A stretch of DNA of 64,000 nucleotides from Isosphaeraceae bacterium EP7 (lineage in GTDB: Bacteria > Planctomycetota > Planctomycetia > Isosphaerales > Isosphaeraceae): contig CP151667.1 in assembly GCA_038400315.1 (NCBI GenBank), positions 2,305,174 to 2,369,173 of the forward strand, written 5' to 3'. Within the stretch, counting starts at the first letter, position 1, and each line of letters starts with the position of its first letter. The position numbers and the translations under genes were made by a program. A model generated the notes under the pieces. It saw only the letters and a list, made by a program, of their open reading frames with translations, had not been told where the DNA came from and ran no database searches. This document shows positions 1 through 64,000 of this stretch, one piece after another.

Positions 1-170
1 ACGATCTCGCCGGGTTCGACCTCGAGCGCCACGTCGATCAGCGCCCGCGTCTTGTTCTCGCCCTGGCCGAACCAGTACGAGACCTTGTCGGCCCGCACCG
101 CCGGCTCGACCTCGCCCAGGTCGATGGGCCGGTAGTTGGTCGCCGACTTGAATGCTTCGACCGCGGACAT
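1..170 (-). CDS. ABC transporter ATP-binding protein, DevA/LolD-like (N-terminal part, cut by window edge)
   Basis: The reverse strand from an ATG at 168-170 encodes about 56 residues beginning MSAVEAFKSATNYRPIDL and reaching LEVEPGEIV, the strand that normally precedes the Walker A loop in ABC ATPases. The Walker A motif itself lies outside the window. A GAGG stretch sits about 8 nt before the ATG. The gene follows the permease at 196-1413 by 25 nt, on the same strand, so it is inferred to be the energising subunit of the adaptor/permease set at 196-3810. It may also serve the permease at 4810-6093, which has no ATPase beside it. The family call rests on the fragment plus its neighbours. Confidence 0.8.
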   Translation of the reverse strand, partial: MSAVEAFKSATNYRPIDLGEVEPAVRADKVSYWFGQGENKTRALIDVALEVEPGEI

Positions 171-195
171 GGGCATTCCTCGATAATTCAAGGGC

Positions 196-1413
196 TCAGG
201 CGTACAGATCGGCCGGGTCGACGGAGGTCAGACGGCGGCCGGCGAGCCCGCCCGAGACCAGGCACATGGCCACGGTCAGGCCGAAGATCAGGGCCGAGTC
301 GAAGGGCTTCAGTCGCATATTCAGACCGGTCTGGCGCTCCAGCCAGACGAACAGGACGGCCGCGGTCGCCAGGGCCGTCGCGTAGCCCATCAGGGCCAGA
401 TACCACGCCTCGGCCAGGATCGTCCGCATCAACTGACGGTTGCTATATCCCATCGCCTTCAGGGTGGCGAACTCGGGCAGGTGGTCATCGATGTCCGAGG
501 AGAGCACCTGGTAGCAGATCGCCAGGCCGACGACGAAGCCCATCACCACGCCGATATCGAAGACGATGCCGACCGGCGTCACCTTCTCCCAGAACGCCTG
601 CTCCTTATGCATCAGGGCGGCGCGGGTCAGCACGATCACGTCGGCGGGAAGGCGTTCGGCCACCGCACGGCGGACCAATTCGGCGTTGGCGCCGGAGTCG
701 AGCCTGATCACGCCGACGTCGACACGATCGCCGGCGGGAGACGCACCTCGGCGGGCTGGGTAGGTGTCCAGGAAGTTGCGGGCGCTCATCACCAGTGTGC
801 CGTTGCTCTTGAAGTCGGTTCCGAGGTCGAAGGTCCCGCCGACGCGGAATTTGCGGCCCGAGACCTCCGATTCGACCCCCTCGGCGAACTTGCCGTAGAT
901 CTCTGACTTGGACCTGACGTCGGCCAGTACCACGCCGGTTTGCCTGAGCTGGTCGACCTTGCCTCGCACGCCTTCCAGGTCGAAGAGGTCGTCTCGGGGG
1001 TCGAACGCCAGCACCCTGATCCGGCGGGTCAGGCCGCTCGCCGGGTTACGCCAGCGGGTCTCGTGGTCGTCGCTGAAGAAGAAGGGGCGAGCCGAGGCCA
1101 CTCCGGGCACCGATTCAACGAGGTCGAGCCTCTGCCTGGGGAAGCTCAGTGGCTCGGGCAGCACGTAGCGGTTCCGGTTCGTCACCATCAGCTGGCCATC
1201 GAGGTGCGACGCCACGGCGACCATGTTGTCCAGCAACGCGTTGCGAAACCCGTTCTGCACGAGCATCAAGATCACCGCGAACGTCGCCCCGCCCACCGAG
1301 GCCAGCAGGCGCATCTTCCCCTCGGTCAAGTTCCGCCAGGCCAGCGGGACGATGAGGCGGCTTGCAGAGCGGGGTCGTCCGTTCGGTTGTGGATGCGTCG
1401 AGGCGATGGACAT
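196..1413 (-). CDS. DevC-like ABC transporter permease (MacB_PCD/FtsX family)
   Basis: This 405-residue integral membrane protein has the DevC layout: a cytoplasmic N-terminus, a first membrane helix (about residues 33-53, LLASVGGATFAVILMLVQNG), a large extracytoplasmic domain, and three C-terminal helices of the FtsX core, including the segment ATLKAMGYSNRQL that couples to the ATPase. DevC proteins work with an HlyD-type adaptor (DevB) and an ATPase (DevA) to drive TolC-dependent export of glycolipids or other amphiphiles. It is the second of two tandem paralogues; the other is at 1443-2717. The substrate is unknown. The two permeases could form a heterodimer, which is inference from their pairing. 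Confidence 0.88.
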   Translation of the reverse strand: MSIASTHPQPNGRPRSASRLIVPLAWRNLTEGKMRLLASVGGATFAVILMLVQNGFRNALLDNMVAVASHLDGQLMVTNRNRYVLPEPLSFPRQRLDLVESVPGVASARPFFFSDDHETRWRNPASGLTRRIRVLAFDPRDDLFDLEGVRGKVDQLRQTGVVLADVRSKSEIYGKFAEGVESEVSGRKFRVGGTFDLGTDFKSNGTLVMSARNFLDTYPARRGASPAGDRVDVGVIRLDSGANAELVRRAVAERLPADVIVLTRAALMHKEQAFWEKVTPVGIVFDIGVVMGFVVGLAICYQVLSSDIDDHLPEFATLKAMGYSNRQLMRTILAEAWYLALMGYATALATAAVLFVWLERQTGLNMRLKPFDSALIFGLTVAMCLVSGGLAGRRLTSVDPADLYA

Positions 1414-1442
1414 CGTCTGGCGGAATCTCCTCGTGAAGCCGT

Positions 1443-2717
1443 TCAGTACAGGTCAGCCGGGTCGGCGCCCCGCAGCCGGTTCATGGTCAGCAGGCCCGAG
1501 ACGAAGCCGATGCCCAGGGTGAGCGCGAAGACCAGGGCCAGGTTCGACGCCGTCATCACCATCGGGATCCCCGCGAGCGCCTCGGTGGCCCGGTACAGGG
1601 CGTAGCTCGCAGCGACCGCGGGGAGGTAGGCGAGGACCCCGTAGATGATCGCCTGGATCAGCACCACACGCACGAGATACGAATTGGCATATCCGAGTGC
1701 CTTGAGGGTGGCGTACTCGGAGAGGTGGTCGCGGATATCGGCCGAGAGCACCTGATAGATCACCGCCGCGGCCACAAGCAACGCGATTAGCACGCCGAAG
1801 CCGAAGATGCGCCCCGTGGCCGTCTGGTTGACCCAGAAGTCTTCCTCCTGTTCATAAAGCTCGGCGCGCGTCAGGGCCCGGACGTCGGCGGGCAGGCGGG
1901 CGTTGAGCCGCGACGCGACTCGGGCGGAATCGGCCCCCCCGGCCAGCTTGACGAGTCCGAAACTGACGGCCACCTCGGGTGAGGAGAGGCCGAAGTTGCG
2001 GGCGAAATTCACCGCCGAGCAGAGCACCGCCGCATCGGCGCCGAAACTCCGAGTCAGCGTGAATCCGCCGGCAAGGATCGCCCGACGTTGGCCCACTTCC
2101 CAGCCGTCAAACTCGTCGCGCTGGTCCCAGCCGAAGTCGGGGTTCGACCGCTCGTTGAGGAGCAGCCTGTTGTCCAGCCGTAGCAGCCCCTCGGCCGCCT
2201 CGATCTGCGCCCGGATCGGGTTGCGAAACGGGTGGGCGTCGAGTTCTGCCCCCAACACGAGCAACTCTCGACGCTGAAGCGGGCGCGGGCGCTTCCGGCC
2301 CAGCCACCAGCGTTCGATCGCCGAGAGGTCCTCGCCGGCGTGGTCGTCGAGATTGTCGAGCGGGTAGGGGGGGCATCGCCAGAAGTTCATCCGGGCGTAC
2401 AGGGGGCGGGCCCACTCGACCTGATCGGCGCCGGCGGCCAACCGCAGGCGTTCGCGGGGGAACTGGCCGGGGTCGTAGAACTGCTCGAAGTCGGACGAGA
2501 CCAGGGCCAGATCGAAGTTGAGCTGGTCATAGTTCACCGCCGCGGTGAACCGGACCGCCTCCAGGAATCCGAGCTGGAGCAGCACCAAGACGGTGGCCAA
2601 CGACGTGCCGACGATCGCGACGATCGACCGCTTGCCCCCGTGCAAGATATTGCGGAGGGCGAGCGATGGCCGGCGTGTCCAGAGGCTCGGTCGAGGGTCG
2701 GCGCGGGTCATCGGCAC
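1443..2717 (-). CDS. DevC-like ABC transporter permease (tandem paralogue)
   Basis: A 424-residue protein with the same architecture as its downstream neighbour: an N-terminal helix after SLALRNILHGGKRSIVAIVG, a long periplasmic domain (about residues 60-290), then the FtsX-type helices with the coupling segment ATLKALGYANSYL. Both paralogues end in nearly the same motif (DPADLY), which supports a duplication. It starts 4 nt after the stop of the adaptor gene at 2722-3810, so the two are probably translated together. The periplasmic domains of the paralogues have clearly diverged, as expected for subunits specialised within one complex. The export substrate cannot be read from the sequence. 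Confidence 0.88.
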   Translation of the reverse strand: MPMTRADPRPSLWTRRPSLALRNILHGGKRSIVAIVGTSLATVLVLLQLGFLEAVRFTAAVNYDQLNFDLALVSSDFEQFYDPGQFPRERLRLAAGADQVEWARPLYARMNFWRCPPYPLDNLDDHAGEDLSAIERWWLGRKRPRPLQRRELLVLGAELDAHPFRNPIRAQIEAAEGLLRLDNRLLLNERSNPDFGWDQRDEFDGWEVGQRRAILAGGFTLTRSFGADAAVLCSAVNFARNFGLSSPEVAVSFGLVKLAGGADSARVASRLNARLPADVRALTRAELYEQEEDFWVNQTATGRIFGFGVLIALLVAAAVIYQVLSADIRDHLSEYATLKALGYANSYLVRVVLIQAIIYGVLAYLPAVAASYALYRATEALAGIPMVMTASNLALVFALTLGIGFVSGLLTMNRLRGADPADLY

Positions 2718-2721
2718 CGCC

Positions 2722-3810
2722 TCAATGCGACCGCGCCGGACGCGGGTTGATGATCGTCTCGACCTGCATGCCCACCAGGTCGGCCGCCGCCTTGGCGTCG
2801 TCCAGCTTGATGACGACCGGCACGATCCGCAGGTCTTGCTGCGCCCTGGGATCCACGCTCACCAGCCTGTTCCGGCCGACGACCAGGCCCACCTGGCTCA
2901 CCTTGCCGGGCAGCACCTTGCCGAGCACGTTCACCGTCGCTGCGTCGCCCACGCGGATCGAGGGGAGGTCGGCTTGGTCGACCTCGGCGCTGGCGACCAT
3001 CGCGGTGGTGTCGCCGAAAAGGAGTAGCGGCCCAGATCCGACCTCGCCGGCATGCACCAGCAGGTCGAGCACACGACCGGCCCCGGGGGCCTTGACGATG
3101 CACTGCTCCAGGTTCGCGCGGGCGAGGTCAACCTGCGCCTTGATCGCCTGGTTCGCGGGAGAATCCTCGGCCAGGGCCCTATCTTCGAGGGCACGCTTGC
3201 GGTCGAGAAATTCCAGCTCGGAGTCGAACGCCCCCTTCTCGGACTGGGCGCGATAGACCTCGGCCGCGACCTTCGACAGGTCGGCATCCAGTTGCGACTT
3301 GTTGGGCACGGGCTCACCCTCGGCCGGTTTGGTCGCGACCTCTGCGCCGACCCGTGCCTTGCGAAGGTTGTTCAGGAGCAGATTCTGGCCTTCCGCAAGC
3401 TGTTTCAGGCCATCCACCTTGGCTTGCTTCGTCTTGTCGAACGCCTCGCGCTCGAGTTTCAGGCTCTCCCGCTTCAGGTTGAGCGCGTCGATGGCCTGGC
3501 GTTGCTGGGTCTCGGCGAGCGCGAGCTGGGCCGTCGCGGCGTCGAAGCCTTCGAGGTGGGCCAGCGGGGCTCCGGCCTCAACGCGTTCGCCCTGCTTGAC
3601 GAGGATCGCCAGCACGCGCTGGCCGGGTCGCGAGCCGACGAGGATCAGGCCCGTCTCGGGCTCAAGCCGCGCCAAGGCGTGCGACTCGTCTCGAGGTGCC
3701 GCGGCGGTTGGGGTTTGCCCCGCGACGGGACGACCTGACAGCGACAGGATCGCCGCTGCGAGGATGGGAATGGTCGCGGCTCGGATCGGGCGACGGACAT
3801 CCTCTCGCAC
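2722..3810 (-). CDS. HlyD/DevB-like periplasmic adaptor protein
   Basis: This 362-residue protein begins at a GTG (3808-3810) with a GGAGG about 8 nt upstream; no in-frame ATG lies nearby. A signal sequence (RAATIPILAAAILSLSG) is followed by a lipoyl-like half-motif (RVEAGAPLAHLEGF), a long coiled-coil hairpin (about residues 90-235, rich in Ala, Gln and Lys) and the second lipoyl half (VKAPGAGRVLDLLVHAGE), then a beta-barrel region. This is the membrane-fusion-protein layout that links an inner-membrane permease to an outer-membrane TolC channel. It lies directly upstream of the two DevC permeases. The signal sequence looks cleavable, unlike the anchored adaptor at 6148-7803. Confidence 0.87.
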   Translation of the reverse strand: MREDVRRPIRAATIPILAAAILSLSGRPVAGQTPTAAAPRDESHALARLEPETGLILVGSRPGQRVLAILVKQGERVEAGAPLAHLEGFDAATAQLALAETQQRQAIDALNLKRESLKLEREAFDKTKQAKVDGLKQLAEGQNLLLNNLRKARVGAEVATKPAEGEPVPNKSQLDADLSKVAAEVYRAQSEKGAFDSELEFLDRKRALEDRALAEDSPANQAIKAQVDLARANLEQCIVKAPGAGRVLDLLVHAGEVGSGPLLLFGDTTAMVASAEVDQADLPSIRVGDAATVNVLGKVLPGKVSQVGLVVGRNRLVSVDPRAQQDLRIVPVVIKLDDAKAAADLVGMQVETIINPRPARSH

Positions 3811-3936
3811 AGAGACAGCCTCCGTGGGCCGGGGCGCGCGGTGCCCCGACGGTCGATCCGATGGGAGGGAGGGACTCCCCCTCCCTCAGCGGGACGTTTC
3901 CAGGATCACACCGCAATGCATGCGGCGTGCCGGAGA

Positions 3937-4698
3937 TCAGGGAAGCTCTCGCACCTTGAGGCCGCGGAACTCGACGGGCGAGCCCTCGGCTTCCAGGCAA
4001 AGATAACCCTTGCTCGGCGTGCAGCCAGTACCACCCGAGACCTCGCGGCCGTTGACCCAGAGGCGGATCTCGCCGTTGATCCCGCGCACGTAGTAGTGGT
4101 TCCACTCGGGCGTGCCGCGGCTCAGCTTCTGGGTGGGGAAGCTGCGCGAGCCGTCGGGCGAGGTCGGGGGGAAGGGGGTCATCTTCGAGGTGCCGACCGG
4201 GAACACATCCCCGTTCGTGCTGAACCAGTCGCCCACCTTGCCGGTGCTCTTCAGGTACTGATCGGCGTATCCGTGGTCGAGAATCTGGACCTCGATGCCG
4301 CCGCGGGGCAGGGTGCCCGGCTTGATGCCCTTGAGGGCCTCCTCAGGGGCCCAGACGAAGACGCCCGAGTTGCCGCCCGGCTTGAGGTGCCGCCACTCGG
4401 CCACCAGTTCGAAGTTGCCGTAGGGCTTGGCCGTGCGGATCACGCCGACGGGCAGGCCGGTGCTGTGGATCACGCCATCCTTGAAGGTCCAGGTCCCCGG
4501 CTCGTCGTTGACCCGGGCGAAGTCGGCCTCGGTCAGAGCCTTCCAGCCCGGCCCCTGACCGTCGAGGATCGCGTGCGGGCCCTCATTTCCCTTGGCCGCG
4601 GCCTTGGGCTCGTCGGCCGACCGGGCGGTGAGGGCCAGCGGGATGAGACCCGCGACGCCAACCAGCAATGTCCATCTCAGCACGGTGGAGGCTCGCAT
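3937..4698 (-). CDS. Secreted DUF1080 (3-keto-disaccharide hydrolase-like) protein
   Basis: A 253-residue exported protein. A signal peptide (STVLRWTLLVGVAGLIPLALT) is followed by one concanavalin-like DUF1080 domain spanning most of the chain, with typical blocks such as GNSGVFVW (about residues 128-135) and the C-terminal strand EFRGLKVRELP. The family is greatly expanded in planctomycetes; some members hydrolyse 3-keto-glycosides and others are thought to bind carbohydrate. It sits between two export systems on the same strand, with gaps of 111-126 nt on each side, so operon membership is uncertain. No direct functional link to the transporters is visible. Confidence 0.88.
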   Translation of the reverse strand: MRASTVLRWTLLVGVAGLIPLALTARSADEPKAAAKGNEGPHAILDGQGPGWKALTEADFARVNDEPGTWTFKDGVIHSTGLPVGVIRTAKPYGNFELVAEWRHLKPGGNSGVFVWAPEEALKGIKPGTLPRGGIEVQILDHGYADQYLKSTGKVGDWFSTNGDVFPVGTSKMTPFPPTSPDGSRSFPTQKLSRGTPEWNHYYVRGINGEIRLWVNGREVSGGTGCTPSKGYLCLEAEGSPVEFRGLKVRELP

Positions 4699-4809
4699 CG
4701 GCGTCGCTCGCTACTCGAATGGGGCCAAGGGGGCAGGGCCGCCGAGAGAGTCGGCGACCGGCGCGGCCCCATGGTAAGGCGCACGACCGGCCGACGCAAA
4801 CGCCCCGCG

Positions 4810-6093
4810 TCATTCGCTGCGCAGCGCATCGACCGGGTCCATCATCGCGGCCCGCCGCGCCGGGTAGACGCCGAAGGCCACGCCGATGATGAGCGCGATG
4901 AAGAAGGCGATGATCGGCGAGTACGGCTGGATCACCACCGGAAGCCCCGAGAACTGCGAGACCACCGGCGGCGCGATCAGGCCGAGCACCACGCCGATCA
5001 GGCCCCCCGTGCCCGAGAGCACGGCCGTCTCGATGAGGAACTGGAGGATGATGTCCTTCCGCTTGGCCCCCAGCGCCCGGCGGATGCCGATCTCGCGGGT
5101 GCGCTCCGTCACCGTCGCCAGCATGATGTTCATGATGCCGATCCCGCCGACCAGCAGCGAGATGCTGGCGATCGACCCGAGCACCATGTTGAAGATGCGC
5201 TTGGTGGCCTCGGCCTTCTCCAGCAGTTCCAGCGGGACGGTCACGGCGTAGTCGGTCCGGGTGTGGAACTGCTTGAGGAGGCTCTTGATCGCCTCGTCGG
5301 TGCGCTTGACGTTCTCCATCGCATCCACGGTCACGGTGATCTGGCTCATGGCGATCTTCTCGAACGTGAGCGTCCCCTGCTTGGTGTTGGAGAGGATCTC
5401 GCCGAAGCGGGCCAGGTCGGTGGGCAGGGGTATGTACACGTCCTGATTGAAGTCCTGCGCCGCCAGGCTGCTGCCGCTGCCCGCCGAGGATGCCTTGGGC
5501 GCCGCCACGCCGATGACCTTGAAGTACTGGCCGTCGTCGATCCGGATCGACTTGCCCACCGGGCTGCCGAACGGGAAGAGCTTCTCGGCGACCTCAGCCC
5601 CCAGCACGGCCACGTTGGCATATCGGGCCATGTCCAGGTCTTCGAAGAACCGCCCTTGCGCGACGGAGTGGTTCGACATCCGCATGAAGTCGGGGTTCAC
5701 TCCGACGAGCCGGATGTCCATGTCCTTGTCCAGGTAGCGGGCATTGCGGCGGAACTCCCGCAGCGGGGCGGCCGTCAGGACGGTCGGGATGGTGGCGATG
5801 ATCCGGTCGTAGTCCTTCTGGGTCAGCCCATAGGCGAAGACCAGACTCTCGTTGCTCTGCCGCTTGGCCGACGCGTTCTCGTCGTCGGGCTTGCGCGAGC
5901 GGATGATGAGGTTCGTCGCCCCCAGGTCGGCGATTTGCCGCTGCGCCTCGAGGCTGGCCCCCTCGGCGATGGCGAGCATCGCGACCACCGACGAGACGCC
6001 GAAGATCAGGCCGAGCACGGTCAGCAGCGACCTGAGCTTGTAGAGCATCAGGTTGCGCAAGGCCAGCTTGATGGCATTGAGCGTGCGATTCAT
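4810..6093 (-). CDS. MacB-like ABC transporter permease (no fused ATPase)
   Basis: This 427-residue permease starts with the characteristic block LALRNLMLYKLRSLLTVLG, followed by the first helix, a MacB periplasmic core domain (about residues 45-270) and the FtsX helices containing the coupling motif TERTREIGIRRALGAKRKDI. It corresponds to the membrane half of MacB only, because no nucleotide-binding domain precedes it. A GAGG lies about 6 nt before the ATG. It is 54 nt downstream of the HlyD gene and is inferred to work with that adaptor and the TolC-like protein. The only ATPase in view is at 1-170, beyond the second export system. Confidence 0.92.
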   Translation of the reverse strand: MNRTLNAIKLALRNLMLYKLRSLLTVLGLIFGVSSVVAMLAIAEGASLEAQRQIADLGATNLIIRSRKPDDENASAKRQSNESLVFAYGLTQKDYDRIIATIPTVLTAAPLREFRRNARYLDKDMDIRLVGVNPDFMRMSNHSVAQGRFFEDLDMARYANVAVLGAEVAEKLFPFGSPVGKSIRIDDGQYFKVIGVAAPKASSAGSGSSLAAQDFNQDVYIPLPTDLARFGEILSNTKQGTLTFEKIAMSQITVTVDAMENVKRTDEAIKSLLKQFHTRTDYAVTVPLELLEKAEATKRIFNMVLGSIASISLLVGGIGIMNIMLATVTERTREIGIRRALGAKRKDIILQFLIETAVLSGTGGLIGVVLGLIAPPVVSQFSGLPVVIQPYSPIIAFFIALIIGVAFGVYPARRAAMMDPVDALRSE

Positions 6094-6147
6094 GGCGGGC
6101 CTCGGTCCCCGTTGCGGAGTCTGCGGCGGCGTCGTCGTTGACGCGGT

Positions 6148-7803
6148 TCAGGGGCCTTTGGTCGCGGGCTTGGCCGGCTCGGGCTTGTCCAGGGGCGTCC
6201 GGTCATCTTCCTTGAAGTAGACCGCCGAGCGGGTGCGGGCGTCGAGCGTGACGACCTCGCCGACGTCGAGTCCGCTGAGAATCTCGACGAATTTCTCGTC
6301 GGTCTCGCCCACCTTGACCGGCTTGGGCAAGAAGGCGCCGTCCTTCTCGACGAAGGCGTAGAAGGCCCCTTTGCGCTCGGCGATGGCCTGGATGGGGACC
6401 TGCAACACGTCGCGCATCTCCTGGACCAGGATGACGACCTCGGCCGACATGCCGGGCTTCAGGCTGGAGTCGGGCGGGGTGTTCTGGACGTCGACGACGG
6501 TGCTGTATTCCTTCACGCCGCCGTTCATCCAGCCGCGGTTGGAGTCGGCCAGGTTGGAGACGGTCTTGACGATGCCGATGAGTTCCAGGTTGGGGAAGGC
6601 GTCGACCCGGATCGTGGCCTTCTGGTCGGCCTTGATCTTCTTGATCATCGACTCGTGAATATTCACCTTCACCTGCATCCGGGTGAGGTCGGGGATGCTG
6701 AAGATCTTCTGCCTCGAGTAGACGGTGGCCCCCTCGCGGATCTGGCGGCTGGAGTCGTAATAGGCCTCGTTGGCGTAGGCGAGGATGCCGGTCTGGCCGG
6801 CCTTGATCTCGGTCTTGGCCTTCTGCTTGAGGAACTCCTGGAGCTGCTGCTCCTCGATCTCGTGGGTGCCGACGGCGGAGACCACCTCGCTGTCGGCCTT
6901 GGCCACCTTGGCCTTGCCCTGGGCGGCGGCCTTGTCGACGGCCTTCTGCGCCATCTGCACCTTGGAGGCGTTCTCGACCATGTTCTTCTCTTTTTCGTAG
7001 GTCTTCTTGACCGTGTAGCGCCTCTCCTCGGACGACTTCATGAACTTGTATTGTTCGAGGGAGTTCTCAAGGGGGCGGAGCTGCTGGGGGCTCTTGAAGC
7101 CCTTCTTGACGAGCCCCTGCATCTTGTCCAGCTCGTCGCTCGTCTTCTCCACGTCCTTGGTGGCGAGCTTGATCTTGGACTGGGCCTCGTCGAGGTCGGC
7201 GGGGTTGGTCCCCTCCTCGAACAGGATGCGGGTCAGCTCGGCGACCTTCAGGTCGCCTTTGGCCTTCACCTCCTCGCTCTCGGCGTCGTTCCTGGCGATC
7301 TCAAGCTCTTGCTTGCTCGTCTCGATCTTGGACTTGGCCTGCTTCGACTTGATCTGCTGCTGGGCGATGCTCTTGTCGATCTCCGAGGAGTCGAACCGGC
7401 AGACGACCTGCCCCTTCTCGACGCGCGAGCCCTCGGCGACCAGTTCGATGATCTTGTTCTGGTAGCCGTTGAGCTCGCAGGTGCCGTCGACGGTGACGGT
7501 GCTCTCGAGGTTCCCCCGCTCGTTGACCGCAACGCGCAGGGTGGCGCGGCGGACGACGGCGGTGAGCGGGCGATCGACCACCTTGCCGCTGCCCAGGATC
7601 CGGTCGCGGCCCAGGTAGGCGGCCGAGGCGACCCCCGCGACGCCGAGCAGCAGCGCCAGGACCTTGCCGCTACCCAGGATTCGCCGGTACAGACGGCGGG
7701 GCTTCGGGCTCGCCGTAGGTACCGCGGACGGGGTCGACGGCGGGGCCAGAACCTTCAGCTCCTCGAGTGCCACGGGGGAATCCGGCGGTTCCGCTGAATT
7801 CAT
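6148..7803 (-). CDS. HlyD/MacA-type membrane-fusion adaptor
   Basis: From an ATG at 7801-7803 with GGAG about 9 nt upstream, the product is 551 residues. It has a Pro/Ser-rich cytoplasmic N-terminus, one membrane helix (VLALLLGVAGVASAAYLG, about residues 38-55), a biotinyl-lipoyl half, a very long Lys/Gln/Glu-rich coiled-coil hairpin (about residues 130-330) and the second lipoyl and barrel domains. The anchored N-terminus and C-terminal barrel resemble MacA. The first 134 nt overlap the 3' end of the TolC-like gene in another frame, an unusually long overlap. An upstream ATG at 7842 would lengthen it further but has no good ribosome-binding site. It should pair with the permease at 4810-6093. 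Confidence 0.88.
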   Translation of the reverse strand: MNSAEPPDSPVALEELKVLAPPSTPSAVPTASPKPRRLYRRILGSGKVLALLLGVAGVASAAYLGRDRILGSGKVVDRPLTAVVRRATLRVAVNERGNLESTVTVDGTCELNGYQNKIIELVAEGSRVEKGQVVCRFDSSEIDKSIAQQQIKSKQAKSKIETSKQELEIARNDAESEEVKAKGDLKVAELTRILFEEGTNPADLDEAQSKIKLATKDVEKTSDELDKMQGLVKKGFKSPQQLRPLENSLEQYKFMKSSEERRYTVKKTYEKEKNMVENASKVQMAQKAVDKAAAQGKAKVAKADSEVVSAVGTHEIEEQQLQEFLKQKAKTEIKAGQTGILAYANEAYYDSSRQIREGATVYSRQKIFSIPDLTRMQVKVNIHESMIKKIKADQKATIRVDAFPNLELIGIVKTVSNLADSNRGWMNGGVKEYSTVVDVQNTPPDSSLKPGMSAEVVILVQEMRDVLQVPIQAIAERKGAFYAFVEKDGAFLPKPVKVGETDEKFVEILSGLDVGEVVTLDARTRSAVYFKEDDRTPLDKPEPAKPATKGP

Positions 7804-10048
7804 TGGTCCAAACTCCACGGGGGTCGATCTGCATGACGTCAAGGTCGCGATAGAGGCTCATCCTGGCGGTCTCATAGCTGACCCAGCTCGCGATCAGGTT
7901 GTTTCGGGAATTCAGGAGGCCGTTCAGTGACTGTAAGAGATTAAGCGCCAGGCTCTGGGTCTCTTGCCCGGGATTCCTGACGTTGTACTCGGCCTCGTCA
8001 ACCTGCCTCGCGGCGATGATGAGGCTCTCGCGGGCAATCTCGAACTGACGTTCTGCCAGGCCGAGGTTACGCATGTCGAGCCTGATGTCGAAGATGACCT
8101 GATCATGCACGAGCATGTAATTACGGCGGGCACGTTGGTAGGTAATCTGAGAGGCCCGATAGGCGTTACGCTCGGCACGACGGTTGATTGGTGCGTCGAA
8201 CCTCAGGCCGATCCGATGGGTGCTGTTGGACGAGTCGAAGCGGAAGATGCCGTCATGCTTGGGGTCGGTGCCGAGCACGCCGTCGTAGACCACATCGAGG
8301 CCGGCCAGGAGTTGGTTGGCGGCGAACTCCTCGTTCCGCCAGGTGTCGGTCACCTGGGCCAGGGCGTTCATCAAATCCTGGCGATTGCCGAGTGCGTACT
8401 CGATGGCCTCGTCGAGCCCGAGGGCGACGGGGTTCAGGTCGATCAGGAAGACCCGAACCTGGCTCTGGGTGACGAAGACCTCGGCGAATCGGGCGCGATA
8501 TTCATCGCCGGCCAGTCGCTGAAGGGACTTCTTCGAGTCCTTGCGATCGACCACGCCGAGCGTGCTGCTGAGGTCGTCCAGCGCCTTGAGGTTGTCGGCG
8601 AGCCGTTCCTTGGAGACGGACAGTTCCTCGGCCAGGTTCTCTGAGAGGGCCGACAGCCGCTCGCGATCTTCGGGCCCGTCGACCTCGACGGTCGTCTTAC
8701 TACGCTGGCCCTTCTCGACGAGCCTGGCCGACTCCGTGATGGCCCCGTCCAGGATCTGGCCCAGCTCGACATAGAGCTCCCGGAGCTTCGCGGCGATGTC
8801 GGGCAGCGGCTCCGACAGCGGCGAGTCGTCCTGCACGAGCGAGAGCACCAGGGCATCGCTGCGAGACCTCAGGTCGTCGAGCTTCGGGTCGGAAAGCTCG
8901 AACAACTTCAGGGGCGAGTCGTCGAGCTTCACTGGGAGGTCAGACGGCAGGCCGAGCTGAATCTTGTAGGCGTCGAGCGAGGTCTGAAGCGACGCCTCGT
9001 TCTGCACCAGGACGAATCGGGCCTGCTGATACTGCTGGTCGATCAGGTCGCGCTGGAGGATCGACGACTGCTCGGCCTCCACCAGGGCCCTCGCCTCCTT
9101 CACGTTCCGGTCGAGGGCCTGGATGTTGCTCTCCTGGTTCCGCAGCGCCTGGAGCTGCTGGAGCAGGCCGAGATAGCCGTTGCTGGCCACCGTGTTGACG
9201 TAGAAGACGCGGCGGAAGTGGGAGAAGTCCCGCAGGGTGTAGAGCACTCCGCGCTCCTGGATCGACAGCGCCTGCGTGGCGATCCGGGCGAAGGCGTTGC
9301 GCAACAAGGGCTGGGTCAGCGCGACATGCAGTGAGGACAATGAGGTGTTGAAGCCTTTGCCGTTGTACTCGAAGACCATGTTGTTGGCGAAGTCGACGAG
9401 CAGCTGGGCGCCCGAGGCGAAGTTCTTGGTGAAGCCGGTGTCGGTGCCCGGCTGGATCTGGTTGCTGTCCGTCTCATTCGTGCCGAAATGCTGGAAAAAC
9501 AGGGTGTTGCGGCTGAAACCCTGGACCGAGAACTGGAACCGGGCGAGGGTCAGCGCGAGCGAGGCGAGGTACAGGTCTTCGAACTGGAACTGGTAGTCGC
9601 GGCTGTGGATCAGGGCCAGCTCCATCACCGACTCGCGCGAGAGCTTGACGCTGCCGTCGGGCTCGCGGGGGATCAGGTCGCGCCAGGTCAGGTCTTCGAC
9701 CTGGGTCGTCCCGCGCTTCTTCCAGCCGTGGTACTCGAACGGGAAGGCGCCCGACACCTGGTAGGGGCGTGCCCCCTTGTCGTCGAGCGGGATGGGCGTG
9801 GCGTCGGGGTCGTTGACGTCCCTCATCCTGGAACGAGGGTCGGCCTCGACCGGCCGCGCCGGCAGCTGCCAGCGCTTGTCGAACTGCCGCTCCTTCTCGA
9901 TGTCGTAGACCTGGGCGTCGGCCATGGCGTGGTACCCGCGCCTGGTACATCCGGCGGACAGAACGCAGAGCAGGGCGATGAAGGCCAGGCCCGGCAAGAC
10001 CGCGACGCGGCCCCGCAACGACGGATCCATTCCCCGCATGAGCCTCAT
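7670..10048 (-). CDS. TolC-family outer membrane efflux lipoprotein
   Basis: A 792-residue protein with an N-terminal lipoprotein signal ending in a lipobox (LSAGC, Cys34 from the first ATG). A planctomycete-type N-terminal extension is followed by two outer membrane efflux repeats rich in Ala, Asn and Gln, for example NAFARIATQALSIQERGVL and the last helix QTYQRARRNYMLVHDQVIFD region. A charged insert (about residues 430-520) lengthens it well beyond the usual 420-500 residues. A strong Shine-Dalgarno (AAGGAGGAG) abuts the first ATG, so the ATG at 10039 may be the true start. Its C-terminal tail is low complexity and overlaps the adaptor gene. It should form the exit duct for the adjacent transporter. 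Confidence 0.9.
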   Translation of the reverse strand: MRLMRGMDPSLRGRVAVLPGLAFIALLCVLSAGCTRRGYHAMADAQVYDIEKERQFDKRWQLPARPVEADPRSRMRDVNDPDATPIPLDDKGARPYQVSGAFPFEYHGWKKRGTTQVEDLTWRDLIPREPDGSVKLSRESVMELALIHSRDYQFQFEDLYLASLALTLARFQFSVQGFSRNTLFFQHFGTNETDSNQIQPGTDTGFTKNFASGAQLLVDFANNMVFEYNGKGFNTSLSSLHVALTQPLLRNAFARIATQALSIQERGVLYTLRDFSHFRRVFYVNTVASNGYLGLLQQLQALRNQESNIQALDRNVKEARALVEAEQSSILQRDLIDQQYQQARFVLVQNEASLQTSLDAYKIQLGLPSDLPVKLDDSPLKLFELSDPKLDDLRSRSDALVLSLVQDDSPLSEPLPDIAAKLRELYVELGQILDGAITESARLVEKGQRSKTTVEVDGPEDRERLSALSENLAEELSVSKERLADNLKALDDLSSTLGVVDRKDSKKSLQRLAGDEYRARFAEVFVTQSQVRVFLIDLNPVALGLDEAIEYALGNRQDLMNALAQVTDTWRNEEFAANQLLAGLDVVYDGVLGTDPKHDGIFRFDSSNSTHRIGLRFDAPINRRAERNAYRASQITYQRARRNYMLVHDQVIFDIRLDMRNLGLAERQFEIARESLIIAARQVDEAEYNVRNPGQETQSLALNLLQSLNGLLNSRNNLIASWVSYETARMSLYRDLDVMQIDPRGVWTNEFSGTAGFPRGTRGAEGSGPAVDPVRGTYGEPEAPPSVPANPG

Positions 10049-10253
10049 CTCCTCCTTGAGATGCGAGTTGGGGTCAGATCCACCGAACTCGACATCGCCG
10101 ATCTTCTACGATTGTCCAAGGCGTGTCAAGCGCACCCCTGCATGGCTCAAATCGAGCGGCGGGCGGGTCGGCAATTGCCCCGGGGCGGGGGGCTCACTAT
10201 GCTCCAAGGTCTCTGACGGGAGACGGTTGTCGACAACGTAAGGGGGGCTGTCC

Positions 10254-11645
10254 ATGGGTCTCGAACTGAACCGGCGTAACTTCCTGGGCACGGGCACGGC
10301 GGCCGGCCTCGGCTACTTCTTCACCGCCAACGCCTCGTCGGCCGCGCGGGCGGCCCGCAAGCCGAACGAGACGCTGCAAATCGCCGGCATCGGCGTAGGC
10401 GGCAAGGGGTCGAGCGACATCGACCAGGCCGGCAAGCTTGGCGAGGTCGTCGCGCTCTGCGACATCGACGACGCCATGCTCGATCCGAAGCTGAAGAAGT
10501 GGACCTCTGCCAAGAAGTTCTACGACTACCGCAAGCTGCTCGACGAGATGGGCAAGCACATCGACGCGGTGACCGTCAGCACGCCCGACCACACCCACGC
10601 CCTGGCCGCCGTCACGGCGATCCGGATGGGCAAGCACGTCTACTGCCAGAAGCCCCTGGCCCACACCGTCTTCGAGGCCCGCGTTCTGAAGGAGGCCGCC
10701 CGCAAGCACGGGGTGGTCACCCAGATGGGCAACCAGGGCTCGGCCTCCAACGGCCTGAGACGGGGCGTCGAGCTGATCCAGGCCGGCATCATCGGCCAGG
10801 TCAGCGAGGTCCACGTCTGGACCAACCGGCCCATCTGGCCGCAGGCCCCCATGATCATCAAGCGGCCCGATCACGCCGACGTCTGGCCCGAGTCGATCCA
10901 CTGGGACGAGTTCCTCGGCGGGGCCCCGAGCCGTCCTTATGTCAAAGGCATCTACCATCCGTTCAACTGGCGAGGCTGGCTCGATTACGGCACCGGCGCC
11001 ATCGGCGACATGGCCTGCCACACCGCCAACATGCCCTTCCGCGCCCTCAAGCTTGAGCACCCGACCCGCATCTCGGCCGAGAGCGGCGATGTCAACCCCG
11101 AGACCTACCCGGCCTGGGCCAAGGTCAAGCTCGAGTTCCCCGCCCGCGGCGACCTCTCCGCCGTCAACCTCCACTGGTACGAGGGCAAGAAGGACGGCAA
11201 GCTCGTCCTCCCCTCCGAGGAGCTGACCTCCAAGTTCCTCAAGCCCGACGGCAAGCTGCCCGGCAGCGGCTGCTTCCTGGTCGGCGACAAGGGCATCCTG
11301 TACTCGATGGACGACTACGGCGAGAAGTTCAACGTCACCCCGGGCGACCTGGGCAAGGACATGAACTTCACCGACCCCGAGTCGATCCCCAAGAACGGCA
11401 AGGGCGACCAGGGCCAGAAGAACGAGTGGGTCGAGGCCATCAAGGCCGGCAAGCCCGAGCTGGCCTACGCCAACTTCGACATTTCCAGCCTGCTGACCGA
11501 GGCCTTCCTGCTGGGCAACGTCGCCATCCGCACCGGCAAGGCGCTGGACTGGGACGGCCCCAACCTCAAGGTTACCAACGTCGCCGAGGCCAACGACCTC
11601 ATCAAGACCGAGTACCGCCGAGGCTGGGAAGTCACCCGCGCCTGA
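10254..11645 (+). CDS. Tat-exported Gfo/Idh/MocA family oxidoreductase
   Basis: A 463-residue protein that begins with a twin-arginine-type leader (NRRNFLGTGTAAGLGYF), a signal for export of the folded, cofactor-loaded enzyme. It is followed by a Rossmann NAD(P)-binding fold (IAGIGVGGKG, about residues 43-52) and the family signature with a conserved lysine (YCQKPLAHT, about residues 130-138). The C-terminal half has the alpha/beta domain that binds sugar or inositol-like substrates. The family is very abundant in planctomycetes with unknown individual substrates. An AAGGGGGG stretch precedes the ATG. It is transcribed away from the export cluster and is followed by a strong terminator hairpin. 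Confidence 0.93.
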   Translation: MGLELNRRNFLGTGTAAGLGYFFTANASSAARAARKPNETLQIAGIGVGGKGSSDIDQAGKLGEVVALCDIDDAMLDPKLKKWTSAKKFYDYRKLLDEMGKHIDAVTVSTPDHTHALAAVTAIRMGKHVYCQKPLAHTVFEARVLKEAARKHGVVTQMGNQGSASNGLRRGVELIQAGIIGQVSEVHVWTNRPIWPQAPMIIKRPDHADVWPESIHWDEFLGGAPSRPYVKGIYHPFNWRGWLDYGTGAIGDMACHTANMPFRALKLEHPTRISAESGDVNPETYPAWAKVKLEFPARGDLSAVNLHWYEGKKDGKLVLPSEELTSKFLKPDGKLPGSGCFLVGDKGILYSMDDYGEKFNVTPGDLGKDMNFTDPESIPKNGKGDQGQKNEWVEAIKAGKPELAYANFDISSLLTEAFLLGNVAIRTGKALDWDGPNLKVTNVAEANDLIKTEYRRGWEVTRA

Positions 11646-11672
11646 CCTCGCTTCTTGACCTGACCAACCCCC

Positions 11673-11702
11673 GTCGGGCGGCGGCCCATGTCGCCGCCCG
11701 AC
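11673..11702 (+). terminator. Hairpin downstream of the oxidoreductase gene
   Basis: A perfect 11-bp stem (GTCGGGCGGCG with CGCCGCCCGAC) encloses an 8-nt loop 27 nt after the stop of the oxidoreductase gene. There is no clear T-run directly after it, so it may be a GC-rich terminator or an mRNA-stabilising hairpin. Confidence 0.55.
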
Positions 11703-12417
11703 ACCGCTCGGGTTCGTTTCGTAAAAAACGATATCCAGTCCACGCGGGGCGGGCGGCGACGCTCCTGCCTACACAGCTCATGACTTAACTTCCTAATAGG
11801 CCAACGAGTTCGGCATTGGGTTCGTTTTCCCGAATTCAAACGTTGACGTCGGCCCCCCTGCTGAAACCGGGCCAGCGTTGGGTTCGTTTTCCCGATTTCT
11901 AATCTGCGATGGTCTGTGTTGGGTTCGTTTTTTCAACGCGCGTTGGGTTCGTTTTTCCCATTTCAACCCGACCCCGGCACGTCTCGCAGTGAACAAAAGA
12001 ATAGGATCGTCCGACTCGGGCGGGGTCGGACAATCCGAGCACGGGAGTGTCCGTCCGCTCCTCCGTCGTTCCGAAACACGACGGCATGAATCAAGGGGAC
12101 AACCGCGACGGCGGAAGGGTGTCGCTCCAAATCCGGATTTCCAAAGAAGGCGAGGGAGGCGAGCCGATCCGAGGAATCTGCGCCGATGACGAATCGCTGC
12201 CCCCTCATTGAAGAGAGTCGTTCGAAGACGAGGTCTCGTTCTGCCTATTTTGGAATTCTTTCAAAATTCATTTCGACGTTCTTTTTAAGCATCAAGCGAC
12301 ATTAAGCGGAATCTTCCCGCAAACGCCATCCCACGAATGCAGGACGAAGGAACGTCTCCGAGTTCGGGAGTCTCGGACGGGACGTAGACGTTCGTAACGT
12401 TCCCAACTCAGACCGGC
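11703..12417. other. Intergenic region with dispersed short repeats, no supported gene
   Basis: This 715-nt spacer separates the oxidoreductase gene from the convergent sigma-fusion gene. It contains four copies of a short repeat (annotated separately) and, at 12350-12393, an inverted repeat (GAACGTCT with AGACGTTC around an inner CCGAG/CTCGG) about 25 nt past the sigma-fusion stop that may act as its terminator. Small open frames are present, but they have repeat-derived, low-complexity translations. The stretch is visibly more AT-rich (about 12230-12310) than the rest of the window. Confidence 0.6.
11816..11955 (+). repeat. Cluster of four TTGGGTTCGTTTT repeats
   Basis: The 13-mer TTGGGTTCGTTTT occurs exactly at 11816-11828, 11878-11890, 11919-11931 and 11943-11955, and a degenerate copy (GGGTTCGTTTCG) sits near 11710. 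Copies are usually followed by a pyrimidine/AT tract such as CCCGATTTC or CCCATTTCAA. Start-to-start spacings are 62, 41 and 24 nt, so this is not a regular array. On the reverse strand the unit reads as KTNP-type peptides in open frames. I recall similar KTNP-containing hypothetical ORFs from planctomycete genomes, but could not check that here. Confidence 0.75.
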
Positions 12418-15400
12418 TCAAGGCGACTTTGCCAGGGCCTTGGCGACTTCGTCCTTGAGGTCGTCGGCCCTGCTACCTCGGGCGATGATATGACCGTCGG
12501 GGCCGATGAGAATGTAGGCCGGAAGGGCGCGGATCCCGAAGGAGGTGGCTTGGCCGTGCAGGCTGCCGCCGATGTTCACCTGAGTCCAGGGAAGCGTGTG
12601 GGTCTGCAGGAAGGCGTTGAGATCCTCGAGCGAACTGCCGACGTTGACTCCGATGATCGCGAATCGCGGATCCTTGGCGTGGGCGTCGTGGAGGGCTTTG
12701 AGCCGGGGCAGGTCGACGAGACTGCGGTTGGACCAGGTCGCCCAGAAGGCAAGCAGGACGTTTTTGCCCCTGACCTCGTTGAGCGAGAAATACTTGTCAT
12801 CGAGGGTAGAGGCCGAGAAAGGGATGGGCTGGGCATCGGCGGGCGGGATGTCCTTGTCGAAGGCGGATCGCACGCCCGTGTTTGGGGGGGCCTGCCTCCG
12901 AACCGAACCGGCGCGGATGGCTCCCAGGTCGTGCGGACCCGGTGATTCGGGCCGGTAGATCGAGGCCAGCCAGGTGGCGCCGTCCCTGGTCATAAGAACC
13001 TCGTACTCCTGGCCGACGACGAGGTTAGGCAGGGTGAATCGGCCGTCGGCATCGGTCTCGACCTTCGGCACGAAGGCGAGGGTCGAGAAGTCGTACGCGT
13101 CATCCAGGGCGATCCTCCGCCCCCAGGTGAGTTGCTGATTCGAGGCTGGCTTGCCCTGCTCGTCGAGGAGAAGGCCGGTCGCCTGGGCGGTCGGGGCGAG
13201 GCGGACGCTGAAGTCGGGCCCCTCGATATCGAACTCGACGATCGCGGCGAGCGCCCCGTCGGGACTTCTGGCGTGGAGGAATGTCCTGTTCAGCCGACGG
13301 TACGCGACGAACCGTCCTTCGGCATCGGCCACAACCTTCGCACGGTCCCCCCCTCGCTCGCTGGCATCGAGGATTTCAACAACGGCCCCAGCAACCCCAC
13401 GACCTTCCGGGCCCGCGACGACCTTGCCCGCAAGGCTACCTGACCCGGGTCGTGGTAGGCGGAAGTCGCGGACGATCTCCGGCTCGTCCTTGATGGAGAG
13501 CAAGTTGGAGTTCGACCCGGTGCCGGTGGAATTGCTCTGTCCGGCGGGCGGTGCGAACCCGAAGACATACTTCCCTGGTCCGACCCTGATCGAGTAGCGG
13601 CCCTGGGTATCAGTATTCGCACCGTAGGTTCGCGAAACACGGAAGTTGTTCGTGCTTCCTCGGTTCTGCAATCCCCCGGCGGGCAGATCATTCCACTCTT
13701 GCAACACGACCGATCCATCCGTGACGGGGCGTCCATCGGGATCGATGGTGAGTCGGCCTCGGACGATGGTTCCCGAGGAGAGCTTGAAGTCTACCGGAGC
13801 GACCGGCACCCCCACGCGAAGGACGACATCCATGCGAGTTGAGGCCGAGAATTCGGGGTCGTCCACGCCGACGTGGTAGGCCTCGCCCGGGTTGAGTTGA
13901 AGTTCATACGTCCCATCGGTGCCCGTGCGGACCTGATCCCGGCCTTCGGTGTTCCCCCAGCCGGAGCCGGCTGCGACGATCAGGATGCCCTTCGCGGGCG
14001 TACCGTCGGGGCGAGTGACTCGGCCGCGGATGGTCTCGTTCCGTGCGAGGGCGGCGACAATCGGACCGGAATCGCCAGGTTTCACGATGATCTGACGCCG
14101 GCTGTAGCCCTCCTGACGCGGATAAATCACAATGTAGTGATCTGTTTGTGGTAACCAGTCGAAGGTGGCGATTCCGTCGGGGCCCGTCGTCGCGCCGAGG
14201 CTGCGACTCGAAATCCTGATCTCGGGGGATTTCCCTTTCTTCCGGATTTCATTCGGGGCAAGCCTGACTCCTGCCAGGGGCTTGTTGTCGCGGTCGACCG
14301 CCTTGATCTTCAGGGTGCGAGGCGAGTCGAGGGTCAAGTCGGTGGTGGAAGGGAAATCCGCGGCCTTGGTTCCGAGCAGGACCGTGGCCAGCCCGAGGCC
14401 AAGCATGGATCTCGAGGTGGTGAAGTCGAACCCTTGGCCGGCTTTGAGTGCGTAAATGACATGAACCGAGGAATCGGCCGGGATGTGGAGCATCACGGTG
14501 CCGTTGGGGCCGGTTGTCCCATCGGAGATAATGCCAGGTCCGTAGGGAGAAAGAATGCTCGTGGGGCCGGTCGTCCCATCGGAGACGATGCCATTACCGT
14601 ACGCCTGGACCGTGGCGCCGGCGATGGGGGCCTTGAAGTTGTCGAACACCCGAACGGCCACATTGACGGCCGGCTTCAGGATGATGCGCGGGGGGGCCTC
14701 GATGGCCGCTAGAGTCGGCCTGTTCGTGTAGTTGAATAGGCCCACCATCCAGCCATCGCTCGACACGGCGAGCAAGGTCAGATTGTCCACCTGTCGGCGC
14801 CTGATGGGCAGCGAGAACGAGCCGTCGGCGGCCGTGACGGTCAGGGTTTCGAGGTGATCGAAGGCCTCGGACCTGACGGTGACCCCGACGGCCGGTTTGC
14901 CCGCTTCGTCGACGACGTGCCCCCGGATCACGATCGGCTCGCGGTTCGTCGGCTCGACCGGTGTAACTTCGGCAGGCCTGGGCTCGGCGGGCTCGGGTTT
15001 CGGGGGGGCGATTTTCCCGGCCTTGACGACGAGTGGCGGCGGCTCGGTGGGCAGTTTGGACGGCCCCGGCGCGGGTCGCGCGGCCAGGGTGATCGTCAGG
15101 CAAGTCGCGGCGGCGAGCACCAGTGCGGTTCCCAGCATGAGCTTGAAATTGGCCACGATCATCGTCTTCAAGATCCTCTGGGCGAGCGCGGCGATGGCCG
15201 CCGTGACGGCGCCTCCCGATGCGAAGGTTAGCGCGAGACGGACGGTGGAATCGGCCAGCGATGGGGCGAGAGCGGGCAGCGAAGCGGGCAGGGGGAGGAG
15301 GCCGGCGGGGGTGGTGATTCCTCGGCGGATGAGGCGGTCTCGGAGCAAGGTGCGTCCCCGGGAAAGGCGGCTGGAGAGTGTCCCTTCGGGGAGGTTGAGC

Positions 15401-15933
15401 TGGCGTGCGGCGTCCTGCCGGGAGGTGCCTTCGAGGTCGCAGAGCATGAGCGGGGTTCGGTAGCGGGCGGGGAGGCGGGTGAGTTCTTCGTCGAGGAGGG
15501 CGAGGAGGTCGGCGTGGTTGGGGTCGGTCGCGGTGGTGCTGGGAATGTTTGTTGCGTCGAAGGTTCCTCCTTCCATGTCACGACGCCTGGAGGAGTGGCG
15601 GCGGGCCTCGCGGGAGGTGCGAACGGCGACGCCGTAGAGCCAGGGCTTCAGGGCGTCGGGACTTCGGAGTGAGGGGGCCTTGCGGGCGAGGATGAGGAAG
15701 ACGGCCTGGAAGGCGTCGTCGGCGTCGGTGGAATGCAGCAGCATCCGCCGGCAAACCCCCAGGACCATCGGCCCGTGCCGCTGGACAAGCGCCCCGAACG
15801 CGTCCTCGCGGTCGATGCCGTCGCGGGCCACGAAGCGGTCGATGAGCTGGGAATCGGTGAGCCCGCCCACCGCGCCCACCGCGAACAGGGTGCGGAACTC
15901 TCGAGAGGCCTGACCGCCGGAACTGCTGACCAT
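12418..15933 (-). CDS. ECF sigma factor fused to carboxypeptidase-regulatory-like repeats and a cysteine-less thioredoxin-like domain
   Basis: Starting at the ATG at 15931-15933, whose N-terminus (REFRTLFAVGAVGGLTDSQL) matches planctomycete ECF sigma factors, the product is 1171 residues. Sigma region 2 lies at about 45-110 (DADDAFQAVFLILARKA) and region 4 at about 140-200 (LPEGTLSSRLSRGRTLLRDR). A membrane helix at about 264-285 is followed by a Pro-rich linker, a series of Ig-like carboxypeptidase-regulatory domains (about 333-1000) and a redoxin/TlpA-like fold (about 1035-1171). At the position of the active CxxC the motif is FWATWSNRS, so both cysteines are serine (S1068, S1071). The layout suggests a membrane-tethered sigma factor with an extracytoplasmic sensor. 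An alternative ATG at 15975 lies 14 codons upstream. Confidence 0.88.
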   Translation of the reverse strand: MVSSSGGQASREFRTLFAVGAVGGLTDSQLIDRFVARDGIDREDAFGALVQRHGPMVLGVCRRMLLHSTDADDAFQAVFLILARKAPSLRSPDALKPWLYGVAVRTSREARRHSSRRRDMEGGTFDATNIPSTTATDPNHADLLALLDEELTRLPARYRTPLMLCDLEGTSRQDAARQLNLPEGTLSSRLSRGRTLLRDRLIRRGITTPAGLLPLPASLPALAPSLADSTVRLALTFASGGAVTAAIAALAQRILKTMIVANFKLMLGTALVLAAATCLTITLAARPAPGPSKLPTEPPPLVVKAGKIAPPKPEPAEPRPAEVTPVEPTNREPIVIRGHVVDEAGKPAVGVTVRSEAFDHLETLTVTAADGSFSLPIRRRQVDNLTLLAVSSDGWMVGLFNYTNRPTLAAIEAPPRIILKPAVNVAVRVFDNFKAPIAGATVQAYGNGIVSDGTTGPTSILSPYGPGIISDGTTGPNGTVMLHIPADSSVHVIYALKAGQGFDFTTSRSMLGLGLATVLLGTKAADFPSTTDLTLDSPRTLKIKAVDRDNKPLAGVRLAPNEIRKKGKSPEIRISSRSLGATTGPDGIATFDWLPQTDHYIVIYPRQEGYSRRQIIVKPGDSGPIVAALARNETIRGRVTRPDGTPAKGILIVAAGSGWGNTEGRDQVRTGTDGTYELQLNPGEAYHVGVDDPEFSASTRMDVVLRVGVPVAPVDFKLSSGTIVRGRLTIDPDGRPVTDGSVVLQEWNDLPAGGLQNRGSTNNFRVSRTYGANTDTQGRYSIRVGPGKYVFGFAPPAGQSNSTGTGSNSNLLSIKDEPEIVRDFRLPRPGSGSLAGKVVAGPEGRGVAGAVVEILDASERGGDRAKVVADAEGRFVAYRRLNRTFLHARSPDGALAAIVEFDIEGPDFSVRLAPTAQATGLLLDEQGKPASNQQLTWGRRIALDDAYDFSTLAFVPKVETDADGRFTLPNLVVGQEYEVLMTRDGATWLASIYRPESPGPHDLGAIRAGSVRRQAPPNTGVRSAFDKDIPPADAQPIPFSASTLDDKYFSLNEVRGKNVLLAFWATWSNRSLVDLPRLKALHDAHAKDPRFAIIGVNVGSSLEDLNAFLQTHTLPWTQVNIGGSLHGQATSFGIRALPAYILIGPDGHIIARGSRADDLKDEVAKALAKSP

Positions 15934-16299
15934 GCGAACAGACCCCGTGCCTGACGATGCGTGACTTACCCCCATACTGGCGGGAAGGAGGCGGGCGCGT
16001 CCCGATTTTTCAGGAGTTTTTTGGGTTTCGGGTCGGGCAGGCGACCCTGTGGAAGACGGAGACGAGGAATTGGGGCGGGATCAAGGCGAAACGGGCGGGG
16101 CGATGGACCCTTTGATGGGCGCGCCGCCTGAGTTAAGGTTGGGGCCGAGAACCGTCAGCGGACCTCGGATCGATCGGATGCGCGTGTTCGTTGTCGCCGT
16201 TCGCCCCCATGAATAATCATCCCCGCTTGCACACCCCCGCCTTCGTCCGGCACGAGCCGAGCCAGGGGCGGGGGACACGCCTGTTGCCTCCGAGAACTC
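15934..16299. other. Divergent intergenic region
   Basis: These 366 nt lie between the divergent sigma-fusion gene and the catabolic operon and should hold both promoters. An oligo-T-rich patch (16008-16027) is close to the sigma gene, and a GC-rich hairpin at 16234-16274 lies just upstream of the operon. The long reverse frame that crosses the region continues antisense through two real genes and is a shadow. Confidence 0.5.
16234..16274 (+). promoter_or_regulatory. GC-rich hairpin in the leader of the catabolic operon
   Basis: CCCCCGCC (16234-16241) pairs with GGCGGGGG (16267-16274), and an inner GGC-ACGA-GCC hairpin lies between them. The element ends about 25 nt before the first start codon, so in the transcript it would sit in the 5' leader, where it could modulate ribosome access. 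No known riboswitch class is recognised. Confidence 0.3.
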
Positions 16300-17415
16300 A
16301 TGATGAGCCTCCGAATCCAGCGGATCGAAGCACGCGTCGTCGACCATCCGGTGCGCAGCGAAGGCGCGATCATCTCGTTTCTGGGCCGGCACGTGGCGTC
16401 GAGATATGTGACCGTGACGGTCACCGGCGACGACGGCCTGAAGGGCTACGGCGAGGCGACCACCGCGCCGATCTGGAGTGGGGAATCGGCCGAGACGGCC
16501 AAGTGGATGCTCGATGAGTTCATCGCGCCCAAGATCGTCGGGGCGACCTTCGGCGAGCCGGCCGAGGCGCTGGCGGTGCTCGACCGCGAGCTGCACGCGA
16601 ATGGGTTCGCCAAGGCGGCGCTCGACATCGCGCTCTGGGACCTCTGGGCCCGGCAGAAGGGGGTCTCGGTCTCGAGCCTGATCGCCGACCGGACGCCCAA
16701 GGAGTGGATTCCCAGCCGCGCGAGCATCGGGGTCTATCCGCCCGAGGAGACGGTGAGGCTGGCGGTCGAGTTCTGGGAGAAGGGGGTTCGCACCCTCAAG
16801 TTCAAGACGGGCAAGCCCGGCCTGGACGACGTGGCTCGGCTGAGGGCGGTCCGCGAACGGCTGGGGCCCGACCCGATCTTCACCATCGACGCCAACGGGG
16901 GCTACGCCACGGCGGACATCGCCGTACGGGCCATCGAGGAGCTGCTTCCGTTCAACCTGGCCCTGGCCGAGCAGCCGACGCCGAGGGACCGGATCGGGAT
17001 GCTTGCCGAAGTGAAGAAGCGAGTGAACGTGCCCATCCTGGCCGACGAGGCGGTGTTCACGCCGGGGCACCTGGAAGAGGCGATCGACCTGGACGCGTTC
17101 GACATCCTGTCGATCTATCCCGGCAAGAACGGCGGATTCAGCCACTCGCTGGCGATGGCCAGGCGGGCCCAGGCGGCGGGCAAGGCGTGCGCAATCGGGT
17201 CGAACCTGGAGACCGACCTGGGCCAGGCGGCGATGGCCGTCCTGGCGGCGAGCCTGTCCGCGTTCCCCACCGAGACCTATGCCTGCGACCTGATGGGTGC
17301 GCTCTTCTACGCGAAATCGTACGTGACGCCGCCGATCGTATTCCGCGACGGCGGGGTGGTGGTGCCGACGGGGCTCGGGTTCGGGGTCGAGCCGGTTGAC
17401 GGAGGCGGGGCATGA
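16300..17415 (+). CDS. Enolase-superfamily enzyme (mandelate racemase/muconate cycloisomerase type)
   Basis: A 371-residue protein with the N-terminal capping domain (about 1-125) and the (beta/alpha)7-beta barrel. Catalytic residues can be placed: the lysine pair in TLKFKTGK (K167, K169), metal ligands D197 (TIDANGG), E224 (LAEQPTPRD) and D249/E250 (LADEAVF), and K276 on the sixth strand (YPGKNGG). The K-x-K and late-lysine arrangement matches the muconate cycloisomerase/dipeptide epimerase subgroup rather than mandelate racemase, which uses a His-Asp dyad. Family members abstract a proton alpha to a carboxylate. The gene overlaps the next one by 4 nt (ATGA). The substrate is unknown; the neighbours suggest a small carboxylic acid. 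Confidence 0.9.
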   Translation: MMSLRIQRIEARVVDHPVRSEGAIISFLGRHVASRYVTVTVTGDDGLKGYGEATTAPIWSGESAETAKWMLDEFIAPKIVGATFGEPAEALAVLDRELHANGFAKAALDIALWDLWARQKGVSVSSLIADRTPKEWIPSRASIGVYPPEETVRLAVEFWEKGVRTLKFKTGKPGLDDVARLRAVRERLGPDPIFTIDANGGYATADIAVRAIEELLPFNLALAEQPTPRDRIGMLAEVKKRVNVPILADEAVFTPGHLEEAIDLDAFDILSIYPGKNGGFSHSLAMARRAQAAGKACAIGSNLETDLGQAAMAVLAASLSAFPTETYACDLMGALFYAKSYVTPPIVFRDGGVVVPTGLGFGVEPVDGGGA

Positions 17416-18290
17416 TCGTCGACGTGCACACGCACGCCTGGCCGCGCCGGGATTGCTTCTCCGCCTCGTTCCTGGCCGACTCCCGGCGCATGCGAGCCGA
17501 CGCGGTCGAGCCGGTGAATTGCTACGAAGACTATCGCGACAGCACCGCCGGCGAGGACGTGCTGGCGGTCGTCTTCGGCGGCAAGGCACGCCTCGGCGGG
17601 ATCTGGGTGGACGACTCGGACGTGGCCGATTACGTGGCGAAGGCTCCCGACCGGCTGCTCGGGTTCATGTCGCTCGACCCGACCCAGCCCGGCTGGGAGG
17701 ACGAGATGCGCGAGGGGCGCGAGCGGTTCGGGTTCTGCGGCATCAAGCTGATGCCCATGTACGCGGGCTTCATGCCCCAGGATGAACGCCTCGACCCGCT
17801 CTGGAAGTACGCCACCGACCACAGCCTGCCGGTGCTGCTGCATACCGGGACGACCTTCGTCTCCAACGCGCCCATCGAGTGCACGCTGCCGCGGCACCTG
17901 GACACGGTGGCGATCCGGTTCCCGCACGTGAAAATGATTCTGGCGCACCTTGGTCACCCCTACGAGGGGGAGACCATCGCCGTGATCCGCAAGCACGCCA
18001 ACCTGTATGCCGACGTGAGTGCCTTGTTCTATCGCCCCTGGCAGCTTTTCCACTCCCTGATGCTCGTCCAGGAATACGGGGTCTGGGGCAAGATCCTGTT
18101 CGGAACAGACTCCCCCATCACGACGGTGGCCGAGAGCCTGGCCGGCCTTCGAAGCCTGTGCGACATCAAGATCGACCGGTTCCAGATTCCCCGCGAGCGG
18201 ATCGAGGAGATGATCTACCGCGACTCCCTGACGCTGCTCGACCTGCCCGATCCGCGACGTGCGAATGCGGCAAGTCGTCACCGATTCTGA
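17412..18290 (+). CDS. Amidohydrolase family 2 (metal-dependent hydrolase)
   Basis: This 292-residue TIM-barrel protein has the metal-site motif DVHTH at residues 4-8, further histidines in VLLHTGTT and ILAHLGHP, and the late aspartate in FGTDSP. This is the constellation of the amidohydrolase_2 family, which includes decarboxylases and lactonases acting on aromatic or sugar-derived acids. Its start codon overlaps the stop of the enolase-superfamily gene, so translation is probably coupled. In this context it could open a lactone made by the upstream cycloisomerase-type enzyme, or decarboxylate its product; that is inference. No signal peptide is present. Confidence 0.9.
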   Translation: MIVDVHTHAWPRRDCFSASFLADSRRMRADAVEPVNCYEDYRDSTAGEDVLAVVFGGKARLGGIWVDDSDVADYVAKAPDRLLGFMSLDPTQPGWEDEMREGRERFGFCGIKLMPMYAGFMPQDERLDPLWKYATDHSLPVLLHTGTTFVSNAPIECTLPRHLDTVAIRFPHVKMILAHLGHPYEGETIAVIRKHANLYADVSALFYRPWQLFHSLMLVQEYGVWGKILFGTDSPITTVAESLAGLRSLCDIKIDRFQIPRERIEEMIYRDSLTLLDLPDPRRANAASRHRF

Positions 18291-18341
18291 TCGACATGAT
18301 CTCGGGTTCCTCTCTTTTGATCCGAGAGGGTTGAGTTTCCC

Positions 18342-18740
18342 ATGAGCCACGAAGATATCCAGGCGATCCGGGTTCCAGGGGCCCCCGTCGGCCCACTGCC
18401 GTACTCCCCGGCCATCCGCGCGGGCGACTTCGTATTCGTCTCGGGCCAGGCGTCGACCGTCGATAATGAGATCGTCCACGACACGTTCGAGAACGAGGCC
18501 CGGCGAACTTATGAGAATATCGGCAAAATTCTTGCCGCGGCCGGCCTGGATTTCAGCAGGGTCGTGCAGGTGCGCTGCTACCTCAACAGCAAGGCCGACT
18601 GGGACGCGCACAACCGGATCTTCCGCGAATACTTCGCGGAGCCGTACCCGGCCCGCACCTCGCTGGTCGGTTGCCTGGCGGACTTCGTGAAATACGAGGT
18701 CGACGTGGTGGCCTATGCTGGTCGCTCGAAGGAGGCCTGA
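18342..18740 (+). CDS. RidA family (YjgF/YER057c/UK114) protein
   Basis: A 132-residue single-domain protein with hallmark segments GPLPYSPAIRAGDFVFVSGQ (about residues 17-36) and PARTSLVGCLADFVKYEVDV (about 103-122), the latter carrying the conserved arginine that binds the substrate carboxylate in enamine/imine deaminases. RidA proteins hydrolyse reactive 2-aminoacrylate-like intermediates, and many paralogues sit in catabolic operons. It begins 51 nt after the amidohydrolase stop and ends 4 nt before the RraA-like gene, so it is very likely part of the same transcript. A role in clearing an imine or enol intermediate of the pathway is inferred. Confidence 0.9.
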   Translation: MSHEDIQAIRVPGAPVGPLPYSPAIRAGDFVFVSGQASTVDNEIVHDTFENEARRTYENIGKILAAAGLDFSRVVQVRCYLNSKADWDAHNRIFREYFAEPYPARTSLVGCLADFVKYEVDVVAYAGRSKEA

Positions 18741-18744
18741 GCCG

Positions 18745-19428
18745 ATGACCGCGCCCGACACATTCGCCGACGACCGGGGCCGCCTGGCCTGGATCCGGGA
18801 GAACCTGCACGTCCCGGCCGTCTGCGACATCCTGGACGACCTGGGGCATCGCGACCGGGCGATGCATCAGCGCCTCAGGCCGCTGGATCCCGCCTGCTGC
18901 ACGATCGTGGGCCGTGCCCGGACGTTTCGCTGGATGGAAACCGACTACGTGGTGGAGGCCGATCCCTACGGCCTGGAGATCGACGCGATGGACTCGCTGG
19001 GGCCCGGAGACGTCGCGGTGCACTCCAGCGATCCGGGCTGGACGAATGCCCCCTGGGGCGAGCTGATGAGCACCCTGGCCAAGCGCAACGGGGCGGCCGG
19101 CTGCATCTGCGACAGCATGGTGCGCGATTGTCGTCAGATCATGTCGATGAGCTTCCCCGTCTTCGCCGCGGGCATCCGGCCGCTGGACAGCAAGGGACGC
19201 GGCCGGGTGATGGCCTACGATGTGCCGGTGCGATGCGGCGGGGTGCTCGTGCGGCCGGGGGAGTTGGTCTTCGCCGACTACGACGGCGTGGTGGTGATCC
19301 CCCGCGAAGTCGAGGACGAGGTGATCCGGCTGGCCGGCGAGAAGATCACGGCCGAGAGCGCCACCCGGCGCGAGTTGCTGAAGGGGCGCACGCTGCGCGA
19401 CGTCTTCGACGAGTACGGCGTCCTCTGA
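18745..19428 (+). CDS. RraA-like protein (possible HMG/oxaloacetate-type aldolase)
   Basis: A 227-residue protein of the RraA/demethylmenaquinone methyltransferase-like fold. The conserved block runs WGELMSTLAKRNGAAG, followed by ICDSMVRD with the R-D pair typical of metal-dependent 4-hydroxy-4-methyl-2-oxoglutarate aldolases, then GELVFADYDGVVVIP. In catabolic operons such proteins usually act as class II retro-aldolases on 2-oxo-acid intermediates rather than as RNase E inhibitors. The ATG at 18745, 4 nt after the RidA stop, is preferred over an in-frame start 30 nt upstream that would overlap ridA. This is the last gene of the four-gene cluster; the convergent alcohol dehydrogenase ends 9 nt away. 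Confidence 0.87.
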   Translation: MTAPDTFADDRGRLAWIRENLHVPAVCDILDDLGHRDRAMHQRLRPLDPACCTIVGRARTFRWMETDYVVEADPYGLEIDAMDSLGPGDVAVHSSDPGWTNAPWGELMSTLAKRNGAAGCICDSMVRDCRQIMSMSFPVFAAGIRPLDSKGRGRVMAYDVPVRCGGVLVRPGELVFADYDGVVVIPREVEDEVIRLAGEKITAESATRRELLKGRTLRDVFDEYGVL

Positions 19429-19437
19429 ACCGCGTGC

Positions 19438-20475
19438 TCAGGAATGGAGGTCGAGGACGACACGGCCCTCGATCGTTCCGGCGCGCATCCGGTCGAAGAC
19501 GTCGTTGACGTTCTCCAATGTGTCGGTGGTCACCGTGGCCTTGACCTTGCCCGCGCCGGCAAAGTCCAGGGCCTCGCGGAGATCGAGCCGGGTGCCGACG
19601 ATGGAGCCCCGTACCGTGATGCCGGCGAGGACGACGTCGAAGATGGGCAGGGGGAAGTCGCCGGCGGGCAGGCCGTTCAGGACGATCGTGCCGCCGCGCC
19701 GGACCATGCCGATCGCCTGGCGGAACGCCCCGGCGGAAGCAGCCGTAACGAGGACGCCGTGGGCCCCGCCGATCTCCTTCTTGAGATAGGCCGCGGGATC
19801 GGTCTCACGGGCGTCGACGACAACCGTCGCGCCGAGGCGTCGCGCGAGGTCGAGCTTGTCCTGGCCCACGTCGACCGCGGCGACCTGATAGCCCATCACC
19901 TTGGCATATTGCACCGCGAGATGACCCAGGCCGCCGACGCCGGAGATGACCATCCACTCGCCGGGTTTGGCGTCGGTCATCTTCAGGCCCTTGTAGACCG
20001 TCACTCCGGCGCAGAGGATCGGGGCGATATCGACGAAGCTGACGTTGTCGGGCAGGTGGCCGACGTAGTCGGGGTCCGCCAGGAGATACTCGGCGAAGCT
20101 TCCATTGACGGAGTAGCCGGTGTTCTTCTGCGCCTCGCAGAGCGTCTCCCAGCCACCCCAGCAATGCTCGCAGTGCCCGCAAGCGGTGTAGAGCCAGGGG
20201 ACCCCGACGCGGTCGCCTTCCTTGATATGATGCACGCCCGAGCCGACCGCGGCGACGAAGCCGACCCCCTCGTGGCCGGGGATGAACGGGGGCCTCGGCT
20301 TGACCGGCCAGTCGCCCTCGACGGCGTGCAGGTCGGTGTGGCAGACGCCGGCAGCCTCGACCTTGACGAGGATCTCGCCGGCCCCCGGTTCCGGGACGGG
20401 GACCTCCTCGATCACGAGCGGCTTGCCGAGTTCGCGGGATACGGCCGCCTTCATCATCGTCTTCGTCGTCGCCAT
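19438..20475 (-). CDS. adhP: Zinc-dependent alcohol dehydrogenase (AdhP type)
   Basis: From the ATG at 20473-20475 the product is 345 residues of the medium-chain dehydrogenase family. Catalytic zinc ligands are C45 ([15 protein letters not shown]), H68/E69 (PGHEGVG) and C155. The structural zinc cysteines are C99, C102, C105 and C113. The Rossmann motif GVGGLG is at about 179-184, with D202 favouring NAD over NADP. The segment after C45 is typical of prokaryotic AdhP-like ethanol dehydrogenases. The open frame extends upstream another 61 codons, but that part lacks homology-like composition. It converges on the RraA gene, so it is a separate unit. Confidence 0.92.
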
Positions 20476-20732
20476 CGATCGCCCCCCCCAGATTCGAGAT
20501 GGGGACCGCGCCGGCCCCAGGCCGAGACGATCAGGACGATGAACGAGTCGCCCTTGCCGCCTCAATTCTAGGCGTCCGGGACAGGCGGCACAACAGACTG
20601 CGAGAGGGGATGGGACGGAGATCGTGAAGGGCGAGCGGCTCGTCCAGCATCTTGGCAAGGTCGGCCGTCAGCCCGATACTACGGGATCACGGACCTGCCC
20701 CAGGCTCGACAACCCGATCGGGAGAACCGGCG

Positions 20733-21842
20733 ATGAGACGATTTCTAGCCGCGACCCTGCCCGCCCTGGCCCTCCTCGGGCCCCCGGCCGCATTCGGCCA
20801 CGACCCTGTGCCTCTCGCCATCGGGGCCAAGGCCCCCGAGTTCAAGCTTCCAGGCGTCGACGGCAAGGACCACAAGCTCGGCGAATACGCCGCAGCGAAG
20901 GTCCTGGTCGTCTGCTTCACGTGCAACCACTGCCCGACCGCGCAGGCCTACGAGGCGCGTGTGGCGAGGCTCGTCGCGGACTACAAGGACAAAGGCGTGG
21001 CCGTCGTCGCCATCTCGCCCAATGATCCGAAGGCCGTCAGCCTCGCCGAGTTGGGCTACTCCGACCTCGGCGACTCGTTCGATGAGATGAAGCTCAGGGC
21101 CAAGGACGGCAACTACAACTATCCCTATCTCTACGACGGCGAGACGCAGGAGACCGCCAAGGCCTACGGGGTGCTGGCGACCCCCCACATCTTCATCTTC
21201 GACAAGGACCGCAAGCTCCGCTTCCAGGGCCGGTTCGACGACGAGGAGGTGAAGCCGCCGACCTCTCACGACACGATCAACGCCGTGAATGCGCTGCTGG
21301 CCGGCAAGCCGGTCCCGGTGGCGACGACCCGCGTGCAGGGCTGCTCGACCAAGTGGTCCGACAAGCGGGCCGACACGCTCAAGGCGATCGCGAAGTGGGA
21401 CGCCGAGCCGGTCGAACTGAAGTCGGCCGATGCGGCGGCCGTCTCGAAGCTGCTGGCCAACGACTCCAAGAAGTATCTGCTCCTCGGCGTCTGGTCGTCT
21501 GAGAGCCAGCCGGCCGTCGCCATTCTCGACGACCTGGTCACCATCAACCGGATGTACCGTGGCCGGCCGTTCGAGATGGCGACCCTCAGCCTGGACGGGC
21601 CCGAGAAGCGAGACGAGACGCTGAAGGTGCTGCGCAAAAACCACGCGTCGGCCAGGAACTATCTGTTCCAGGGATCCGACCGCGAGACGATCGTCGATGC
21701 GATCGACAAGGAGTGGACGGGTTCCGGCCCCTACACCCTCCTCATCGCGCCCGGCGGCAAGGTGGTCTACCAGAAGGCCGGGGCCTTCGATGCGCTCGAA
21801 CTGAAGCGGGCCATCGTCGGGCAGCTTGGGCGAACCTACTGA
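20733..21842 (+). CDS. Exported redoxin/thioredoxin-like protein
   Basis: From the ATG at 20733 (GGGAGAA upstream) the product is 369 residues with a cleavable signal peptide (FLAATLPALALLGPPAAFGH). The N-terminal half is an AhpC/TlpA-like redoxin domain with the active site CNHCP (about residues 66-70) followed by TAQAYEARVARLV. This CNHCP variant is common in planctomycete exported redoxins. The C-terminal half (about 200-369) is a second, cysteine-poor thioredoxin-like region ending in GKVVYQKAGAFDALELKRAI. A thiol-disulphide role in the periplasm is likely. It stands alone on the plus strand between the dehydrogenase and the mobile-element region. Confidence 0.88.
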   Translation: MRRFLAATLPALALLGPPAAFGHDPVPLAIGAKAPEFKLPGVDGKDHKLGEYAAAKVLVVCFTCNHCPTAQAYEARVARLVADYKDKGVAVVAISPNDPKAVSLAELGYSDLGDSFDEMKLRAKDGNYNYPYLYDGETQETAKAYGVLATPHIFIFDKDRKLRFQGRFDDEEVKPPTSHDTINAVNALLAGKPVPVATTRVQGCSTKWSDKRADTLKAIAKWDAEPVELKSADAAAVSKLLANDSKKYLLLGVWSSESQPAVAILDDLVTINRMYRGRPFEMATLSLDGPEKRDETLKVLRKNHASARNYLFQGSDRETIVDAIDKEWTGSGPYTLLIAPGGKVVYQKAGAFDALELKRAIVGQLGRTY

Positions 21843-22012
21843 GCGATCCGCCGAGATCGATACCCGGGACGGAGCATCGATCGCAACAAGGGCGAACGAC
21901 GATGATGTCTTCGCCCCTCGTCCCTGCCCAGCCGCGGGCAATTCCTGGTGCCGCGGCAGGTCGCCCCTCTCCCTCTGAACCTCCCCACGAATGGCGAGCG
22001 CCGAGTTAACGA

Positions 22013-22477
22013 TTATCCCGCACGTTCGTACTCAATCGGTGACATGTAGCCCAGCGTCGAATGGCGCCGGACGCGGTTGTAGAACACCTCGATGTACTCG
22101 AAGAGGCTCGACCTCGCTTCTGCTCTCGTGGCATCGTCCTCGCCGTGGACCAACTCCTTCTTCAGGCTGGCGAAGAACGACTCCATCGGTGCGTTAACCC
22201 AGCAGTTGGCTCGACGACTCATGCTGCAGGTGATCCCCTGGCTGGTGAGCAGCCGCTGCGAGTGCTCACTGGCGTACTGGCTGCCCCGGTCGGTGTGGGC
22301 CACCAGGTCCCTCCCCGGCAGGCGTCGCGAGACCGCCATCTCCAGGGCCTCGACGACCAACCGGCTGTGTCGCCCCGCTCACTCATCGACCAGCCGACGA
22401 TCTGCCGCGAGAAGAGATCCTCCACGGCGGCCAGGTAGAGCCACCCCTGGCGAGTCGGGATGTAGGTGATATCGATG
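22013..22477 (-). pseudogene. IS3-family transposase OrfB, C-terminal fragment (frameshifted)
   Basis: The reverse strand encodes the second half of an IS3-type DDE transposase: [19 protein letters not shown] (first Asp of the triad), [19 protein letters not shown], then after a frameshift near 22365-22375 [23 protein letters not shown] (second Asp) and the Glu segment MESFFASLKKEL, ending in RRHSTLGYMSP. The frameshift fits a +2 or -1 change between the GWSMSER and SRLVVEAL blocks. The 5' part of the same or a closely related gene lies at 24382-24699, on the far side of the recombinase element. The transposase cannot be functional. Confidence 0.85.
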
Positions 22478-22496
22478 GTCTAATCGCAAATGACAA
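22478..22496 (+). repeat. Left terminal inverted repeat of the recombinase element
   Basis: The 12-bp core CGCAAATGACAA (22485-22496) is matched exactly, inverted, at 24363-24374. The outer 7 bp match with two mismatches. Confidence 0.75.
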
Positions 22497-22616
22497 GTTT
22501 TGCCTGAGCCGCACCGTCCGGATGGCGCCGAAACCGCGCCTTTCCCGCTGAGCCAACCGGGCTCTCGGTGGGCCCTTTATCCTCTCTCCGAGGTACACCA
22601 CCTCGGGGAGGGGATC

Positions 22617-22922
22617 ATGAGACACGACTGGCGGGTCACCCGCCGACTCGAGCCCCATCCGGACGGGCAACGGCGATGGGACCGCGCCTACCAATTGCTC
22701 CTGGACTGGGCCATGACCGTGCCCGCATCAGGGCAGCCCCTCGCGTCGGCCCCGTCGCCATCGATTAACACGCCGGAGGACGTCGATGAAAGTCGCGATC
22801 TATGTGCGCGTCTCGACACAACGACAGGCCCAGACTCAGACCATCGACCAGCAGATCGAGAGGCTGAGTGGCCACGCCAAGGTCCAAGGCTGGGAGTTGC
22901 CCGCGGCGGATGTCTTCCGTGA
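22617..22922 (+). CDS. Small ORF of the recombinase element, unknown function
   Basis: A 101-residue frame begins at an ATG preceded by GAGGGG and starts MRHDWRVTRRLEPHPDG, then RRWDRAYQLLLDWAM. The first 56 residues lie upstream of the recombinase; the rest overlaps the recombinase start by 137 nt in another frame. The N-terminal part is charged with a possible amphipathic helix. It resembles, from memory only, short companion ORFs found before recombinases of this kind. No known domain is recognised. It could be a recombination helper or regulator, or merely a leader frame. Confidence 0.4.
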   Translation: MRHDWRVTRRLEPHPDGQRRWDRAYQLLLDWAMTVPASGQPLASAPSPSINTPEDVDESRDLCARLDTTTGPDSDHRPADREAEWPRQGPRLGVARGGCLP

Positions 22923-24852
22923 CGACGGCTACAGCGGGGCCGCCCTCAAACGGCCCGGGCTCGACCGCCTCCGCGACCGGGCCGCCACGGCCTCGTTCGA
23001 CAAGATCCTCGTCACCGACCCGGATCGGCTCGCGCGAAACTATGTCCATCAAGTCCTCCTCATCGAGGAGCTGCAGAAGAGCGGCTGCCGCGTCGAGTTC
23101 CTCGACCGGCCGATGTCCCAGGACCCGCACGACCAGCTCCTGCTCCAGATACGCGGCGCGGTCGCCGAGTACGAGCGGGCCCTGATCGCCGAGCGCACCA
23201 GGCGCGGCCGGCAACGCCAATTCCGGGCCGGCAAGATGCTCCCCTGGACCCGGGCCCCCTATGGGTACCGGATGGCGGCCGACCGGCCCCGCGACCCCTC
23301 GGGCGTGTACCTCGACCCGGCCGAGGCGGCGGTCGTGGCCGAGATGTTCGCCTGGTACCTGCAGGGCCGCCGCACCCTGCTCGGCCTGGTCAACCACCTC
23401 CACGAGATGGGCGTCACCTCGCCGACGGGCAAGCCGTTCTGGGGCATCGCGTCGGTGCGTGGGGTCCTGACCAACCCCGTCTACACCGGACGGATCTACG
23501 CCGGGCGGAGCCGCTACCGAGTCCCCCGGGTCCGTCGTTCCGCGACCCACCCGATCGGCAAGCCCCAGAAGACCGCCGAATTGCTCCCGCCCGAGGAATG
23601 GATCACGGTGGGGGTCGTCTCGGCAGTCGTTACACAGGAGCAATTTGATCAGACTCGGGTCAAGCTGGACGCCAACAGGTCGTTCTCCGCCCGGAACAAC
23701 AAGGCCCAGACATATCTATTGCGAGCCCTGGTCAGCTGCGGCACGTGTGGCCTGGCCTGTCAGGCTCGCCACGTCGCACCGTGCCATTCTTACTACATCT
23801 GCACCGGGAAGAACTCCCAGGTACGCCGGAGGACCGGTGTCTACTGTGCCACGAAGTTCATCCGGGCCAAGGCCCTGGATGAGCTGGTCTGGCAAGACCT
23901 CTGCGACCTGATTGGCCATCCCGCGACCCTCTCCCATGCCTTCCACCGTGCGGCGGGCGGTAGCTGGCTGCCGCAGGAATTCCATGCACGCCGGGAGGGC
24001 TTGCGACGCGGATTGGCCGGCCTGGATCAGCAACTCGAGCGCCTCACGGAGGCGTACTTGGGAGGTGTGATCCCGCTCGCGGAATACCGGAGACGGCGAG
24101 CCGAGATCGGCCAACGGAAGGCGGCACTGGAACAGCAGGAAGCTTGCCTCACCGGGGAGGGCATCCGCCTCGACGAGATGGCGGGGGTGGCGGCCTCCCT
24201 CGAGGCCTTCAGGGAACGCGTCTCATCGGGCCTTCGGGGCGTGTGCTTCGAGGAGAAGCGGCAGTTGGTCGAATTGCTGATCGATCGGGTCGTCGTCACC
24301 GGGGACGAGATCGAGATCCGGTACGTCTTCCCGACCAACCCCGGAAGCGAGAACGTCCGTTTTTGTCATTTGCGTTCAGACTATCTCGGCGGTCCAGATC
24401 CGGTTGGGAGCCTCCGGTGCGAACTGGCGATCCACCACATTCTCGGCGATGGGTCGATCGTGATTCGAGTCGGTGGTGCAGTGGATCGACTCGATCTCCT
24501 GGATCAGGGCCTCGCCCCATGCCTGGCGGGCAGGGGCTGTGCGGCCTCGCCACCGGTAGTAGCCGCCGGTGGAGGCCTCCAAGACCCGGCACATCAGCCG
24601 GGTCGGCCACTCCTGGCGATGGGCCTCGATGCAGTGAATCGACCAGGCGGTTATAGAGCACATTGGGCTGACCGGAGCGGAGCCCCTCCACCACCTGGCC
24701 GCATCAGTAGGCGTACCACTCGTTGGGACACGGGTCGAGCGTGTAGACCATGCCTTCCTCAAGCGGGCGGCAGAACGCCGGGAAGACGTAGGGATCGGTG
24801 GAGGCGTTGCCTCGGGAGTCCTTCAAATGGACCTCGGCGAAGGCCGCCGTGA
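22786..24852 (+). CDS. Serine recombinase (resolvase-like domain plus recombinase and zinc-ribbon domains) with read-through tail
   Basis: GGAGG lies 6 nt before the ATG. The catalytic serine is S10 (YVRVSTQRQ), in a resolvase domain spanning about 1-145 that ends in EYERALIAERTRRGRQR. It is followed by the recombinase domain (about 155-255), a zinc-ribbon (CGTCGLAC, then PCHSYYICTGK, about 318-345) and a coiled coil (about 400-470). This is the architecture of large serine recombinases that excise or integrate elements without a DDE transposase. The expected C-terminus (FCHLRSDY, about residue 533) coincides with the right terminal repeat. The frame then runs on about 155 residues into antisense IS3 and flanking DNA before a stop, so the native stop is missing. 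Confidence 0.88.
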   Translation: MKVAIYVRVSTQRQAQTQTIDQQIERLSGHAKVQGWELPAADVFRDDGYSGAALKRPGLDRLRDRAATASFDKILVTDPDRLARNYVHQVLLIEELQKSGCRVEFLDRPMSQDPHDQLLLQIRGAVAEYERALIAERTRRGRQRQFRAGKMLPWTRAPYGYRMAADRPRDPSGVYLDPAEAAVVAEMFAWYLQGRRTLLGLVNHLHEMGVTSPTGKPFWGIASVRGVLTNPVYTGRIYAGRSRYRVPRVRRSATHPIGKPQKTAELLPPEEWITVGVVSAVVTQEQFDQTRVKLDANRSFSARNNKAQTYLLRALVSCGTCGLACQARHVAPCHSYYICTGKNSQVRRRTGVYCATKFIRAKALDELVWQDLCDLIGHPATLSHAFHRAAGGSWLPQEFHARREGLRRGLAGLDQQLERLTEAYLGGVIPLAEYRRRRAEIGQRKAALEQQEACLTGEGIRLDEMAGVAASLEAFRERVSSGLRGVCFEEKRQLVELLIDRVVVTGDEIEIRYVFPTNPGSENVRFCHLRSDYLGGPDPVGSLRCELAIHHILGDGSIVIRVGGAVDRLDLLDQGLAPCLAGRGCAASPPVVAAGGGLQDPAHQPGRPLLAMGLDAVNRPGGYRAHWADRSGAPPPPGRISRRTTRWDTGRACRPCLPQAGGRTPGRRRDRWRRCLGSPSNGPRRRPP
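24363..24381 (-). repeat. Right terminal inverted repeat, overlapping recombinase codons
   Basis: This repeat lies inside the recombinase reading frame and encodes the C-H-L-R-S-D residues of its FCHLRSDY segment. The element edge therefore coincides with the expected end of the recombinase. Confidence 0.7.
24382..24699 (-). pseudogene. IS3-family transposase OrfB, N-terminal fragment with internal deletion
   Basis: The reverse strand reads CIEAHRQEWPTRLMCRVLEA, STGGYYRWRGR, then ALIQEIESIH joined directly to CTTDSNHDRPIAENVVDRQF and APEAPNRIWTAEI. In intact IS3 OrfB proteins about 40-50 residues (a THGSPR-type helix region) separate the IH and TTDSNH blocks, so an internal deletion is inferred. 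The reading frame is cut at the right terminal repeat of the recombinase element at 24381. The sequence upstream of OrfB (OrfA) is absent: within a few bases the DNA changes to an unrelated coding remnant. Confidence 0.75.
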
Positions 24853-24970
24853 TCCGCCCCTCCCCGTCCTTCACTGCCTCGATGCGGACCAGATCCGCCC
24901 GCTGGGCATAGAGCATCTGCTTCGGCGTCAGGCTGAACTCCGACCGCTCGGCCTCGGGCAGCCGAGCATC
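24704..24970 (-). pseudogene. C-terminal remnant of an unrecognised protein
   Basis: About 85 residues end in a proper stop at 24704: SEFSLTPKQMLYAQRADLVR, then IEAVKDGEGRITAAFAEVHL, followed by DSRGNASTDPYVFPAFCRPL and the terminal NEWYAY. The composition is that of a real coding region, unlike the shadow frames around it. It is cut at its 5' side by the IS5-type fragment at about 24975 and at its 3' side abuts the IS3 remnant. I do not recognise the family. It is probably a chromosomal gene destroyed by insertion or deletion at this hot spot. Confidence 0.5.
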
Positions 24971-24975
24971 GCACC

Positions 24976-25312
24976 CGGCTGGGGAAGGTCTGGGCCTACG
25001 GCAAGTACCACAACCACGCCCTGAACGGTTGGATGAAGCGGGCGAAGGCGGGCTACGTGATCGAGGTGGTGTGCCGCCCGGCCGGGGCCAAGGGGTTCGT
25101 GCTGCTGCATCGCCGCTGGGTGGTGGAGCGGACCTTCGCCTGGATCGGCCGGTACAGAGCGGAACAGCCGGGACTACGAGTGGTCCGTCGAGTCGAGCGA
25201 GGCGATGATCAAGGTCTGCTCGATCCATCGCATGCTCAGGCTCTTGAAGCCCGATCCCGCCGAGGCGATCCCCTACAGATACCCGAGAAAACCGAAGATT
25301 ATTACCGGATAG
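24976..25312 (+). pseudogene. IS5-family transposase, C-terminal fragment (frameshifted)
   Basis: The plus strand encodes KVWAYGKYHNHALNGWMKRA, then CRPAGAKGFVLL and RRWVVERTFAWIGRYR, the typical C-terminal catalytic region of IS5-type DDE transposases (Glu within VVERTFAW). After a frameshift near 25155-25160 the sequence continues as RNSRDYEWSVESSEAMIKVC and ends KPKIITG at a stop at 25310-25312. The N-terminal two thirds of the transposase are missing. The fragment lies tail-on to the start of the YfhO-like gene and may mark an ancient insertion that truncated the gene at 24704-24970. Confidence 0.82.
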
Positions 25313-25453
25313 ACTCTGAGTGCTCAAATGATTGGTGCGAATCATCTTGAAGCTTGTCTTTTGTTCCAAAGTCGGCAATGCTCGATTTCGTCGTTGAATC
25401 AATTCAGGAAAGCAGATTCGTGGGTCGCAACGATCTACCCCGGAGAATCCCGA

Positions 25454-27430
25454 GTGAAGGCTCTTAGGGGACGTGTCGCATCCAGTCATTTCTTGACCGT
25501 CGGCCTCGGGGCCTCGATTGTGTTGGCCGTCGCCGCCTTGTTTTGCGGCGACGTGCTTCACCACTTCAGCAACTGGGGATTTCACGACTGGGAAATCTTC
25601 TACTTCCATAACATCAGCATCTACCGAAGCATCGTCGAGTTCCGGGAGGTGCCGCTATGGAACCCCTGGTGCCTGGGCGGGATGCCGCTGATGGCGAACC
25701 CGCAAACGCCCGTCCCCGACCCCTGGTTCGTCCTTGACCTGGTCTTCGGTCCGCTGGTCGCGATCCGTCTGAAAATCGTGGCCCATTACGCCGTCGGACT
25801 CGGGGGGGCCTACTGGTGCGCCAGGCAGTTTCGATTGTCCCGAATCTCCTCGATTTATTTCGCGGGGACGCTCATGTTCTCGACTTGGCTGTCGCTACGG
25901 ATTCAAGCCGGTCATTTCTGCTTCCTCTGCGCAGTCTATCTCCCCTGGGTCGTCGGCTGCTTGCAACTGGCGAGGACGTGCCCGTCCCGTGCTTTGGTCG
26001 GCAGCTTGCTTTTGACACTGATGGCGTTTCAGGGCGGGGTCTTCGTTCTCATAGGCGCCGCGGCGCTGACCGGCCTGCTGTCTCTGGCGTGGTCGGTTCA
26101 GGATCGCTCGATCCGCCCATTGCTCTCCCTTGGGCTTCTCTGGACCTGCTTCCTGGGCCTCGCGGCCGTGAAGTTGATGCCTGCTTATGAGTTGGTTCGT
26201 GAAGTCCCCAGGTTGAGCAACATAGACCCCGAAGGGCGGACCCGCGACGTGGTGGGGGGGACCATGTGGACTCGGTACAAGAGCCTCCTACTGGGCGAGG
26301 GACCCGCTCCCATCCCGGAGACGCCGGCGGCCAATCAGAAAGCGTCGGCCGAGCTTACGAACGCCGCGAGCGTCGGCTCGGGACCACGGTCGATACCATC
26401 GAAGTGGGATATGCCTTCCTTCGTGGTTAGGGTTTTCGCGGGCCGGGAGCAGCGCAGCCTCCAGATGTACTATCCGATCCAAGGGTTTGGCTGGGAGGAG
26501 TACGGCTCCTACATCGGCCCGCTGGCTCTGATCCTGATCGCCGTCTCCCCATTCGTCCTCCGCGAGGCATGGCCCTGGATGGTCGCCGGAGCTTGCTGCT
26601 TCGTGATCGCCGCGGGAAACTTCGCCCCGTTCGCACCCTGGACGCTCCTTCATCGCCTCCCCGTCCTGAACAGCATGCGGGCGCCAGGTCGGTTCCTGAT
26701 TCCATGCACCTTCGCCGCCTGTATGCTCGCCAGCATGGTCCTTGACAAGCTCTTGTCGCAAAAAGGGACGCTTGTGGATGCAGATGAGGAAGCGAGTCCC
26801 TCGACGCTCCAGAGACGTCGCAGGCGATACGGCCTGGCGAGTCTGCTCGTTGCGATCGCCCTTGTCGATTCTTTCATGGTGGGTCGTCACAGCCTCGAAG
26901 GCGCATTCCCCGAGCCTCGTCCACCCATCGCATCCAGACTCCCTTCGATCATGACCGTGCGGAGGGGAGAGCGAGGGCAGACCGCCGCGATGCTCGCGAA
27001 CTATTGCGTCCTGCGGGCGGACGAGGCCCTCCCGATCCCGATCAAAGTCACCCCGCGCGAAGATCCGGATTATCGAGGCGAACTCTATTTCCTGCCGGAT
27101 CGGACCGGAAACGGCGAAGGTGGAGACGAAGTGGCCTTGCTCGATTGGAGCCCGAATTCGGTGACGGTCGAGGTCAAGGCGGCTAGTCCGGGCCGTGTGG
27201 TTCTGAATCGGAATTGGTCGCGGGGCTGGGTCGTCGAGGGGCCATTCGAGCTTTCCCCTCACCAGGGCTTGATTTCCGCTCGTATGGAAACCGGCCGACA
27301 TACGATTCGGTTCTTATATCGCCCCAAGATCGTCCGCCTGGGGCTGCTCGTGAGCGCCGTATTCATCCTCGGAGTCGCGGTGTGCCTGCTCCGGACTCGC
27401 CGTGGACCCGCTCCCGTTCCGTCGCCCTAG
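25454..27430 (+). CDS. YfhO-like polytopic membrane protein
   Basis: A GTG start at 25454 with GGAGA about 8 nt upstream gives 658 residues; the in-frame ATG at 25328 adds 42 residues without a membrane-like N-terminus and overlaps no ribosome-binding site. The protein has about a dozen hydrophobic segments. A first helix (FLTVGLGASIVLAVAALFCG) is followed by the YfhO-type signature VPLWNPWCLGGMPLMANPQT, and a soluble beta-rich C-terminal domain precedes a last helix and a basic tail. YfhO proteins belong to the GT-C-like membrane glycosyltransferase group; the B. subtilis member glycosylates lipoteichoic acid. Here a role in surface glycan modification is inferred. An IS4-type element lies 14 nt downstream. 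Confidence 0.78.
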   Translation: MKALRGRVASSHFLTVGLGASIVLAVAALFCGDVLHHFSNWGFHDWEIFYFHNISIYRSIVEFREVPLWNPWCLGGMPLMANPQTPVPDPWFVLDLVFGPLVAIRLKIVAHYAVGLGGAYWCARQFRLSRISSIYFAGTLMFSTWLSLRIQAGHFCFLCAVYLPWVVGCLQLARTCPSRALVGSLLLTLMAFQGGVFVLIGAAALTGLLSLAWSVQDRSIRPLLSLGLLWTCFLGLAAVKLMPAYELVREVPRLSNIDPEGRTRDVVGGTMWTRYKSLLLGEGPAPIPETPAANQKASAELTNAASVGSGPRSIPSKWDMPSFVVRVFAGREQRSLQMYYPIQGFGWEEYGSYIGPLALILIAVSPFVLREAWPWMVAGACCFVIAAGNFAPFAPWTLLHRLPVLNSMRAPGRFLIPCTFAACMLASMVLDKLLSQKGTLVDADEEASPSTLQRRRRRYGLASLLVAIALVDSFMVGRHSLEGAFPEPRPPIASRLPSIMTVRRGERGQTAAMLANYCVLRADEALPIPIKVTPREDPDYRGELYFLPDRTGNGEGGDEVALLDWSPNSVTVEVKAASPGRVVLNRNWSRGWVVEGPFELSPHQGLISARMETGRHTIRFLYRPKIVRLGLLVSAVFILGVAVCLLRTRRGPAPVPSP

Positions 27431-27444
27431 ACCAGACGGAGGGG

Positions 27445-27477
27445 AAAAGGGGACATTCCAATCGTGTTCGGCACCGG
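27445..27477 (+). repeat. IS4 element left inverted repeat
   Basis: 33 bp, identical to the reverse complement of 28942-28974. It lies 14 nt after the stop codon of the YfhO-like gene. Confidence 0.92.
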
Positions 27478-27633
27478 GCATGCTGAGCCTGGGCCGTGAT
27501 GGTTCGAGGCCGGTGCCGGCCTCGAAACGCGGACGAACTCTGCTTATTCCGATCCGGTCGCGGCAATCGGGCCTTCGCGACGCGCAGCGTCGACCGCCAC
27601 GCGACCCGGCGAAGGGGGGGCGGTGGGGACGAT

Positions 27634-28863
27634 TCAGGGCTTGGGCGGGGCGGATTCCCGGGCCGCCAGCTTCGCCAGGTGGGCCGTCATCTCCTCCAGG
27701 CTCGCCAGGCCCAGGAAGTCGTAGCAGAGCATCTCGTAGGTTCGACGCGCCGGCTTGCGGCCCGTCGAATGATTGATCAGCAGGCAGGCGATGATCGCGC
27801 AGTACGTCTCCAGCAGGATCCCCTTGGGATGCTCCCAGAGCAGGTGGTTGCAGCCCAGCGTTTGCTTGAAGAACCGGAAGAAGATCTCGATCGTCCACCG
27901 GTAACGATAGATCAATGCGATGATCGCTTCCGGCACGTCCGCGAGGTTCGTCGCCAGCAGCAGTTCGCCGTCGCTGGAGGGGCCCGCGGTCTTGCCCTTG
28001 CGGCCGCCTCGCTTCTCGTGCGGCTGCGTTTTCACCGCGACCAGCCGCGTGGCGTGGCCGGGACGCCGGGCGACGGCCGACGACAGGCCGAGACTGACGA
28101 TCGAGTCGGAGGCGACCCCGGCGGCGATGGCCTCGTCGGTCAGGGGTCGGGACTCGACGACCTCCACCCGGCTGTTGTCGCGGATTCGGCAGACATAATC
28201 ACTCTTGGCATGCACGATCGCGTTGAAGAGGGTGAACTGGCCGAACCAGCGGTCCATGACGTAGGTGCGCCCGGCCTCGGCAGACTTGCGGAGCACGGCC
28301 TTCTCGTCGGAGTCGCCCGAGTTGGCCGGACCGGTCAGCTCGACGCGGGCGGGGACCGAGCGGTCGACGTCGAAGTGGACGTGAAGCCGCCAGGCATGCC
28401 GCGGCGTGCCGTGCCTGCTGTCCAGCCAGGCCGACTCGACCATCCTCGGCAGGGCCTTCAGCAGGGTGCCGTCGACGGCCGTCAGCGGGTTCTTCAACGC
28501 GGCCAGTCGGGGGTCCTTGGCGACGCCACGGACCTCTCCGGCCAACTCGGCGATGACGCCCGCGAGCGCCTCGGGATCGAAGAGTCGCGCGGCCTCGGAG
28601 AGCGATCCGGTCGCGGCGTGGGCGACGCCGAACCGCTTGCGGACGTGTCCCAGGTCGCTGACCTGCGAGAGCGCCCGCAAGCTGCGAGCGACGGGATTGA
28701 ACATGGCCAGGGTGACCAGCGAGGCGAGCTGATCGAGGTGAAGCGTGCGATTCTTGGCCTTGTCGCGGTGACAAGCGTGGTCGTGGAGATGGGCGAAGAG
28801 CGGCCGGATCCGACCGAGAATCTTCAGCCCGGCGAGGTTCCGGAGCTCATCGGGAGTGCCCAT
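27634..28863 (-). CDS. IS4-family transposase
   Basis: A 409-residue DDE transposase. The triad can be placed in AVDGTLLKALP (first Asp), YVMDRWFGQF (second Asp) and the Y-(2)-R-(3)-E-(6)-K signature YRYRWTIEIFFRFFKQTLG (Glu and Lys), which defines the IS4 family. The length matches intact family members. The ATG at 28863 is preferred to a TTG three codons earlier. The frame has no interruption and the flanking inverted repeats are perfect, so it is probably active. The long frame on the opposite strand is a shadow. Confidence 0.93.
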   Translation of the reverse strand: MGTPDELRNLAGLKILGRIRPLFAHLHDHACHRDKAKNRTLHLDQLASLVTLAMFNPVARSLRALSQVSDLGHVRKRFGVAHAATGSLSEAARLFDPEALAGVIAELAGEVRGVAKDPRLAALKNPLTAVDGTLLKALPRMVESAWLDSRHGTPRHAWRLHVHFDVDRSVPARVELTGPANSGDSDEKAVLRKSAEAGRTYVMDRWFGQFTLFNAIVHAKSDYVCRIRDNSRVEVVESRPLTDEAIAAGVASDSIVSLGLSSAVARRPGHATRLVAVKTQPHEKRGGRKGKTAGPSSDGELLLATNLADVPEAIIALIYRYRWTIEIFFRFFKQTLGCNHLLWEHPKGILLETYCAIIACLLINHSTGRKPARRTYEMLCYDFLGLASLEEMTAHLAKLAARESAPPKP

Positions 28864-28941
28864 GCCCGACAATTCTGACGGAGAGGCGGCGGTGGCGCAA
28901 GAGGAAATCGATCAAATCGGGTGACGGCCGCATGCGCAAAA

Positions 28942-28974
28942 CCGGTGCCGAACACGATTGGAATGTCCCCTTTT
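28942..28974 (-). repeat. IS4 element right inverted repeat
   Basis: 33 bp, perfect inverted match to 27445-27477, about 80 nt upstream of the transposase start. Confidence 0.92.
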
Positions 28975-29126
28975 TATCCCTTGCAGTGGACTCCGGCGTC
29001 TTCTTTGTGAGCCTCGCTCGCTTTCCGAGAGATCAGGCTGACTCGATCGCTTCGTCAGCGGAACTCTCGGTCGGGCGCAGACGTCGAAAGTTCGGTGATT
29101 GGTCGACACCGCGCGGAGGAGATCCG

Positions 29127-30521
29127 ATGGGCCTCACATCGCCAGGAAGTGTCCTAAGCCCGTACGGCGGGCAGATCGGGGACCCATCGAGGCTCGCGAT
29201 CCTGGTCTTCGCTTTGGTCGCGGCCACCGCGGCCGGCGAAGAGCAAACTCTCCGTCGCGTGAAGGAGGGGGTGGCCGAGCCTCCGGGTCAACATCGGCCT
29301 TGGGCCGCGCCCGCGACGAAATTGCCGGAGTTCCTGCTGGACGCGACGGCCCATCTCTTCGAGGAGGGCGTCTCCGACCCCCGGGGGTGCGAATACCGCC
29401 AGGTCGGGATCTCGCGGGACCAGGTCGAGAGGGGCCTTATCGCGACGGCCCGGGGATTTGTCCTACCCGAGCGCGTCGACCTCCCCGGGCATTTCTTCGT
29501 CGGCTGGGACGGCCTGGTCCATCGCGCCGTGAGCGTCGGCCCTCCGATCGACCTCGATGCCGACATCAGGGCGCTGGCCGAATCCCTGACCATGAGGAAG
29601 AAGGGGCCCGAGAGCCGCAGGCCGCCGTGGTTGCCGGAACGGCCGGGCTGGTCCCTGCCTACGGAGGAGGGAGCCTCTTATTCCTACTCCGGCGTCGACG
29701 ACTCCTCGCCGATCAAGCTCTGCATGCTGCTCAGGCTGGGCCGGTCCGACCTGGCCGAGGCCCTCCTGGCCGCCGGCACGACCTGGAGGCCCGGGGACGC
29801 GGCCGGCGACCGGGCGGACTACGGGGTCGGCGAATTCTGGCAGGCCTCTTGCTGGGCGGCCAATGCCTTCAGAATCTCGGCCCAGGCACACTCACAGGGA
29901 GACGACGTGACCGCCCTGGATCTGGTCCGCAAACTGGCGAGATTTCGCGACCTTGCGACCGCGCGGGCCGACGCGATGAGTGTCCCACGGGTCGACTGGC
30001 GAGGCAAACCCCTCGGGCCAACCGATCCGCGGTTCCAATTCCTCGGCCAGCTCGACGACCTGCTGCGTGACCAGCGGCGTCGGGTCGCCCTCCCCCCCCG
30101 GATCCCGATCCTCGAGAGGAGGGAAAACCAGGCCGCTCGCATCACTGCCATGATCAGCGACCTCGACCAGATCAACGTGCCGTGGCACCCTGCTGGGGGC
30201 GCCACCAGGCTCGAGGACTCTCCCCTTGTGGCCGCGCTGATCGCCGAGGGGGGGCCGGCCGTGGCCCCGCTGCTCAAGGTCCTCGAGTCCGACGACCGGA
30301 TGACGAGGTCGTACAGCCCGGGGGGCAAATTCCTGTCGACCGTCGTCTATCCGGTTTTCCAGGTCGCCCACTCCGCCCTGACCGCGATCCTCAAGACGAG
30401 CGATTTCGATGCGGGAAGATCCACCCCTCTGTGGAACGCCGGGCACGCCGAACGGACGGCCCTCGCCACATCGATCCGCCAGTTCTGGGAGAAGACGAAT
30501 CAAGGATCCAGAGGCCGTTGA
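29127..30521 (+). CDS. Secreted hypothetical protein with a possible HEAT-like segment
   Basis: An excellent ribosome-binding site (CGGAGGAG) precedes the ATG at 29127, giving 464 residues. The open frame extends back into the IS4 repeat, but that part is not credible. A hydrophobic stretch (RLAILVFALVAATAAGEE) looks like a signal peptide, so export is likely. The middle contains a helical region with SSPIKLCMLLRLGRSDLAEA, and near the C-terminus lies a HEAT-like helix pair (VAALIAEGGPAVAPLLKVLE). No catalytic motif is recognised. It resembles planctomycete-specific exported proteins of unknown function. It is a single gene, with the MFS transporter starting 228 nt later. Confidence 0.75.
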   Translation: MGLTSPGSVLSPYGGQIGDPSRLAILVFALVAATAAGEEQTLRRVKEGVAEPPGQHRPWAAPATKLPEFLLDATAHLFEEGVSDPRGCEYRQVGISRDQVERGLIATARGFVLPERVDLPGHFFVGWDGLVHRAVSVGPPIDLDADIRALAESLTMRKKGPESRRPPWLPERPGWSLPTEEGASYSYSGVDDSSPIKLCMLLRLGRSDLAEALLAAGTTWRPGDAAGDRADYGVGEFWQASCWAANAFRISAQAHSQGDDVTALDLVRKLARFRDLATARADAMSVPRVDWRGKPLGPTDPRFQFLGQLDDLLRDQRRRVALPPRIPILERRENQAARITAMISDLDQINVPWHPAGGATRLEDSPLVAALIAEGGPAVAPLLKVLESDDRMTRSYSPGGKFLSTVVYPVFQVAHSALTAILKTSDFDAGRSTPLWNAGHAERTALATSIRQFWEKTNQGSRGR

Positions 30522-30749
30522 ACGGCCGCCACCCGGCGTCGCCGATCTACGGAACTGCCGGCAGGTTGACGGTAGGCTATGACCTGTCGAGGTGGAATCG
30601 ATGAGGAAGGGAAGAGAAAGGGGGGTGGGGGCAGACCCATGGTCCCGGCGCGACTTCGGATTTGCCCTGGCCGGTAGAATCTCACCGAACCAGCCAAATC
30701 AAACCCCGCCGGCCCCCTCCCACGGCCTCCGCCCCCGAGACCCTACCCG

Positions 30750-31994
30750 ATGCCGCTCGACGAACAGGCGACGCTCAGCCGTGGCGCCAAGGCCGTTCCC
30801 GGTCTGCGTTTCATCCTCCTTCTCGGACTGCTCGACGCCTTCGGGCCGCTGGGCATCGACATGTACCTGCCCGCGTTCCCGCAGATCGAGCGGGACATGA
30901 ACGCCGGCGGGGGGGCGATGCAGCTGACGCTCTCGCTATTCCTGGCCGGGCTGGCGATCGGCCAGATCGTCTGCGGGCCAATCTCCGACCGGATCGGCCG
31001 GCGCACTCCGCTGCTTTATGGCTCGGCCGCGTTCGCCGTCGCATCGCTGGCCTGCGCGTTCACGCGGTCGATCGAGGGCCTCATCCTGGCCCGGTTCATC
31101 ATGGGGCTGGCGGGCGCCACGGGGATGGTCGTCGCGCGGGCGGTCGTGCGCGACTCGTTCGAGGAGGCCGACTCGGCGCGGGTCTACTCGATGCTGATGC
31201 TGGTCATCGGCATCGCGCCGATCCTGTCGCCCACGGTTGGCGGCTGGCTGATGCAGTTTGGCGGCTGGGGGTCGATCTTCTTCGCCCTGGCGGGGTTCGC
31301 CTGCGTCTGCGGGGTTGCCGTGGCGGTGGACATGCCCGAGACGCTGCCGCCTGAGCGCCGGAGCCGTGACGCGATCGGGTCGGTCTTCCGCCGCTATTCC
31401 GAGATGATCGTTGACCGTCGATTCGTGGGCCACGCCGCGCCGGTGAGCCTGGCGCTGGGCCTCATTTTCGCCTACGTCGCGTCGGCCCCGTTCGTGTTCA
31501 TGCAGCTCTACAAGCTGACCCCGACGTCGTTCAGCCTGCTCTTCGCCGGCAACGCGATCGGCCTGATCGGCGCGGCGCAACTTAACCGTGGGCTGACGCG
31601 GCGTTATGACACTCACGTGATCCTGCGTGCCGCGTCGCTGGTCAACGCGGGTGCGGCATTGCTGCTGCCGGTGCTCGCCTGGACGGGCGTGGGGGGCCTG
31701 CCCGCATTCTTCGGGGCGATCTTCCTCTGCCTGGCAACAGTCGGCCTGATCCTTCCCAACGCGACCGCCGCGGTGATGGCGCCGTTCCCCGACCACGCCG
31801 GCGTCGCCTCGGCCCTGCTGGGCATGCTCCAGTTTGCCGTGGGGGCCGCCGCGGGCGCCCTCGTCGGGTTCTTCCACGACGGGACGGCCCGCCCGATGGC
31901 CCTGACCATGGCCGGTTGCGCCACGATCTCGCTGATCGTTACCCTCACCGCCGAGAAGCAAGTCGAAATCGCCGCCTCGCCCGCGACCGCCTGA
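30750..31994 (+). CDS. Bcr/CflA-type MFS multidrug efflux transporter
   Basis: A 414-residue, 12-helix major facilitator protein. The N-terminal helix signature LGIDMYLPAFPQIERDM is typical of the Bcr/CflA subfamily of proton-coupled drug exporters. Motif A follows between helices 2 and 3 (GPISDRIGRRTPLLYG), and helix 5 carries the antiporter motif (IAPILSPTVGGWLMQ). It should sit in the inner membrane and export small toxic compounds such as bicyclomycin-like or chloramphenicol-like drugs; the specificity is not readable. A strong terminator follows 14 nt after the stop. No regulator gene is adjacent. Confidence 0.92.
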   Translation: MPLDEQATLSRGAKAVPGLRFILLLGLLDAFGPLGIDMYLPAFPQIERDMNAGGGAMQLTLSLFLAGLAIGQIVCGPISDRIGRRTPLLYGSAAFAVASLACAFTRSIEGLILARFIMGLAGATGMVVARAVVRDSFEEADSARVYSMLMLVIGIAPILSPTVGGWLMQFGGWGSIFFALAGFACVCGVAVAVDMPETLPPERRSRDAIGSVFRRYSEMIVDRRFVGHAAPVSLALGLIFAYVASAPFVFMQLYKLTPTSFSLLFAGNAIGLIGAAQLNRGLTRRYDTHVILRAASLVNAGAALLLPVLAWTGVGGLPAFFGAIFLCLATVGLILPNATAAVMAPFPDHAGVASALLGMLQFAVGAAAGALVGFFHDGTARPMALTMAGCATISLIVTLTAEKQVEIAASPATA

Positions 31995-32007
31995 ATTCGA
32001 ATGACGA

Positions 32008-32045
32008 AACGCACGCCGGGGCCCCGTGGCGCCCCGGCGTGCGTT
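32008..32045 (+). terminator. Strong, probably bidirectional terminator
   Basis: A perfect 15-bp stem (32008-32022 with 32031-32045) encloses an 8-nt loop, followed by a T-rich tract (TCGTGTTTTA). It separates two convergent genes, the MFS transporter and the sugar dehydrogenase. Confidence 0.85.
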
Positions 32046-32075
32046 CGTGTTTTAAGCCGAGTCAGCGGGAAGCGG

Positions 32076-34361
32076 TCAGTCAGCTTTCCGGGAAATCTTC
32101 CCCGCGGCGCCTCGATTGCCGCGACGTCCCTGCCTGGCTGGCTCCTTGCTCACTCCGCCGTCGGGCGGCATGCGGCGGATCCAGTCGGTGATGAGGTCCA
32201 CGGCGGCGTGGTCGACCTCGGTGGAGACGAGCGGGGGCATCTGGGCGGAGCCTCGCTGCGAGATCCGATGGAGCAGCACCGATCGCTCGGGTGCCCCAGG
32301 GGCGATGAGACGAGCGTCGGGCAGGTTGAACTTGTCGTGGGAGGGGACCTGGTCGATAAGGCTCATCCCGCCCAGAGGCATCCTGAAGCCGAGCTGCATC
32401 AAGGAGTTGCCGCCCCCCTCCTTGACGTGGCAGGTGGCGCAATTGACGTCAAGATATGACCTGGCGCGAGAGGCCAGCGGGGCCTTGGTGTCGTACGGGT
32501 CGACCATCCGAGGGCGGTCGTCGCGGAGCTCGGGGAGTGTGCCCTCGAAGACGTTGATGTGCTCGAAGGTCCTGAGCTGGTTGTCGGTCGCGGCTCCGAA
32601 GTTACGATCGCGATCCAGCTGCATCGGGCTGAAGCCGAGGACGAATCCCAGCGCCCTGGAATGGCAGACGAGGCACTCGGTGCGGGAGGGGAACCGCCAG
32701 ATCTGCTCGCGGCGGCCTTCCGGCTTGGTCGAGTCGACCACCTCGAAGGCATCGGCGGTGCCCGCCGACGGGACGAGCTCGGCGTCGGTCTGCTCGGGAT
32801 TCCAGCGGTAGGAATAGCCGGTCCATTGCCCCTGGAGTCGGACCATCAGGCGAGTCTCGATCCGCTTGCGCGAGGCCTTGCCGGCGTCGTCGGCCAGGTC
32901 CAGGCTGAGGGTCTGGACCGTGACCGAGCCGTTGGGGAACGACCAGGCGCCGCCGGCGTTGAGCTGCGGCTGCTGCTGGACCTTTTCCATGCCGGTCAGG
33001 GCGATGAACCGGGTCATCGAGGCGCCGTCGGCCCACTGCGGAGCGACCACCTCGTAGGGGAGCGCGGCCGTGTGCGGGGTGAGGTCGGGAACCGAGGCGA
33101 AGAGGCCGGTCTCGCTCAGCTTGGTCGGGAAGGGCTGGGTCGGCTTGTCGGCCTCGGTCGTGGGTTGCAGGCGATAGAACCCCGTGACCTGGTCGATGAC
33201 GTAGAGCTCATTGTCGTGGTCGGTGCCGAATCCGGTGATGTTGAATGGGGTGTCGACCAGTTCGCGGTTCCAGATCGCCTTGGTGCCGTCGTGCTTGATC
33301 CCCCAGACGCGGCCGGTCGACCAGTCTCCGTAGACATAGGCGCCAACGAGTTCGGGCAGGCGTTTGCCGCGGTAGACTCGGCCGCCGGTGAGCGATCGGA
33401 ACTCGCTGTGGGAATGCTCGGCGGCGGGCCCCAGGATGGGGTCGGCCCCGGCCTTGCGGGTGACGTGGAAGGGGTGGCTCCCCTCGACGATGCTCCAGCC
33501 GTAGTTGCCCCCCTTCTTGACCAGGTAGACCTGCTCCCAGAGGTCCTGCCCGTTGTTGCCCGCCCAGAGCTGCTGCGACTCGCGGTCGTAGCTCATCCGC
33601 CAGGGGTTGCGAATCCCGTAGGCCCAGACCTCGGGCCGTGCGCCCGGGCGATCGACGAAGGGGTTGTCCTTGGGAATGCCGTAAGCGCGGCCCTCGGTGG
33701 GGTGGTCGACGTCGATCCTGATGATGCAGGCGAGCAGGTCGTCGAGGGTCTGGCCGGTCAGGTTGGCGTCGGAGTCCGACGAGCCGTCGCCGGCGGAGGC
33801 GTAGAGGTAGCCCTCGTTGTCGAAGGCGACGTCGATGCCGTCGTGACCGTTGGAGGGCCACTCGACGATCAGGAGCCGGGAGGCCGGGTCGATCTTGCCG
33901 CCGGGCTGCGGCCCGACGGTGTAGCGGACGACCTTCGAGGCCTTGCCCTCGCCCTTGTCCGCCTGCCCGTTCATGCCGAGGTAAATATAGCCGTTCTTCT
34001 CATAGTTCGGGTGCAAGACCATGCCATAGACGAGCGGCTCGACCTCGAGCAGTTGCTCGGGCTCGCTGGCCGCCTGGTCATCGGGGATGGCCAGGATCCG
34101 GCTCGGTCCCCCCCAGCCGCCGAGATGCTGGAGGATGAAGAGCCGCTTCGTGCCCGGCTCGGGCAGCAAGACGAGCGGCTGCTTGATGTTCAGCTTCGGG
34201 AACGCCCGCTCGACCTTGTAGGGAGAGAGCGGATCGGGCGAGCCGACGACGCGCGAGTCGTTCCAGGGGAGGCGTTGATTCAGGCCAAACGGCTTCTCTT
34301 CGGCCATGGCCGCGGCGCCGAGGAGAAAATAGACCGGGATTAGAACGCGCAACGAACGCAT
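32076..34361 (-). CDS. PQQ-dependent sugar dehydrogenase-like beta-propeller fused to a haem c-binding C-terminal region
   Basis: A 761-residue exported protein with a signal peptide (LRVLIPVYFLLGAAAMAE). The N-terminal part (about 50-410) is a soluble glucose/sorbosone dehydrogenase-type propeller, with LVYGMVLHPNYEKNGYIYL, NGHDGIDVAFDNEGYLYASA and AYGIRNPWRMSYDRE. The C-terminal part has two CxxCH sites (ECLVCHS at about 565 and NCATCHV at about 660), so electrons from the quinone cofactor could pass to covalent haems. The layout is common in planctomycetes. Cofactor and substrate are inferred from the family. The gene is convergent with the MFS gene and followed by the strong terminator. 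Confidence 0.88.
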   Translation of the reverse strand: MRSLRVLIPVYFLLGAAAMAEEKPFGLNQRLPWNDSRVVGSPDPLSPYKVERAFPKLNIKQPLVLLPEPGTKRLFILQHLGGWGGPSRILAIPDDQAASEPEQLLEVEPLVYGMVLHPNYEKNGYIYLGMNGQADKGEGKASKVVRYTVGPQPGGKIDPASRLLIVEWPSNGHDGIDVAFDNEGYLYASAGDGSSDSDANLTGQTLDDLLACIIRIDVDHPTEGRAYGIPKDNPFVDRPGARPEVWAYGIRNPWRMSYDRESQQLWAGNNGQDLWEQVYLVKKGGNYGWSIVEGSHPFHVTRKAGADPILGPAAEHSHSEFRSLTGGRVYRGKRLPELVGAYVYGDWSTGRVWGIKHDGTKAIWNRELVDTPFNITGFGTDHDNELYVIDQVTGFYRLQPTTEADKPTQPFPTKLSETGLFASVPDLTPHTAALPYEVVAPQWADGASMTRFIALTGMEKVQQQPQLNAGGAWSFPNGSVTVQTLSLDLADDAGKASRKRIETRLMVRLQGQWTGYSYRWNPEQTDAELVPSAGTADAFEVVDSTKPEGRREQIWRFPSRTECLVCHSRALGFVLGFSPMQLDRDRNFGAATDNQLRTFEHINVFEGTLPELRDDRPRMVDPYDTKAPLASRARSYLDVNCATCHVKEGGGNSLMQLGFRMPLGGMSLIDQVPSHDKFNLPDARLIAPGAPERSVLLHRISQRGSAQMPPLVSTEVDHAAVDLITDWIRRMPPDGGVSKEPARQGRRGNRGAAGKISRKAD

Positions 34362-34495
34362 AGGCGTTGCCTCTCAACGGACCAGATTGGTGAGGACGCA
34401 GGCCGACCCTGGTGAGGGTCGCGAAGAGGGGGGCGAACGCCCTGGGCGGAATGATGGGCGAGATCGAGTGTAAACCAGCCGGGATGCAACGCCAA

Positions 34496-34514
34496 GGGGC
34501 CGCAATTCGGCCCC
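34496..34514 (-). terminator. Short hairpin downstream of the lipase-like gene
   Basis: GGGGCCG pairs with CGGCCCC around a CAATT loop, about 65 nt past the stop of the gene at 34580-35572. The stem is only 7 bp and no T-run follows, so the assignment is weak. Confidence 0.3.
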
Positions 34515-34579
34515 CGCCGGCGGACTTTCACCCGCACGTACGAGGCGAACATAGAACCCCACGCCCGAGGCCGATCGGA

Positions 34580-35572
34580 TCAAGGGGAGTCTGCGGCGAC
34601 GGGCGAGTCCATCCGGCCGAGGACCATGACGACGGCGCCGATGATCGCCCGCCGAGACTTCCGGCGCGTGCGGGTCGCGGGAAACCGCCGCGTCAGGTCG
34701 GCATGGCCGGCGTCCAGCACGCCCAGGCTCGTCCCCAGGCCTGGAAGCGACTGATCGTCCACGGCCACCAGCCCGTCGTTGGGTCCGTAATAGGTGCCGA
34801 GGTACGTCCCCATCGTCCGCTGGAAGAGCCTGAGCCGGGCGGGATGAGACTCCGTCTCGACGAAGAAGACCTTCGGCCCGATCAGCCGCGCAGCCTCGCA
34901 GCGGTCCTCCATCTCGACCCGCCAGTAGGCACGCGAGTCCTCCCGGGTCAGGCCGGCCATGCCGGCATGACGCCCATCCTTGAGAAGGCCCGCCTCGCGG
35001 CGGCCGATCAAGGTGCCCAGCCAGCGATAGCCGGCCGACATCCGGTCGTCCATCGGCTCCGCGTCTCCCACGACGTAGTCGGCAAGCGCGGTGCCCCCGA
35101 ACGGGCCCTGGATCAGGAACATGGCCTCGACATGCTCGTCGACGAACTCGGGATGATGCAGGGCGAACGCCAGCGCGTCGCAGGCCCCCCGACTGTGGGC
35201 AATGACGACCAGTCGTTCGTCGCCCAGCCCGGCAACCCGCCTGAATTCGTCGCGTACCTCGTCGAGGTTCTCCTCGACCGTCCTACGCGAACTCGGGTGG
35301 ATGAAGTGGATCGCCGGCTTCGGCACCCCCAGCGCACGCAACTCGGCGGCATTCTGGGCGAAATAGGCGGGCATCCGCTCGGAGCCTAGCCCGCCGACGA
35401 AGACGTACCGCAGGCTGACCGCCTTCCGGATGGCGGACTCGGGCACGCGAAGCTTGCCCCGCGAGGCTGCCTCGAACCAACCGCCGAAGTCGGCCGCCGT
35501 GACGATTGGCTCGTCGGTCGAGCCTCCAACCACGAGGCAGATCCCCAGCAGGGATGCCGTAAGGGCCGCCAT
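34580..35572 (-). CDS. Exported alpha/beta hydrolase, lipase-like
   Basis: AAGGAGG precedes the ATG at 35570-35572, giving 330 residues; the longer frame upstream is rejected. A signal-like N-terminus (ALTASLLGICLVVGGS) is followed by a hydrolase fold with the nucleophile elbow AHSRG (S127) after VVI. A later PNDGLVAVDD block and a His (DAGHADLT) fit a Ser-Asp-His triad. It resembles triacylglycerol lipase/esterase-type enzymes, but the substrate is not readable. It is the last minus-strand gene below the arsenic operon, 124 nt after the small membrane protein, and a functional link with arsenic is not evident. Confidence 0.72.
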   Translation of the reverse strand: MAALTASLLGICLVVGGSTDEPIVTAADFGGWFEAASRGKLRVPESAIRKAVSLRYVFVGGLGSERMPAYFAQNAAELRALGVPKPAIHFIHPSSRRTVEENLDEVRDEFRRVAGLGDERLVVIAHSRGACDALAFALHHPEFVDEHVEAMFLIQGPFGGTALADYVVGDAEPMDDRMSAGYRWLGTLIGRREAGLLKDGRHAGMAGLTREDSRAYWRVEMEDRCEAARLIGPKVFFVETESHPARLRLFQRTMGTYLGTYYGPNDGLVAVDDQSLPGLGTSLGVLDAGHADLTRRFPATRTRRKSRRAIIGAVVMVLGRMDSPVAADSP

Positions 35573-35696
35573 GAGGCCTCCTTGAAGTCCAACTCCCGCG
35601 AGCCCGCGTCGATCGACCGCTCCTGGCCGAGCCTCCACGATACACCCTGTCTGGCCGGGGCCGCCATCCTTGAAGTTCCAGGTTGAGCATGCCCGG

Positions 35697-36101
35697 TCAG
35701 GCGAATAGCAACGCGGCGAACGCCAGGGTCCAGGAAACGGTCCTGATCCAGTTGTTCGCGATGAGCCGCCGGATCTCAGTCTCGTCCTGACCGGTGGCTC
35801 CGAGCCTTCCGTGGGCCGGCACCGCCAGGGCGAAGGTCGAAACCCAGGCGATCGCCACCAGGGCCGCGGCCACAATCGCAGGCGGTGACGGTCGGACGAC
35901 GAGGAGCCACCCCAGCAGGAAGACCTGGCCGAACATCAGGGGGGCCACCACCCAGGTCACCGATCGGGTATACCCCGCATGCCAGCGGAGGAAGCGATCA
36001 CGCTCGATTTCCCCGAACGCCGGGTAGATCACGAGCTGGACCAGCCAGATCAGGACGACCAGGCCGAAGGAGACGATGCGAGTGGCTTCGAGCAGTGTCA
36101 C
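35697..36101 (-). CDS. Small four-helix membrane protein of unknown function
   Basis: This 134-residue protein has four hydrophobic helices (IVSFGLVVLIWLVQLVIYP, VTWVVAPLMFGQVFLLGWLL, a third at about 75-95 and a C-terminal helix VSWTLAFAALLFA). Charged loops contain EIERDRFLRWHAGYTR, with a conserved-looking histidine. It follows the ACR3 gene by 23 nt on the same strand and is probably cotranscribed. The pattern recalls DUF-type membrane proteins of about 130-150 residues found in many bacteria. No arsenic-related motif or cysteine is present, so a direct role in resistance is unsupported. Confidence 0.65.
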   Translation of the reverse strand: MTLLEATRIVSFGLVVLIWLVQLVIYPAFGEIERDRFLRWHAGYTRSVTWVVAPLMFGQVFLLGWLLVVRPSPPAIVAAALVAIAWVSTFALAVPAHGRLGATGQDETEIRRLIANNWIRTVSWTLAFAALLFA

Positions 36102-36124
36102 GCCAGATCTCCGGGACCGCGAGA

Positions 36125-37222
36125 TCAGGTGGGAACCGGCCCCGCGGTCGGCTCGAAGTAACGCCGCTGGAAGACCCGTGCGACGCCGACCAGTCCGATG
36201 AGGACGGGCACCTCGACAAGTGGCCCAACCACCGCCGCGAACGCCGCACCCGAGTTGATCCCGAAGACGGCGACCGCCACCGCGATGGCCAGTTCGAAGT
36301 TGTTCGAGGCCGCGGTGAATGACAGCGTCGCCGTCTTCGAGAAGTCGGCCCCCAGCTTACGCCCCATCCAGAACGAGACCAGGAACATCGCGATGAAGTA
36401 GACGAAGAGGGGCAGGGCGATGCGAAGGACGTCCAGGGGGACCCGAACAATGTTCCCCCCTTGCAATGAGAACATGAGCACGATCGTGAACAACAAGGCG
36501 ATCAGGGTGATCGGGCTGATCGCCGGGATGAATCGGGCGTCGTACCAGCCACGCCCTCGGGCCTTGACCAGCACCAGTCGTGTGATCATCCCGGCCAGGA
36601 ACGGGATGCCCAGGTAGATCGCGACGCTCAGGGCAATCGACCCCACCGTGATCCCCGACAGGTCGACGTCGCCGAAGTTGACCCCCACCAGCGGCGGCAG
36701 CACCTTGAGAAACAGCCAGGCGTAGACGGGATAGAAGAGCACCTGGAACACCGAGTTGAACGCAACCAGGCCCGCCGCGTACTCCGGGTCGCCGCCCGCC
36801 AGGTCGTTCCAGACGATCACCATGGCGATGCAACGGGCCAGCCCGATCATGATCAGCCCGATCGCATATTCGGGCCTGTCCGACAGGAACGCGAGGGCCA
36901 GACCGAACATCAGCAGAGGCCCGATCACCCAGTTCTGCACCAGTGAGAGGCCCAGAATCCGGGTGTCGCGGAACACGCGACCGAGGTGCTCATATTTCAC
37001 CTTCGCCAGGGGCGGGTACATCATCAAGATCAGGCCGGCCGCGATCGGGATGGAGGTCGTGCCGGCCGAAAAGCCCGTGATGACCCGAGTGGCAGACGGG
37101 GCGAAGTGACCGAGCGCGACGCCCCCGAGCATGGCCGAGAAGATCCAGAGCGTCAGGTAACGATCAAGGAACGACAGCCGACCGGGAGACCTCGGGCGGC
37201 AGGTGGGTGTGGCTTGACTCAT
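36125..37222 (-). CDS. acr3: ACR3-family arsenite efflux transporter
   Basis: A 365-residue, ten-helix membrane protein of the bile/arsenite/riboflavin transporter superfamily. It carries the ACR3 signature [19 protein letters not shown], with C131 corresponding to the conserved helix-4 cysteine needed for arsenite transport, and the helix-9 block [20 protein letters not shown]. It exports arsenite (and sometimes antimonite) across the inner membrane. The start codon overlaps the stop of the ArsC-like gene by 4 nt, so the two are translationally coupled. Expression is presumably controlled by the ArsR gene at 39420-39782. Confidence 0.95.
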
Positions 37223-38178
37223 CGCGAAGCACCCCGGGCCTGGACCATCGCCGACATCATCAGGCGGCCGATGTCGTCGCGACGCTCGGCATATTTGATG
37301 GCCTCGTAGGCCCCGCCGTCGTAGATCTTCGGGTCGAGATAGGGCATCGACACGCGCAGGGCGGCCCCCCTGACCGTCGGGCAGCTCTCGTCGGCCTCGC
37401 CACAGACCATCAATGCCGCGAAGCCCGATTGCGGGTTCGATGCGTCGCCATAATGTTTCGAGAACTCGGTCGCTTCCAGCCCGTCGCCCCAGCGCACCCT
37501 GTAAATCGAGTTGGCCGTGCCGGGCTCGCCGCGCGTGGCCTCCTGGCCGGTCGACTCGACCTCGAAGCCGATCGCTTCCAGGGCCTTCGCGGTGCGCGGG
37601 TTGAAGGCCGTCGGGGCGGTGCCGCCGCTGTGGAAACGGATCTCGGGCATGCCGTAATAGCTGGCCGCCAGGTTGCCCATCGACGAGCCCAGGATGCTGC
37701 GCCTGGAATTGCCCGTGCAGACGACCGTGACTTGCAGCGGAGTTCCCGGCCGATAGTTCGCCGCGATCCAGGATGCGAGCTTGGCACCGGCCTCGCGATG
37801 CGGCTCATCGATCAGGTCGAAGGTTGTCGCCAGGTAGTCGGCATGCTCCCTCAGGGCCGGCAACATCCGCTCGCGGCTCTCGGGCGTCGCCTCACCCACG
37901 GCACGGGCGATCTCCGAGGAATCGAGCTTCGCATCGGCCCCTGCAAGCGTATTGAACGTCTCGGATTCCATGAAATTTCCCAGTTCGGGACGCGTTATCA
38001 GTCCGTCCTTGGCGAGTGCCTTCGCCAGGACTCCTTTGATTCGTTGATCGTTCGTCGGATCCTTCGCCTCGGCCGTCCCGTGCCGCTGCACGAGCCAGAG
38101 AGCGCGGACGAGCGGGCCGGGATCCGGGGCGGATGGTGCGGCCTGGCCGAGGCAGGCGACGAGGAGGAGCATGGGCAT
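37219..38178 (-). CDS. Thioredoxin-type ArsC-like arsenate reductase / low-molecular-weight phosphatase, apparently exported
   Basis: From the ATG at 38176-38178 (AGGA about 10 nt upstream) the product is 319 residues. Residues 150-319 form a low-molecular-weight phosphatase domain with the P-loop CTGNSRRS (C154, CX5R) and a later cysteine pair in [15 protein letters not shown] (C259, C266). These correspond to the C10/C82/C89 relay of thioredoxin-coupled arsenate reductases. The extra P-loop cysteine of S. aureus ArsC is Arg here. Unusually, about 140 residues precede the domain, starting with a hydrophobic LLLVACLG that resembles a lipoprotein signal. Coupling to ACR3 supports a role in arsenic handling. 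A regulatory phosphatase function is an alternative. Confidence 0.85.
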
Positions 38179-38461
38179 CGGGCGGTGATCCTGGATGGGG
38201 TGCAGCGTGTGATCGGCGTTTGATGGGGAGGACCTTCGCTCCAACGAATCGGTCCTATTTGGGGATTGGGGATGACTTTGGTCTGCCAGTCGCCGAAAAT
38301 AACGATGGCTGACGTAGGACGATGCGGATGCTTCTCCAAGTCCTGGACCGCAGCAAAGAGGGGGATGGAGCCATCCGAAAGGATGCCCCCTACCATTTAT
38401 TTCTCAGCCGTCAGTGCGGTTCTAAGAGAACATCAATCGTCGGTCACACCCGTCGCGGAGA

Positions 38462-39340
38462 TCAGGGCTTGAGGGCGAACACGCGGACGCTCGCGGCGTA
38501 TTCGTTAATGTTGAAGCGTTTGAGCAACTCGACGAAGCCGCCGTGCACCTCGTTAGCCCTCGCGTCCGGCGAGCATGCGCCGCCGACCACGGTGAGGCCC
38601 CTGGATGTGGCCGGGGTTTCAGGCGGAGGGCAGCAGGCCACCTGGCCTTCCACCGCGCCGTAGGCGTTCAGGTCCATCGCGGTGTCCACAACCTCCACCG
38701 AGGCGAACCCGGCGGCCTTCAGGCCCTCGACGTACTCAGCGATGGGGACGGCTCCGGCGATGCAGCCGATGTAAGCGTAGAGATCCTCGGCGATCTCCGG
38801 CGGCAGCGGCTTCTTGAGTGCGATGTCGGAGACCGCGACCCTCCCACCTGGCTTCAGCACGCGGGCGATCTCGCGGAAGACGGCGGCCTTGTCGGGGGCG
38901 AGGTTGATGACGCAGTTGGAGATGACGCAGTCGACCGACGAGTCAGCCAGGGGGAGCCTGTCGATGGTCGACTCGTGGAATTCGACGTTCTCGTATCCCT
39001 GCCGCTCGGCATTCGACCTGGCCCGATCGAGCATCTCAGGCGTCATGTCGATGCCGATGGCCTTGCCGGTGGGCCCGACCTTCTTCGCCGCCAGGAAGAC
39101 ATCGAGCCCGCCGCCGCAGCCAAGGTCCACGACCACCTCGCCGGGCCGCAGGTTGGCCGTGGCCGTCGGGTTCCCGCAGGAGAGCCCCATGTTGGCCTCG
39201 GCCGGGATGCTCGACAGCTCCGCGGCCGAGTAGCCGAACGCCTCGGCCACGCCCCGGACGCCCGCGTGCTCGCTCGACAGCGAGCTGGCCGCGACCGTCC
39301 CGTACTTCTCCCTCACGACCTCCTCGATCGACTTCGGCAT
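38462..39340 (-). CDS. arsM: Arsenite methyltransferase
   Basis: A 292-residue SAM-dependent methyltransferase. Motif I is [15 protein letters not shown] (about 71-85). The arsenic-binding cysteines typical of ArsM can be placed at C55 (GLSCGNP), C143 (SNCVINL) and C193 (IGCIAGA), and an extra CC pair lies at about 235. ArsM converts trivalent arsenic to methylated, partly volatile species in the cytoplasm. It starts 79 nt after the arsR stop with a GGAGG-type site in between, and is followed by a 283-nt gap before the ArsC-like gene. With ACR3 it gives the cell both efflux and methylation. Confidence 0.94.
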
Positions 39341-39419
39341 CGGTCCCTCCGTCTTTCAATGGTCAATATGGGGCCAGGCGAATACAGGAGTGCAAAAAAA
39401 GGAGGACGCGGTCGTCGTC

Positions 39420-39782
39420 TCAGCAGCATGAGGTCAGCCGGTCGAGCCGCCCGCGGTCGTCCTTGAGAATGTCGAGGCCCGCGAGACAGGGGCCGACGCA
39501 GGCGATGAGCATCCGGTGCAGGTCGCTTGTCGGCTTTGCCAGCCGGTAGTAGACCCAGAGCCCTTCCTTGCGGGTCGCGACGATCTCCCGCTTCCGCAAG
39601 TAGGCCAGGTGGCGCGAGACTGTCGGCTGCGGCAGGCCCAGCGCCTCGTGCAGGTGGCAGACACAGACCTCGTCCCTGCCGGCCAGGAGGTGCACCAAGC
39701 GGAGGCGCACCGGGTCGGCGAACGCCTTCAGGAGGTCCGTGGGCAAAGCCAGAGGATCGGTGGTCGCCTCATTTATCCGCAT
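39420..39782 (-). CDS. arsR: ArsR/SmtB-family transcriptional repressor
   Basis: A 120-residue winged-helix protein from the ATG at 39780-39782. The metal-sensing motif is EVCVCHLHEAL (C40, C42, equivalent to the ELCVCDL arsenite site) and the recognition helix is LPQPTVSRHLAYLRKREIV. An additional C-terminal CC pair and C95/C99 could also bind metalloid. Without As(III) it should repress the operon from a site around its own start. It is the first gene of the arsenic cluster on the minus strand. The long upstream extension of the open frame is not coding. Confidence 0.94.
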   Translation of the reverse strand: MRINEATTDPLALPTDLLKAFADPVRLRLVHLLAGRDEVCVCHLHEALGLPQPTVSRHLAYLRKREIVATRKEGLWVYYRLAKPTSDLHRMLIACVGPCLAGLDILKDDRGRLDRLTSCC

Positions 39783-39785
39783 AAA
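39772..39785. promoter_or_regulatory. Candidate ArsR operator overlapping the arsR start codon
   Basis: TTTATCCGCATAAA is an inverted repeat (TTTAT and ATAAA around CCGC) covering the arsR ATG. It sits in an AT-rich patch (to about 39795) in an otherwise GC-rich region, as expected for an ArsR-family operator or promoter. Binding is inferred only from position and symmetry. Confidence 0.4.
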
Positions 39786-40088
39786 CGAATATAGAGCCGC
39801 TCGGGTCGAGAAGCAAGCCCGGTCGGCTTTCAAACCGGCCGCCAGAATCCGGACGGCGGACGATCTACCCGCAGCGCCAGTTTTCAGGGTCGCCCCCTCG
39901 GGCCCGGGCGAGGTCGGGCCCAACCAATCGATGCAACCTATCCAACTCCCTACAACGCGAACGTTCCTTGGCGTCTCCGCACCTCGTCCCGCCCGAACGT
40001 CTTCCATATTAAACCAGTTAGCGAGATGGATCGGGGTTGCCCCGGCGTCGCAGCGAGCATTGCCTCTCCCAATGACACGAGGTCGACG
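39783..40088. other. Divergent intergenic region between arsR and the repeat protein
   Basis: About 306 nt separate two divergent genes. The arsR-proximal end is AT-rich; the rest is GC-rich with no credible gene. The upstream extension of the repeat-protein frame begins inside it at 40026 but lacks a ribosome-binding site. Confidence 0.5.
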
Positions 40089-42599
40089 ATGATTCGCAGG
40101 AATCGCATGCGGGCGCTGCCACAGGCATTGGAAACGCTCGAGTCGCGCTGGCTGCTCGCCGCGCCGCAGATTCCCGGCAATCTGGGGGAGATCCTCTTCA
40201 GCCAGTTCCAGCCGAATGGATTCAAGACGACCGTCGGGACGCAGCTCCAAGACGTGAAGCTGCGGGGCCCGTTCAGCATCGATGTCGTGACCGCGGCCCC
40301 GTCGGATGACATGAACCGGGTCGCCGCCACCCCGCCGATCAATTCGGGCCTTATCGAGGGTAGTCAGTTCAACGCCGGCGGATTCCTCACGATCGGGCTT
40401 CAGCTCGATCGGATCTACCTCGGCGGCGGGCTGACGGTCCACGGGTACGACGATGAGGGCTCCGGGGCAGGGGCCGTCGATGCGTCAGGCCTCTCGATCG
40501 CAGCCGAGACACCGTCCAACGCCACGCTCCCGGCGCTGGTCAACCGCGGCCTGATCTCCAACTCGCAATTCAGCGACGGCGGCTTCGGCACTGTCATCTT
40601 CAACCCGGACGGGACGGTTCTCGTTCGCGAAGGGCGTGTCGGGTTCCAGTGGCTCGACGCCCGCGTCCGCGGCTCGGTCGACATCGGGATCGACGACCAG
40701 ATCATCCAGCCCGGTGCGGTGGTCCTCAATCCCGAAGCCTCCAACTCCGCGGCCATCGTCGCGAGCGCCGCGCCCGGGCTCTCGTACCCGGGCAAGACCG
40801 TGATCGACAAGACCAAGAACATCGGCCGCATCCGCAGATCGCAAGTCAATGACGGCGGGTTCGGCGACATCGGCCTGCAATGGTCGGATGTGGCCGTCGG
40901 TGGCGGCGTGGGGACCTCAACCAACACCCTCTTCATCAAACCGCAACTCGACAATAACGGGCCAATCACCGTCGCTGATCGGGTCTTCGGCCGGCGCGCC
41001 AAGGTCGCGGCGTTGAAGACTGACGCGACCACGGCGGTCAGCAAACCGGTCGCCCAATCGAGCGATCTCTCGGCCTCCGCTACCGCCGCTGAGTCCCCTT
41101 ACCTGACGACCTACACGAATTCGGCGACCAACAGCGGGCAGATCATCGGGGCGCAATTCAATGACGGCGGGTTCGGCGACGTCGGGCTCCAGTGGAAGAA
41201 GGTCAGGGTCGGCGGGAGCGTGACGGCCGTCCACAACTCGCTGACCGTGCAGCCCGAGAACAAAGGGCAGGGCCTGATCACGGTCAGGGGGGTGACTTTC
41301 CCGACGGTTCCCGAAGTCGGGACCAAGCCGGTCCGCGCGAAATTCCGCACGCTGCCGGCCAATCCTGCGGTCGTCGAGAGCGACGGCGCACCGCTGACGA
41401 CAACGCTGCCCAAACCGACCGGACCTCTCAGCCCATTCTTCCCGACGCCGTTCGATGGCGCCGGCACCGTGACACTCCCGTATCCCGGGAATTATCCGCT
41501 CGTCAATTCGGCGAGCAACAGCGGGCTCATCGCGGGCGGCCAGTTCAGCTCGGGTGGGTTCGGCGACCTGGGGATGCAGTGGCAGCACGTCGGGGTCAGC
41601 GGCAATGTCCGGGTCGTGCATAACTCGCTCTCGGTGCACCCCGAGGGGTCGCAGCTCGAGGGCATCTCGGTCTCCGATGTCTCGTATGGCCCGGCCATCT
41701 CGCGCAGGGTCGCCCGTCACCTCGCGGTGCTGCCGTACGCGGTCATCTCGCCGGGCTCGGTGACGACGGAGAGCCGTGCGCCCGTCCCCGGCGCCAAGGT
41801 GCTCAACCCGCCGAACAGTCGGTGGCTGACCGACCAGCAGCTCGCCGCGGCGAGCGGGACCGACATCTTCCTCCAGTGGAACGGGATCGAGCACCGTCGC
41901 GGGCTGGTCGTCGTCCACAACATCATCAAGATCACCGGAGTGGGGGTCGACACCGGTCCGATCACGCTGAAGAACATCCGGTTCCCGTACCTCGTCCCGC
42001 CCCTCGGCCCCTTGAAGGCCGCGGCCCTCCAGCCCATCGTCACGGTGGGCGATGATCCCCGGGATGCCACGCTGCTGAACTCGGCGGACAACAGCGGGAT
42101 CCTCAGCCATGCCCAGTTCAGCGACGGGGGATTCGGCGACGACGGGCTCCAGTGGCGGAACGTCAGCGTGGACGGATCGGTCGAGGTCGTCCACAATACG
42201 CTGGCGGTGGACGCCTCGTCGGACCTACCCGATGGCGACGTCGCGGGGCCGATCACGATCTCGAACGTCACTTTCAATAGCGGCGCCCTCGAAGGTAACC
42301 TGTCGAGGCAGCAGAACCAGCTCATCGTGTCGCCGCCCGACGTCTTCCAGCGCGTGTCGTCGCGTCACGTGAACCTGGGACGCGCCCTCCCACAGAACCG
42401 CTCCGTCAGGAATGAAGCCACGAATAGCGGCATCATGGCCGGCGGGCAGCTCTCCGCGGGCGGGGCTAACCATACGTTCCTTCAGTGGCAGTGCGTCAAG
42501 GTGCACGGGAAGGTGAGGGTCATCGACAATATCCTCTCGATCAGCGTGCAGGACCGGCCGTCGGGGCCGATCACGATCTCGGACGTGACCTTCGCCTGA
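40089..42599 (+). CDS. LEPR-XLL-type exported protein with nine diverged repeats
   Basis: From the ATG at 40089 the product is 836 residues. The N-terminus (ALPQALETLESRWLLAA) matches the planctomycete LEPR-XLL export/sorting motif found on giant surface proteins. The rest consists of nine units beginning at about residues 31, 85, 152, 244, 348, 477, 576, 668 and 779. Each has a core NSGLI-x3-QF-x2-GGFGD-x-GLQW-x2-V, then a strand like VHNSLTV, and often ends GPITI-x2-VTF. Units are separated by variable Pro/Ala/Ser-rich linkers. The alternating strands suggest a beta-solenoid or beta-sandwich repeat. No catalytic motif is visible. It may be a cell-surface or matrix protein. Confidence 0.82.
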   Translation: MIRRNRMRALPQALETLESRWLLAAPQIPGNLGEILFSQFQPNGFKTTVGTQLQDVKLRGPFSIDVVTAAPSDDMNRVAATPPINSGLIEGSQFNAGGFLTIGLQLDRIYLGGGLTVHGYDDEGSGAGAVDASGLSIAAETPSNATLPALVNRGLISNSQFSDGGFGTVIFNPDGTVLVREGRVGFQWLDARVRGSVDIGIDDQIIQPGAVVLNPEASNSAAIVASAAPGLSYPGKTVIDKTKNIGRIRRSQVNDGGFGDIGLQWSDVAVGGGVGTSTNTLFIKPQLDNNGPITVADRVFGRRAKVAALKTDATTAVSKPVAQSSDLSASATAAESPYLTTYTNSATNSGQIIGAQFNDGGFGDVGLQWKKVRVGGSVTAVHNSLTVQPENKGQGLITVRGVTFPTVPEVGTKPVRAKFRTLPANPAVVESDGAPLTTTLPKPTGPLSPFFPTPFDGAGTVTLPYPGNYPLVNSASNSGLIAGGQFSSGGFGDLGMQWQHVGVSGNVRVVHNSLSVHPEGSQLEGISVSDVSYGPAISRRVARHLAVLPYAVISPGSVTTESRAPVPGAKVLNPPNSRWLTDQQLAAASGTDIFLQWNGIEHRRGLVVVHNIIKITGVGVDTGPITLKNIRFPYLVPPLGPLKAAALQPIVTVGDDPRDATLLNSADNSGILSHAQFSDGGFGDDGLQWRNVSVDGSVEVVHNTLAVDASSDLPDGDVAGPITISNVTFNSGALEGNLSRQQNQLIVSPPDVFQRVSSRHVNLGRALPQNRSVRNEATNSGIMAGGQLSAGGANHTFLQWQCVKVHGKVRVIDNILSISVQDRPSGPITISDVTFA

Positions 42600-42622
42600 C
42601 GAATGCCGCAGAGGAGATCTCA

Positions 42623-42664
42623 GGGCGCACGCCGCTCGGGTCATGACCCGAGCGGCGTGCGCCC
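42623..42664 (+). terminator. 42-bp perfect palindrome, strong terminator
   Basis: The arms 42623-42643 and 42644-42664 are exact reverse complements (GGGCGCACGCCGCTCGGGTCA and its complement), 24 nt after the repeat-protein stop. It would form a very stable hairpin. The next gene's earliest ATG is only 6 nt further on, which argues for a later start of that gene. Confidence 0.75.
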
Positions 42665-42670
42665 CCTTGC

Positions 42671-44020
42671 ATGGTCCGGCTGATCCTCGGCGCGTTTTGT
42701 GCGAGGCGGGTGTGTGACTTGCTCCAGACCTCTCGCCGACGGCCTGAATCGTCAGACCTTGTGGACTCAACGAACGTGACCACGCATCTGCCCCCAGTCC
42801 CCCTTGTCTCGACCATCTTCGGCCTGACCTATCTGGCGCTGGCGATTGGGAAGGTCCCCGGCCTTCGGATTGATCGATCGGGGATCGCGTTGGTTGGCGC
42901 CTCGGCGATGCTCGGCTTCGGCGCGCTTGACCTGCACGAGGCGGCGACGGCGGTCGACTACGAGACGCTGATCCTTCTCTTCGGGATGATGGTCGTTGTG
43001 GCCTATCTCCGCCTGGCAGGCTTCTTCGCCCTGGCCACCGAGCAGATCGCCGCGAGGTTCGCCTCTCCCCGGCCGCTCCTGGCGGTGACGATCGGGATGT
43101 CGGGCATCCTGTCGGCCTTCCTGGTGAACGATGTGGTCTGCGTCGCGTTGACGCCCCTGGTGCTCGGCCTGACCCGTCGCCTGCGCCGCCCGCCGCTCCC
43201 TTATCTCGTGGGGCTGGCGACGGCCTCGAACGTCGGCTCGGTCGCGACGATCACGGGGAACCCGCAGAACATCATCATCGGCTCGCTCTCGCATATTTCC
43301 TATCTACGATTTTCCGCGAGGCTTGCCCCGGTGGCTGCCGTGGGACTATTGATCAACTACGCCGTCGTCGCGTTTGTTTATCGCAGGGCGCTAAACGAGC
43401 CGGTGGCGACGCCAGATGAAGACCGGACTGCCCCACGAGTCCACCGCGGCCTGCTATTCAAGAGCGTCGCGGTGACCTTGTTGACGGTGGCCTTCTTCTT
43501 CGCGGGGGCCCCGATCGCCCTGGTGGCCCTGTCGGCGGCGGCCGTCCTGATGCTCGACCGGGTGCGCCCGGAGAAGGTCTACGGATCGGTCGACTGGCCG
43601 CTCCTGGTCATGTTCTCAGGCCTGTTCGTGGTGGTGCATGCCTTCGAGGCGACGGTGGTCCGGACCTGGGAGATCGACCGCTGGCACGCGCTCCTGGACT
43701 CGCCCGTCGTGATGGTCAGCGGCCTCTCGATGGTCCTGTCAAACCTCGTCTCGAACGTCCCGGCGGTCCTGCTGTTCAAGCCCTTGATGGCGGCGATGGC
43801 CGAGTCTCAGCGGGAACAGGCGTGGCTGGCCCTGGCGATGTCGAGCACGCTCGCGGGGAATCTGACGGTGCTCGGCTCGGTGGCCAATCTGATCGTCGTC
43901 GAGAGTGCCCGACGCGAGGGGACGACGCTCGGCTTCGTCGAGTATCTGAAGGTCGGCGTCCCTCTGACGATCTTGACGACCCTGGTCGGAGTCGCCTGGC
44001 TGGCCCTGACTTTTTACTGA
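42671..44020 (+). CDS. SLC13/ArsB-superfamily anion or arsenite permease-like transporter
   Basis: This membrane protein of up to 449 residues has about eleven helices of the ion transporter superfamily (CitMHS/ArsB/NhaD type). The two half-repeat hairpins can be seen: FLVNDVVCVALTPLVLGL with ATASNVGSVATITGNPQN in the first half, and LSNLVSNVPAVLLFKPL with STLAGNLTVLGSVANLIVVE in the second. These are the paired substrate-site regions of the family. The ATG at 42671 lies just behind a 42-bp hairpin; GTG codons at 42761 or 42776 place the start nearer the first helix and may be correct. The substrate could be a dicarboxylate, sulfate or arsenite. The nearby arsenic operon makes arsenite worth considering but does not prove it. 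Confidence 0.82.
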   Translation: MVRLILGAFCARRVCDLLQTSRRRPESSDLVDSTNVTTHLPPVPLVSTIFGLTYLALAIGKVPGLRIDRSGIALVGASAMLGFGALDLHEAATAVDYETLILLFGMMVVVAYLRLAGFFALATEQIAARFASPRPLLAVTIGMSGILSAFLVNDVVCVALTPLVLGLTRRLRRPPLPYLVGLATASNVGSVATITGNPQNIIIGSLSHISYLRFSARLAPVAAVGLLINYAVVAFVYRRALNEPVATPDEDRTAPRVHRGLLFKSVAVTLLTVAFFFAGAPIALVALSAAAVLMLDRVRPEKVYGSVDWPLLVMFSGLFVVVHAFEATVVRTWEIDRWHALLDSPVVMVSGLSMVLSNLVSNVPAVLLFKPLMAAMAESQREQAWLALAMSSTLAGNLTVLGSVANLIVVESARREGTTLGFVEYLKVGVPLTILTTLVGVAWLALTFY

Positions 44021-44025
44021 GAGGA

Positions 44026-45444
<1,419 letters not shown>

Positions 45445-45448
45445 CCCA

Positions 45449-48400
45449 TCAATCGACGAAGAGGAATTCGTTGCGGGAGTAGAGCGTGCGGGCGAGGGCC
45501 GACCAGGCGAGCGAGTCGGCCTCTCGCGGGGCGACGCCCGACGATTCGAGGTCTTCTCGCTCGGCGACGAGGAAGGCGAGGGCGTCCGACTCGTCCTCGG
45601 CCGACGGGGGCCGGGAGAGAGTCGTCTCGAAGGCAAGGCGGAGGCGTGCCCGGTCGTCAGTTTGGGCCGTCTCCAGCCGACGGGCGAGCGCATCGGCCTG
45701 CCCGTGGACGAACGGGTCGTTCATGAAGAAGAGGGCCTGAGTGGGGACGGTCGTGGCCGACCGATGCGCCGTGGACGAGTTGGGGTCCGGGCCGTCGAAG
45801 AGGGCGAGATACGGGTGCCGCTTCAGGCGCTGTGTCATCAGATAGACGCTCCGCCGATCCGACTCATACACGGCGGAGAAGGGGCCGTGCTGCGTGAACT
45901 TCCAGGTCTCGACGGGGGGGAACGGGTGGGGGCCGGCCGGTGAAGTGTCGAGCGTGCCGGCGGTGAAGAGCATGGCGTCGCGGATCTCCTCGGCGTCGAG
46001 CCTGCGGCGGGGGAACCGCGCCAGCAACTCCGTCGAGGAGTCTCCCGAGCCGGAGGTCTGGTAGACGTTCGAGAGCATGATCGAGCGATGGAGCGATTTG
46101 ACCGACCAGCCGCCGTCGATGAACTTACGGGCGAGGTGGTCGAGCAAGTCGGGATGCGTGGGCGGGAGGCCTCGCCGGCCGAAATCATTCTCGGTGGCCA
46201 CGAGGCCGCGGCCGAAGTGGTGCTGCCAGACCCGGTTGACCATCACGCGAGGGGTCAGCGGGTTGGACGGCCGGGTCAGCCAGCCGGCCAGGGCGAGCCG
46301 GCCGCTCCCCGAGCCGGGAGGCACCCGATCGCCTCCGAGGATCTGCAAGAACCGGCGCGGGACCTCGTCGCCAGGCGTCGTCGGCTCGCCACGTTTCTGG
46401 ATGCGAGCGTCGAGGGGGGTGCCCTCGGCCACTCCGTAGGCCACGGGGAAGGGCCCGATCTTCTGGAGGGCGCGGCGCGATCCCTCGGCGGTGGCGCGGC
46501 GGGCGTCGAGGGCGTCGAGCGTGACCCTCAACTCGCGGACCTTCTCGCGGGTTTCTCCGGACTGGTTGGATGCCCCCGCGGACGAGGTCGCATCGAGGGT
46601 CGGGAACAGTGCGTCACCGATCGCGAGGTTATCGACATCGCTGGCCGGCTTTTCTCCGGGAATCTGGCCATAGCCGTCGACGAATGCCGTCTCGAGAATC
46701 CCGTCCCAGCCCGTTGAGAACGCCTTGCCGGTGAATCGGGTCAGGTCACCCGGCAGGCCGACTGTGCCGGAGTAGGTGCGTGTGTCGAGGTTGGCGATGA
46801 CCTGAAGGTTGTACCAGACACCTTCCTTCAACTCGCGGATCGGCTCGCGGGCGTCGCCCGATCGCAGGATGAGCTGGCTCGCGTTGAACTCGACCTCGAT
46901 GGCGGCCGAGGTGCCCGGCCCGTGGCCGAGGTAGATTCGGTACGTGCCCTCGCCACTCGAGACGGGGCGGAAGTCGACATTGAAATGGACAAGATCGTGG
47001 GTCGCGGGCGTGCGGTTGACCGGCAGCGTCTGGACGAACGCGTTGTTCGCGGCGTTGTTCGGGAGCGAGACACCCCGCGACCCCGCGGCATACACGTTGG
47101 TATAGGGGCTCTGGGACGCGGCACTCACCTTCGCCCCTTCCAGAGAACTCCAGGGCAGGCCCGGCCCCGCCGCGATCCCTTGCGCCTCGAACGAGCCATC
47201 GATCCCGACGGCCGCGAGGATCTCGGGGCCGATCGAGGCCTTGCGAGCGTCGACTTCCTCGACCTCGGCGTTGAGTCGGGCCAGGGCCTCGTCGTAGTTC
47301 TTCTGCCTGACGGCGGCCTCGGCGGGCGGCACCAGCGGCACCAGGTCGCGCGGACGGTTCTTCTCTTCCGAGCCGGGGAAGGCGTAGCGGGTGCTCTCGA
47401 AGATCCCGAAGAGTGCGTAGTAGTCGGCCGCCGAGACCGGGTCGAATTTGTGGTCGTGGCAGCGTGCGCAGCCGATGCTGAGGCCGAGTACCGACTGCCC
47501 CAGTGTGTCGATCGTGTCCTGGATCGTCAGATGCTGGTAATTCTGAGGGTCGAACCCGAACCGGCGCGAGGTCGCGATGAATCCGGTGGCCGTCACCAAC
47601 TCGGCGTGCCTGGAATCCGGGAAAGTCGCCGCGAGCAGGTCACCGGCGACTTGCTCGCGGATGAACTCGTCGTAAGGCTTGTCGCGGTTGAAGGCATCGA
47701 TGACGTAGTCGCGATAGAGGCGAGCTTCGCGTACGGGGAAGTCGGCCGTCTCACCCGCGGTGTCAGCATAGCGGACGACGTCGAGCCAGTGCCGACCCCA
47801 ACGCTCGCCATAGCGGGGGCTGGCAAGCAGGCGGTCGACGACCTTCGCGAACGCATCGGGCGAGGGGTCGGCGGTGAAGGCGGCGATCTCGGCGGGGGTC
47901 GGCGGCAGGCCGATCAGGTCGAACGAGGCGCGCCGGATCAGGGTCCGGCGGTCGGCCGGGGGCGACGGTCTGAGGCCCTCGGCCTCCAGGCGGGCGAGGA
48001 TGAACGCATCGATCTCGGCGATTGGCCAGGCGCGGTCGGCGGTCGTAGGGACGGGCGGGTCGGTCAATGGCGAGAACGACCAGAACCGGCGGTCGTCATC
48101 GGTAACCCCACCGGAGCGTACGGCCACGGGCGTCTCGCCGCCAGGCCAGGGAGCGCCCCGCTCGACCCAGAGCTTGAGGATGCCAATCTGCTCGTCGGAG
48201 AGTTTCCGATCGGGCGGCATCTCGAAGTCGCCCTGATGATTGACCGCCTGAATCAGCAAGCTCTTGGCAGGGTCTCCGGGCACCACCGCCGGCCCGCTAT
48301 CTCCGCCCCGGATCAGGGCCGACCGGGCGTCGAGCCTCAGCCCAGACTCCTGCTTCTTCGCTCCGTGGCACTTGGTACACGACGCGACCAGGATCGGCCG

Positions 48401-48502
48401 AACCTCCCGCTCGAAGAAGGCCTCTCCGGGCCCGTCCGCCGGCGTGGCCATTGCGGCGGCTCCGCCTGCCACCACGACGAGCCATGCTGCTACCCACCTC
48501 AT
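45449..48502 (-). CDS. PSCyt1-DUF1549-DUF1553 planctomycete surface protein
   Basis: A 1017-residue protein with a signal peptide, then a planctomycete-type cytochrome c domain (CTKCHG, C42/C45/H46, with the distal Met in FEMPPDRKLS at about 94). The PSCyt2/DUF1549 domain follows (about 155-365, including YGERWGRHWLDVVRYADT and a second CARCH site near 345). Next comes an inserted lectin-like beta region (about 450-640: DLVHFNVDFRPVSSGEGTYR), then the PSD1/DUF1553 domain (about 735-1000, LAGWLTRPSNPLTPRVMVNR). Such proteins are exported with a DUF1501 partner, which lies 4 nt downstream. The haem motifs imply electron transfer; the overall function is unknown. Confidence 0.93.
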   Translation of the reverse strand: MRWVAAWLVVVAGGAAAMATPADGPGEAFFEREVRPILVASCTKCHGAKKQESGLRLDARSALIRGGDSGPAVVPGDPAKSLLIQAVNHQGDFEMPPDRKLSDEQIGILKLWVERGAPWPGGETPVAVRSGGVTDDDRRFWSFSPLTDPPVPTTADRAWPIAEIDAFILARLEAEGLRPSPPADRRTLIRRASFDLIGLPPTPAEIAAFTADPSPDAFAKVVDRLLASPRYGERWGRHWLDVVRYADTAGETADFPVREARLYRDYVIDAFNRDKPYDEFIREQVAGDLLAATFPDSRHAELVTATGFIATSRRFGFDPQNYQHLTIQDTIDTLGQSVLGLSIGCARCHDHKFDPVSAADYYALFGIFESTRYAFPGSEEKNRPRDLVPLVPPAEAAVRQKNYDEALARLNAEVEEVDARKASIGPEILAAVGIDGSFEAQGIAAGPGLPWSSLEGAKVSAASQSPYTNVYAAGSRGVSLPNNAANNAFVQTLPVNRTPATHDLVHFNVDFRPVSSGEGTYRIYLGHGPGTSAAIEVEFNASQLILRSGDAREPIRELKEGVWYNLQVIANLDTRTYSGTVGLPGDLTRFTGKAFSTGWDGILETAFVDGYGQIPGEKPASDVDNLAIGDALFPTLDATSSAGASNQSGETREKVRELRVTLDALDARRATAEGSRRALQKIGPFPVAYGVAEGTPLDARIQKRGEPTTPGDEVPRRFLQILGGDRVPPGSGSGRLALAGWLTRPSNPLTPRVMVNRVWQHHFGRGLVATENDFGRRGLPPTHPDLLDHLARKFIDGGWSVKSLHRSIMLSNVYQTSGSGDSSTELLARFPRRRLDAEEIRDAMLFTAGTLDTSPAGPHPFPPVETWKFTQHGPFSAVYESDRRSVYLMTQRLKRHPYLALFDGPDPNSSTAHRSATTVPTQALFFMNDPFVHGQADALARRLETAQTDDRARLRLAFETTLSRPPSAEDESDALAFLVAEREDLESSGVAPREADSLAWSALARTLYSRNEFLFVD

Positions 48503-48750
48503 GAGTCGTCCCCGCCGCCGGAGGAATGAATGGCTTCGACAGTCCGTCGCCTTCTACGCATTGACACAAGGATGCACCGAATCGGGTCGGCCCGCGAGGA
48601 AATTCCCAACTTACCCAGGAATGCATCGCGTCCAGGCATGATTGCAGGGCCTCGACCGTCCCGGCAGAAATCCGGCGCGATGTCTTCGTATCTCGTAGGC
48701 TCCATTGCCCCTTGTGCGCGGGAGAATTCTCCAGAGCCTCGAAGCCATTC

Positions 48751-48779
48751 AGGCGTCCCCGTACGGGCGGGGAACGCCT
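48751..48779 (-). terminator. Hairpin downstream of the exported hydrolase gene
   Basis: AGGCGTCCCCG pairs with CGGGGAACGCCT (one bulged base) 14 nt past the stop of the gene at 48793-49761. No T-run follows. Confidence 0.45.
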
Positions 48780-48792
48780 CGACGACCGGATG

Positions 48793-49761
48793 CTACTTCC
48801 TGGAAACATGCTTGTCGAGGAACTCTCTCATCAGCTTGGCGATGGTGTTGCCGTCCGTCTCCAGGGCGAAGTGCCCGGCGTCGATCAAGTGATATTCAAG
48901 GGACTTCAGGTCACGCTTGTAGGGTTCGGCGCCTGCGTCAGGGAAGATCTTGTCGTTCTTCCCCCAGGCGATCAGCATGGGCGGCTGGTGCTCGCGGAAG
49001 TAGGCCTGCCACTTCGGGTACAGCGGCGGGTTGCTGCCATAACTGAGGAAAAGGTCAAGCTGGACCTCGTCGTTCCCCTTGCGGTCCAGCAGGAACTGAT
49101 CGTGGGCCGCCCCGTCCGGGCTGACGAGCTCGGGGTCCTTCACCCCGTGTGTGTACTGCCACCTGGTCGCGTCGTACGTGATCAGCGAGCGCAAGGCGTC
49201 ACGTTTCGCTTTGTCGTTCGGCTCCTTCCAGTAGGCCTTGAACGGTTTCCAGAAGTCATTGTCGAGGCCCTCGTCGTAGGCGTTGCCGTTCTGGACCACG
49301 ATGGCGGTAATCCGTTCCGGGTGGGCCACCGCCAGGCGGTAGCCGACCGGGGCCCCGTAATCCTGCACGTAGATGGCATACTTCGACAGCCCGAGCGCCT
49401 CGGTGAACCCGTCGACGACCTTCGCCAGATTCTCGAAGGTGTAGGCGAACTTGTCCCGCGTCGGCATCGAGCTGTGGCCGTACCCGGGGTAGTCGGGCGC
49501 GACGACGTGATACTTGTCACCGAGCATGGGGATCAGCTTGCGGAACATCTGAGAGCTGGTCGGGAAGCCGTGGAGCAGGAGCACCGCGGGCGCGTCTTTG
49601 GGGCCGGCCTCGCGGTAGAAGATTTCCAGGTCGCCGACCTTCACAGTCTTGTGGCGCACTTCCACCGAATGTTGAGCAAGGGCTGGGCCTGACAGGATGA
49701 GTGCACACCCTACGGCTGCGAGCAGGGGAAGGGTTTGCTTGAACTTCGTCGCGAAGACCAT
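48793..49761 (-). CDS. Exported alpha/beta hydrolase, epoxide hydrolase/haloalkane dehalogenase-like
   Basis: From the ATG at 49759-49761 (CGGAGAT upstream) the product is 322 residues with a signal peptide ending ILSGPALAQ. The oxyanion motif [10 protein letters not shown] (about 61-70) and the nucleophile position [10 protein letters not shown], with an aspartate (D134) instead of serine, place it in the epoxide hydrolase/haloalkane dehalogenase branch. The catalytic His is in [10 protein letters not shown] near residue 300. These enzymes form an aspartyl-ester intermediate and hydrolyse epoxides or carbon-halogen bonds. Export to the periplasm is unusual for the branch. The substrate is unknown. 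Confidence 0.87.
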
Positions 49762-50086
49762 GGTCGTATCTCCGAGGATGGGGTGTCGAGGATCGAAATC
49801 CATCGGCAAGAGGATGTTGTTGCGAGATAGTGAATCAGTGCCAGAACGACCACCAAGCCCGAATCGCCGACCTCAAGCGCGGCCGATGACGCCCACGAAA
49901 TCGGCAGAAACCGCGGTCTCATAAAATCCGCGTCTACCTGCTCCGACGTCTCGCGACGTGGCTTCTTGCCGAAGCTGAGAGGCGAGGTCGGACGACGACT
50001 CAGAGAATCCTTCCAGAACGAACTTGCTGGTGCAGTTGACGGACAACATTGGCCGGGAGAAAACGCCGGCACAATACGGAGTCGCT
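49762..50086. other. Intergenic region, no supported gene
   Basis: These 325 nt lie between two minus-strand hydrolase genes and should hold the promoter of the exported hydrolase. A reverse frame at 49710-50090 crosses it, but it is Arg/Ser-rich without family features. Nothing else is recognised. Confidence 0.5.
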
Positions 50087-50929
50087 TCAAGACTTGAAGA
50101 AGGCGAGCAGATCCGCGTTGACCTCGTCCTTCCTAGTCGAGCAGAGGCCGTGAGGCGCGCCTTTGTAGACCTTCAGGTGCGCCCCTTTGATGATTCGGGA
50201 CGACTCCATGGCCGATGCGCCGATCGGCACGATCTGATCGTCATCGCCGTGCAGGATCAGTGTCGGCACGTCGAATTTGCGGAGATCCTCCGTGAAATCC
50301 GTCTCCGAGAAGGCCTTGATGCACTCGTAGGCCGCGTTAAATCCGGCCGCCATCCCCTGGAGCCAGAACGAGTCGCGCAGACCTTGAGAGACCGCGGAGC
50401 CTGGCCGATTGGCCCCATAGAAGGGGGCGCTCAGATCTTTGAAGAACTGAGAGCGATCGGCGAGGACTGAGGTTCGGATCTGGTCAAAGGCATCGATCGG
50501 CAGGCCGCCTGGGTTGGCGGATGTCTGAAGCATCAGCGGCGTGACCGATCCGATCAGCACGGCTTTTGCCACGCGGCTCGTGCCGTGACGTCCGATGTAG
50601 CGGGCGACCTCGCCGCCGCCCGTGGAGTGCCCGACGTGGATCGCATCCTTCAAGTCGAGCGCCTCGACGAGCGCCGAGAGGTCGTCGGCATAGGTGTCCA
50701 TGTCGTGGCCGTCCCAGGGCTGGCCCGATCGCCCGTGACCCCGGCGGTCGTGGGCGATGCAGCGGTACCCGCGAGCGCCGAGGAAGAGCATCTGGTCCTC
50801 CCAGGCATCGGAGTTCAGTGGCCAGCCGTGGCTGAAGACGACGGGCTGGCCCGTTCCCCAGTCCTTGTAGTAGAGATCGACGGCTTGAGCGTTCTTGCGA
50901 TCGGAGGTGACATATCGCATCTTGATCAT
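50087..50929 (-). CDS. Alpha/beta hydrolase, non-haem chloroperoxidase/esterase type
   Basis: From the ATG at 50927-50929 with AAGGGG upstream the product is 280 residues, the usual length for cofactor-free haloperoxidase/arylesterase proteins. Landmarks are [18 protein letters not shown] (about 30-47), the nucleophile elbow [13 protein letters not shown] (S102), the acid in [10 protein letters not shown] (about 224-233) and the terminal His in KGAPHGL. It has no signal peptide and is cytosolic, unlike its neighbour at 48793-49761. Such enzymes hydrolyse esters or lactones, and peroxidation is often a side activity. It is 106 nt upstream of the isochorismatase gene's stop, on the same strand. 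Confidence 0.9.
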
Positions 50930-51035
50930 CCCCTTGTATCGAGCTCGTTCGCGGCGAGATCGTAGCGTTTCCCCCGGATAAACAATGCAGGGGAGCCGGC
51001 CTCCCGTTTCACTCAACGCTCGAGCGACAACGCCA

Positions 51036-51698
51036 CTAAACCATCGCCTTCACGGCGTCGCTCGTAGACAGGACGACATTCGCCAGGTAGGCGTAGTTCA
51101 CGATCGCCGACTGGTAACCGTCGCCCAGCTCGGGGTGTCGGGGGCCGGCCGTCGCGTCCTTCACCACCGCGACCTCGAAACCCTGTTCCAGCAGTTCACG
51201 CAGGTGGCTCTCGACGCAGAGGTTCGCCAGCATCCCCGCCAAGATGACCTTGCTGATCTGGCGCTTGCGAAGTTGAAGGACGAGGTCGTTGGTCTGGGGG
51301 CCCCACACCTTGTGAGGGCTGACGACCACCGTCTTGCCGTCTTCGATATAGGGCTTGTAACACTCGAGCCAGTCGGCCCCGGAGCCGGCGAACCCGCCAA
51401 CGTCGAGCGGGCCGGGGCGATAGAACTCCTTTCCATCGAGCATCATCCGCTCGACGGCACCGCCGAACTGCCATGCCTGGTCGGCGGGGTACAGATAGTG
51501 GGGCGAGATGAAGACCCCGAACCCGCTGCGTTTCGCGGCCCGGAAGAGCCGTTCGAGGTTCGCCACGGTGTCGTTCTCCTTGACACTGTCGCCGACCAGG
51601 CCCCAAGAGACCCCGGCCTCGCTCAGGACATCGTTCTGCGGGTCGATGACGACCAGTGCGGTGTCACTCTTGTGGAATTCCATGGTCATTTTTCTCAT
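51036..51698 (-). CDS. Isochorismatase-family cysteine hydrolase
   Basis: A 220-residue protein with the catalytic Asp in [12 protein letters not shown] (D19), the Lys in [10 protein letters not shown] (K130) and the nucleophilic Cys in [12 protein letters not shown] (C161), the complete Asp-Lys-Cys triad of the family. Members hydrolyse amides or vinyl ethers, for example nicotinamide or N-carbamoyl compounds. The start is uncertain among three close ATGs (51698, 51689, 51683). It lies upstream of the chloroperoxidase-type hydrolase on the same strand, and the two may be cotranscribed. No transcription factor is adjacent. Confidence 0.9.
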
Positions 51699-52214
51699 CT
51701 AGATATCGACTCCAAGGAATTCGAGGTGAGCCGACTGTCGTTCAGCGACCAGCTCTCGCCGACTCCGGCTTGGGCGAGAGGTCACGTGGAGTTGTCCAAC
51801 CCTCGCTGGTCGGCCTGCGACTGGTCGGCCCAGCTCACCGTTGACGTGTCCATCAATAATGCCCCGAGCGGCTCCATACCGTCGCGGGAATTCGAGCAGC
51901 GGACTGTGTATCGGCTCTACACGGTACTTCTTCGTCGCGAACAGGAACGACTGGGCATCCGGGACATGCCGCTAACCAGGACCCCGCGTAAGCTGGGGGG
52001 ACACTGCGACCACCCGGCCGAGCGCAACGATCGCCGCGCCGTGGCTCTGAGCGAACGAATCCGTCGGGTTCCGCTCGCGCCTCGATCGACTGGCAACAAA
52101 ACAAACCCTGATCTGCGATCGGAGTATGTCGCCGGATCAACCGCGTTCAGGTCGATCCGGCGGTGCATATGAGACCCCGCCTGCGATCCGGCGAGGCCTA
52201 CGACGACGGCCGCC
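51699..52214. other. Intergenic region, no supported gene
   Basis: This 516-nt stretch lies between the isochorismatase gene and the DUF1552 gene. A plus-strand frame contains a helix-like segment (REFEQRTVYRLYTVLLRREQ) but lacks a start, a ribosome-binding site and recognisable homology. It may hold the promoter of the isochorismatase gene and possibly a decayed gene. Confidence 0.4.
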
Positions 52215-53570
52215 TCAGAAATCGGCGAGTCGCTCGTTGGCATCGCCGAATCGTTCGAGGCTCATGCCCATCCGATCCGTGAGCGAGAGATACATGCTGC
52301 AAAGCTTTCGGCGATCGTCGCCCTTGCCGGTGTAGTCGAGTACTCGGCCGGTTGGGAGGGTGCCGCCGAGGCCACCGGCCAGGAGGACCGGGAGCTTGCT
52401 CGCGTCGTGCCTTGTTCCCGACCACATGCTGTTGGTGAACAGCAGACAGGAGTTGTCCAGGACCGTTCCCTCGCCCTCCGGCATCGCGTCGAGCTTCGAG
52501 GCGAGGTAGGCGAGCTGACTCACGTAGAAGCGGGTCACGCGCTCGTAGGCCTCGGACTTGTCGTCGTGGGACGCGCCGTGATGTGCGGTCTTCACGTCGA
52601 GGAAGGGATAGAACAGGCCGGAGATGTCGCGGCAGAGCAACAGCGAGGCAACCCGAGTCTTGTCGGTCTGGAACCCCAGGGCGACGAGATCGCACATCAG
52701 CCTCATGTGCTCGCGGATGTCCTCGGGCAGGCCGTTCTCCGGCCGGGGCATCGTCAGCGGCGGGCGGCCGCGGTCGGCGGCGCGGGTGTCACCGGCCGCC
52801 TTCTCCTTCCGCATGGGGACAACCCGGCGCTCGACCTCGCGGACGCTGGTGAGATATTCGTCCAGCTTCGCCCGGTCGCCGGCACCGACTTTCTTGCTCA
52901 AGCCCGATGCCTCCTCGCGCACGCGGTCGAGGATGCTCCGATTGCGCTTGCTGCCCCGGTTATTGAAGAGGGCGTCGAAGGCCAGCGAGGGGTAGACCTC
53001 CATCGGCACCGGCGAGGTCGCGCTCTGCCATGAGATGTGCGAACTGTAGGCCATCGAGAAGTTCGTCTCGTGGTAGCCGGTGATCGGCTGCTCGCAGCCC
53101 AGGACCATGCTCGGCTGGTCGGTCTCCTGGCCGAGATGTCGGGCGAGCACCTGGTCGACGCTGATGCCTCCCTTCAGCTCGGCCCCCTTCTGCAAGGCGG
53201 CCCCGGAGAGGATATTGCCGGTCTGTCCGGGATGGATGCCGACCCCGGTGGCGTGCTTGTTGAAGAGCCCGCTCACCACGTTGATCTTCGACCGCAACGG
53301 CGCCAGCGGTTCAAGGCACCTGCCAAGTTCCATCGAGGCGCCCGAGCCCTTGGCCCACCACTGGTCCTGGTGGACGCCGCAGCCCATGAAAATGGCGGCA
53401 AATCGCTTCGGCGGGGCCGCCTGGCCATCCGCCGTGGCGGCGCCCCATGCGGGCAGTGACTCCAGCCAGGGCAGGGCCATCGTCACCCCGGTACCGCGGA
53501 GGAAGGTCCGCCGGGTCGCCCGGGCGAGGTCCCGGCCCTGATCATCTCCCGACGCGGTCGAGTGAGACAT
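52215..53570 (-). CDS. DUF1552 (Tat-exported) protein
   Basis: An ATG at 53568-53570 with GGAG about 9 nt upstream gives 451 residues; a GTG at 53579 would overlap the upstream stop by 4 nt. An RR-type leader (ARATRRTFLRGTGVTMALPW) is followed by the DUF1552 signature (PKRFAAIFMGCGVHQDQWW), the segment HPGQTGNILSGAALQKG and the C-terminal SCLLFTNSMWSGTRHDASKL. The family is paired with DUF1592-type proteins in planctomycetes, verrucomicrobia and myxobacteria, as here. The function is unknown, and it is probably periplasmic or at the cell surface. Confidence 0.93.
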   Translation of the reverse strand: MSHSTASGDDQGRDLARATRRTFLRGTGVTMALPWLESLPAWGAATADGQAAPPKRFAAIFMGCGVHQDQWWAKGSGASMELGRCLEPLAPLRSKINVVSGLFNKHATGVGIHPGQTGNILSGAALQKGAELKGGISVDQVLARHLGQETDQPSMVLGCEQPITGYHETNFSMAYSSHISWQSATSPVPMEVYPSLAFDALFNNRGSKRNRSILDRVREEASGLSKKVGAGDRAKLDEYLTSVREVERRVVPMRKEKAAGDTRAADRGRPPLTMPRPENGLPEDIREHMRLMCDLVALGFQTDKTRVASLLLCRDISGLFYPFLDVKTAHHGASHDDKSEAYERVTRFYVSQLAYLASKLDAMPEGEGTVLDNSCLLFTNSMWSGTRHDASKLPVLLAGGLGGTLPTGRVLDYTGKGDDRRKLCSMYLSLTDRMGMSLERFGDANERLADF

Positions 53571-53575
53571 CAAAA

Positions 53576-56548
53576 TCACTCCGGCTTGTCGCCATCGATT
53601 CGCTTGTTTCGGAACTGAGGGCTCGCGACGATCGTCTCGACCAGCGCACCGAATCGGTCACCTTCGGCTTCCGACCTCTTGCGCATGACGTCGATCGTCT
53701 CATCGTCGGACGGGATGAGGCTCCGACCGAGCGCGTAAGCCAGGAGCTTGCGGCAGAGGTTCTCGACGAACTCGTCGCGTCGATTCGATTCCAGGTAGGC
53801 GCGAAGTCCCTCGACGCCTTCGCCTTCACCGCCGCGGGGGAATGTCGCGCGGACGTCGACGGGACGGCCGCCGAGGTCCAGGGTCCGGGCCTCGCCGACC
53901 GGCCCGTATCCCTCGAAGGCGAGGCCGATCGCGTCGAATCGCTCGTGGCAACCCGCGCACGCCTTGTCAGCCCGATGGACGGCCAGGGCATCGCGCAACG
54001 ACCGTTCGCCGAGCTTGGACTCGTCATCCGGGAGGTCGGGCACGTTCGCCGGTGGCGCTGGGATATTCTCGCCGAGGAGACGGCGGACAACCCAGTAGCC
54101 ACGCTTGACGGGGCTGGTTCGCAGACCGGGGGAATTCCTGGTAAGGAAGACCGCCATGGGAAGCAGGCCACCGCGGCCGTATCGCGTCGCGTCTTCGACT
54201 CGCGACCACTCATCGGACCCTGCTCCGTTGGCTGGCATGCCGTAGTGGCGGGCCAGCACGGGGTTGACGAAGGTGTGAGTGCCGTCGAGGAACTGGATCA
54301 CGGGGCGGTCGTTGCGGACGAGATCCACGAAATAACGGAGCGGCTCTTCGAACATCGCCCGTCGCAACTCGTCGTCGAAGGCTGGGAATCGCCCTCGATC
54401 GACGCTGTTGTGCTCCTCGAACCGGCGGAAGTCCAGCCAGTTGCCGCCGAACTCGGTGGCCAGCCCGCGCACCCGATCGTCGCGTAGCATGCGAAGGGCC
54501 TGGGCCGAGAGAACCTCGGGCCGGTGCAAGTCGCCGGCGGCGGCGTGGTCGAGCAATTCCCGATCGGGCATGCTCGCCCAGAGGAAATAGCTCAGGCGGC
54601 TGGCCAGGTCGTGATCCGAGAGCGGTCGGACGTTCCCGCCCCCGCCGGGCAAGTCGACCCGGTAGCAGAAGTTCGGAGACATGAGGAGGCTCACGACCGT
54701 GTCCCGGACGGCGTCCTCATGGCTCAGCCCATCCCCCTGGCGAAGGGCCCGGTAGAAGTCGGCCACGCCCTGCCGCTCTTCCTCGCCTAGTGGCCGTCGA
54801 TAGGCTCGCTCGGCGAGTTCCTGGAGTGCCGCGACGTGCCTGGGCTCGGCCTCGACACGCTCCCCCTCCACGCGGCGGATCGTCTCGCCGATGATCCGGA
54901 ATTGATCCCGGATGGCGGCGATCGCAGTGTCTCCCGCCCCGACCCGACGCGCCTTTGCCAGGTAGGCCTCCGCAAACCGGCCCATCTTGGCCTCGGACGC
55001 GGCGTCCTTGTCTTCGGCCCGAACGAAGTCGAACTGCGGTTCTCCCCTCAGAAAACCGGTCTCGGCTCGCTCGTACCAGAGATAGCTGGAGTACTGACGC
55101 ATCGGGGCGCCGGTGATGAAGTCAAAGTCGCGCCAGAGGCGATCGAGTTCCCGCCGTCCCTCGTCGTCGAGCATCAACTCAAATAAGGGGCCGTCGTCGC
55201 GGAAGTATCCGGTCATGCTGTGGAACCCGGCGCTGAGCAGTCGCCCGGCGTTCCCTTTCGCTTGCTTCGGGTCGAGGTAGATGCGGGCCCGCTCCGACAC
55301 GAAGAAGGCGTCGGGGAAGGTCCGGCAGAAGCGTTCGAGGGTCGCCTCGTATCGCTTACGCTCGGCCGGCTCGTCGGGAACTGCGAGTGCCCGGGCGGCC
55401 GCGCCCGCAAGATTCAAATCGTCGGTCTTGATCTTCGATATATTGCCCGCGTAGCGCATCCGATTGGCGACGAACTGGCGATTCTTCCAGAGGACGAACG
55501 GTTGGGTCCCGTTCTCGATCCCGCTCGCGGTCAGGTTGGGGACTTCCGGGACCAGGCTTCGTCGTAGTCCGACGGCGAGGTCGCGCATCCGTTCGCAGCC
55601 GGCTCTCGCGGCATCTGTCCCGCCTTCGTTGGGGGGAGGCAGCTCGCCCCACATCGCCTGAATCGCGGCGATCGGACCGAGATCCTCCAACGGCTCCGTG
55701 AGCGTGGACGAGATCGTTGCGAGGTACTTACGGCTCAGACCCGACTCGTCCGCGATCGCGTCCAACGTAGTGTCGGGCTTGCCCAATGCGGAACGGTGAC
55801 GAAAGCGCCAGGCCGCGAAGAAGTAGTCGGCGTAGTCGGTCTTCTGCCGATTGTAGAAGTCAATGATGGCGTTCACGCAATACTTGTCGCGATCGGTGTC
55901 GGCGAGCATCGGGTGCGGCGCGAATGCCAGCCCGTCGGGCTTCAGGACGAGATGATCGGCGACGACACGTGCCGCTTCCAGGTACTTCTTGACCAGGGCG
56001 GGGGACATCGCCAGCGATTCGGCCGAATTGTCGAACCCAGCCCCGTTGGCGGGGTCGACCGGGAATTCTTTCGTCGGCCGCAGGTCCACGCCGGTCAAGT
56101 CGCGGATCGTGTGATCGTATTCGGCGTTGCTCAGCCTTCGAGCCAGGACCGGGCCGGGGTCTCCCGCGTTCCTTGTCCCCTCGAGCTTCCGAATCGCCCC
56201 GATCCAGGCGATCACCGCATCGCGTGACTCGGCCGTCGGCTGATGCTTCGCCTTCGGCGGAGGCATCAATCGTTCCTCGAGTTGCTCTTCGACGAGCTTC
56301 CAGCGCGGCAGGTCCTTCGCCACCGACTCGGCGGTCGTGAACCCGCTCAGATCCAGGTCGCCTTTGGGGTCGTCCTTACCATGGCACCCAAGACAATGGG
56401 TCTCGAGAAATGGCCGGACAACCTCGCCGAAGCGAGCATGCACCGCAGGCCCCGGCGGCTCGGTCTGGTCGTCGGCGGCCGTCCTCAACCCCACGGCGGC
56501 CAACATGAGGCAGGCCGCAATCGCAAGGCTTCCCGTCGTTTGCGTCAT
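53576..56548 (-). CDS. Planctomycete cytochrome-domain protein DUF1587-DUF1595-DUF1592-DUF1588-DUF1585
   Basis: From the ATG at 56546-56548 the product is 990 residues with a signal peptide (SLAIAACLMLAAVGLRTA) and a haem site HCLGCHG (C52/C55/H56). The DUF1587 block is RRLSNAEYDHTIRDLTGVDL (about 135-154). The later domains follow in the usual order, including LPGGGGNVRPLSDHDLASRL with FLWASMPDRELLDHAA (DUF1592) and ACAGCHERFDAIGLAFEGY (DUF1588, with a second CxxCH), ending in DUF1585 (LLAYALGRSLIPSDDETI). It overlaps or abuts the DUF1552 gene, the standard pairing. A redox role linked to polymer breakdown at the cell surface is often suggested but unproven. Confidence 0.94.
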   Translation of the reverse strand: MTQTTGSLAIAACLMLAAVGLRTAADDQTEPPGPAVHARFGEVVRPFLETHCLGCHGKDDPKGDLDLSGFTTAESVAKDLPRWKLVEEQLEERLMPPPKAKHQPTAESRDAVIAWIGAIRKLEGTRNAGDPGPVLARRLSNAEYDHTIRDLTGVDLRPTKEFPVDPANGAGFDNSAESLAMSPALVKKYLEAARVVADHLVLKPDGLAFAPHPMLADTDRDKYCVNAIIDFYNRQKTDYADYFFAAWRFRHRSALGKPDTTLDAIADESGLSRKYLATISSTLTEPLEDLGPIAAIQAMWGELPPPNEGGTDAARAGCERMRDLAVGLRRSLVPEVPNLTASGIENGTQPFVLWKNRQFVANRMRYAGNISKIKTDDLNLAGAAARALAVPDEPAERKRYEATLERFCRTFPDAFFVSERARIYLDPKQAKGNAGRLLSAGFHSMTGYFRDDGPLFELMLDDEGRRELDRLWRDFDFITGAPMRQYSSYLWYERAETGFLRGEPQFDFVRAEDKDAASEAKMGRFAEAYLAKARRVGAGDTAIAAIRDQFRIIGETIRRVEGERVEAEPRHVAALQELAERAYRRPLGEEERQGVADFYRALRQGDGLSHEDAVRDTVVSLLMSPNFCYRVDLPGGGGNVRPLSDHDLASRLSYFLWASMPDRELLDHAAAGDLHRPEVLSAQALRMLRDDRVRGLATEFGGNWLDFRRFEEHNSVDRGRFPAFDDELRRAMFEEPLRYFVDLVRNDRPVIQFLDGTHTFVNPVLARHYGMPANGAGSDEWSRVEDATRYGRGGLLPMAVFLTRNSPGLRTSPVKRGYWVVRRLLGENIPAPPANVPDLPDDESKLGERSLRDALAVHRADKACAGCHERFDAIGLAFEGYGPVGEARTLDLGGRPVDVRATFPRGGEGEGVEGLRAYLESNRRDEFVENLCRKLLAYALGRSLIPSDDETIDVMRKRSEAEGDRFGALVETIVASPQFRNKRIDGDKPE

Positions 56549-56887
56549 CCAAGATAGCCCTCGGCGGTTCGGCCGAATCCTGCTCAACAAGAATTAAGCT
56601 ATCCGGAGCAGCTCTGGCGAACAAGCCTTGGCGTGCAGTCCCCCCTTGGGCGAGCGGACGTTTCGCACCGCTCGAATCGAGGTTGCTTCGAGAGTCCGCT
56701 CCCCGAGATCCAGCCCAGGTTTCTGCGGTTACACCACGAAAACGATCACACCGGTCGCCAGCCCATTTAAAAATCATGCTACATGGCCATATTACGTCGA
56801 TTGAACTCTTATGGCGTAAGCCTTACGATAATTCGGCCTTACTTTGCCTGGCTAACGGCTTTAATCTTTCTAGGGAGTGCCTCCTCC
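56549..56887. other. Divergent intergenic region with an AT-rich promoter-like stretch
   Basis: About 339 nt separate the DUF1592-type gene and the spherulin-4-like gene. The part at 56765-56880 is clearly more AT-rich than its surroundings (TTTAAAAATCATG, CGATAATTCGG, TTTAATCTTTC) and probably carries the plus-strand promoter. Confidence 0.45.
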
Positions 56888-57736
56888 ATGCGACGGCCGC
56901 ATCTTGCATCGCTGCTTGCACGCCGCCTGACGCTGGTCCTGGCGATCGTCTCCGCCTCCCCGATGTTCGTGGCGCCCGCTCAAGCGGGCGAAATTACCGC
57001 CTTGGTGCCGGCCTACTTCTACCCGACCTGGTGGGTCGGATCGGCCTGGGACGACCTCAATGTCGCGGCAGCGAGGATCCCGATCGAAGCGATCATGAAC
57101 CCGGCAAGCGGGCCCGGTTCCGGTTCGAATTCGGATTACCAATACGCGGTCGGCTCACTGCAAGCTGCCGGCGGCAAGGTGATCGGCTACGTGGCCACCG
57201 GGTACGGGTCTCGCACTGCGGAGGAGGTCCTCGCCGACGTGGTGTCCTACCTCGATTGGTACGACGTGGACGGCATCTTCGTGGACGAGATGGGCAATCA
57301 GCTCGGCGGGTTGGACTACGCGGCGCTCTACTTTTCCATCAAGGCGTTGGGCGTCGACCTGCACGTCGTCGGCAACCCCGGCACCCCGTTCGCCCCGGCC
57401 AATACGCTCGTCACGGCCGTCGACACGCTCGTCATCTACGAGGGACCGCTGCAGAACGCCGACCCGAACGGCGCGAGCTTCCGGATGTACCCGAATCGCG
57501 GCCCTTACACGGGCCTCCCGCAGTGGTTCACCGCCTACGACTCCTCCAAGATCGCGAACCTGGTGTACGACGTTTCGACACCGCTGAAGATGATCGCCAC
57601 GCTCCTCAAGGCCCTGGAAACCAACGCCGCCTACGTCTTCATCACCAATGATGTGCTGGTCAACCCTTGGGATACGCTTCCTCCCTACTGGAAGCATGAG
57701 GTCGACGCGATCGAGTTCCTCAATTGTGTACTCTGA
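56888..57736 (+). CDS. Exported spherulin-4-like (spherulation-specific family 4) protein
   Basis: The ATG at 56888 follows AGGGAG and gives 282 residues with a signal peptide (RLTLVLAIVSASPMFVAPAQ). The mature part has the spherulin-4 pattern: ALVPAYFYPTWWVGSAWDDL, IMNPASGPG, GKVIGYVATGYG, a catalytic-looking acidic strand DVDGIFVDEM, and AYVFITNDVLVNPWDTLPPY. The family is a TIM-barrel fold related to glycoside hydrolases such as Ega3-type galactosaminidases, so a secreted glycosidase is likely. An in-frame start 35 codons upstream exists but lacks a ribosome-binding site. It is a single gene with a downstream hairpin. Confidence 0.85.
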   Translation: MRRPHLASLLARRLTLVLAIVSASPMFVAPAQAGEITALVPAYFYPTWWVGSAWDDLNVAAARIPIEAIMNPASGPGSGSNSDYQYAVGSLQAAGGKVIGYVATGYGSRTAEEVLADVVSYLDWYDVDGIFVDEMGNQLGGLDYAALYFSIKALGVDLHVVGNPGTPFAPANTLVTAVDTLVIYEGPLQNADPNGASFRMYPNRGPYTGLPQWFTAYDSSKIANLVYDVSTPLKMIATLLKALETNAAYVFITNDVLVNPWDTLPPYWKHEVDAIEFLNCVL

Positions 57737-57759
57737 TACGCCAACAGGTATGCACCGGG

Positions 57760-57785
57760 GCTAGGCCGGTGGCCAACGGCCTAGC
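57760..57785 (+). terminator. Hairpin downstream of the spherulin-4-like gene
   Basis: GCTAGGCCG pairs perfectly with CGGCCTAGC around an 8-nt loop, 24 nt after the stop. No clear T-run follows. Confidence 0.5.
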
Positions 57786-58077
57786 ATCCGATCTCCAAAG
57801 CGTGAATCGCCGGTCGTCCTGGAATCGAACGAGGTGCTGACCGAGGTGGCGAGCTCGCGTTCGGTGCCGACTCCGGTTTGGCACCGATCCCAAAACCTTC
57901 GAGGGTTGTCCACGGCCCCGCATGTCACCCCGAAGCTTCGAGAACAGCGGGCGGGTGCCCTCGGCCTCGATTGCCCGAAATCGAGGCCGAGGGGCCATTT
58001 CAGACTGCATGAGCTCGACAAACAACTCGCGGAGAATCGCTCCTAAATCTCCAACTCGGTCGAATGCGGCCCCGAGA
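57786..58077. other. Intergenic region between convergent genes, nothing recognised
   Basis: Short frames on both strands cross this stretch, but none has a ribosome-binding site or recognisable family features. Confidence 0.4.
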
Positions 58078-59640
58078 TCAACGGGGCCGATCTGCACTTG
58101 CCGCCGGATCGACAGGCTTGTCGTTCGGAGCGTCGCCCCGAACCTCGGATGGGTGCGTCTCCCCGACCGAGTCGACGGGGGGGTGGTCGGCGTCTCGATA
58201 GCCGAAGAAGTGGCGTTCCTTGATGAGGCTCGCGACTGCCGGCGGCACCATCGTCTCCCAGGAAGGATCGTTATTGCCGATCTTCATCAGCACATCTCGC
58301 GAGAAGATCCGCAAATAATCTTTGTTGTAGAAATCGATGCTCTCGATATAGCCATTCTCAGCGAGGTGGTCGTAGAGCCCCTGAAGACCGGGTGAAACCT
58401 TGAGCTTCTGCACCGTGACGAGTTGCCGCGTCGCCCCGTCCAGGAGCGGATAGACGTAGAGCCTGAGGTCGTTCCGGAACAGTCTGCCGAACGATTCTAG
58501 GATCCCGCCTTCGAGGTGCTCGTAATACTTCTCGTTGAACAGTTCGATCAGGCTAGGGATGCCCATCGTGATCCCGATCGACTTCTTCGTATAACGTCGC
58601 AGGTACGCGGCCAGCCGGTAGTACTCGAAGTAATCCGAGATCAGGACCGTGGCACCGGTCGCGGCCAGGACGTCGGCTCGGGCGAGGAAGTCGGTGTAGT
58701 CGATCCCGCCGTGCTCGCCGCCGGTCGAGAGCAGGTTGCGCATCGTCAATTCCATCAAGGACACGACTTCCGGCTCACCTTCCTCTTCCTGACGTAGGCC
58801 GACGTGATTCACGAACTGCTGCCGCGCCGAATGAAGCATATCCACATTAACATACGTAACCGGGCGGAAGGATCCGCGCTCCACCAGGATTGCCTTCTTG
58901 TGGAGGACCTCAGACGGCTGCAAGACCTCCCCGGTGGCCGAGAACATCGCCGCGTCGCTCAGCTCGAGCTGGACGAGCTTCAAGCTCATCAGGCGATGGT
59001 CGATCCCGAGGAACTCAGGCCCGGTGAACTTGATCATGTCGACCTCGATCCGATCTGCTGTCAGATCGTCGATCAAGGAATGCAGCAGCTCGTCGGGGTC
59101 CGCGAAGTGGTAGAGAGCGCCGTAGATCAGATTGACGCCGATGATCCCCAGGGCCTGTTGCTGGGATACATTGTCCTTGTCAAGCATGCGGACATGAACC
59201 ACGATCTGAGATGGCTCGGCGCCCGGCGTGGCTTGATACTTGATGCCCATCCAGCCATGGCACTCGTTCGTCCCATGGAAGTTGCGAGCGGACACCGTGT
59301 CGGCGAAGACGAAGAAGTCGGTCTCCGCTCCTCGCTTGGAATGGAGTCGATCCTGGACCAACGCGTACTCATAGTCCAGCATCGTCACCAGCCTGTCCCG
59401 CGACACATAGCGGGGCGTCGGGCCATAGATGGCGTCACTGACGGTCATGTCGTAGGCTGAGATGCTCTTGGCGATGGTCCCGGCCGCCCCGCCCACCTGA
59501 AAGAACCAGCGGACGACCTCCTGGCCGGCACCGATCTCGGCGAATGTCCCGTATTTTCGCCCGTCCAGATTAATGGCCAATGCCTTCTGCTGAGTCACCA
59601 GGTTCTTGCGGTCGGCCTTCGGTTTCAAGCTCGTCTCCAT
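58078..59640 (-). CDS. Conserved cytosolic protein of unknown function (often mislabelled TonB-dependent receptor)
   Basis: A 520-residue protein beginning with the conserved block DRKNLVTQQKALAINLDGRK and YGTFAEIGAGQEVVRWFFQV, followed by SAYDMTVSDAIYGPTPRYVS, TNECHGWMGIKYQATPGAEP, ALGIIGVNLIYGALYHF and FNEKYYEHLEGGILESFGRL. I recognise this from widespread bacterial homologues of about 480-500 residues, some carried in databases under the name TonB-dependent receptor. The sequence has no signal peptide, no plug domain and no transmembrane beta-barrel pattern, so that name is wrong here. The actual function is unknown. The last 40 residues are a Pro/Asp-rich tail. The gene is monocistronic in appearance. 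Confidence 0.8.
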   Translation of the reverse strand: METSLKPKADRKNLVTQQKALAINLDGRKYGTFAEIGAGQEVVRWFFQVGGAAGTIAKSISAYDMTVSDAIYGPTPRYVSRDRLVTMLDYEYALVQDRLHSKRGAETDFFVFADTVSARNFHGTNECHGWMGIKYQATPGAEPSQIVVHVRMLDKDNVSQQQALGIIGVNLIYGALYHFADPDELLHSLIDDLTADRIEVDMIKFTGPEFLGIDHRLMSLKLVQLELSDAAMFSATGEVLQPSEVLHKKAILVERGSFRPVTYVNVDMLHSARQQFVNHVGLRQEEEGEPEVVSLMELTMRNLLSTGGEHGGIDYTDFLARADVLAATGATVLISDYFEYYRLAAYLRRYTKKSIGITMGIPSLIELFNEKYYEHLEGGILESFGRLFRNDLRLYVYPLLDGATRQLVTVQKLKVSPGLQGLYDHLAENGYIESIDFYNKDYLRIFSRDVLMKIGNNDPSWETMVPPAVASLIKERHFFGYRDADHPPVDSVGETHPSEVRGDAPNDKPVDPAASADRPR

Positions 59641-59813
59641 CCTTCTCGATCTCCCCCGGCCCGTCTGCGCGTTGCGAGGATTGTATCAAGCCCAGACGGC
59701 CTGTGACTCCTTGGTTAGCCCCAATCGAACGAGCTTTCTCCGCGGCGTATCGGCGGCTGGTCGAAGGGACTGATTGAGCGGGTTTGAAAACGGGGAGCAC
59801 ATGACTGGCGAGG

Positions 59814-60488
59814 TCACTCGCCGGCGAGCGGGTCCTCGATCGGATTTTGCGCCTGTGAGATCGTCCTCTCCACGGGCCGAGCTGGGATCCCGACCGCCGT
59901 GATGCCCGGGGCGATGTCGCGGATGACCATGCCGCCGGCTCCGACCGTCGCCCAGGCCCCCACCGAACACCGGGGGATGATTCCGCTCCCCAGCCCTATC
60001 AGGGCTCCCGGCCCGATCCGAACACCGCCGGCGAGCCGTGCGCCAGGGGCGATGTGGGCGAAATCGCCGACGTGAGAGTCGTGGTCGACACTCGACGCCG
60101 TGTTGAGGATCACGTGACGCCCGATGATCGCATCCGGCTGGACAATCGCCCCGGCGCAGACGACGGAACCCTCTCCGACCGCGACTCCCGACGCCAGGCA
60201 GGCAGTGGGGTGGACCACGGTCGCCCAGAGAATCGAGCCGTCGAGCCGCCGGGCGAGGTCGGCCCTGGCGCGGTTGCATCCGACGGCGATAATTGCATGG
60301 CGGATCCCACACCGCTCCACCACCTCGGGCGAGATCCCTTCGAGGATCGGGACTTCGAGTACCCGCATGCCACGCCTGCTCGGATCGTCGTCGAGTACGC
60401 CGACCACCTCGAACAGGCCCGAGGCGCGCGCGGCGTCGATCACCACCTTGGCGTGCCCCCCCGAACCGAAGATCCAGAGAGGAGTCAT
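59814..60488 (-). CDS. NeuD/PglD-type sugar O- or N-acyltransferase
   Basis: From the ATG at 60486-60488, overlapping the previous stop by 4 nt, the product is 224 residues. The N-terminal PglD-type Rossmann part starts PLWIFGSGGHAKVVIDAA. The C-terminal part is a left-handed beta-helix of hexapeptide repeats (VAVGEGSVVCAGAIVQPDAI) with the catalytic His region SVDHDSHVGDFAHIAPGARL. Such enzymes acetylate nucleotide- or lipid-linked amino sugars using acetyl-CoA. It is the last gene of the exopolysaccharide operon and probably modifies the sugar transferred by the adjacent priming enzyme. Confidence 0.92.
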   Translation of the reverse strand: MTPLWIFGSGGHAKVVIDAARASGLFEVVGVLDDDPSRRGMRVLEVPILEGISPEVVERCGIRHAIIAVGCNRARADLARRLDGSILWATVVHPTACLASGVAVGEGSVVCAGAIVQPDAIIGRHVILNTASSVDHDSHVGDFAHIAPGARLAGGVRIGPGALIGLGSGIIPRCSVGAWATVGAGGMVIRDIAPGITAVGIPARPVERTISQAQNPIEDPLAGE

Positions 60489-61111
60489 ATCGTCCCCCCC
60501 TCCGATCCGACGAAACGTGCCATCGTCGCCTCGCCCGGGCTGGTCACCCCACGACCGCCCACGACTCGCTGAAAGGTCAGGGCGAGGATTTTCAGGTCCA
60601 GGACGAGCGATCGGTGGTCGACATACCAAACGTCATTGTCCAGGCGATCGTCCCAGCTGACCGCGTTGCGTCCCCGGACCTGGGCCCACCCGGTGAGGCC
60701 AGGCTGTGCCTCGTGGCGCCGGGACTGCTCCAGGGAGTAGAGCGGCAGGTACTCGGTGAGCAGGGGGCGAGGGCCGACGAGGCTCATTTCTCCTCTGAGG
60801 ATGTTCCAGAGTTGCGGCAGCTCGTCGAGACTTGTCCTCCGCAGAATCAGGCCGAGCCGCGTCAGGCGTTCGGCATCGGGCAGCGACTCGCCATCGGGCC
60901 CCGTCGCCACCCGCATTGTGCGAAATTTGATCAGAGTGAACGGCGTGGCATGGTAACCGGGTCGGACCTGACGGAAGAGTACCGGGCGGCCCATCGTCGC
61001 CAGGACCGTCGCCGCGATCGCTACCATAAGCGGAGCGAGCAGGAGCAGCCCGACTAATGCGGCAACGACGTCCAGGGCCCTCTTGAAGGCGGCCGGGACA
61101 AGCCCAACCAT
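60485..61111 (-). CDS. Polyprenyl-phosphate sugar-1-phosphate transferase (priming enzyme, PglC/WcaJ C-terminal type)
   Basis: From the ATG at 61109-61111 the product is 208 residues. It has one N-terminal membrane hairpin ([20 protein letters not shown]) followed by the catalytic domain with family signatures [45 protein letters not shown] and SLVGPRPLL, then [14 protein letters not shown]. This short form matches PglC-like monotopic transferases that start glycan synthesis by moving a sugar phosphate onto undecaprenyl phosphate. The start 41 codons downstream of the longest frame avoids overlap with the glycosyltransferase gene. It is coupled to the acyltransferase, as in Pgl loci. Confidence 0.92.
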
Positions 61112-61130
61112 GACGCTCGGACCTTCCCGT

Positions 61131-62381
61131 TCAACGCCCGAGCGCTTGCGGGCGGTCTCCCCCGAAGAGGGAAGGGGTCTGCAATGGTCGGGTCCGCTCG
61201 GTGTCCTGGATCTCGAAATCGCGTTCGTGGTCATCGCTTACCGGTCCCTCGAGGATTTTACGGTAAATATCCCGGATCTCGGCCGCGCATGAGCGGGCGT
61301 CGAACATCGTCCTGGCGAGCGCCCGGCCGCGAACGGCCATCGCTCGCGCGGATGTCGGATCTTCCAGGGTTTCCAGGATCGAGGACGCCAACCTGGCCGG
61401 GTCGCGAGGCGGGACGAGCCGCCCGGTCTTCCCGTGGATGACGAGGTCGGGGAAGCCTCCCACATTCGTGGCGATGGTCGGGATCCCAGCCAGCAGGGAT
61501 TCGACCGCACCGCCGACGTTTTCCGAGTGGGACGGGTGCACGGCAACGTCGAGGTCAGGGTACAACTCGGCGACGTCGGCTCGCGTCCCCAGGAAACGCA
61601 GGTGGACACCAAGCCGGCTCCCCGCATAAGCCCGCACACGGGTCGCGTAGGCGGTGGCGCCCTCCCAGGCGCCCCCGATACAGACGCCGAGGACCTCGGG
61701 ATCGTGTTCCCGAACGAGAGCCAATGCGTCGATAAAATCCTCGTGCCCCTTGAGGCCTCGTACCTGACCGAGGAACCGCTTCGGCGCGTACATGTAGGCG
61801 ACCATACCGACGAGTTTCGTCCGCGCGTCGCATCCCAGCTCCGCGCGAAGCGTGCCCGGCGCCCGGTCGCCGAACGATTCCGGATTGGTGCCGTAATAGG
61901 ACAGGAACACGCGGTCATCGGGGATGCCCGAGGCCCGATAGCGGTCGCACGTCCAGCGACAGGCGCCGACCCATCGATCAGAGCGGCCCGCAACGAGGAG
62001 TTCCGCCCGTCGGAAGGCGGCGTGTTCGAGGTGGAGTGGACCGGGGACCTGAAACAACCTCGGCACCGGATGGTCGCGGCCCAAGGCCAGCCGCATCGTG
62101 AGCGTCGTGCCCACGAAGTGGCTGTGGATCAGGTCGGGCCGGATTCCGGAAACCAGCTCGCGGGCCCGCCTGCGCAGGGCAGGCCAGCTCCAGGGATCGC
62201 GCGTGGGGAAGTCGAACTGCCCGCGGTGAACCGTCACGCCGGCAGCCTCATAGAGCGGGACCAGGGGACCGCCCGACGGCATCGCCGCGTGGACCTCGAC
62301 GCCCAGGCGTACCAGCTCGCGCATCTGGCGCAGGGCCCAACCGGCGCCGAGAGATGTCTTGACCAGATGCAGGACTCTCAT
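61131..62381 (-). CDS. Family 4 glycosyltransferase
   Basis: From the ATG at 62379-62381, overlapping the upstream stop by 4 nt, the product is 416 residues. The GT-B N-terminal domain opens with VLHLVKTSLGAGWALRQMRE and contains RPDLIHSHFVGTTL. The C-terminal donor-binding domain has VHPSHSENVGGAVESLLAGI and the E-x7-E-like region PTIATNVGGFPDLVIHGKTG. The enzyme should add a sugar from a nucleotide donor during assembly of the surface glycan. It lies in the middle of the polysaccharide operon between GT2 and the priming transferase. The last 30 residues are a charged tail. Confidence 0.92.
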   Translation of the reverse strand: MRVLHLVKTSLGAGWALRQMRELVRLGVEVHAAMPSGGPLVPLYEAAGVTVHRGQFDFPTRDPWSWPALRRRARELVSGIRPDLIHSHFVGTTLTMRLALGRDHPVPRLFQVPGPLHLEHAAFRRAELLVAGRSDRWVGACRWTCDRYRASGIPDDRVFLSYYGTNPESFGDRAPGTLRAELGCDARTKLVGMVAYMYAPKRFLGQVRGLKGHEDFIDALALVREHDPEVLGVCIGGAWEGATAYATRVRAYAGSRLGVHLRFLGTRADVAELYPDLDVAVHPSHSENVGGAVESLLAGIPTIATNVGGFPDLVIHGKTGRLVPPRDPARLASSILETLEDPTSARAMAVRGRALARTMFDARSCAAEIRDIYRKILEGPVSDDHERDFEIQDTERTRPLQTPSLFGGDRPQALGR

Positions 62382-63349
62382 GTGGGACCTCGCGTCGCCA
62401 TCGCCATCTGGCCAAGGCATGAGCGTGCGAGGGCCCCGTCCTCTGCGCGATCCACCGGGCCGAAGTGCCGCTCGGCGACGTTGGCCACCTCCGTCAACGC
62501 CTGGCCGAAGCCGCTCCGCTCGTCGGCCGTCGGGGTTCGCGACCTCCGCTTGATCAGCCGATACCCCAGGCCGAGCGCGAATCCCGAGCGATAGATTCCT
62601 TCTTTGGCCATCACCTTGGCGACGTTGGCCCGGCTCTCGATCGGGAACCGCTCCTTGTGCTTGCGGAAGACTCGCCTGAGCGAACGCAGGCCGCCGACGA
62701 TCTTCTCGAGAGTGACCGATTCATGCTCACTGTAGGCGTAGGCAGGGGCGGGGAGAATCGCGTACCGACCTTCCAGGAGCACTCGGATCAGGAAGTCGAC
62801 ATCCTCGCCGAGATTGATGGTCGCGTCGTATCCAGCCCGACGCGCCGCCGGCATTCGGATCAGCGATGGCGCATGTGCCAGCGGCGGCTGGGCGAGCCGG
62901 CTCATCTCCCCACGGGCAACAGAACTTCGATCGGAGGGCCCGCAGCAGCGGATGCCCACCAACTCGTCTCGCCCGGCGACGATCGCCATGCCCGTGCTCA
63001 CCAGGGCCACATCGGGGGCGGATCGAAGAAAGTCGACCTGCCGGGCCAGCTTGGACGGATAGAACCAATCGTCGGCGTCCAGCATGCCTAGGAACTCGCC
63101 TCGCGCGTGATCGAGGGCCACCTGGCGGGCGAAACCACGCCCTCGATTGCGATCGAGCCGGATGTAGCGGATCCGCGAGTCTCCCGCGTGGGCAATCAAC
63201 TCGCCCGGCCGGTCCGTGGAACCGTCGTCGACCAGGAGGCATTCCCAGTGCTCATAAGTCTGGGCGCGTAGCGATGCCAGGGCCATCGGAAGGGTGCGGG
63301 TTGCGTTGTGGCAGGGCATCGCGATCGACACGAGCGGCTCGAGAGTCAT
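62378..63349 (-). CDS. Family 2 glycosyltransferase
   Basis: A 323-residue GT-A enzyme with the family start PLVSIAMPCHNATRTLPMAL, the nucleotide-binding LLVDDGSTDRPGELI, and the metal-binding DxD in FLGMLDADDWFYPSKLARQV. The segment INLGEDVDFLIRVLLEGRYA supplies the later ED catalytic-base motif. The C-terminal third is basic and probably contacts the membrane. Its start overlaps the stop of the O-antigen ligase gene by 4 nt, and its stop overlaps the GT4 start by 4 nt, giving a tightly coupled operon. The sugar and linkage are unknown. Confidence 0.93.
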   Translation of the reverse strand: MTLEPLVSIAMPCHNATRTLPMALASLRAQTYEHWECLLVDDGSTDRPGELIAHAGDSRIRYIRLDRNRGRGFARQVALDHARGEFLGMLDADDWFYPSKLARQVDFLRSAPDVALVSTGMAIVAGRDELVGIRCCGPSDRSSVARGEMSRLAQPPLAHAPSLIRMPAARRAGYDATINLGEDVDFLIRVLLEGRYAILPAPAYAYSEHESVTLEKIVGGLRSLRRVFRKHKERFPIESRANVAKVMAKEGIYRSGFALGLGYRLIKRRSRTPTADERSGFGQALTEVANVAERHFGPVDRAEDGALARSCLGQMAMATRGPT

Positions 63350-64000
63350 ACATCCCGACCTTCCGGAGCGAAGATATCTTTGAAATCAGCGTGCCCCGAC
63401 CACACGGGCTCCGGCTGAATCAAGTGACATCCGACGGGCGCGAAGATCAGGAGCAGGGTGAAGATGACCATGCCGCCGTAGAAATATTCCCCGGAAAGGC
63501 CGCCGACGAGCGCGGCGACCAGGGCGGAGCGCGTGGGAACATCCAGACCGAGCCCCCGCGACTGGGCCGATCCGGCCAGAATCCAGAGCCGGAGGAAGAT
63601 GGAGAGGACCAGGAGGCCGCCGATGAGTCCCGTCTCCAGGAACATCTGGAGGAAGAAGTTGTGGCTCCCCGTGGCCCACAAACCGGAGGCCCCGCCACGG
63701 TGGTAGAAGCCTGTCCCGAGCAGGGGCGAACGGGTGAATGCCGACAGCTCGTGGGACCAGGTGCTCAGCCTCGCCCCGTCATCAAATCCGCCCACGCCGG
63801 ACTGATACCAGACCATCGCCTGCTGATCAGGCCAGATGGTCCGATCGAGTTCGACGCGAAACTCGGGGATGAAGACGTACGCGACGCCAGTCAGGACCAC
63901 GGAGCCCGCCATCCCTGCCAGCAGACGCGGGCTTAGCCCCCTCCGGCAGATTAGATAGGCGGCCCCGGCCAGAGCGGCGAGCCACCCTCCTCGACCGCGA
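63346..64000 (-). CDS. O-antigen ligase/polymerase-like membrane protein (C-terminal part, cut by window edge)
   Basis: The reverse frame is open from the window edge to 63346 (about 217 residues seen). The periplasmic loop and helices contain LLGTGFYHRGGASGLWATGS with HNFFLQMFLETGLIGGLL, the O-antigen ligase/Wzy signature in which H-N-x-(F/Y)-x5-E-x-G-x-x-G follows the large loop. Three further helices follow. Family members polymerise or ligate lipid-linked glycans at the outer face of the inner membrane. It is the first visible gene of the polysaccharide operon and overlaps the GT2 start by 4 nt. Its start lies beyond the window. Confidence 0.88.
   Translation of the reverse strand, partial: RGRGGWLAALAGAAYLICRRGLSPRLLAGMAGSVVLTGVAYVFIPEFRVELDRTIWPDQQAMVWYQSGVGGFDDGARLSTWSHELSAFTRSPLLGTGFYHRGGASGLWATGSHNFFLQMFLETGLIGGLLVLSIFLRLWILAGSAQSRGLGLDVPTRSALVAALVGGLSGEYFYGGMVIFTLLLIFAPVGCHLIQPEPVWSGHADFKDIFAPEGRDV

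Follow-up and report, generated by a model that had tools for sequence, protein, structure and literature searches.

A minimal serine-recombinase element that probably carries attP within its recombinase gene, and relatives that appear to use transposase active-site DNA as targets

The element described here lies in a window of 64,000 nucleotides (the whole stretch of DNA analyzed, from Isosphaeraceae bacterium EP7) and is probably a minimal large serine recombinase (LSR) element that moves via a circle and carries attP inside the 3′ end of its recombinase gene, such that integration would swap a conserved protein tail for a target-coded one; in a subfamily of relatives with a GA core, the attB would be DNA encoding the active site of DDE transposases. 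The ends, the core, the missing stop codon, the conserved in-frame left end, the empty site in a paralogue and the targets can all be read from the sequence. The features are as follows.

22474 to 24385, + strand: mobile element, 1912 bp, its outer edges set by the core dinucleotide; supported by a contiguous empty site in a paralogous IS3 gene (L009)
22472 to 22473: left copy of the predicted crossover core, TC
24386 to 24387: right copy of the predicted crossover core, TC
22474 to 22496: left inverted repeat, predicted left attP half-site; 20/23 bases match the other end inverted
24363 to 24385: right inverted repeat, predicted right attP half-site, overlapping the CHLRSDY codons
22474 to 22551, + strand: left-end reading frame of 25 residues, stop at 22549–22551, joined to the recombinase frame only in the predicted circle
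22617 to 22922, + strand: orfA, 101 codons, overlapping the recombinase start in another frame, conserved in relatives; candidate accessory factor
22786 to 24384, + strand: predicted large serine recombinase, 533 codons inside the element (Pfam Resolvase and Recombinase; PHROG integrase)
24385 to 24852, + strand: recombinase ORF tail in the integrated state (one element base, followed by the core and host DNA), 155 codons and a stop
24388 to 24762, − strand: N-terminal side of the target IS3-type transposase (rve match of the joined piece)
22013 to 22471, − strand: C-terminal side of the target IS3-type transposase, its frame itself broken

The original prediction of a mobile element bounded by inverted repeats is borne out: 22474–22496 and 24363–24385 match inverted at 20 of 23 bases, and the 12-mer CGCAAATGACAA has exactly two copies in the 7.2-Mb genome, one at each element end and in opposite orientations, while its backward control has 0 copies. 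The extent first given, 22478–24381, captured the element but not its exact ends, the true span being slightly longer (22474–24385) with the TC cores outside. Terminal inverted repeats had also been called atypical for a serine recombinase; they are in fact expected, because LSR integration leaves a 2-bp core beside inverted half-sites. The attP of A118 is described, in the relevant part of one paper, as pseudo-palindromic with 25-bp half-sites (PMC3783163). Judged from their sequence, the terminal inverted repeats in the window are the two attP half-sites of an integrated LSR element, each flanked by TC.

The whole recombinase ORF (22786–24852) has 688 codons, 533 up to the Y of FCHLRSDY and 155 of junction and host DNA. 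Its predicted product is a large serine recombinase, because Pfam places an N-terminal resolvase domain, then a recombinase domain, then a zinc ribbon (127.1, 54.7 and 24.6 bits, the last just below the Pfam cut-off of 25.3), PHROGs return an integrase family, solved structures related to the catalytic domain include the TP901-1 integrase and TnpX, and a model of middling confidence (pLDDT 76.0, pTM 0.39) contains long helices at residues 396–425 and 431–485. Pfam gave no DUF4368 match in the recombinase. Three further matches to it in its own genome are partial and 27–33% identical.

Scanning the genome collection with six peptide patterns yielded 36 loci from Planctomycetota, Chloroflexi, proteobacteria, Ktedonobacter and cyanobacteria, to which plasmid records added relatives in Pseudomonas, Methylobacterium and Deinococcus. 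Matches at E 1e-90 occur in 4 of 392 genomes of the window's own phylum, own genome included; the family that includes Microvirga sp. VF16 has matches in 2 of 199 genomes, VF16 among them, and the viral_contigs scan gave 3 weak relatives. For a survey of the core, left ends were placed as the best inverted match upstream, with no condition on the flanks. In all 29 insertions whose left end is clear, the dinucleotide one base outside the 18-base repeat matches between the two ends, as expected of the 2-bp core flanking inverted attP half-sites in LSR elements, at a position chosen after earlier inspection of element ends and flanking dinucleotides and among insertions that partly share genomes (4 in VF16, 3 in K. 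racemifer). When read one base off, the dinucleotides were equal in only 12 and 16 insertions. Seven insertions with an unclear left end were uncounted (L095, L056, L114, L119, L041, L078, L099; the best candidate gives equal dinucleotides in 2 and unequal ones in 5), and the survey left out L024 and L062, which contain a run of N, and L064, which lacks upstream DNA. Cores vary by subfamily (TC, GA, TA, CA, TT, AA) and are fixed within subfamilies. The set of 31 distinct insertions used below required equal cores when the left end was chosen, and so admits L114, L119, L041 and L056.

At about 1.9 kb, with inverted ends and several copies in some genomes, the element could be thought a true insertion sequence with IS-type inverted repeats, transposing otherwise than by attP × attB recombination. 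We consider this very improbable, given the LSR domains, a 2-bp core that is fixed within subfamilies and the lack of any IS family match above cut-off (the IS607 NCBIfam profile gave 40.6 bits against a cut-off of 110). Other NCBIfam profiles also stayed below their cut-offs on the recombinase: CcrB (107.7 of 900 bits), CcrC (83.7 of 900) and CcrA (52.6 of 700) of SCCmec, and XisF (116.3 of 375). IS-type inverted repeats were rejected, the core and the LSR domains fitting better with attP half-sites.

As had been proposed, the right repeat overlaps the C-terminal codons of the recombinase (24363–24385 covers CHLRSDY), and the gene has no stop inside the element, running into a host-side tail of 155 codons. 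Across the 31 insertions, the recombinases of relatives end in ...(F/I)C(H/Q/R)L(R/H/L)xDY, and the frame continues past the right end into downstream DNA that differs between copies. With both ends placed, the final 40 codons up to the right end are free of in-frame stops in all 31; three (L058, L114, L068) have one 41–100 codons before that end. The expectation that each target would confer a different C-terminus is likewise confirmed, with host-coded tails of 4 to 327 residues in these insertions. Boundaries far outside the repeats or a stop before the repeat, either of which would have spoken against the original prediction, were looked for and neither was found in the 31 insertions. The public gene models for L115 and L117 take the host tail into the recombinase (CDS ends at 4749 and 4797, element end at about 4549), so the C-termini of this family in databases are partly host-encoded. 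FCHLRSDY was rejected as a natural stop place, the last 40 codons being stop-free in 31 of 31. It had been taken for the natural end of the protein and probably is not, since the left end encodes a conserved continuation that would be joined to it only in the predicted circle.

When the two ends are joined at the core, the recombinase frame crosses attP into the left end, where it reads a conserved peptide, (D/N)GL(I/L)(A/T)NDKFC..R...L.L.WWR with variants; the same peptide, as NGLIANDRFCLSRSVQLVLNWWRR, turned up in an Azospirillum left end that a peptide search recovered. This frame is stop-free over its first 17 codons in 19 of 19 non-redundant members, and the two other frames have a stop within 17 codons in 17 and 14 of the 19. 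Third codon positions of the left end vary more than first and second positions (p=0.0007, nt 4–69), and third positions take 71 of the 152 substitutions counted between close relatives in nine non-overlapping pairs (p=0.0004), compared with 119 of 344 in a control stretch, likewise in nine non-overlapping pairs. The window's left-end frame has no ATG, GTG or TTG in its first 16 codons and hence no evident means of being translated while the element is integrated. These sequences are most simply read as placing the true 3′ end of the recombinase gene in the left end, with attP inside the gene; the recombinase made from the circle would then be longer than that of the integrated copy.

One may argue instead for an ordinary LSR element that lost its stop as attP came to overlap the 3′ end of the gene, FCHLRxDY being the functional end, any tail being tolerated, and the left end being conserved only as attP or control DNA. 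Half of attP must stay conserved anyway, and conservation of the first 24 left-end bases may equally reflect attP binding; the circle frame also stops at no fixed place, 21 to 134 residues beyond the joint. Both points count against the split-gene explanation, and the low confidence with which residues 525–533 of the recombinase are modelled speaks for the alternative. We nevertheless regard this alternative as unlikely, given that a single frame is open in 19 of 19 members and that the third-position excess persists at nt 25–69, mostly outside the presumed 25-bp half-site (p=0.0026), with 53 of 121 substitutions at third positions beyond the first 24 bases in nine pairs of the same type (p=0.01). 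The signal fades beyond nt 69 (nt 70–150, p=0.12).

The split-gene reading predicts a circle. No circle joint or tandem copy was found in the genomes with relatives or in plasmid records. The right-end side of the joint gave 25 matches in 22 genomes, only one of which (L059) ends in the left-end ATGG, and there by chance, the host flank reading GATGG. No plasmid record convincingly covers both halves of the joint, and one hit, H52, is another right end with a host tail beginning FDG.

A distant subfamily (31.6–36.2% identity) shows the same plan. Its best inverted ends match at 15–22 of 22 positions (raw counts, with no chance level), and in 19 of 19 loci there is no recombinase stop inside the element, two of 21 loci, L086 (run of N) and L102, having been dropped for the frame work. 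On visual inspection, its left ends have a (Y)NVAK..F.(W)-type peptide in common. This peptide is in phase with the recombinase at a matching dinucleotide in 12 of 19 loci (L081, L082, L084, L085, L087–L090, L093, L094, L103, L121), out of phase in three (L092, L104, L120) and not judgeable in four (L083, L091, L100, L105), more than one dinucleotide often fitting; where a single dinucleotide matches, four loci are in phase (L089, L090, L094, L121) and two are not (L092, L104). The distant subfamily thus lends modest support to the split-gene plan. In one of its members, L104, a GC-rich hairpin, GGCCCCGGATTTCGGGGCC, lies just within the right repeat, and the recombinase frame is still open past the end.

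The element had been described as recombinase-only, which does not hold: a motif search recovers orfA upstream in 15 of 19 non-redundant members, with about 67–101 codons and an overlap of 56–140 nt with the recombinase start. Its conserved core reads W.v.R....(H/P)DGQRRWDRAYQLLL.W, and its model is one helix at residues 17–34 (mean pLDDT 69.5); Pfam, NCBIfam and PHROG gave no match. Overlap with the start of the recombinase gene accounts for at least part of the conservation toward the end of orfA. At a guess, orfA could be an accessory or directionality factor. The orfA of L019 (about 3760–4053) contains a run of 14 Thr codons, a sign of an internal simple repeat.

In the window, the target is an IS3-type transposase gene. 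Five uninterrupted IS3 relatives in the same genome (L006–L009, L012) carry a WTA-D-ITY stretch (L006–L008 being the same match), and in one of them, the paralogue L009, both flanks of the element map adjacent to each other with a single core, as in an empty site. The interrupted gene is degenerate, its joined frame covering only positions 2–48 of the 102-position rve profile, and a structure search with an IS3 query returned no solved relative. Elsewhere in the window (25033–25350, + strand), an ORF containing RRWVVERTFAWIGRYR resembles the end of an IS5-type transposase and carries an uninterrupted version of the motif that relatives hit.

A GA core (target sense) is found in 19 of the 31 distinct insertions, and joining the flanks of these sites gives a transposase-like frame in which GA occupies codon positions 1–2. 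In 16 of the 19 joined sites, we assigned GA to the codon of a DDE transposase catalytic Asp or Glu, one of the 16 by direct alignment to Tn5 and the rest by profile position or characteristic motif. The assignments are as follows.

IS3 Asp: window, L053
IS4-type Glu: L076, L114, L061
IS5-type Glu: L113, L051, L063, L116, L118, L044, L068
ISAs1-type Glu: L072, L054
IS256-type Glu: L119
IS1182-like Glu: L096

The L076 residue aligns to position 326 of the Tn5 transposase (1mus), which we take to be the catalytic Glu, and the Glu of L119 lines up with a Glu in the solved structure of a Mutator-family transposase. If the DDE_Tnp_1 match is taken as ungapped and positions are counted backward from its end, L113, L116 and L063 reach column 165, and L114 and L076 column 164. 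The remaining catalytic-codon assignments, as well as the IS family names, are presumed from characteristic motifs. Pfam, run on 16 of the 19 GA sites, matched a transposase or integrase-core family in 13 (L061 below the curated cut-off) and gave no such match in L051, L052 and L054. Two of the 19 sites, L052 and L077, have GA at other, non-catalytic Glu codons, which counts against active-site targeting, and L041 is a mosaic of which only the right half fits an active-site target. The Roseomonas mucosa loci L115, L117 and L122 were kept out of the joined-flank work and read flank by flank; in single-flank reading, L115, L117 and L029 also fit an active-site target. L119 and L143, both on the Deinococcus plasmid pDEIPE01, share the same left target flank, within an IS256-type gene.

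Other cores have other targets. TA-core insertions lie in a Tyr codon of IS4/5-type transposases (L075, L059 and the right flank of L099) and, twice, outside any such gene (L106, L107). TT-core insertions hit a phage-integrase SAM-like domain (L067) and a non-coding site (L073), and the AA-core insertion L065 lies at GLDTSK, presumably an IS110-like motif, with no Pfam match. In Ktedonobacter, the CA-core insertions (L021–L023, L028, L037) occupy a repeated non-coding site, AAGCTGTCAYCAGnnGCAAAGTAGC, of which two genomes hold 8 near matches with at most 1 mismatch as empty sites (L123–L130; control orientation 0).

Such a distribution might reflect survival rather than recognition, insertions elsewhere being lost and those in abundant, dispensable transposase genes persisting, and some insertions do lie outside transposase genes (L106, L107 and the Ktedonobacter CA-core sites). 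Survival would, however, scatter insertions along the gene, yet our assignments place 16 of the 19 joined GA sites in one functional codon; moreover, when a target matrix was trained with each site's own target family left out, the true site came top of its region in 10 of 19 cases, a figure to which homology among targets may add. We therefore hold survival alone to be distinctly improbable. The matrix ranks are fair (4–15) for L077, L072, L052, L119, L053 and L051, and poor for the window (67 of 206), L054 (32 of 164) and L041 (22 of 191). Based on these leave-one-family-out ranks, a preference at the DNA level is likely for IS4/IS5-type targets and unproven for IS3.

In the mechanism that we propose, an element of about 1.9 kb, consisting of the small orfA and the recombinase, would move through a circle in which the joined ends form attP. 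After recombination of attP with attB at the 2-bp core, the attP half-sites would form the terminal inverted repeats, each bordered by a copy of the core. The circle would encode the full-length recombinase, its last 20-odd conserved residues coming from the left end if that tail is translated, and integration would swap this left-end-coded piece for whatever the target encodes. The circle's enzyme may be the integrating form, and the clipped form may be impaired or biased toward excision, perhaps together with orfA; we infer these two isoforms from the sequence. In the GA-core subfamily, attB would be the DNA for the DDE transposase active-site motif, so that the catalytic Asp or Glu codon is interrupted. 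We put forward only tentatively, as a real possibility, that a bacterial family alternates between a circle-coded, full-length integrating form and a clipped, host-tailed integrated form, with the rearrangement as a directionality switch, and that one subfamily evolved to parasitize unrelated transposases at the catalytic codon.

The element resembles large serine integrases (A118, TP901-1 and the TndX-like clade) in domain order, 2-bp core and pseudo-palindromic attP half-sites. It is unlike them in being near-minimal, in probably having attP within the recombinase frame, in the GA subfamily's apparent use of transposase active-site DNA and in lacking a DUF4368 match. The many attB sites recall the multi-targeting LSRs described in passages of PMC3783163 and PMC10083194; in the passages of the latter, a large LSR survey, that treat such enzymes, neither a split recombinase nor active-site targeting appears. 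Archaeal suicidal (SSV-type) tyrosine integrases have attP within the integrase gene, as is predicted here, and integration splits that gene between the element ends, and the relevant part of a 2021 review calls self-splitting recombinases exclusively archaeal (PMC8371274). Here, in contrast, the enzyme is a serine recombinase in bacteria rather than the tyrosine recombinase of an archaeal element, and only the extreme C-terminus would be severed, leaving the catalytic domain intact. The repressor of mycobacteriophage BPs (integration-dependent immunity) likewise has attP within its gene and is shortened C-terminally by integration, but it is not a recombinase, and the piece removed is a degradation tag, as described in part of PMC4557955. 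These two are the nearest analogues, and neither is identical. In IS427 and IS870, the stop codon is supplied by the target; the gene is thus completed by target DNA as here, but these elements have DDE transposases, and in our family no fixed stop is created. IS607-family transposons are also small elements with a serine recombinase, but, according to a passage of PMC6188088, they have no terminal inverted repeats and an N-terminal DNA-binding domain, the opposite order to that seen here. Narrow-term searches of open-licence PMC papers found no literature on this element family, on serine recombinases that are split or on LSRs directed at the active-site codons of transposases.

If the split-gene reading is true, the wording "exclusively archaeal" for self-disrupting recombinases would be contradicted, and a bacterial serine counterpart would represent an independent origin of self-splitting recombinases. 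It would also offer a simple, testable answer to how an LSR could sense the integrated state of its element. Unrelated transposase families have little in common beyond their active site, and one subfamily appears to use the DNA for that site as attB. Natural LSRs with varied cores (GA/TC, TA, CA, TT, AA) and motif-like sites are of interest for genome engineering, and the family to which the window's element belongs may inform how mobile elements parasitize one another.
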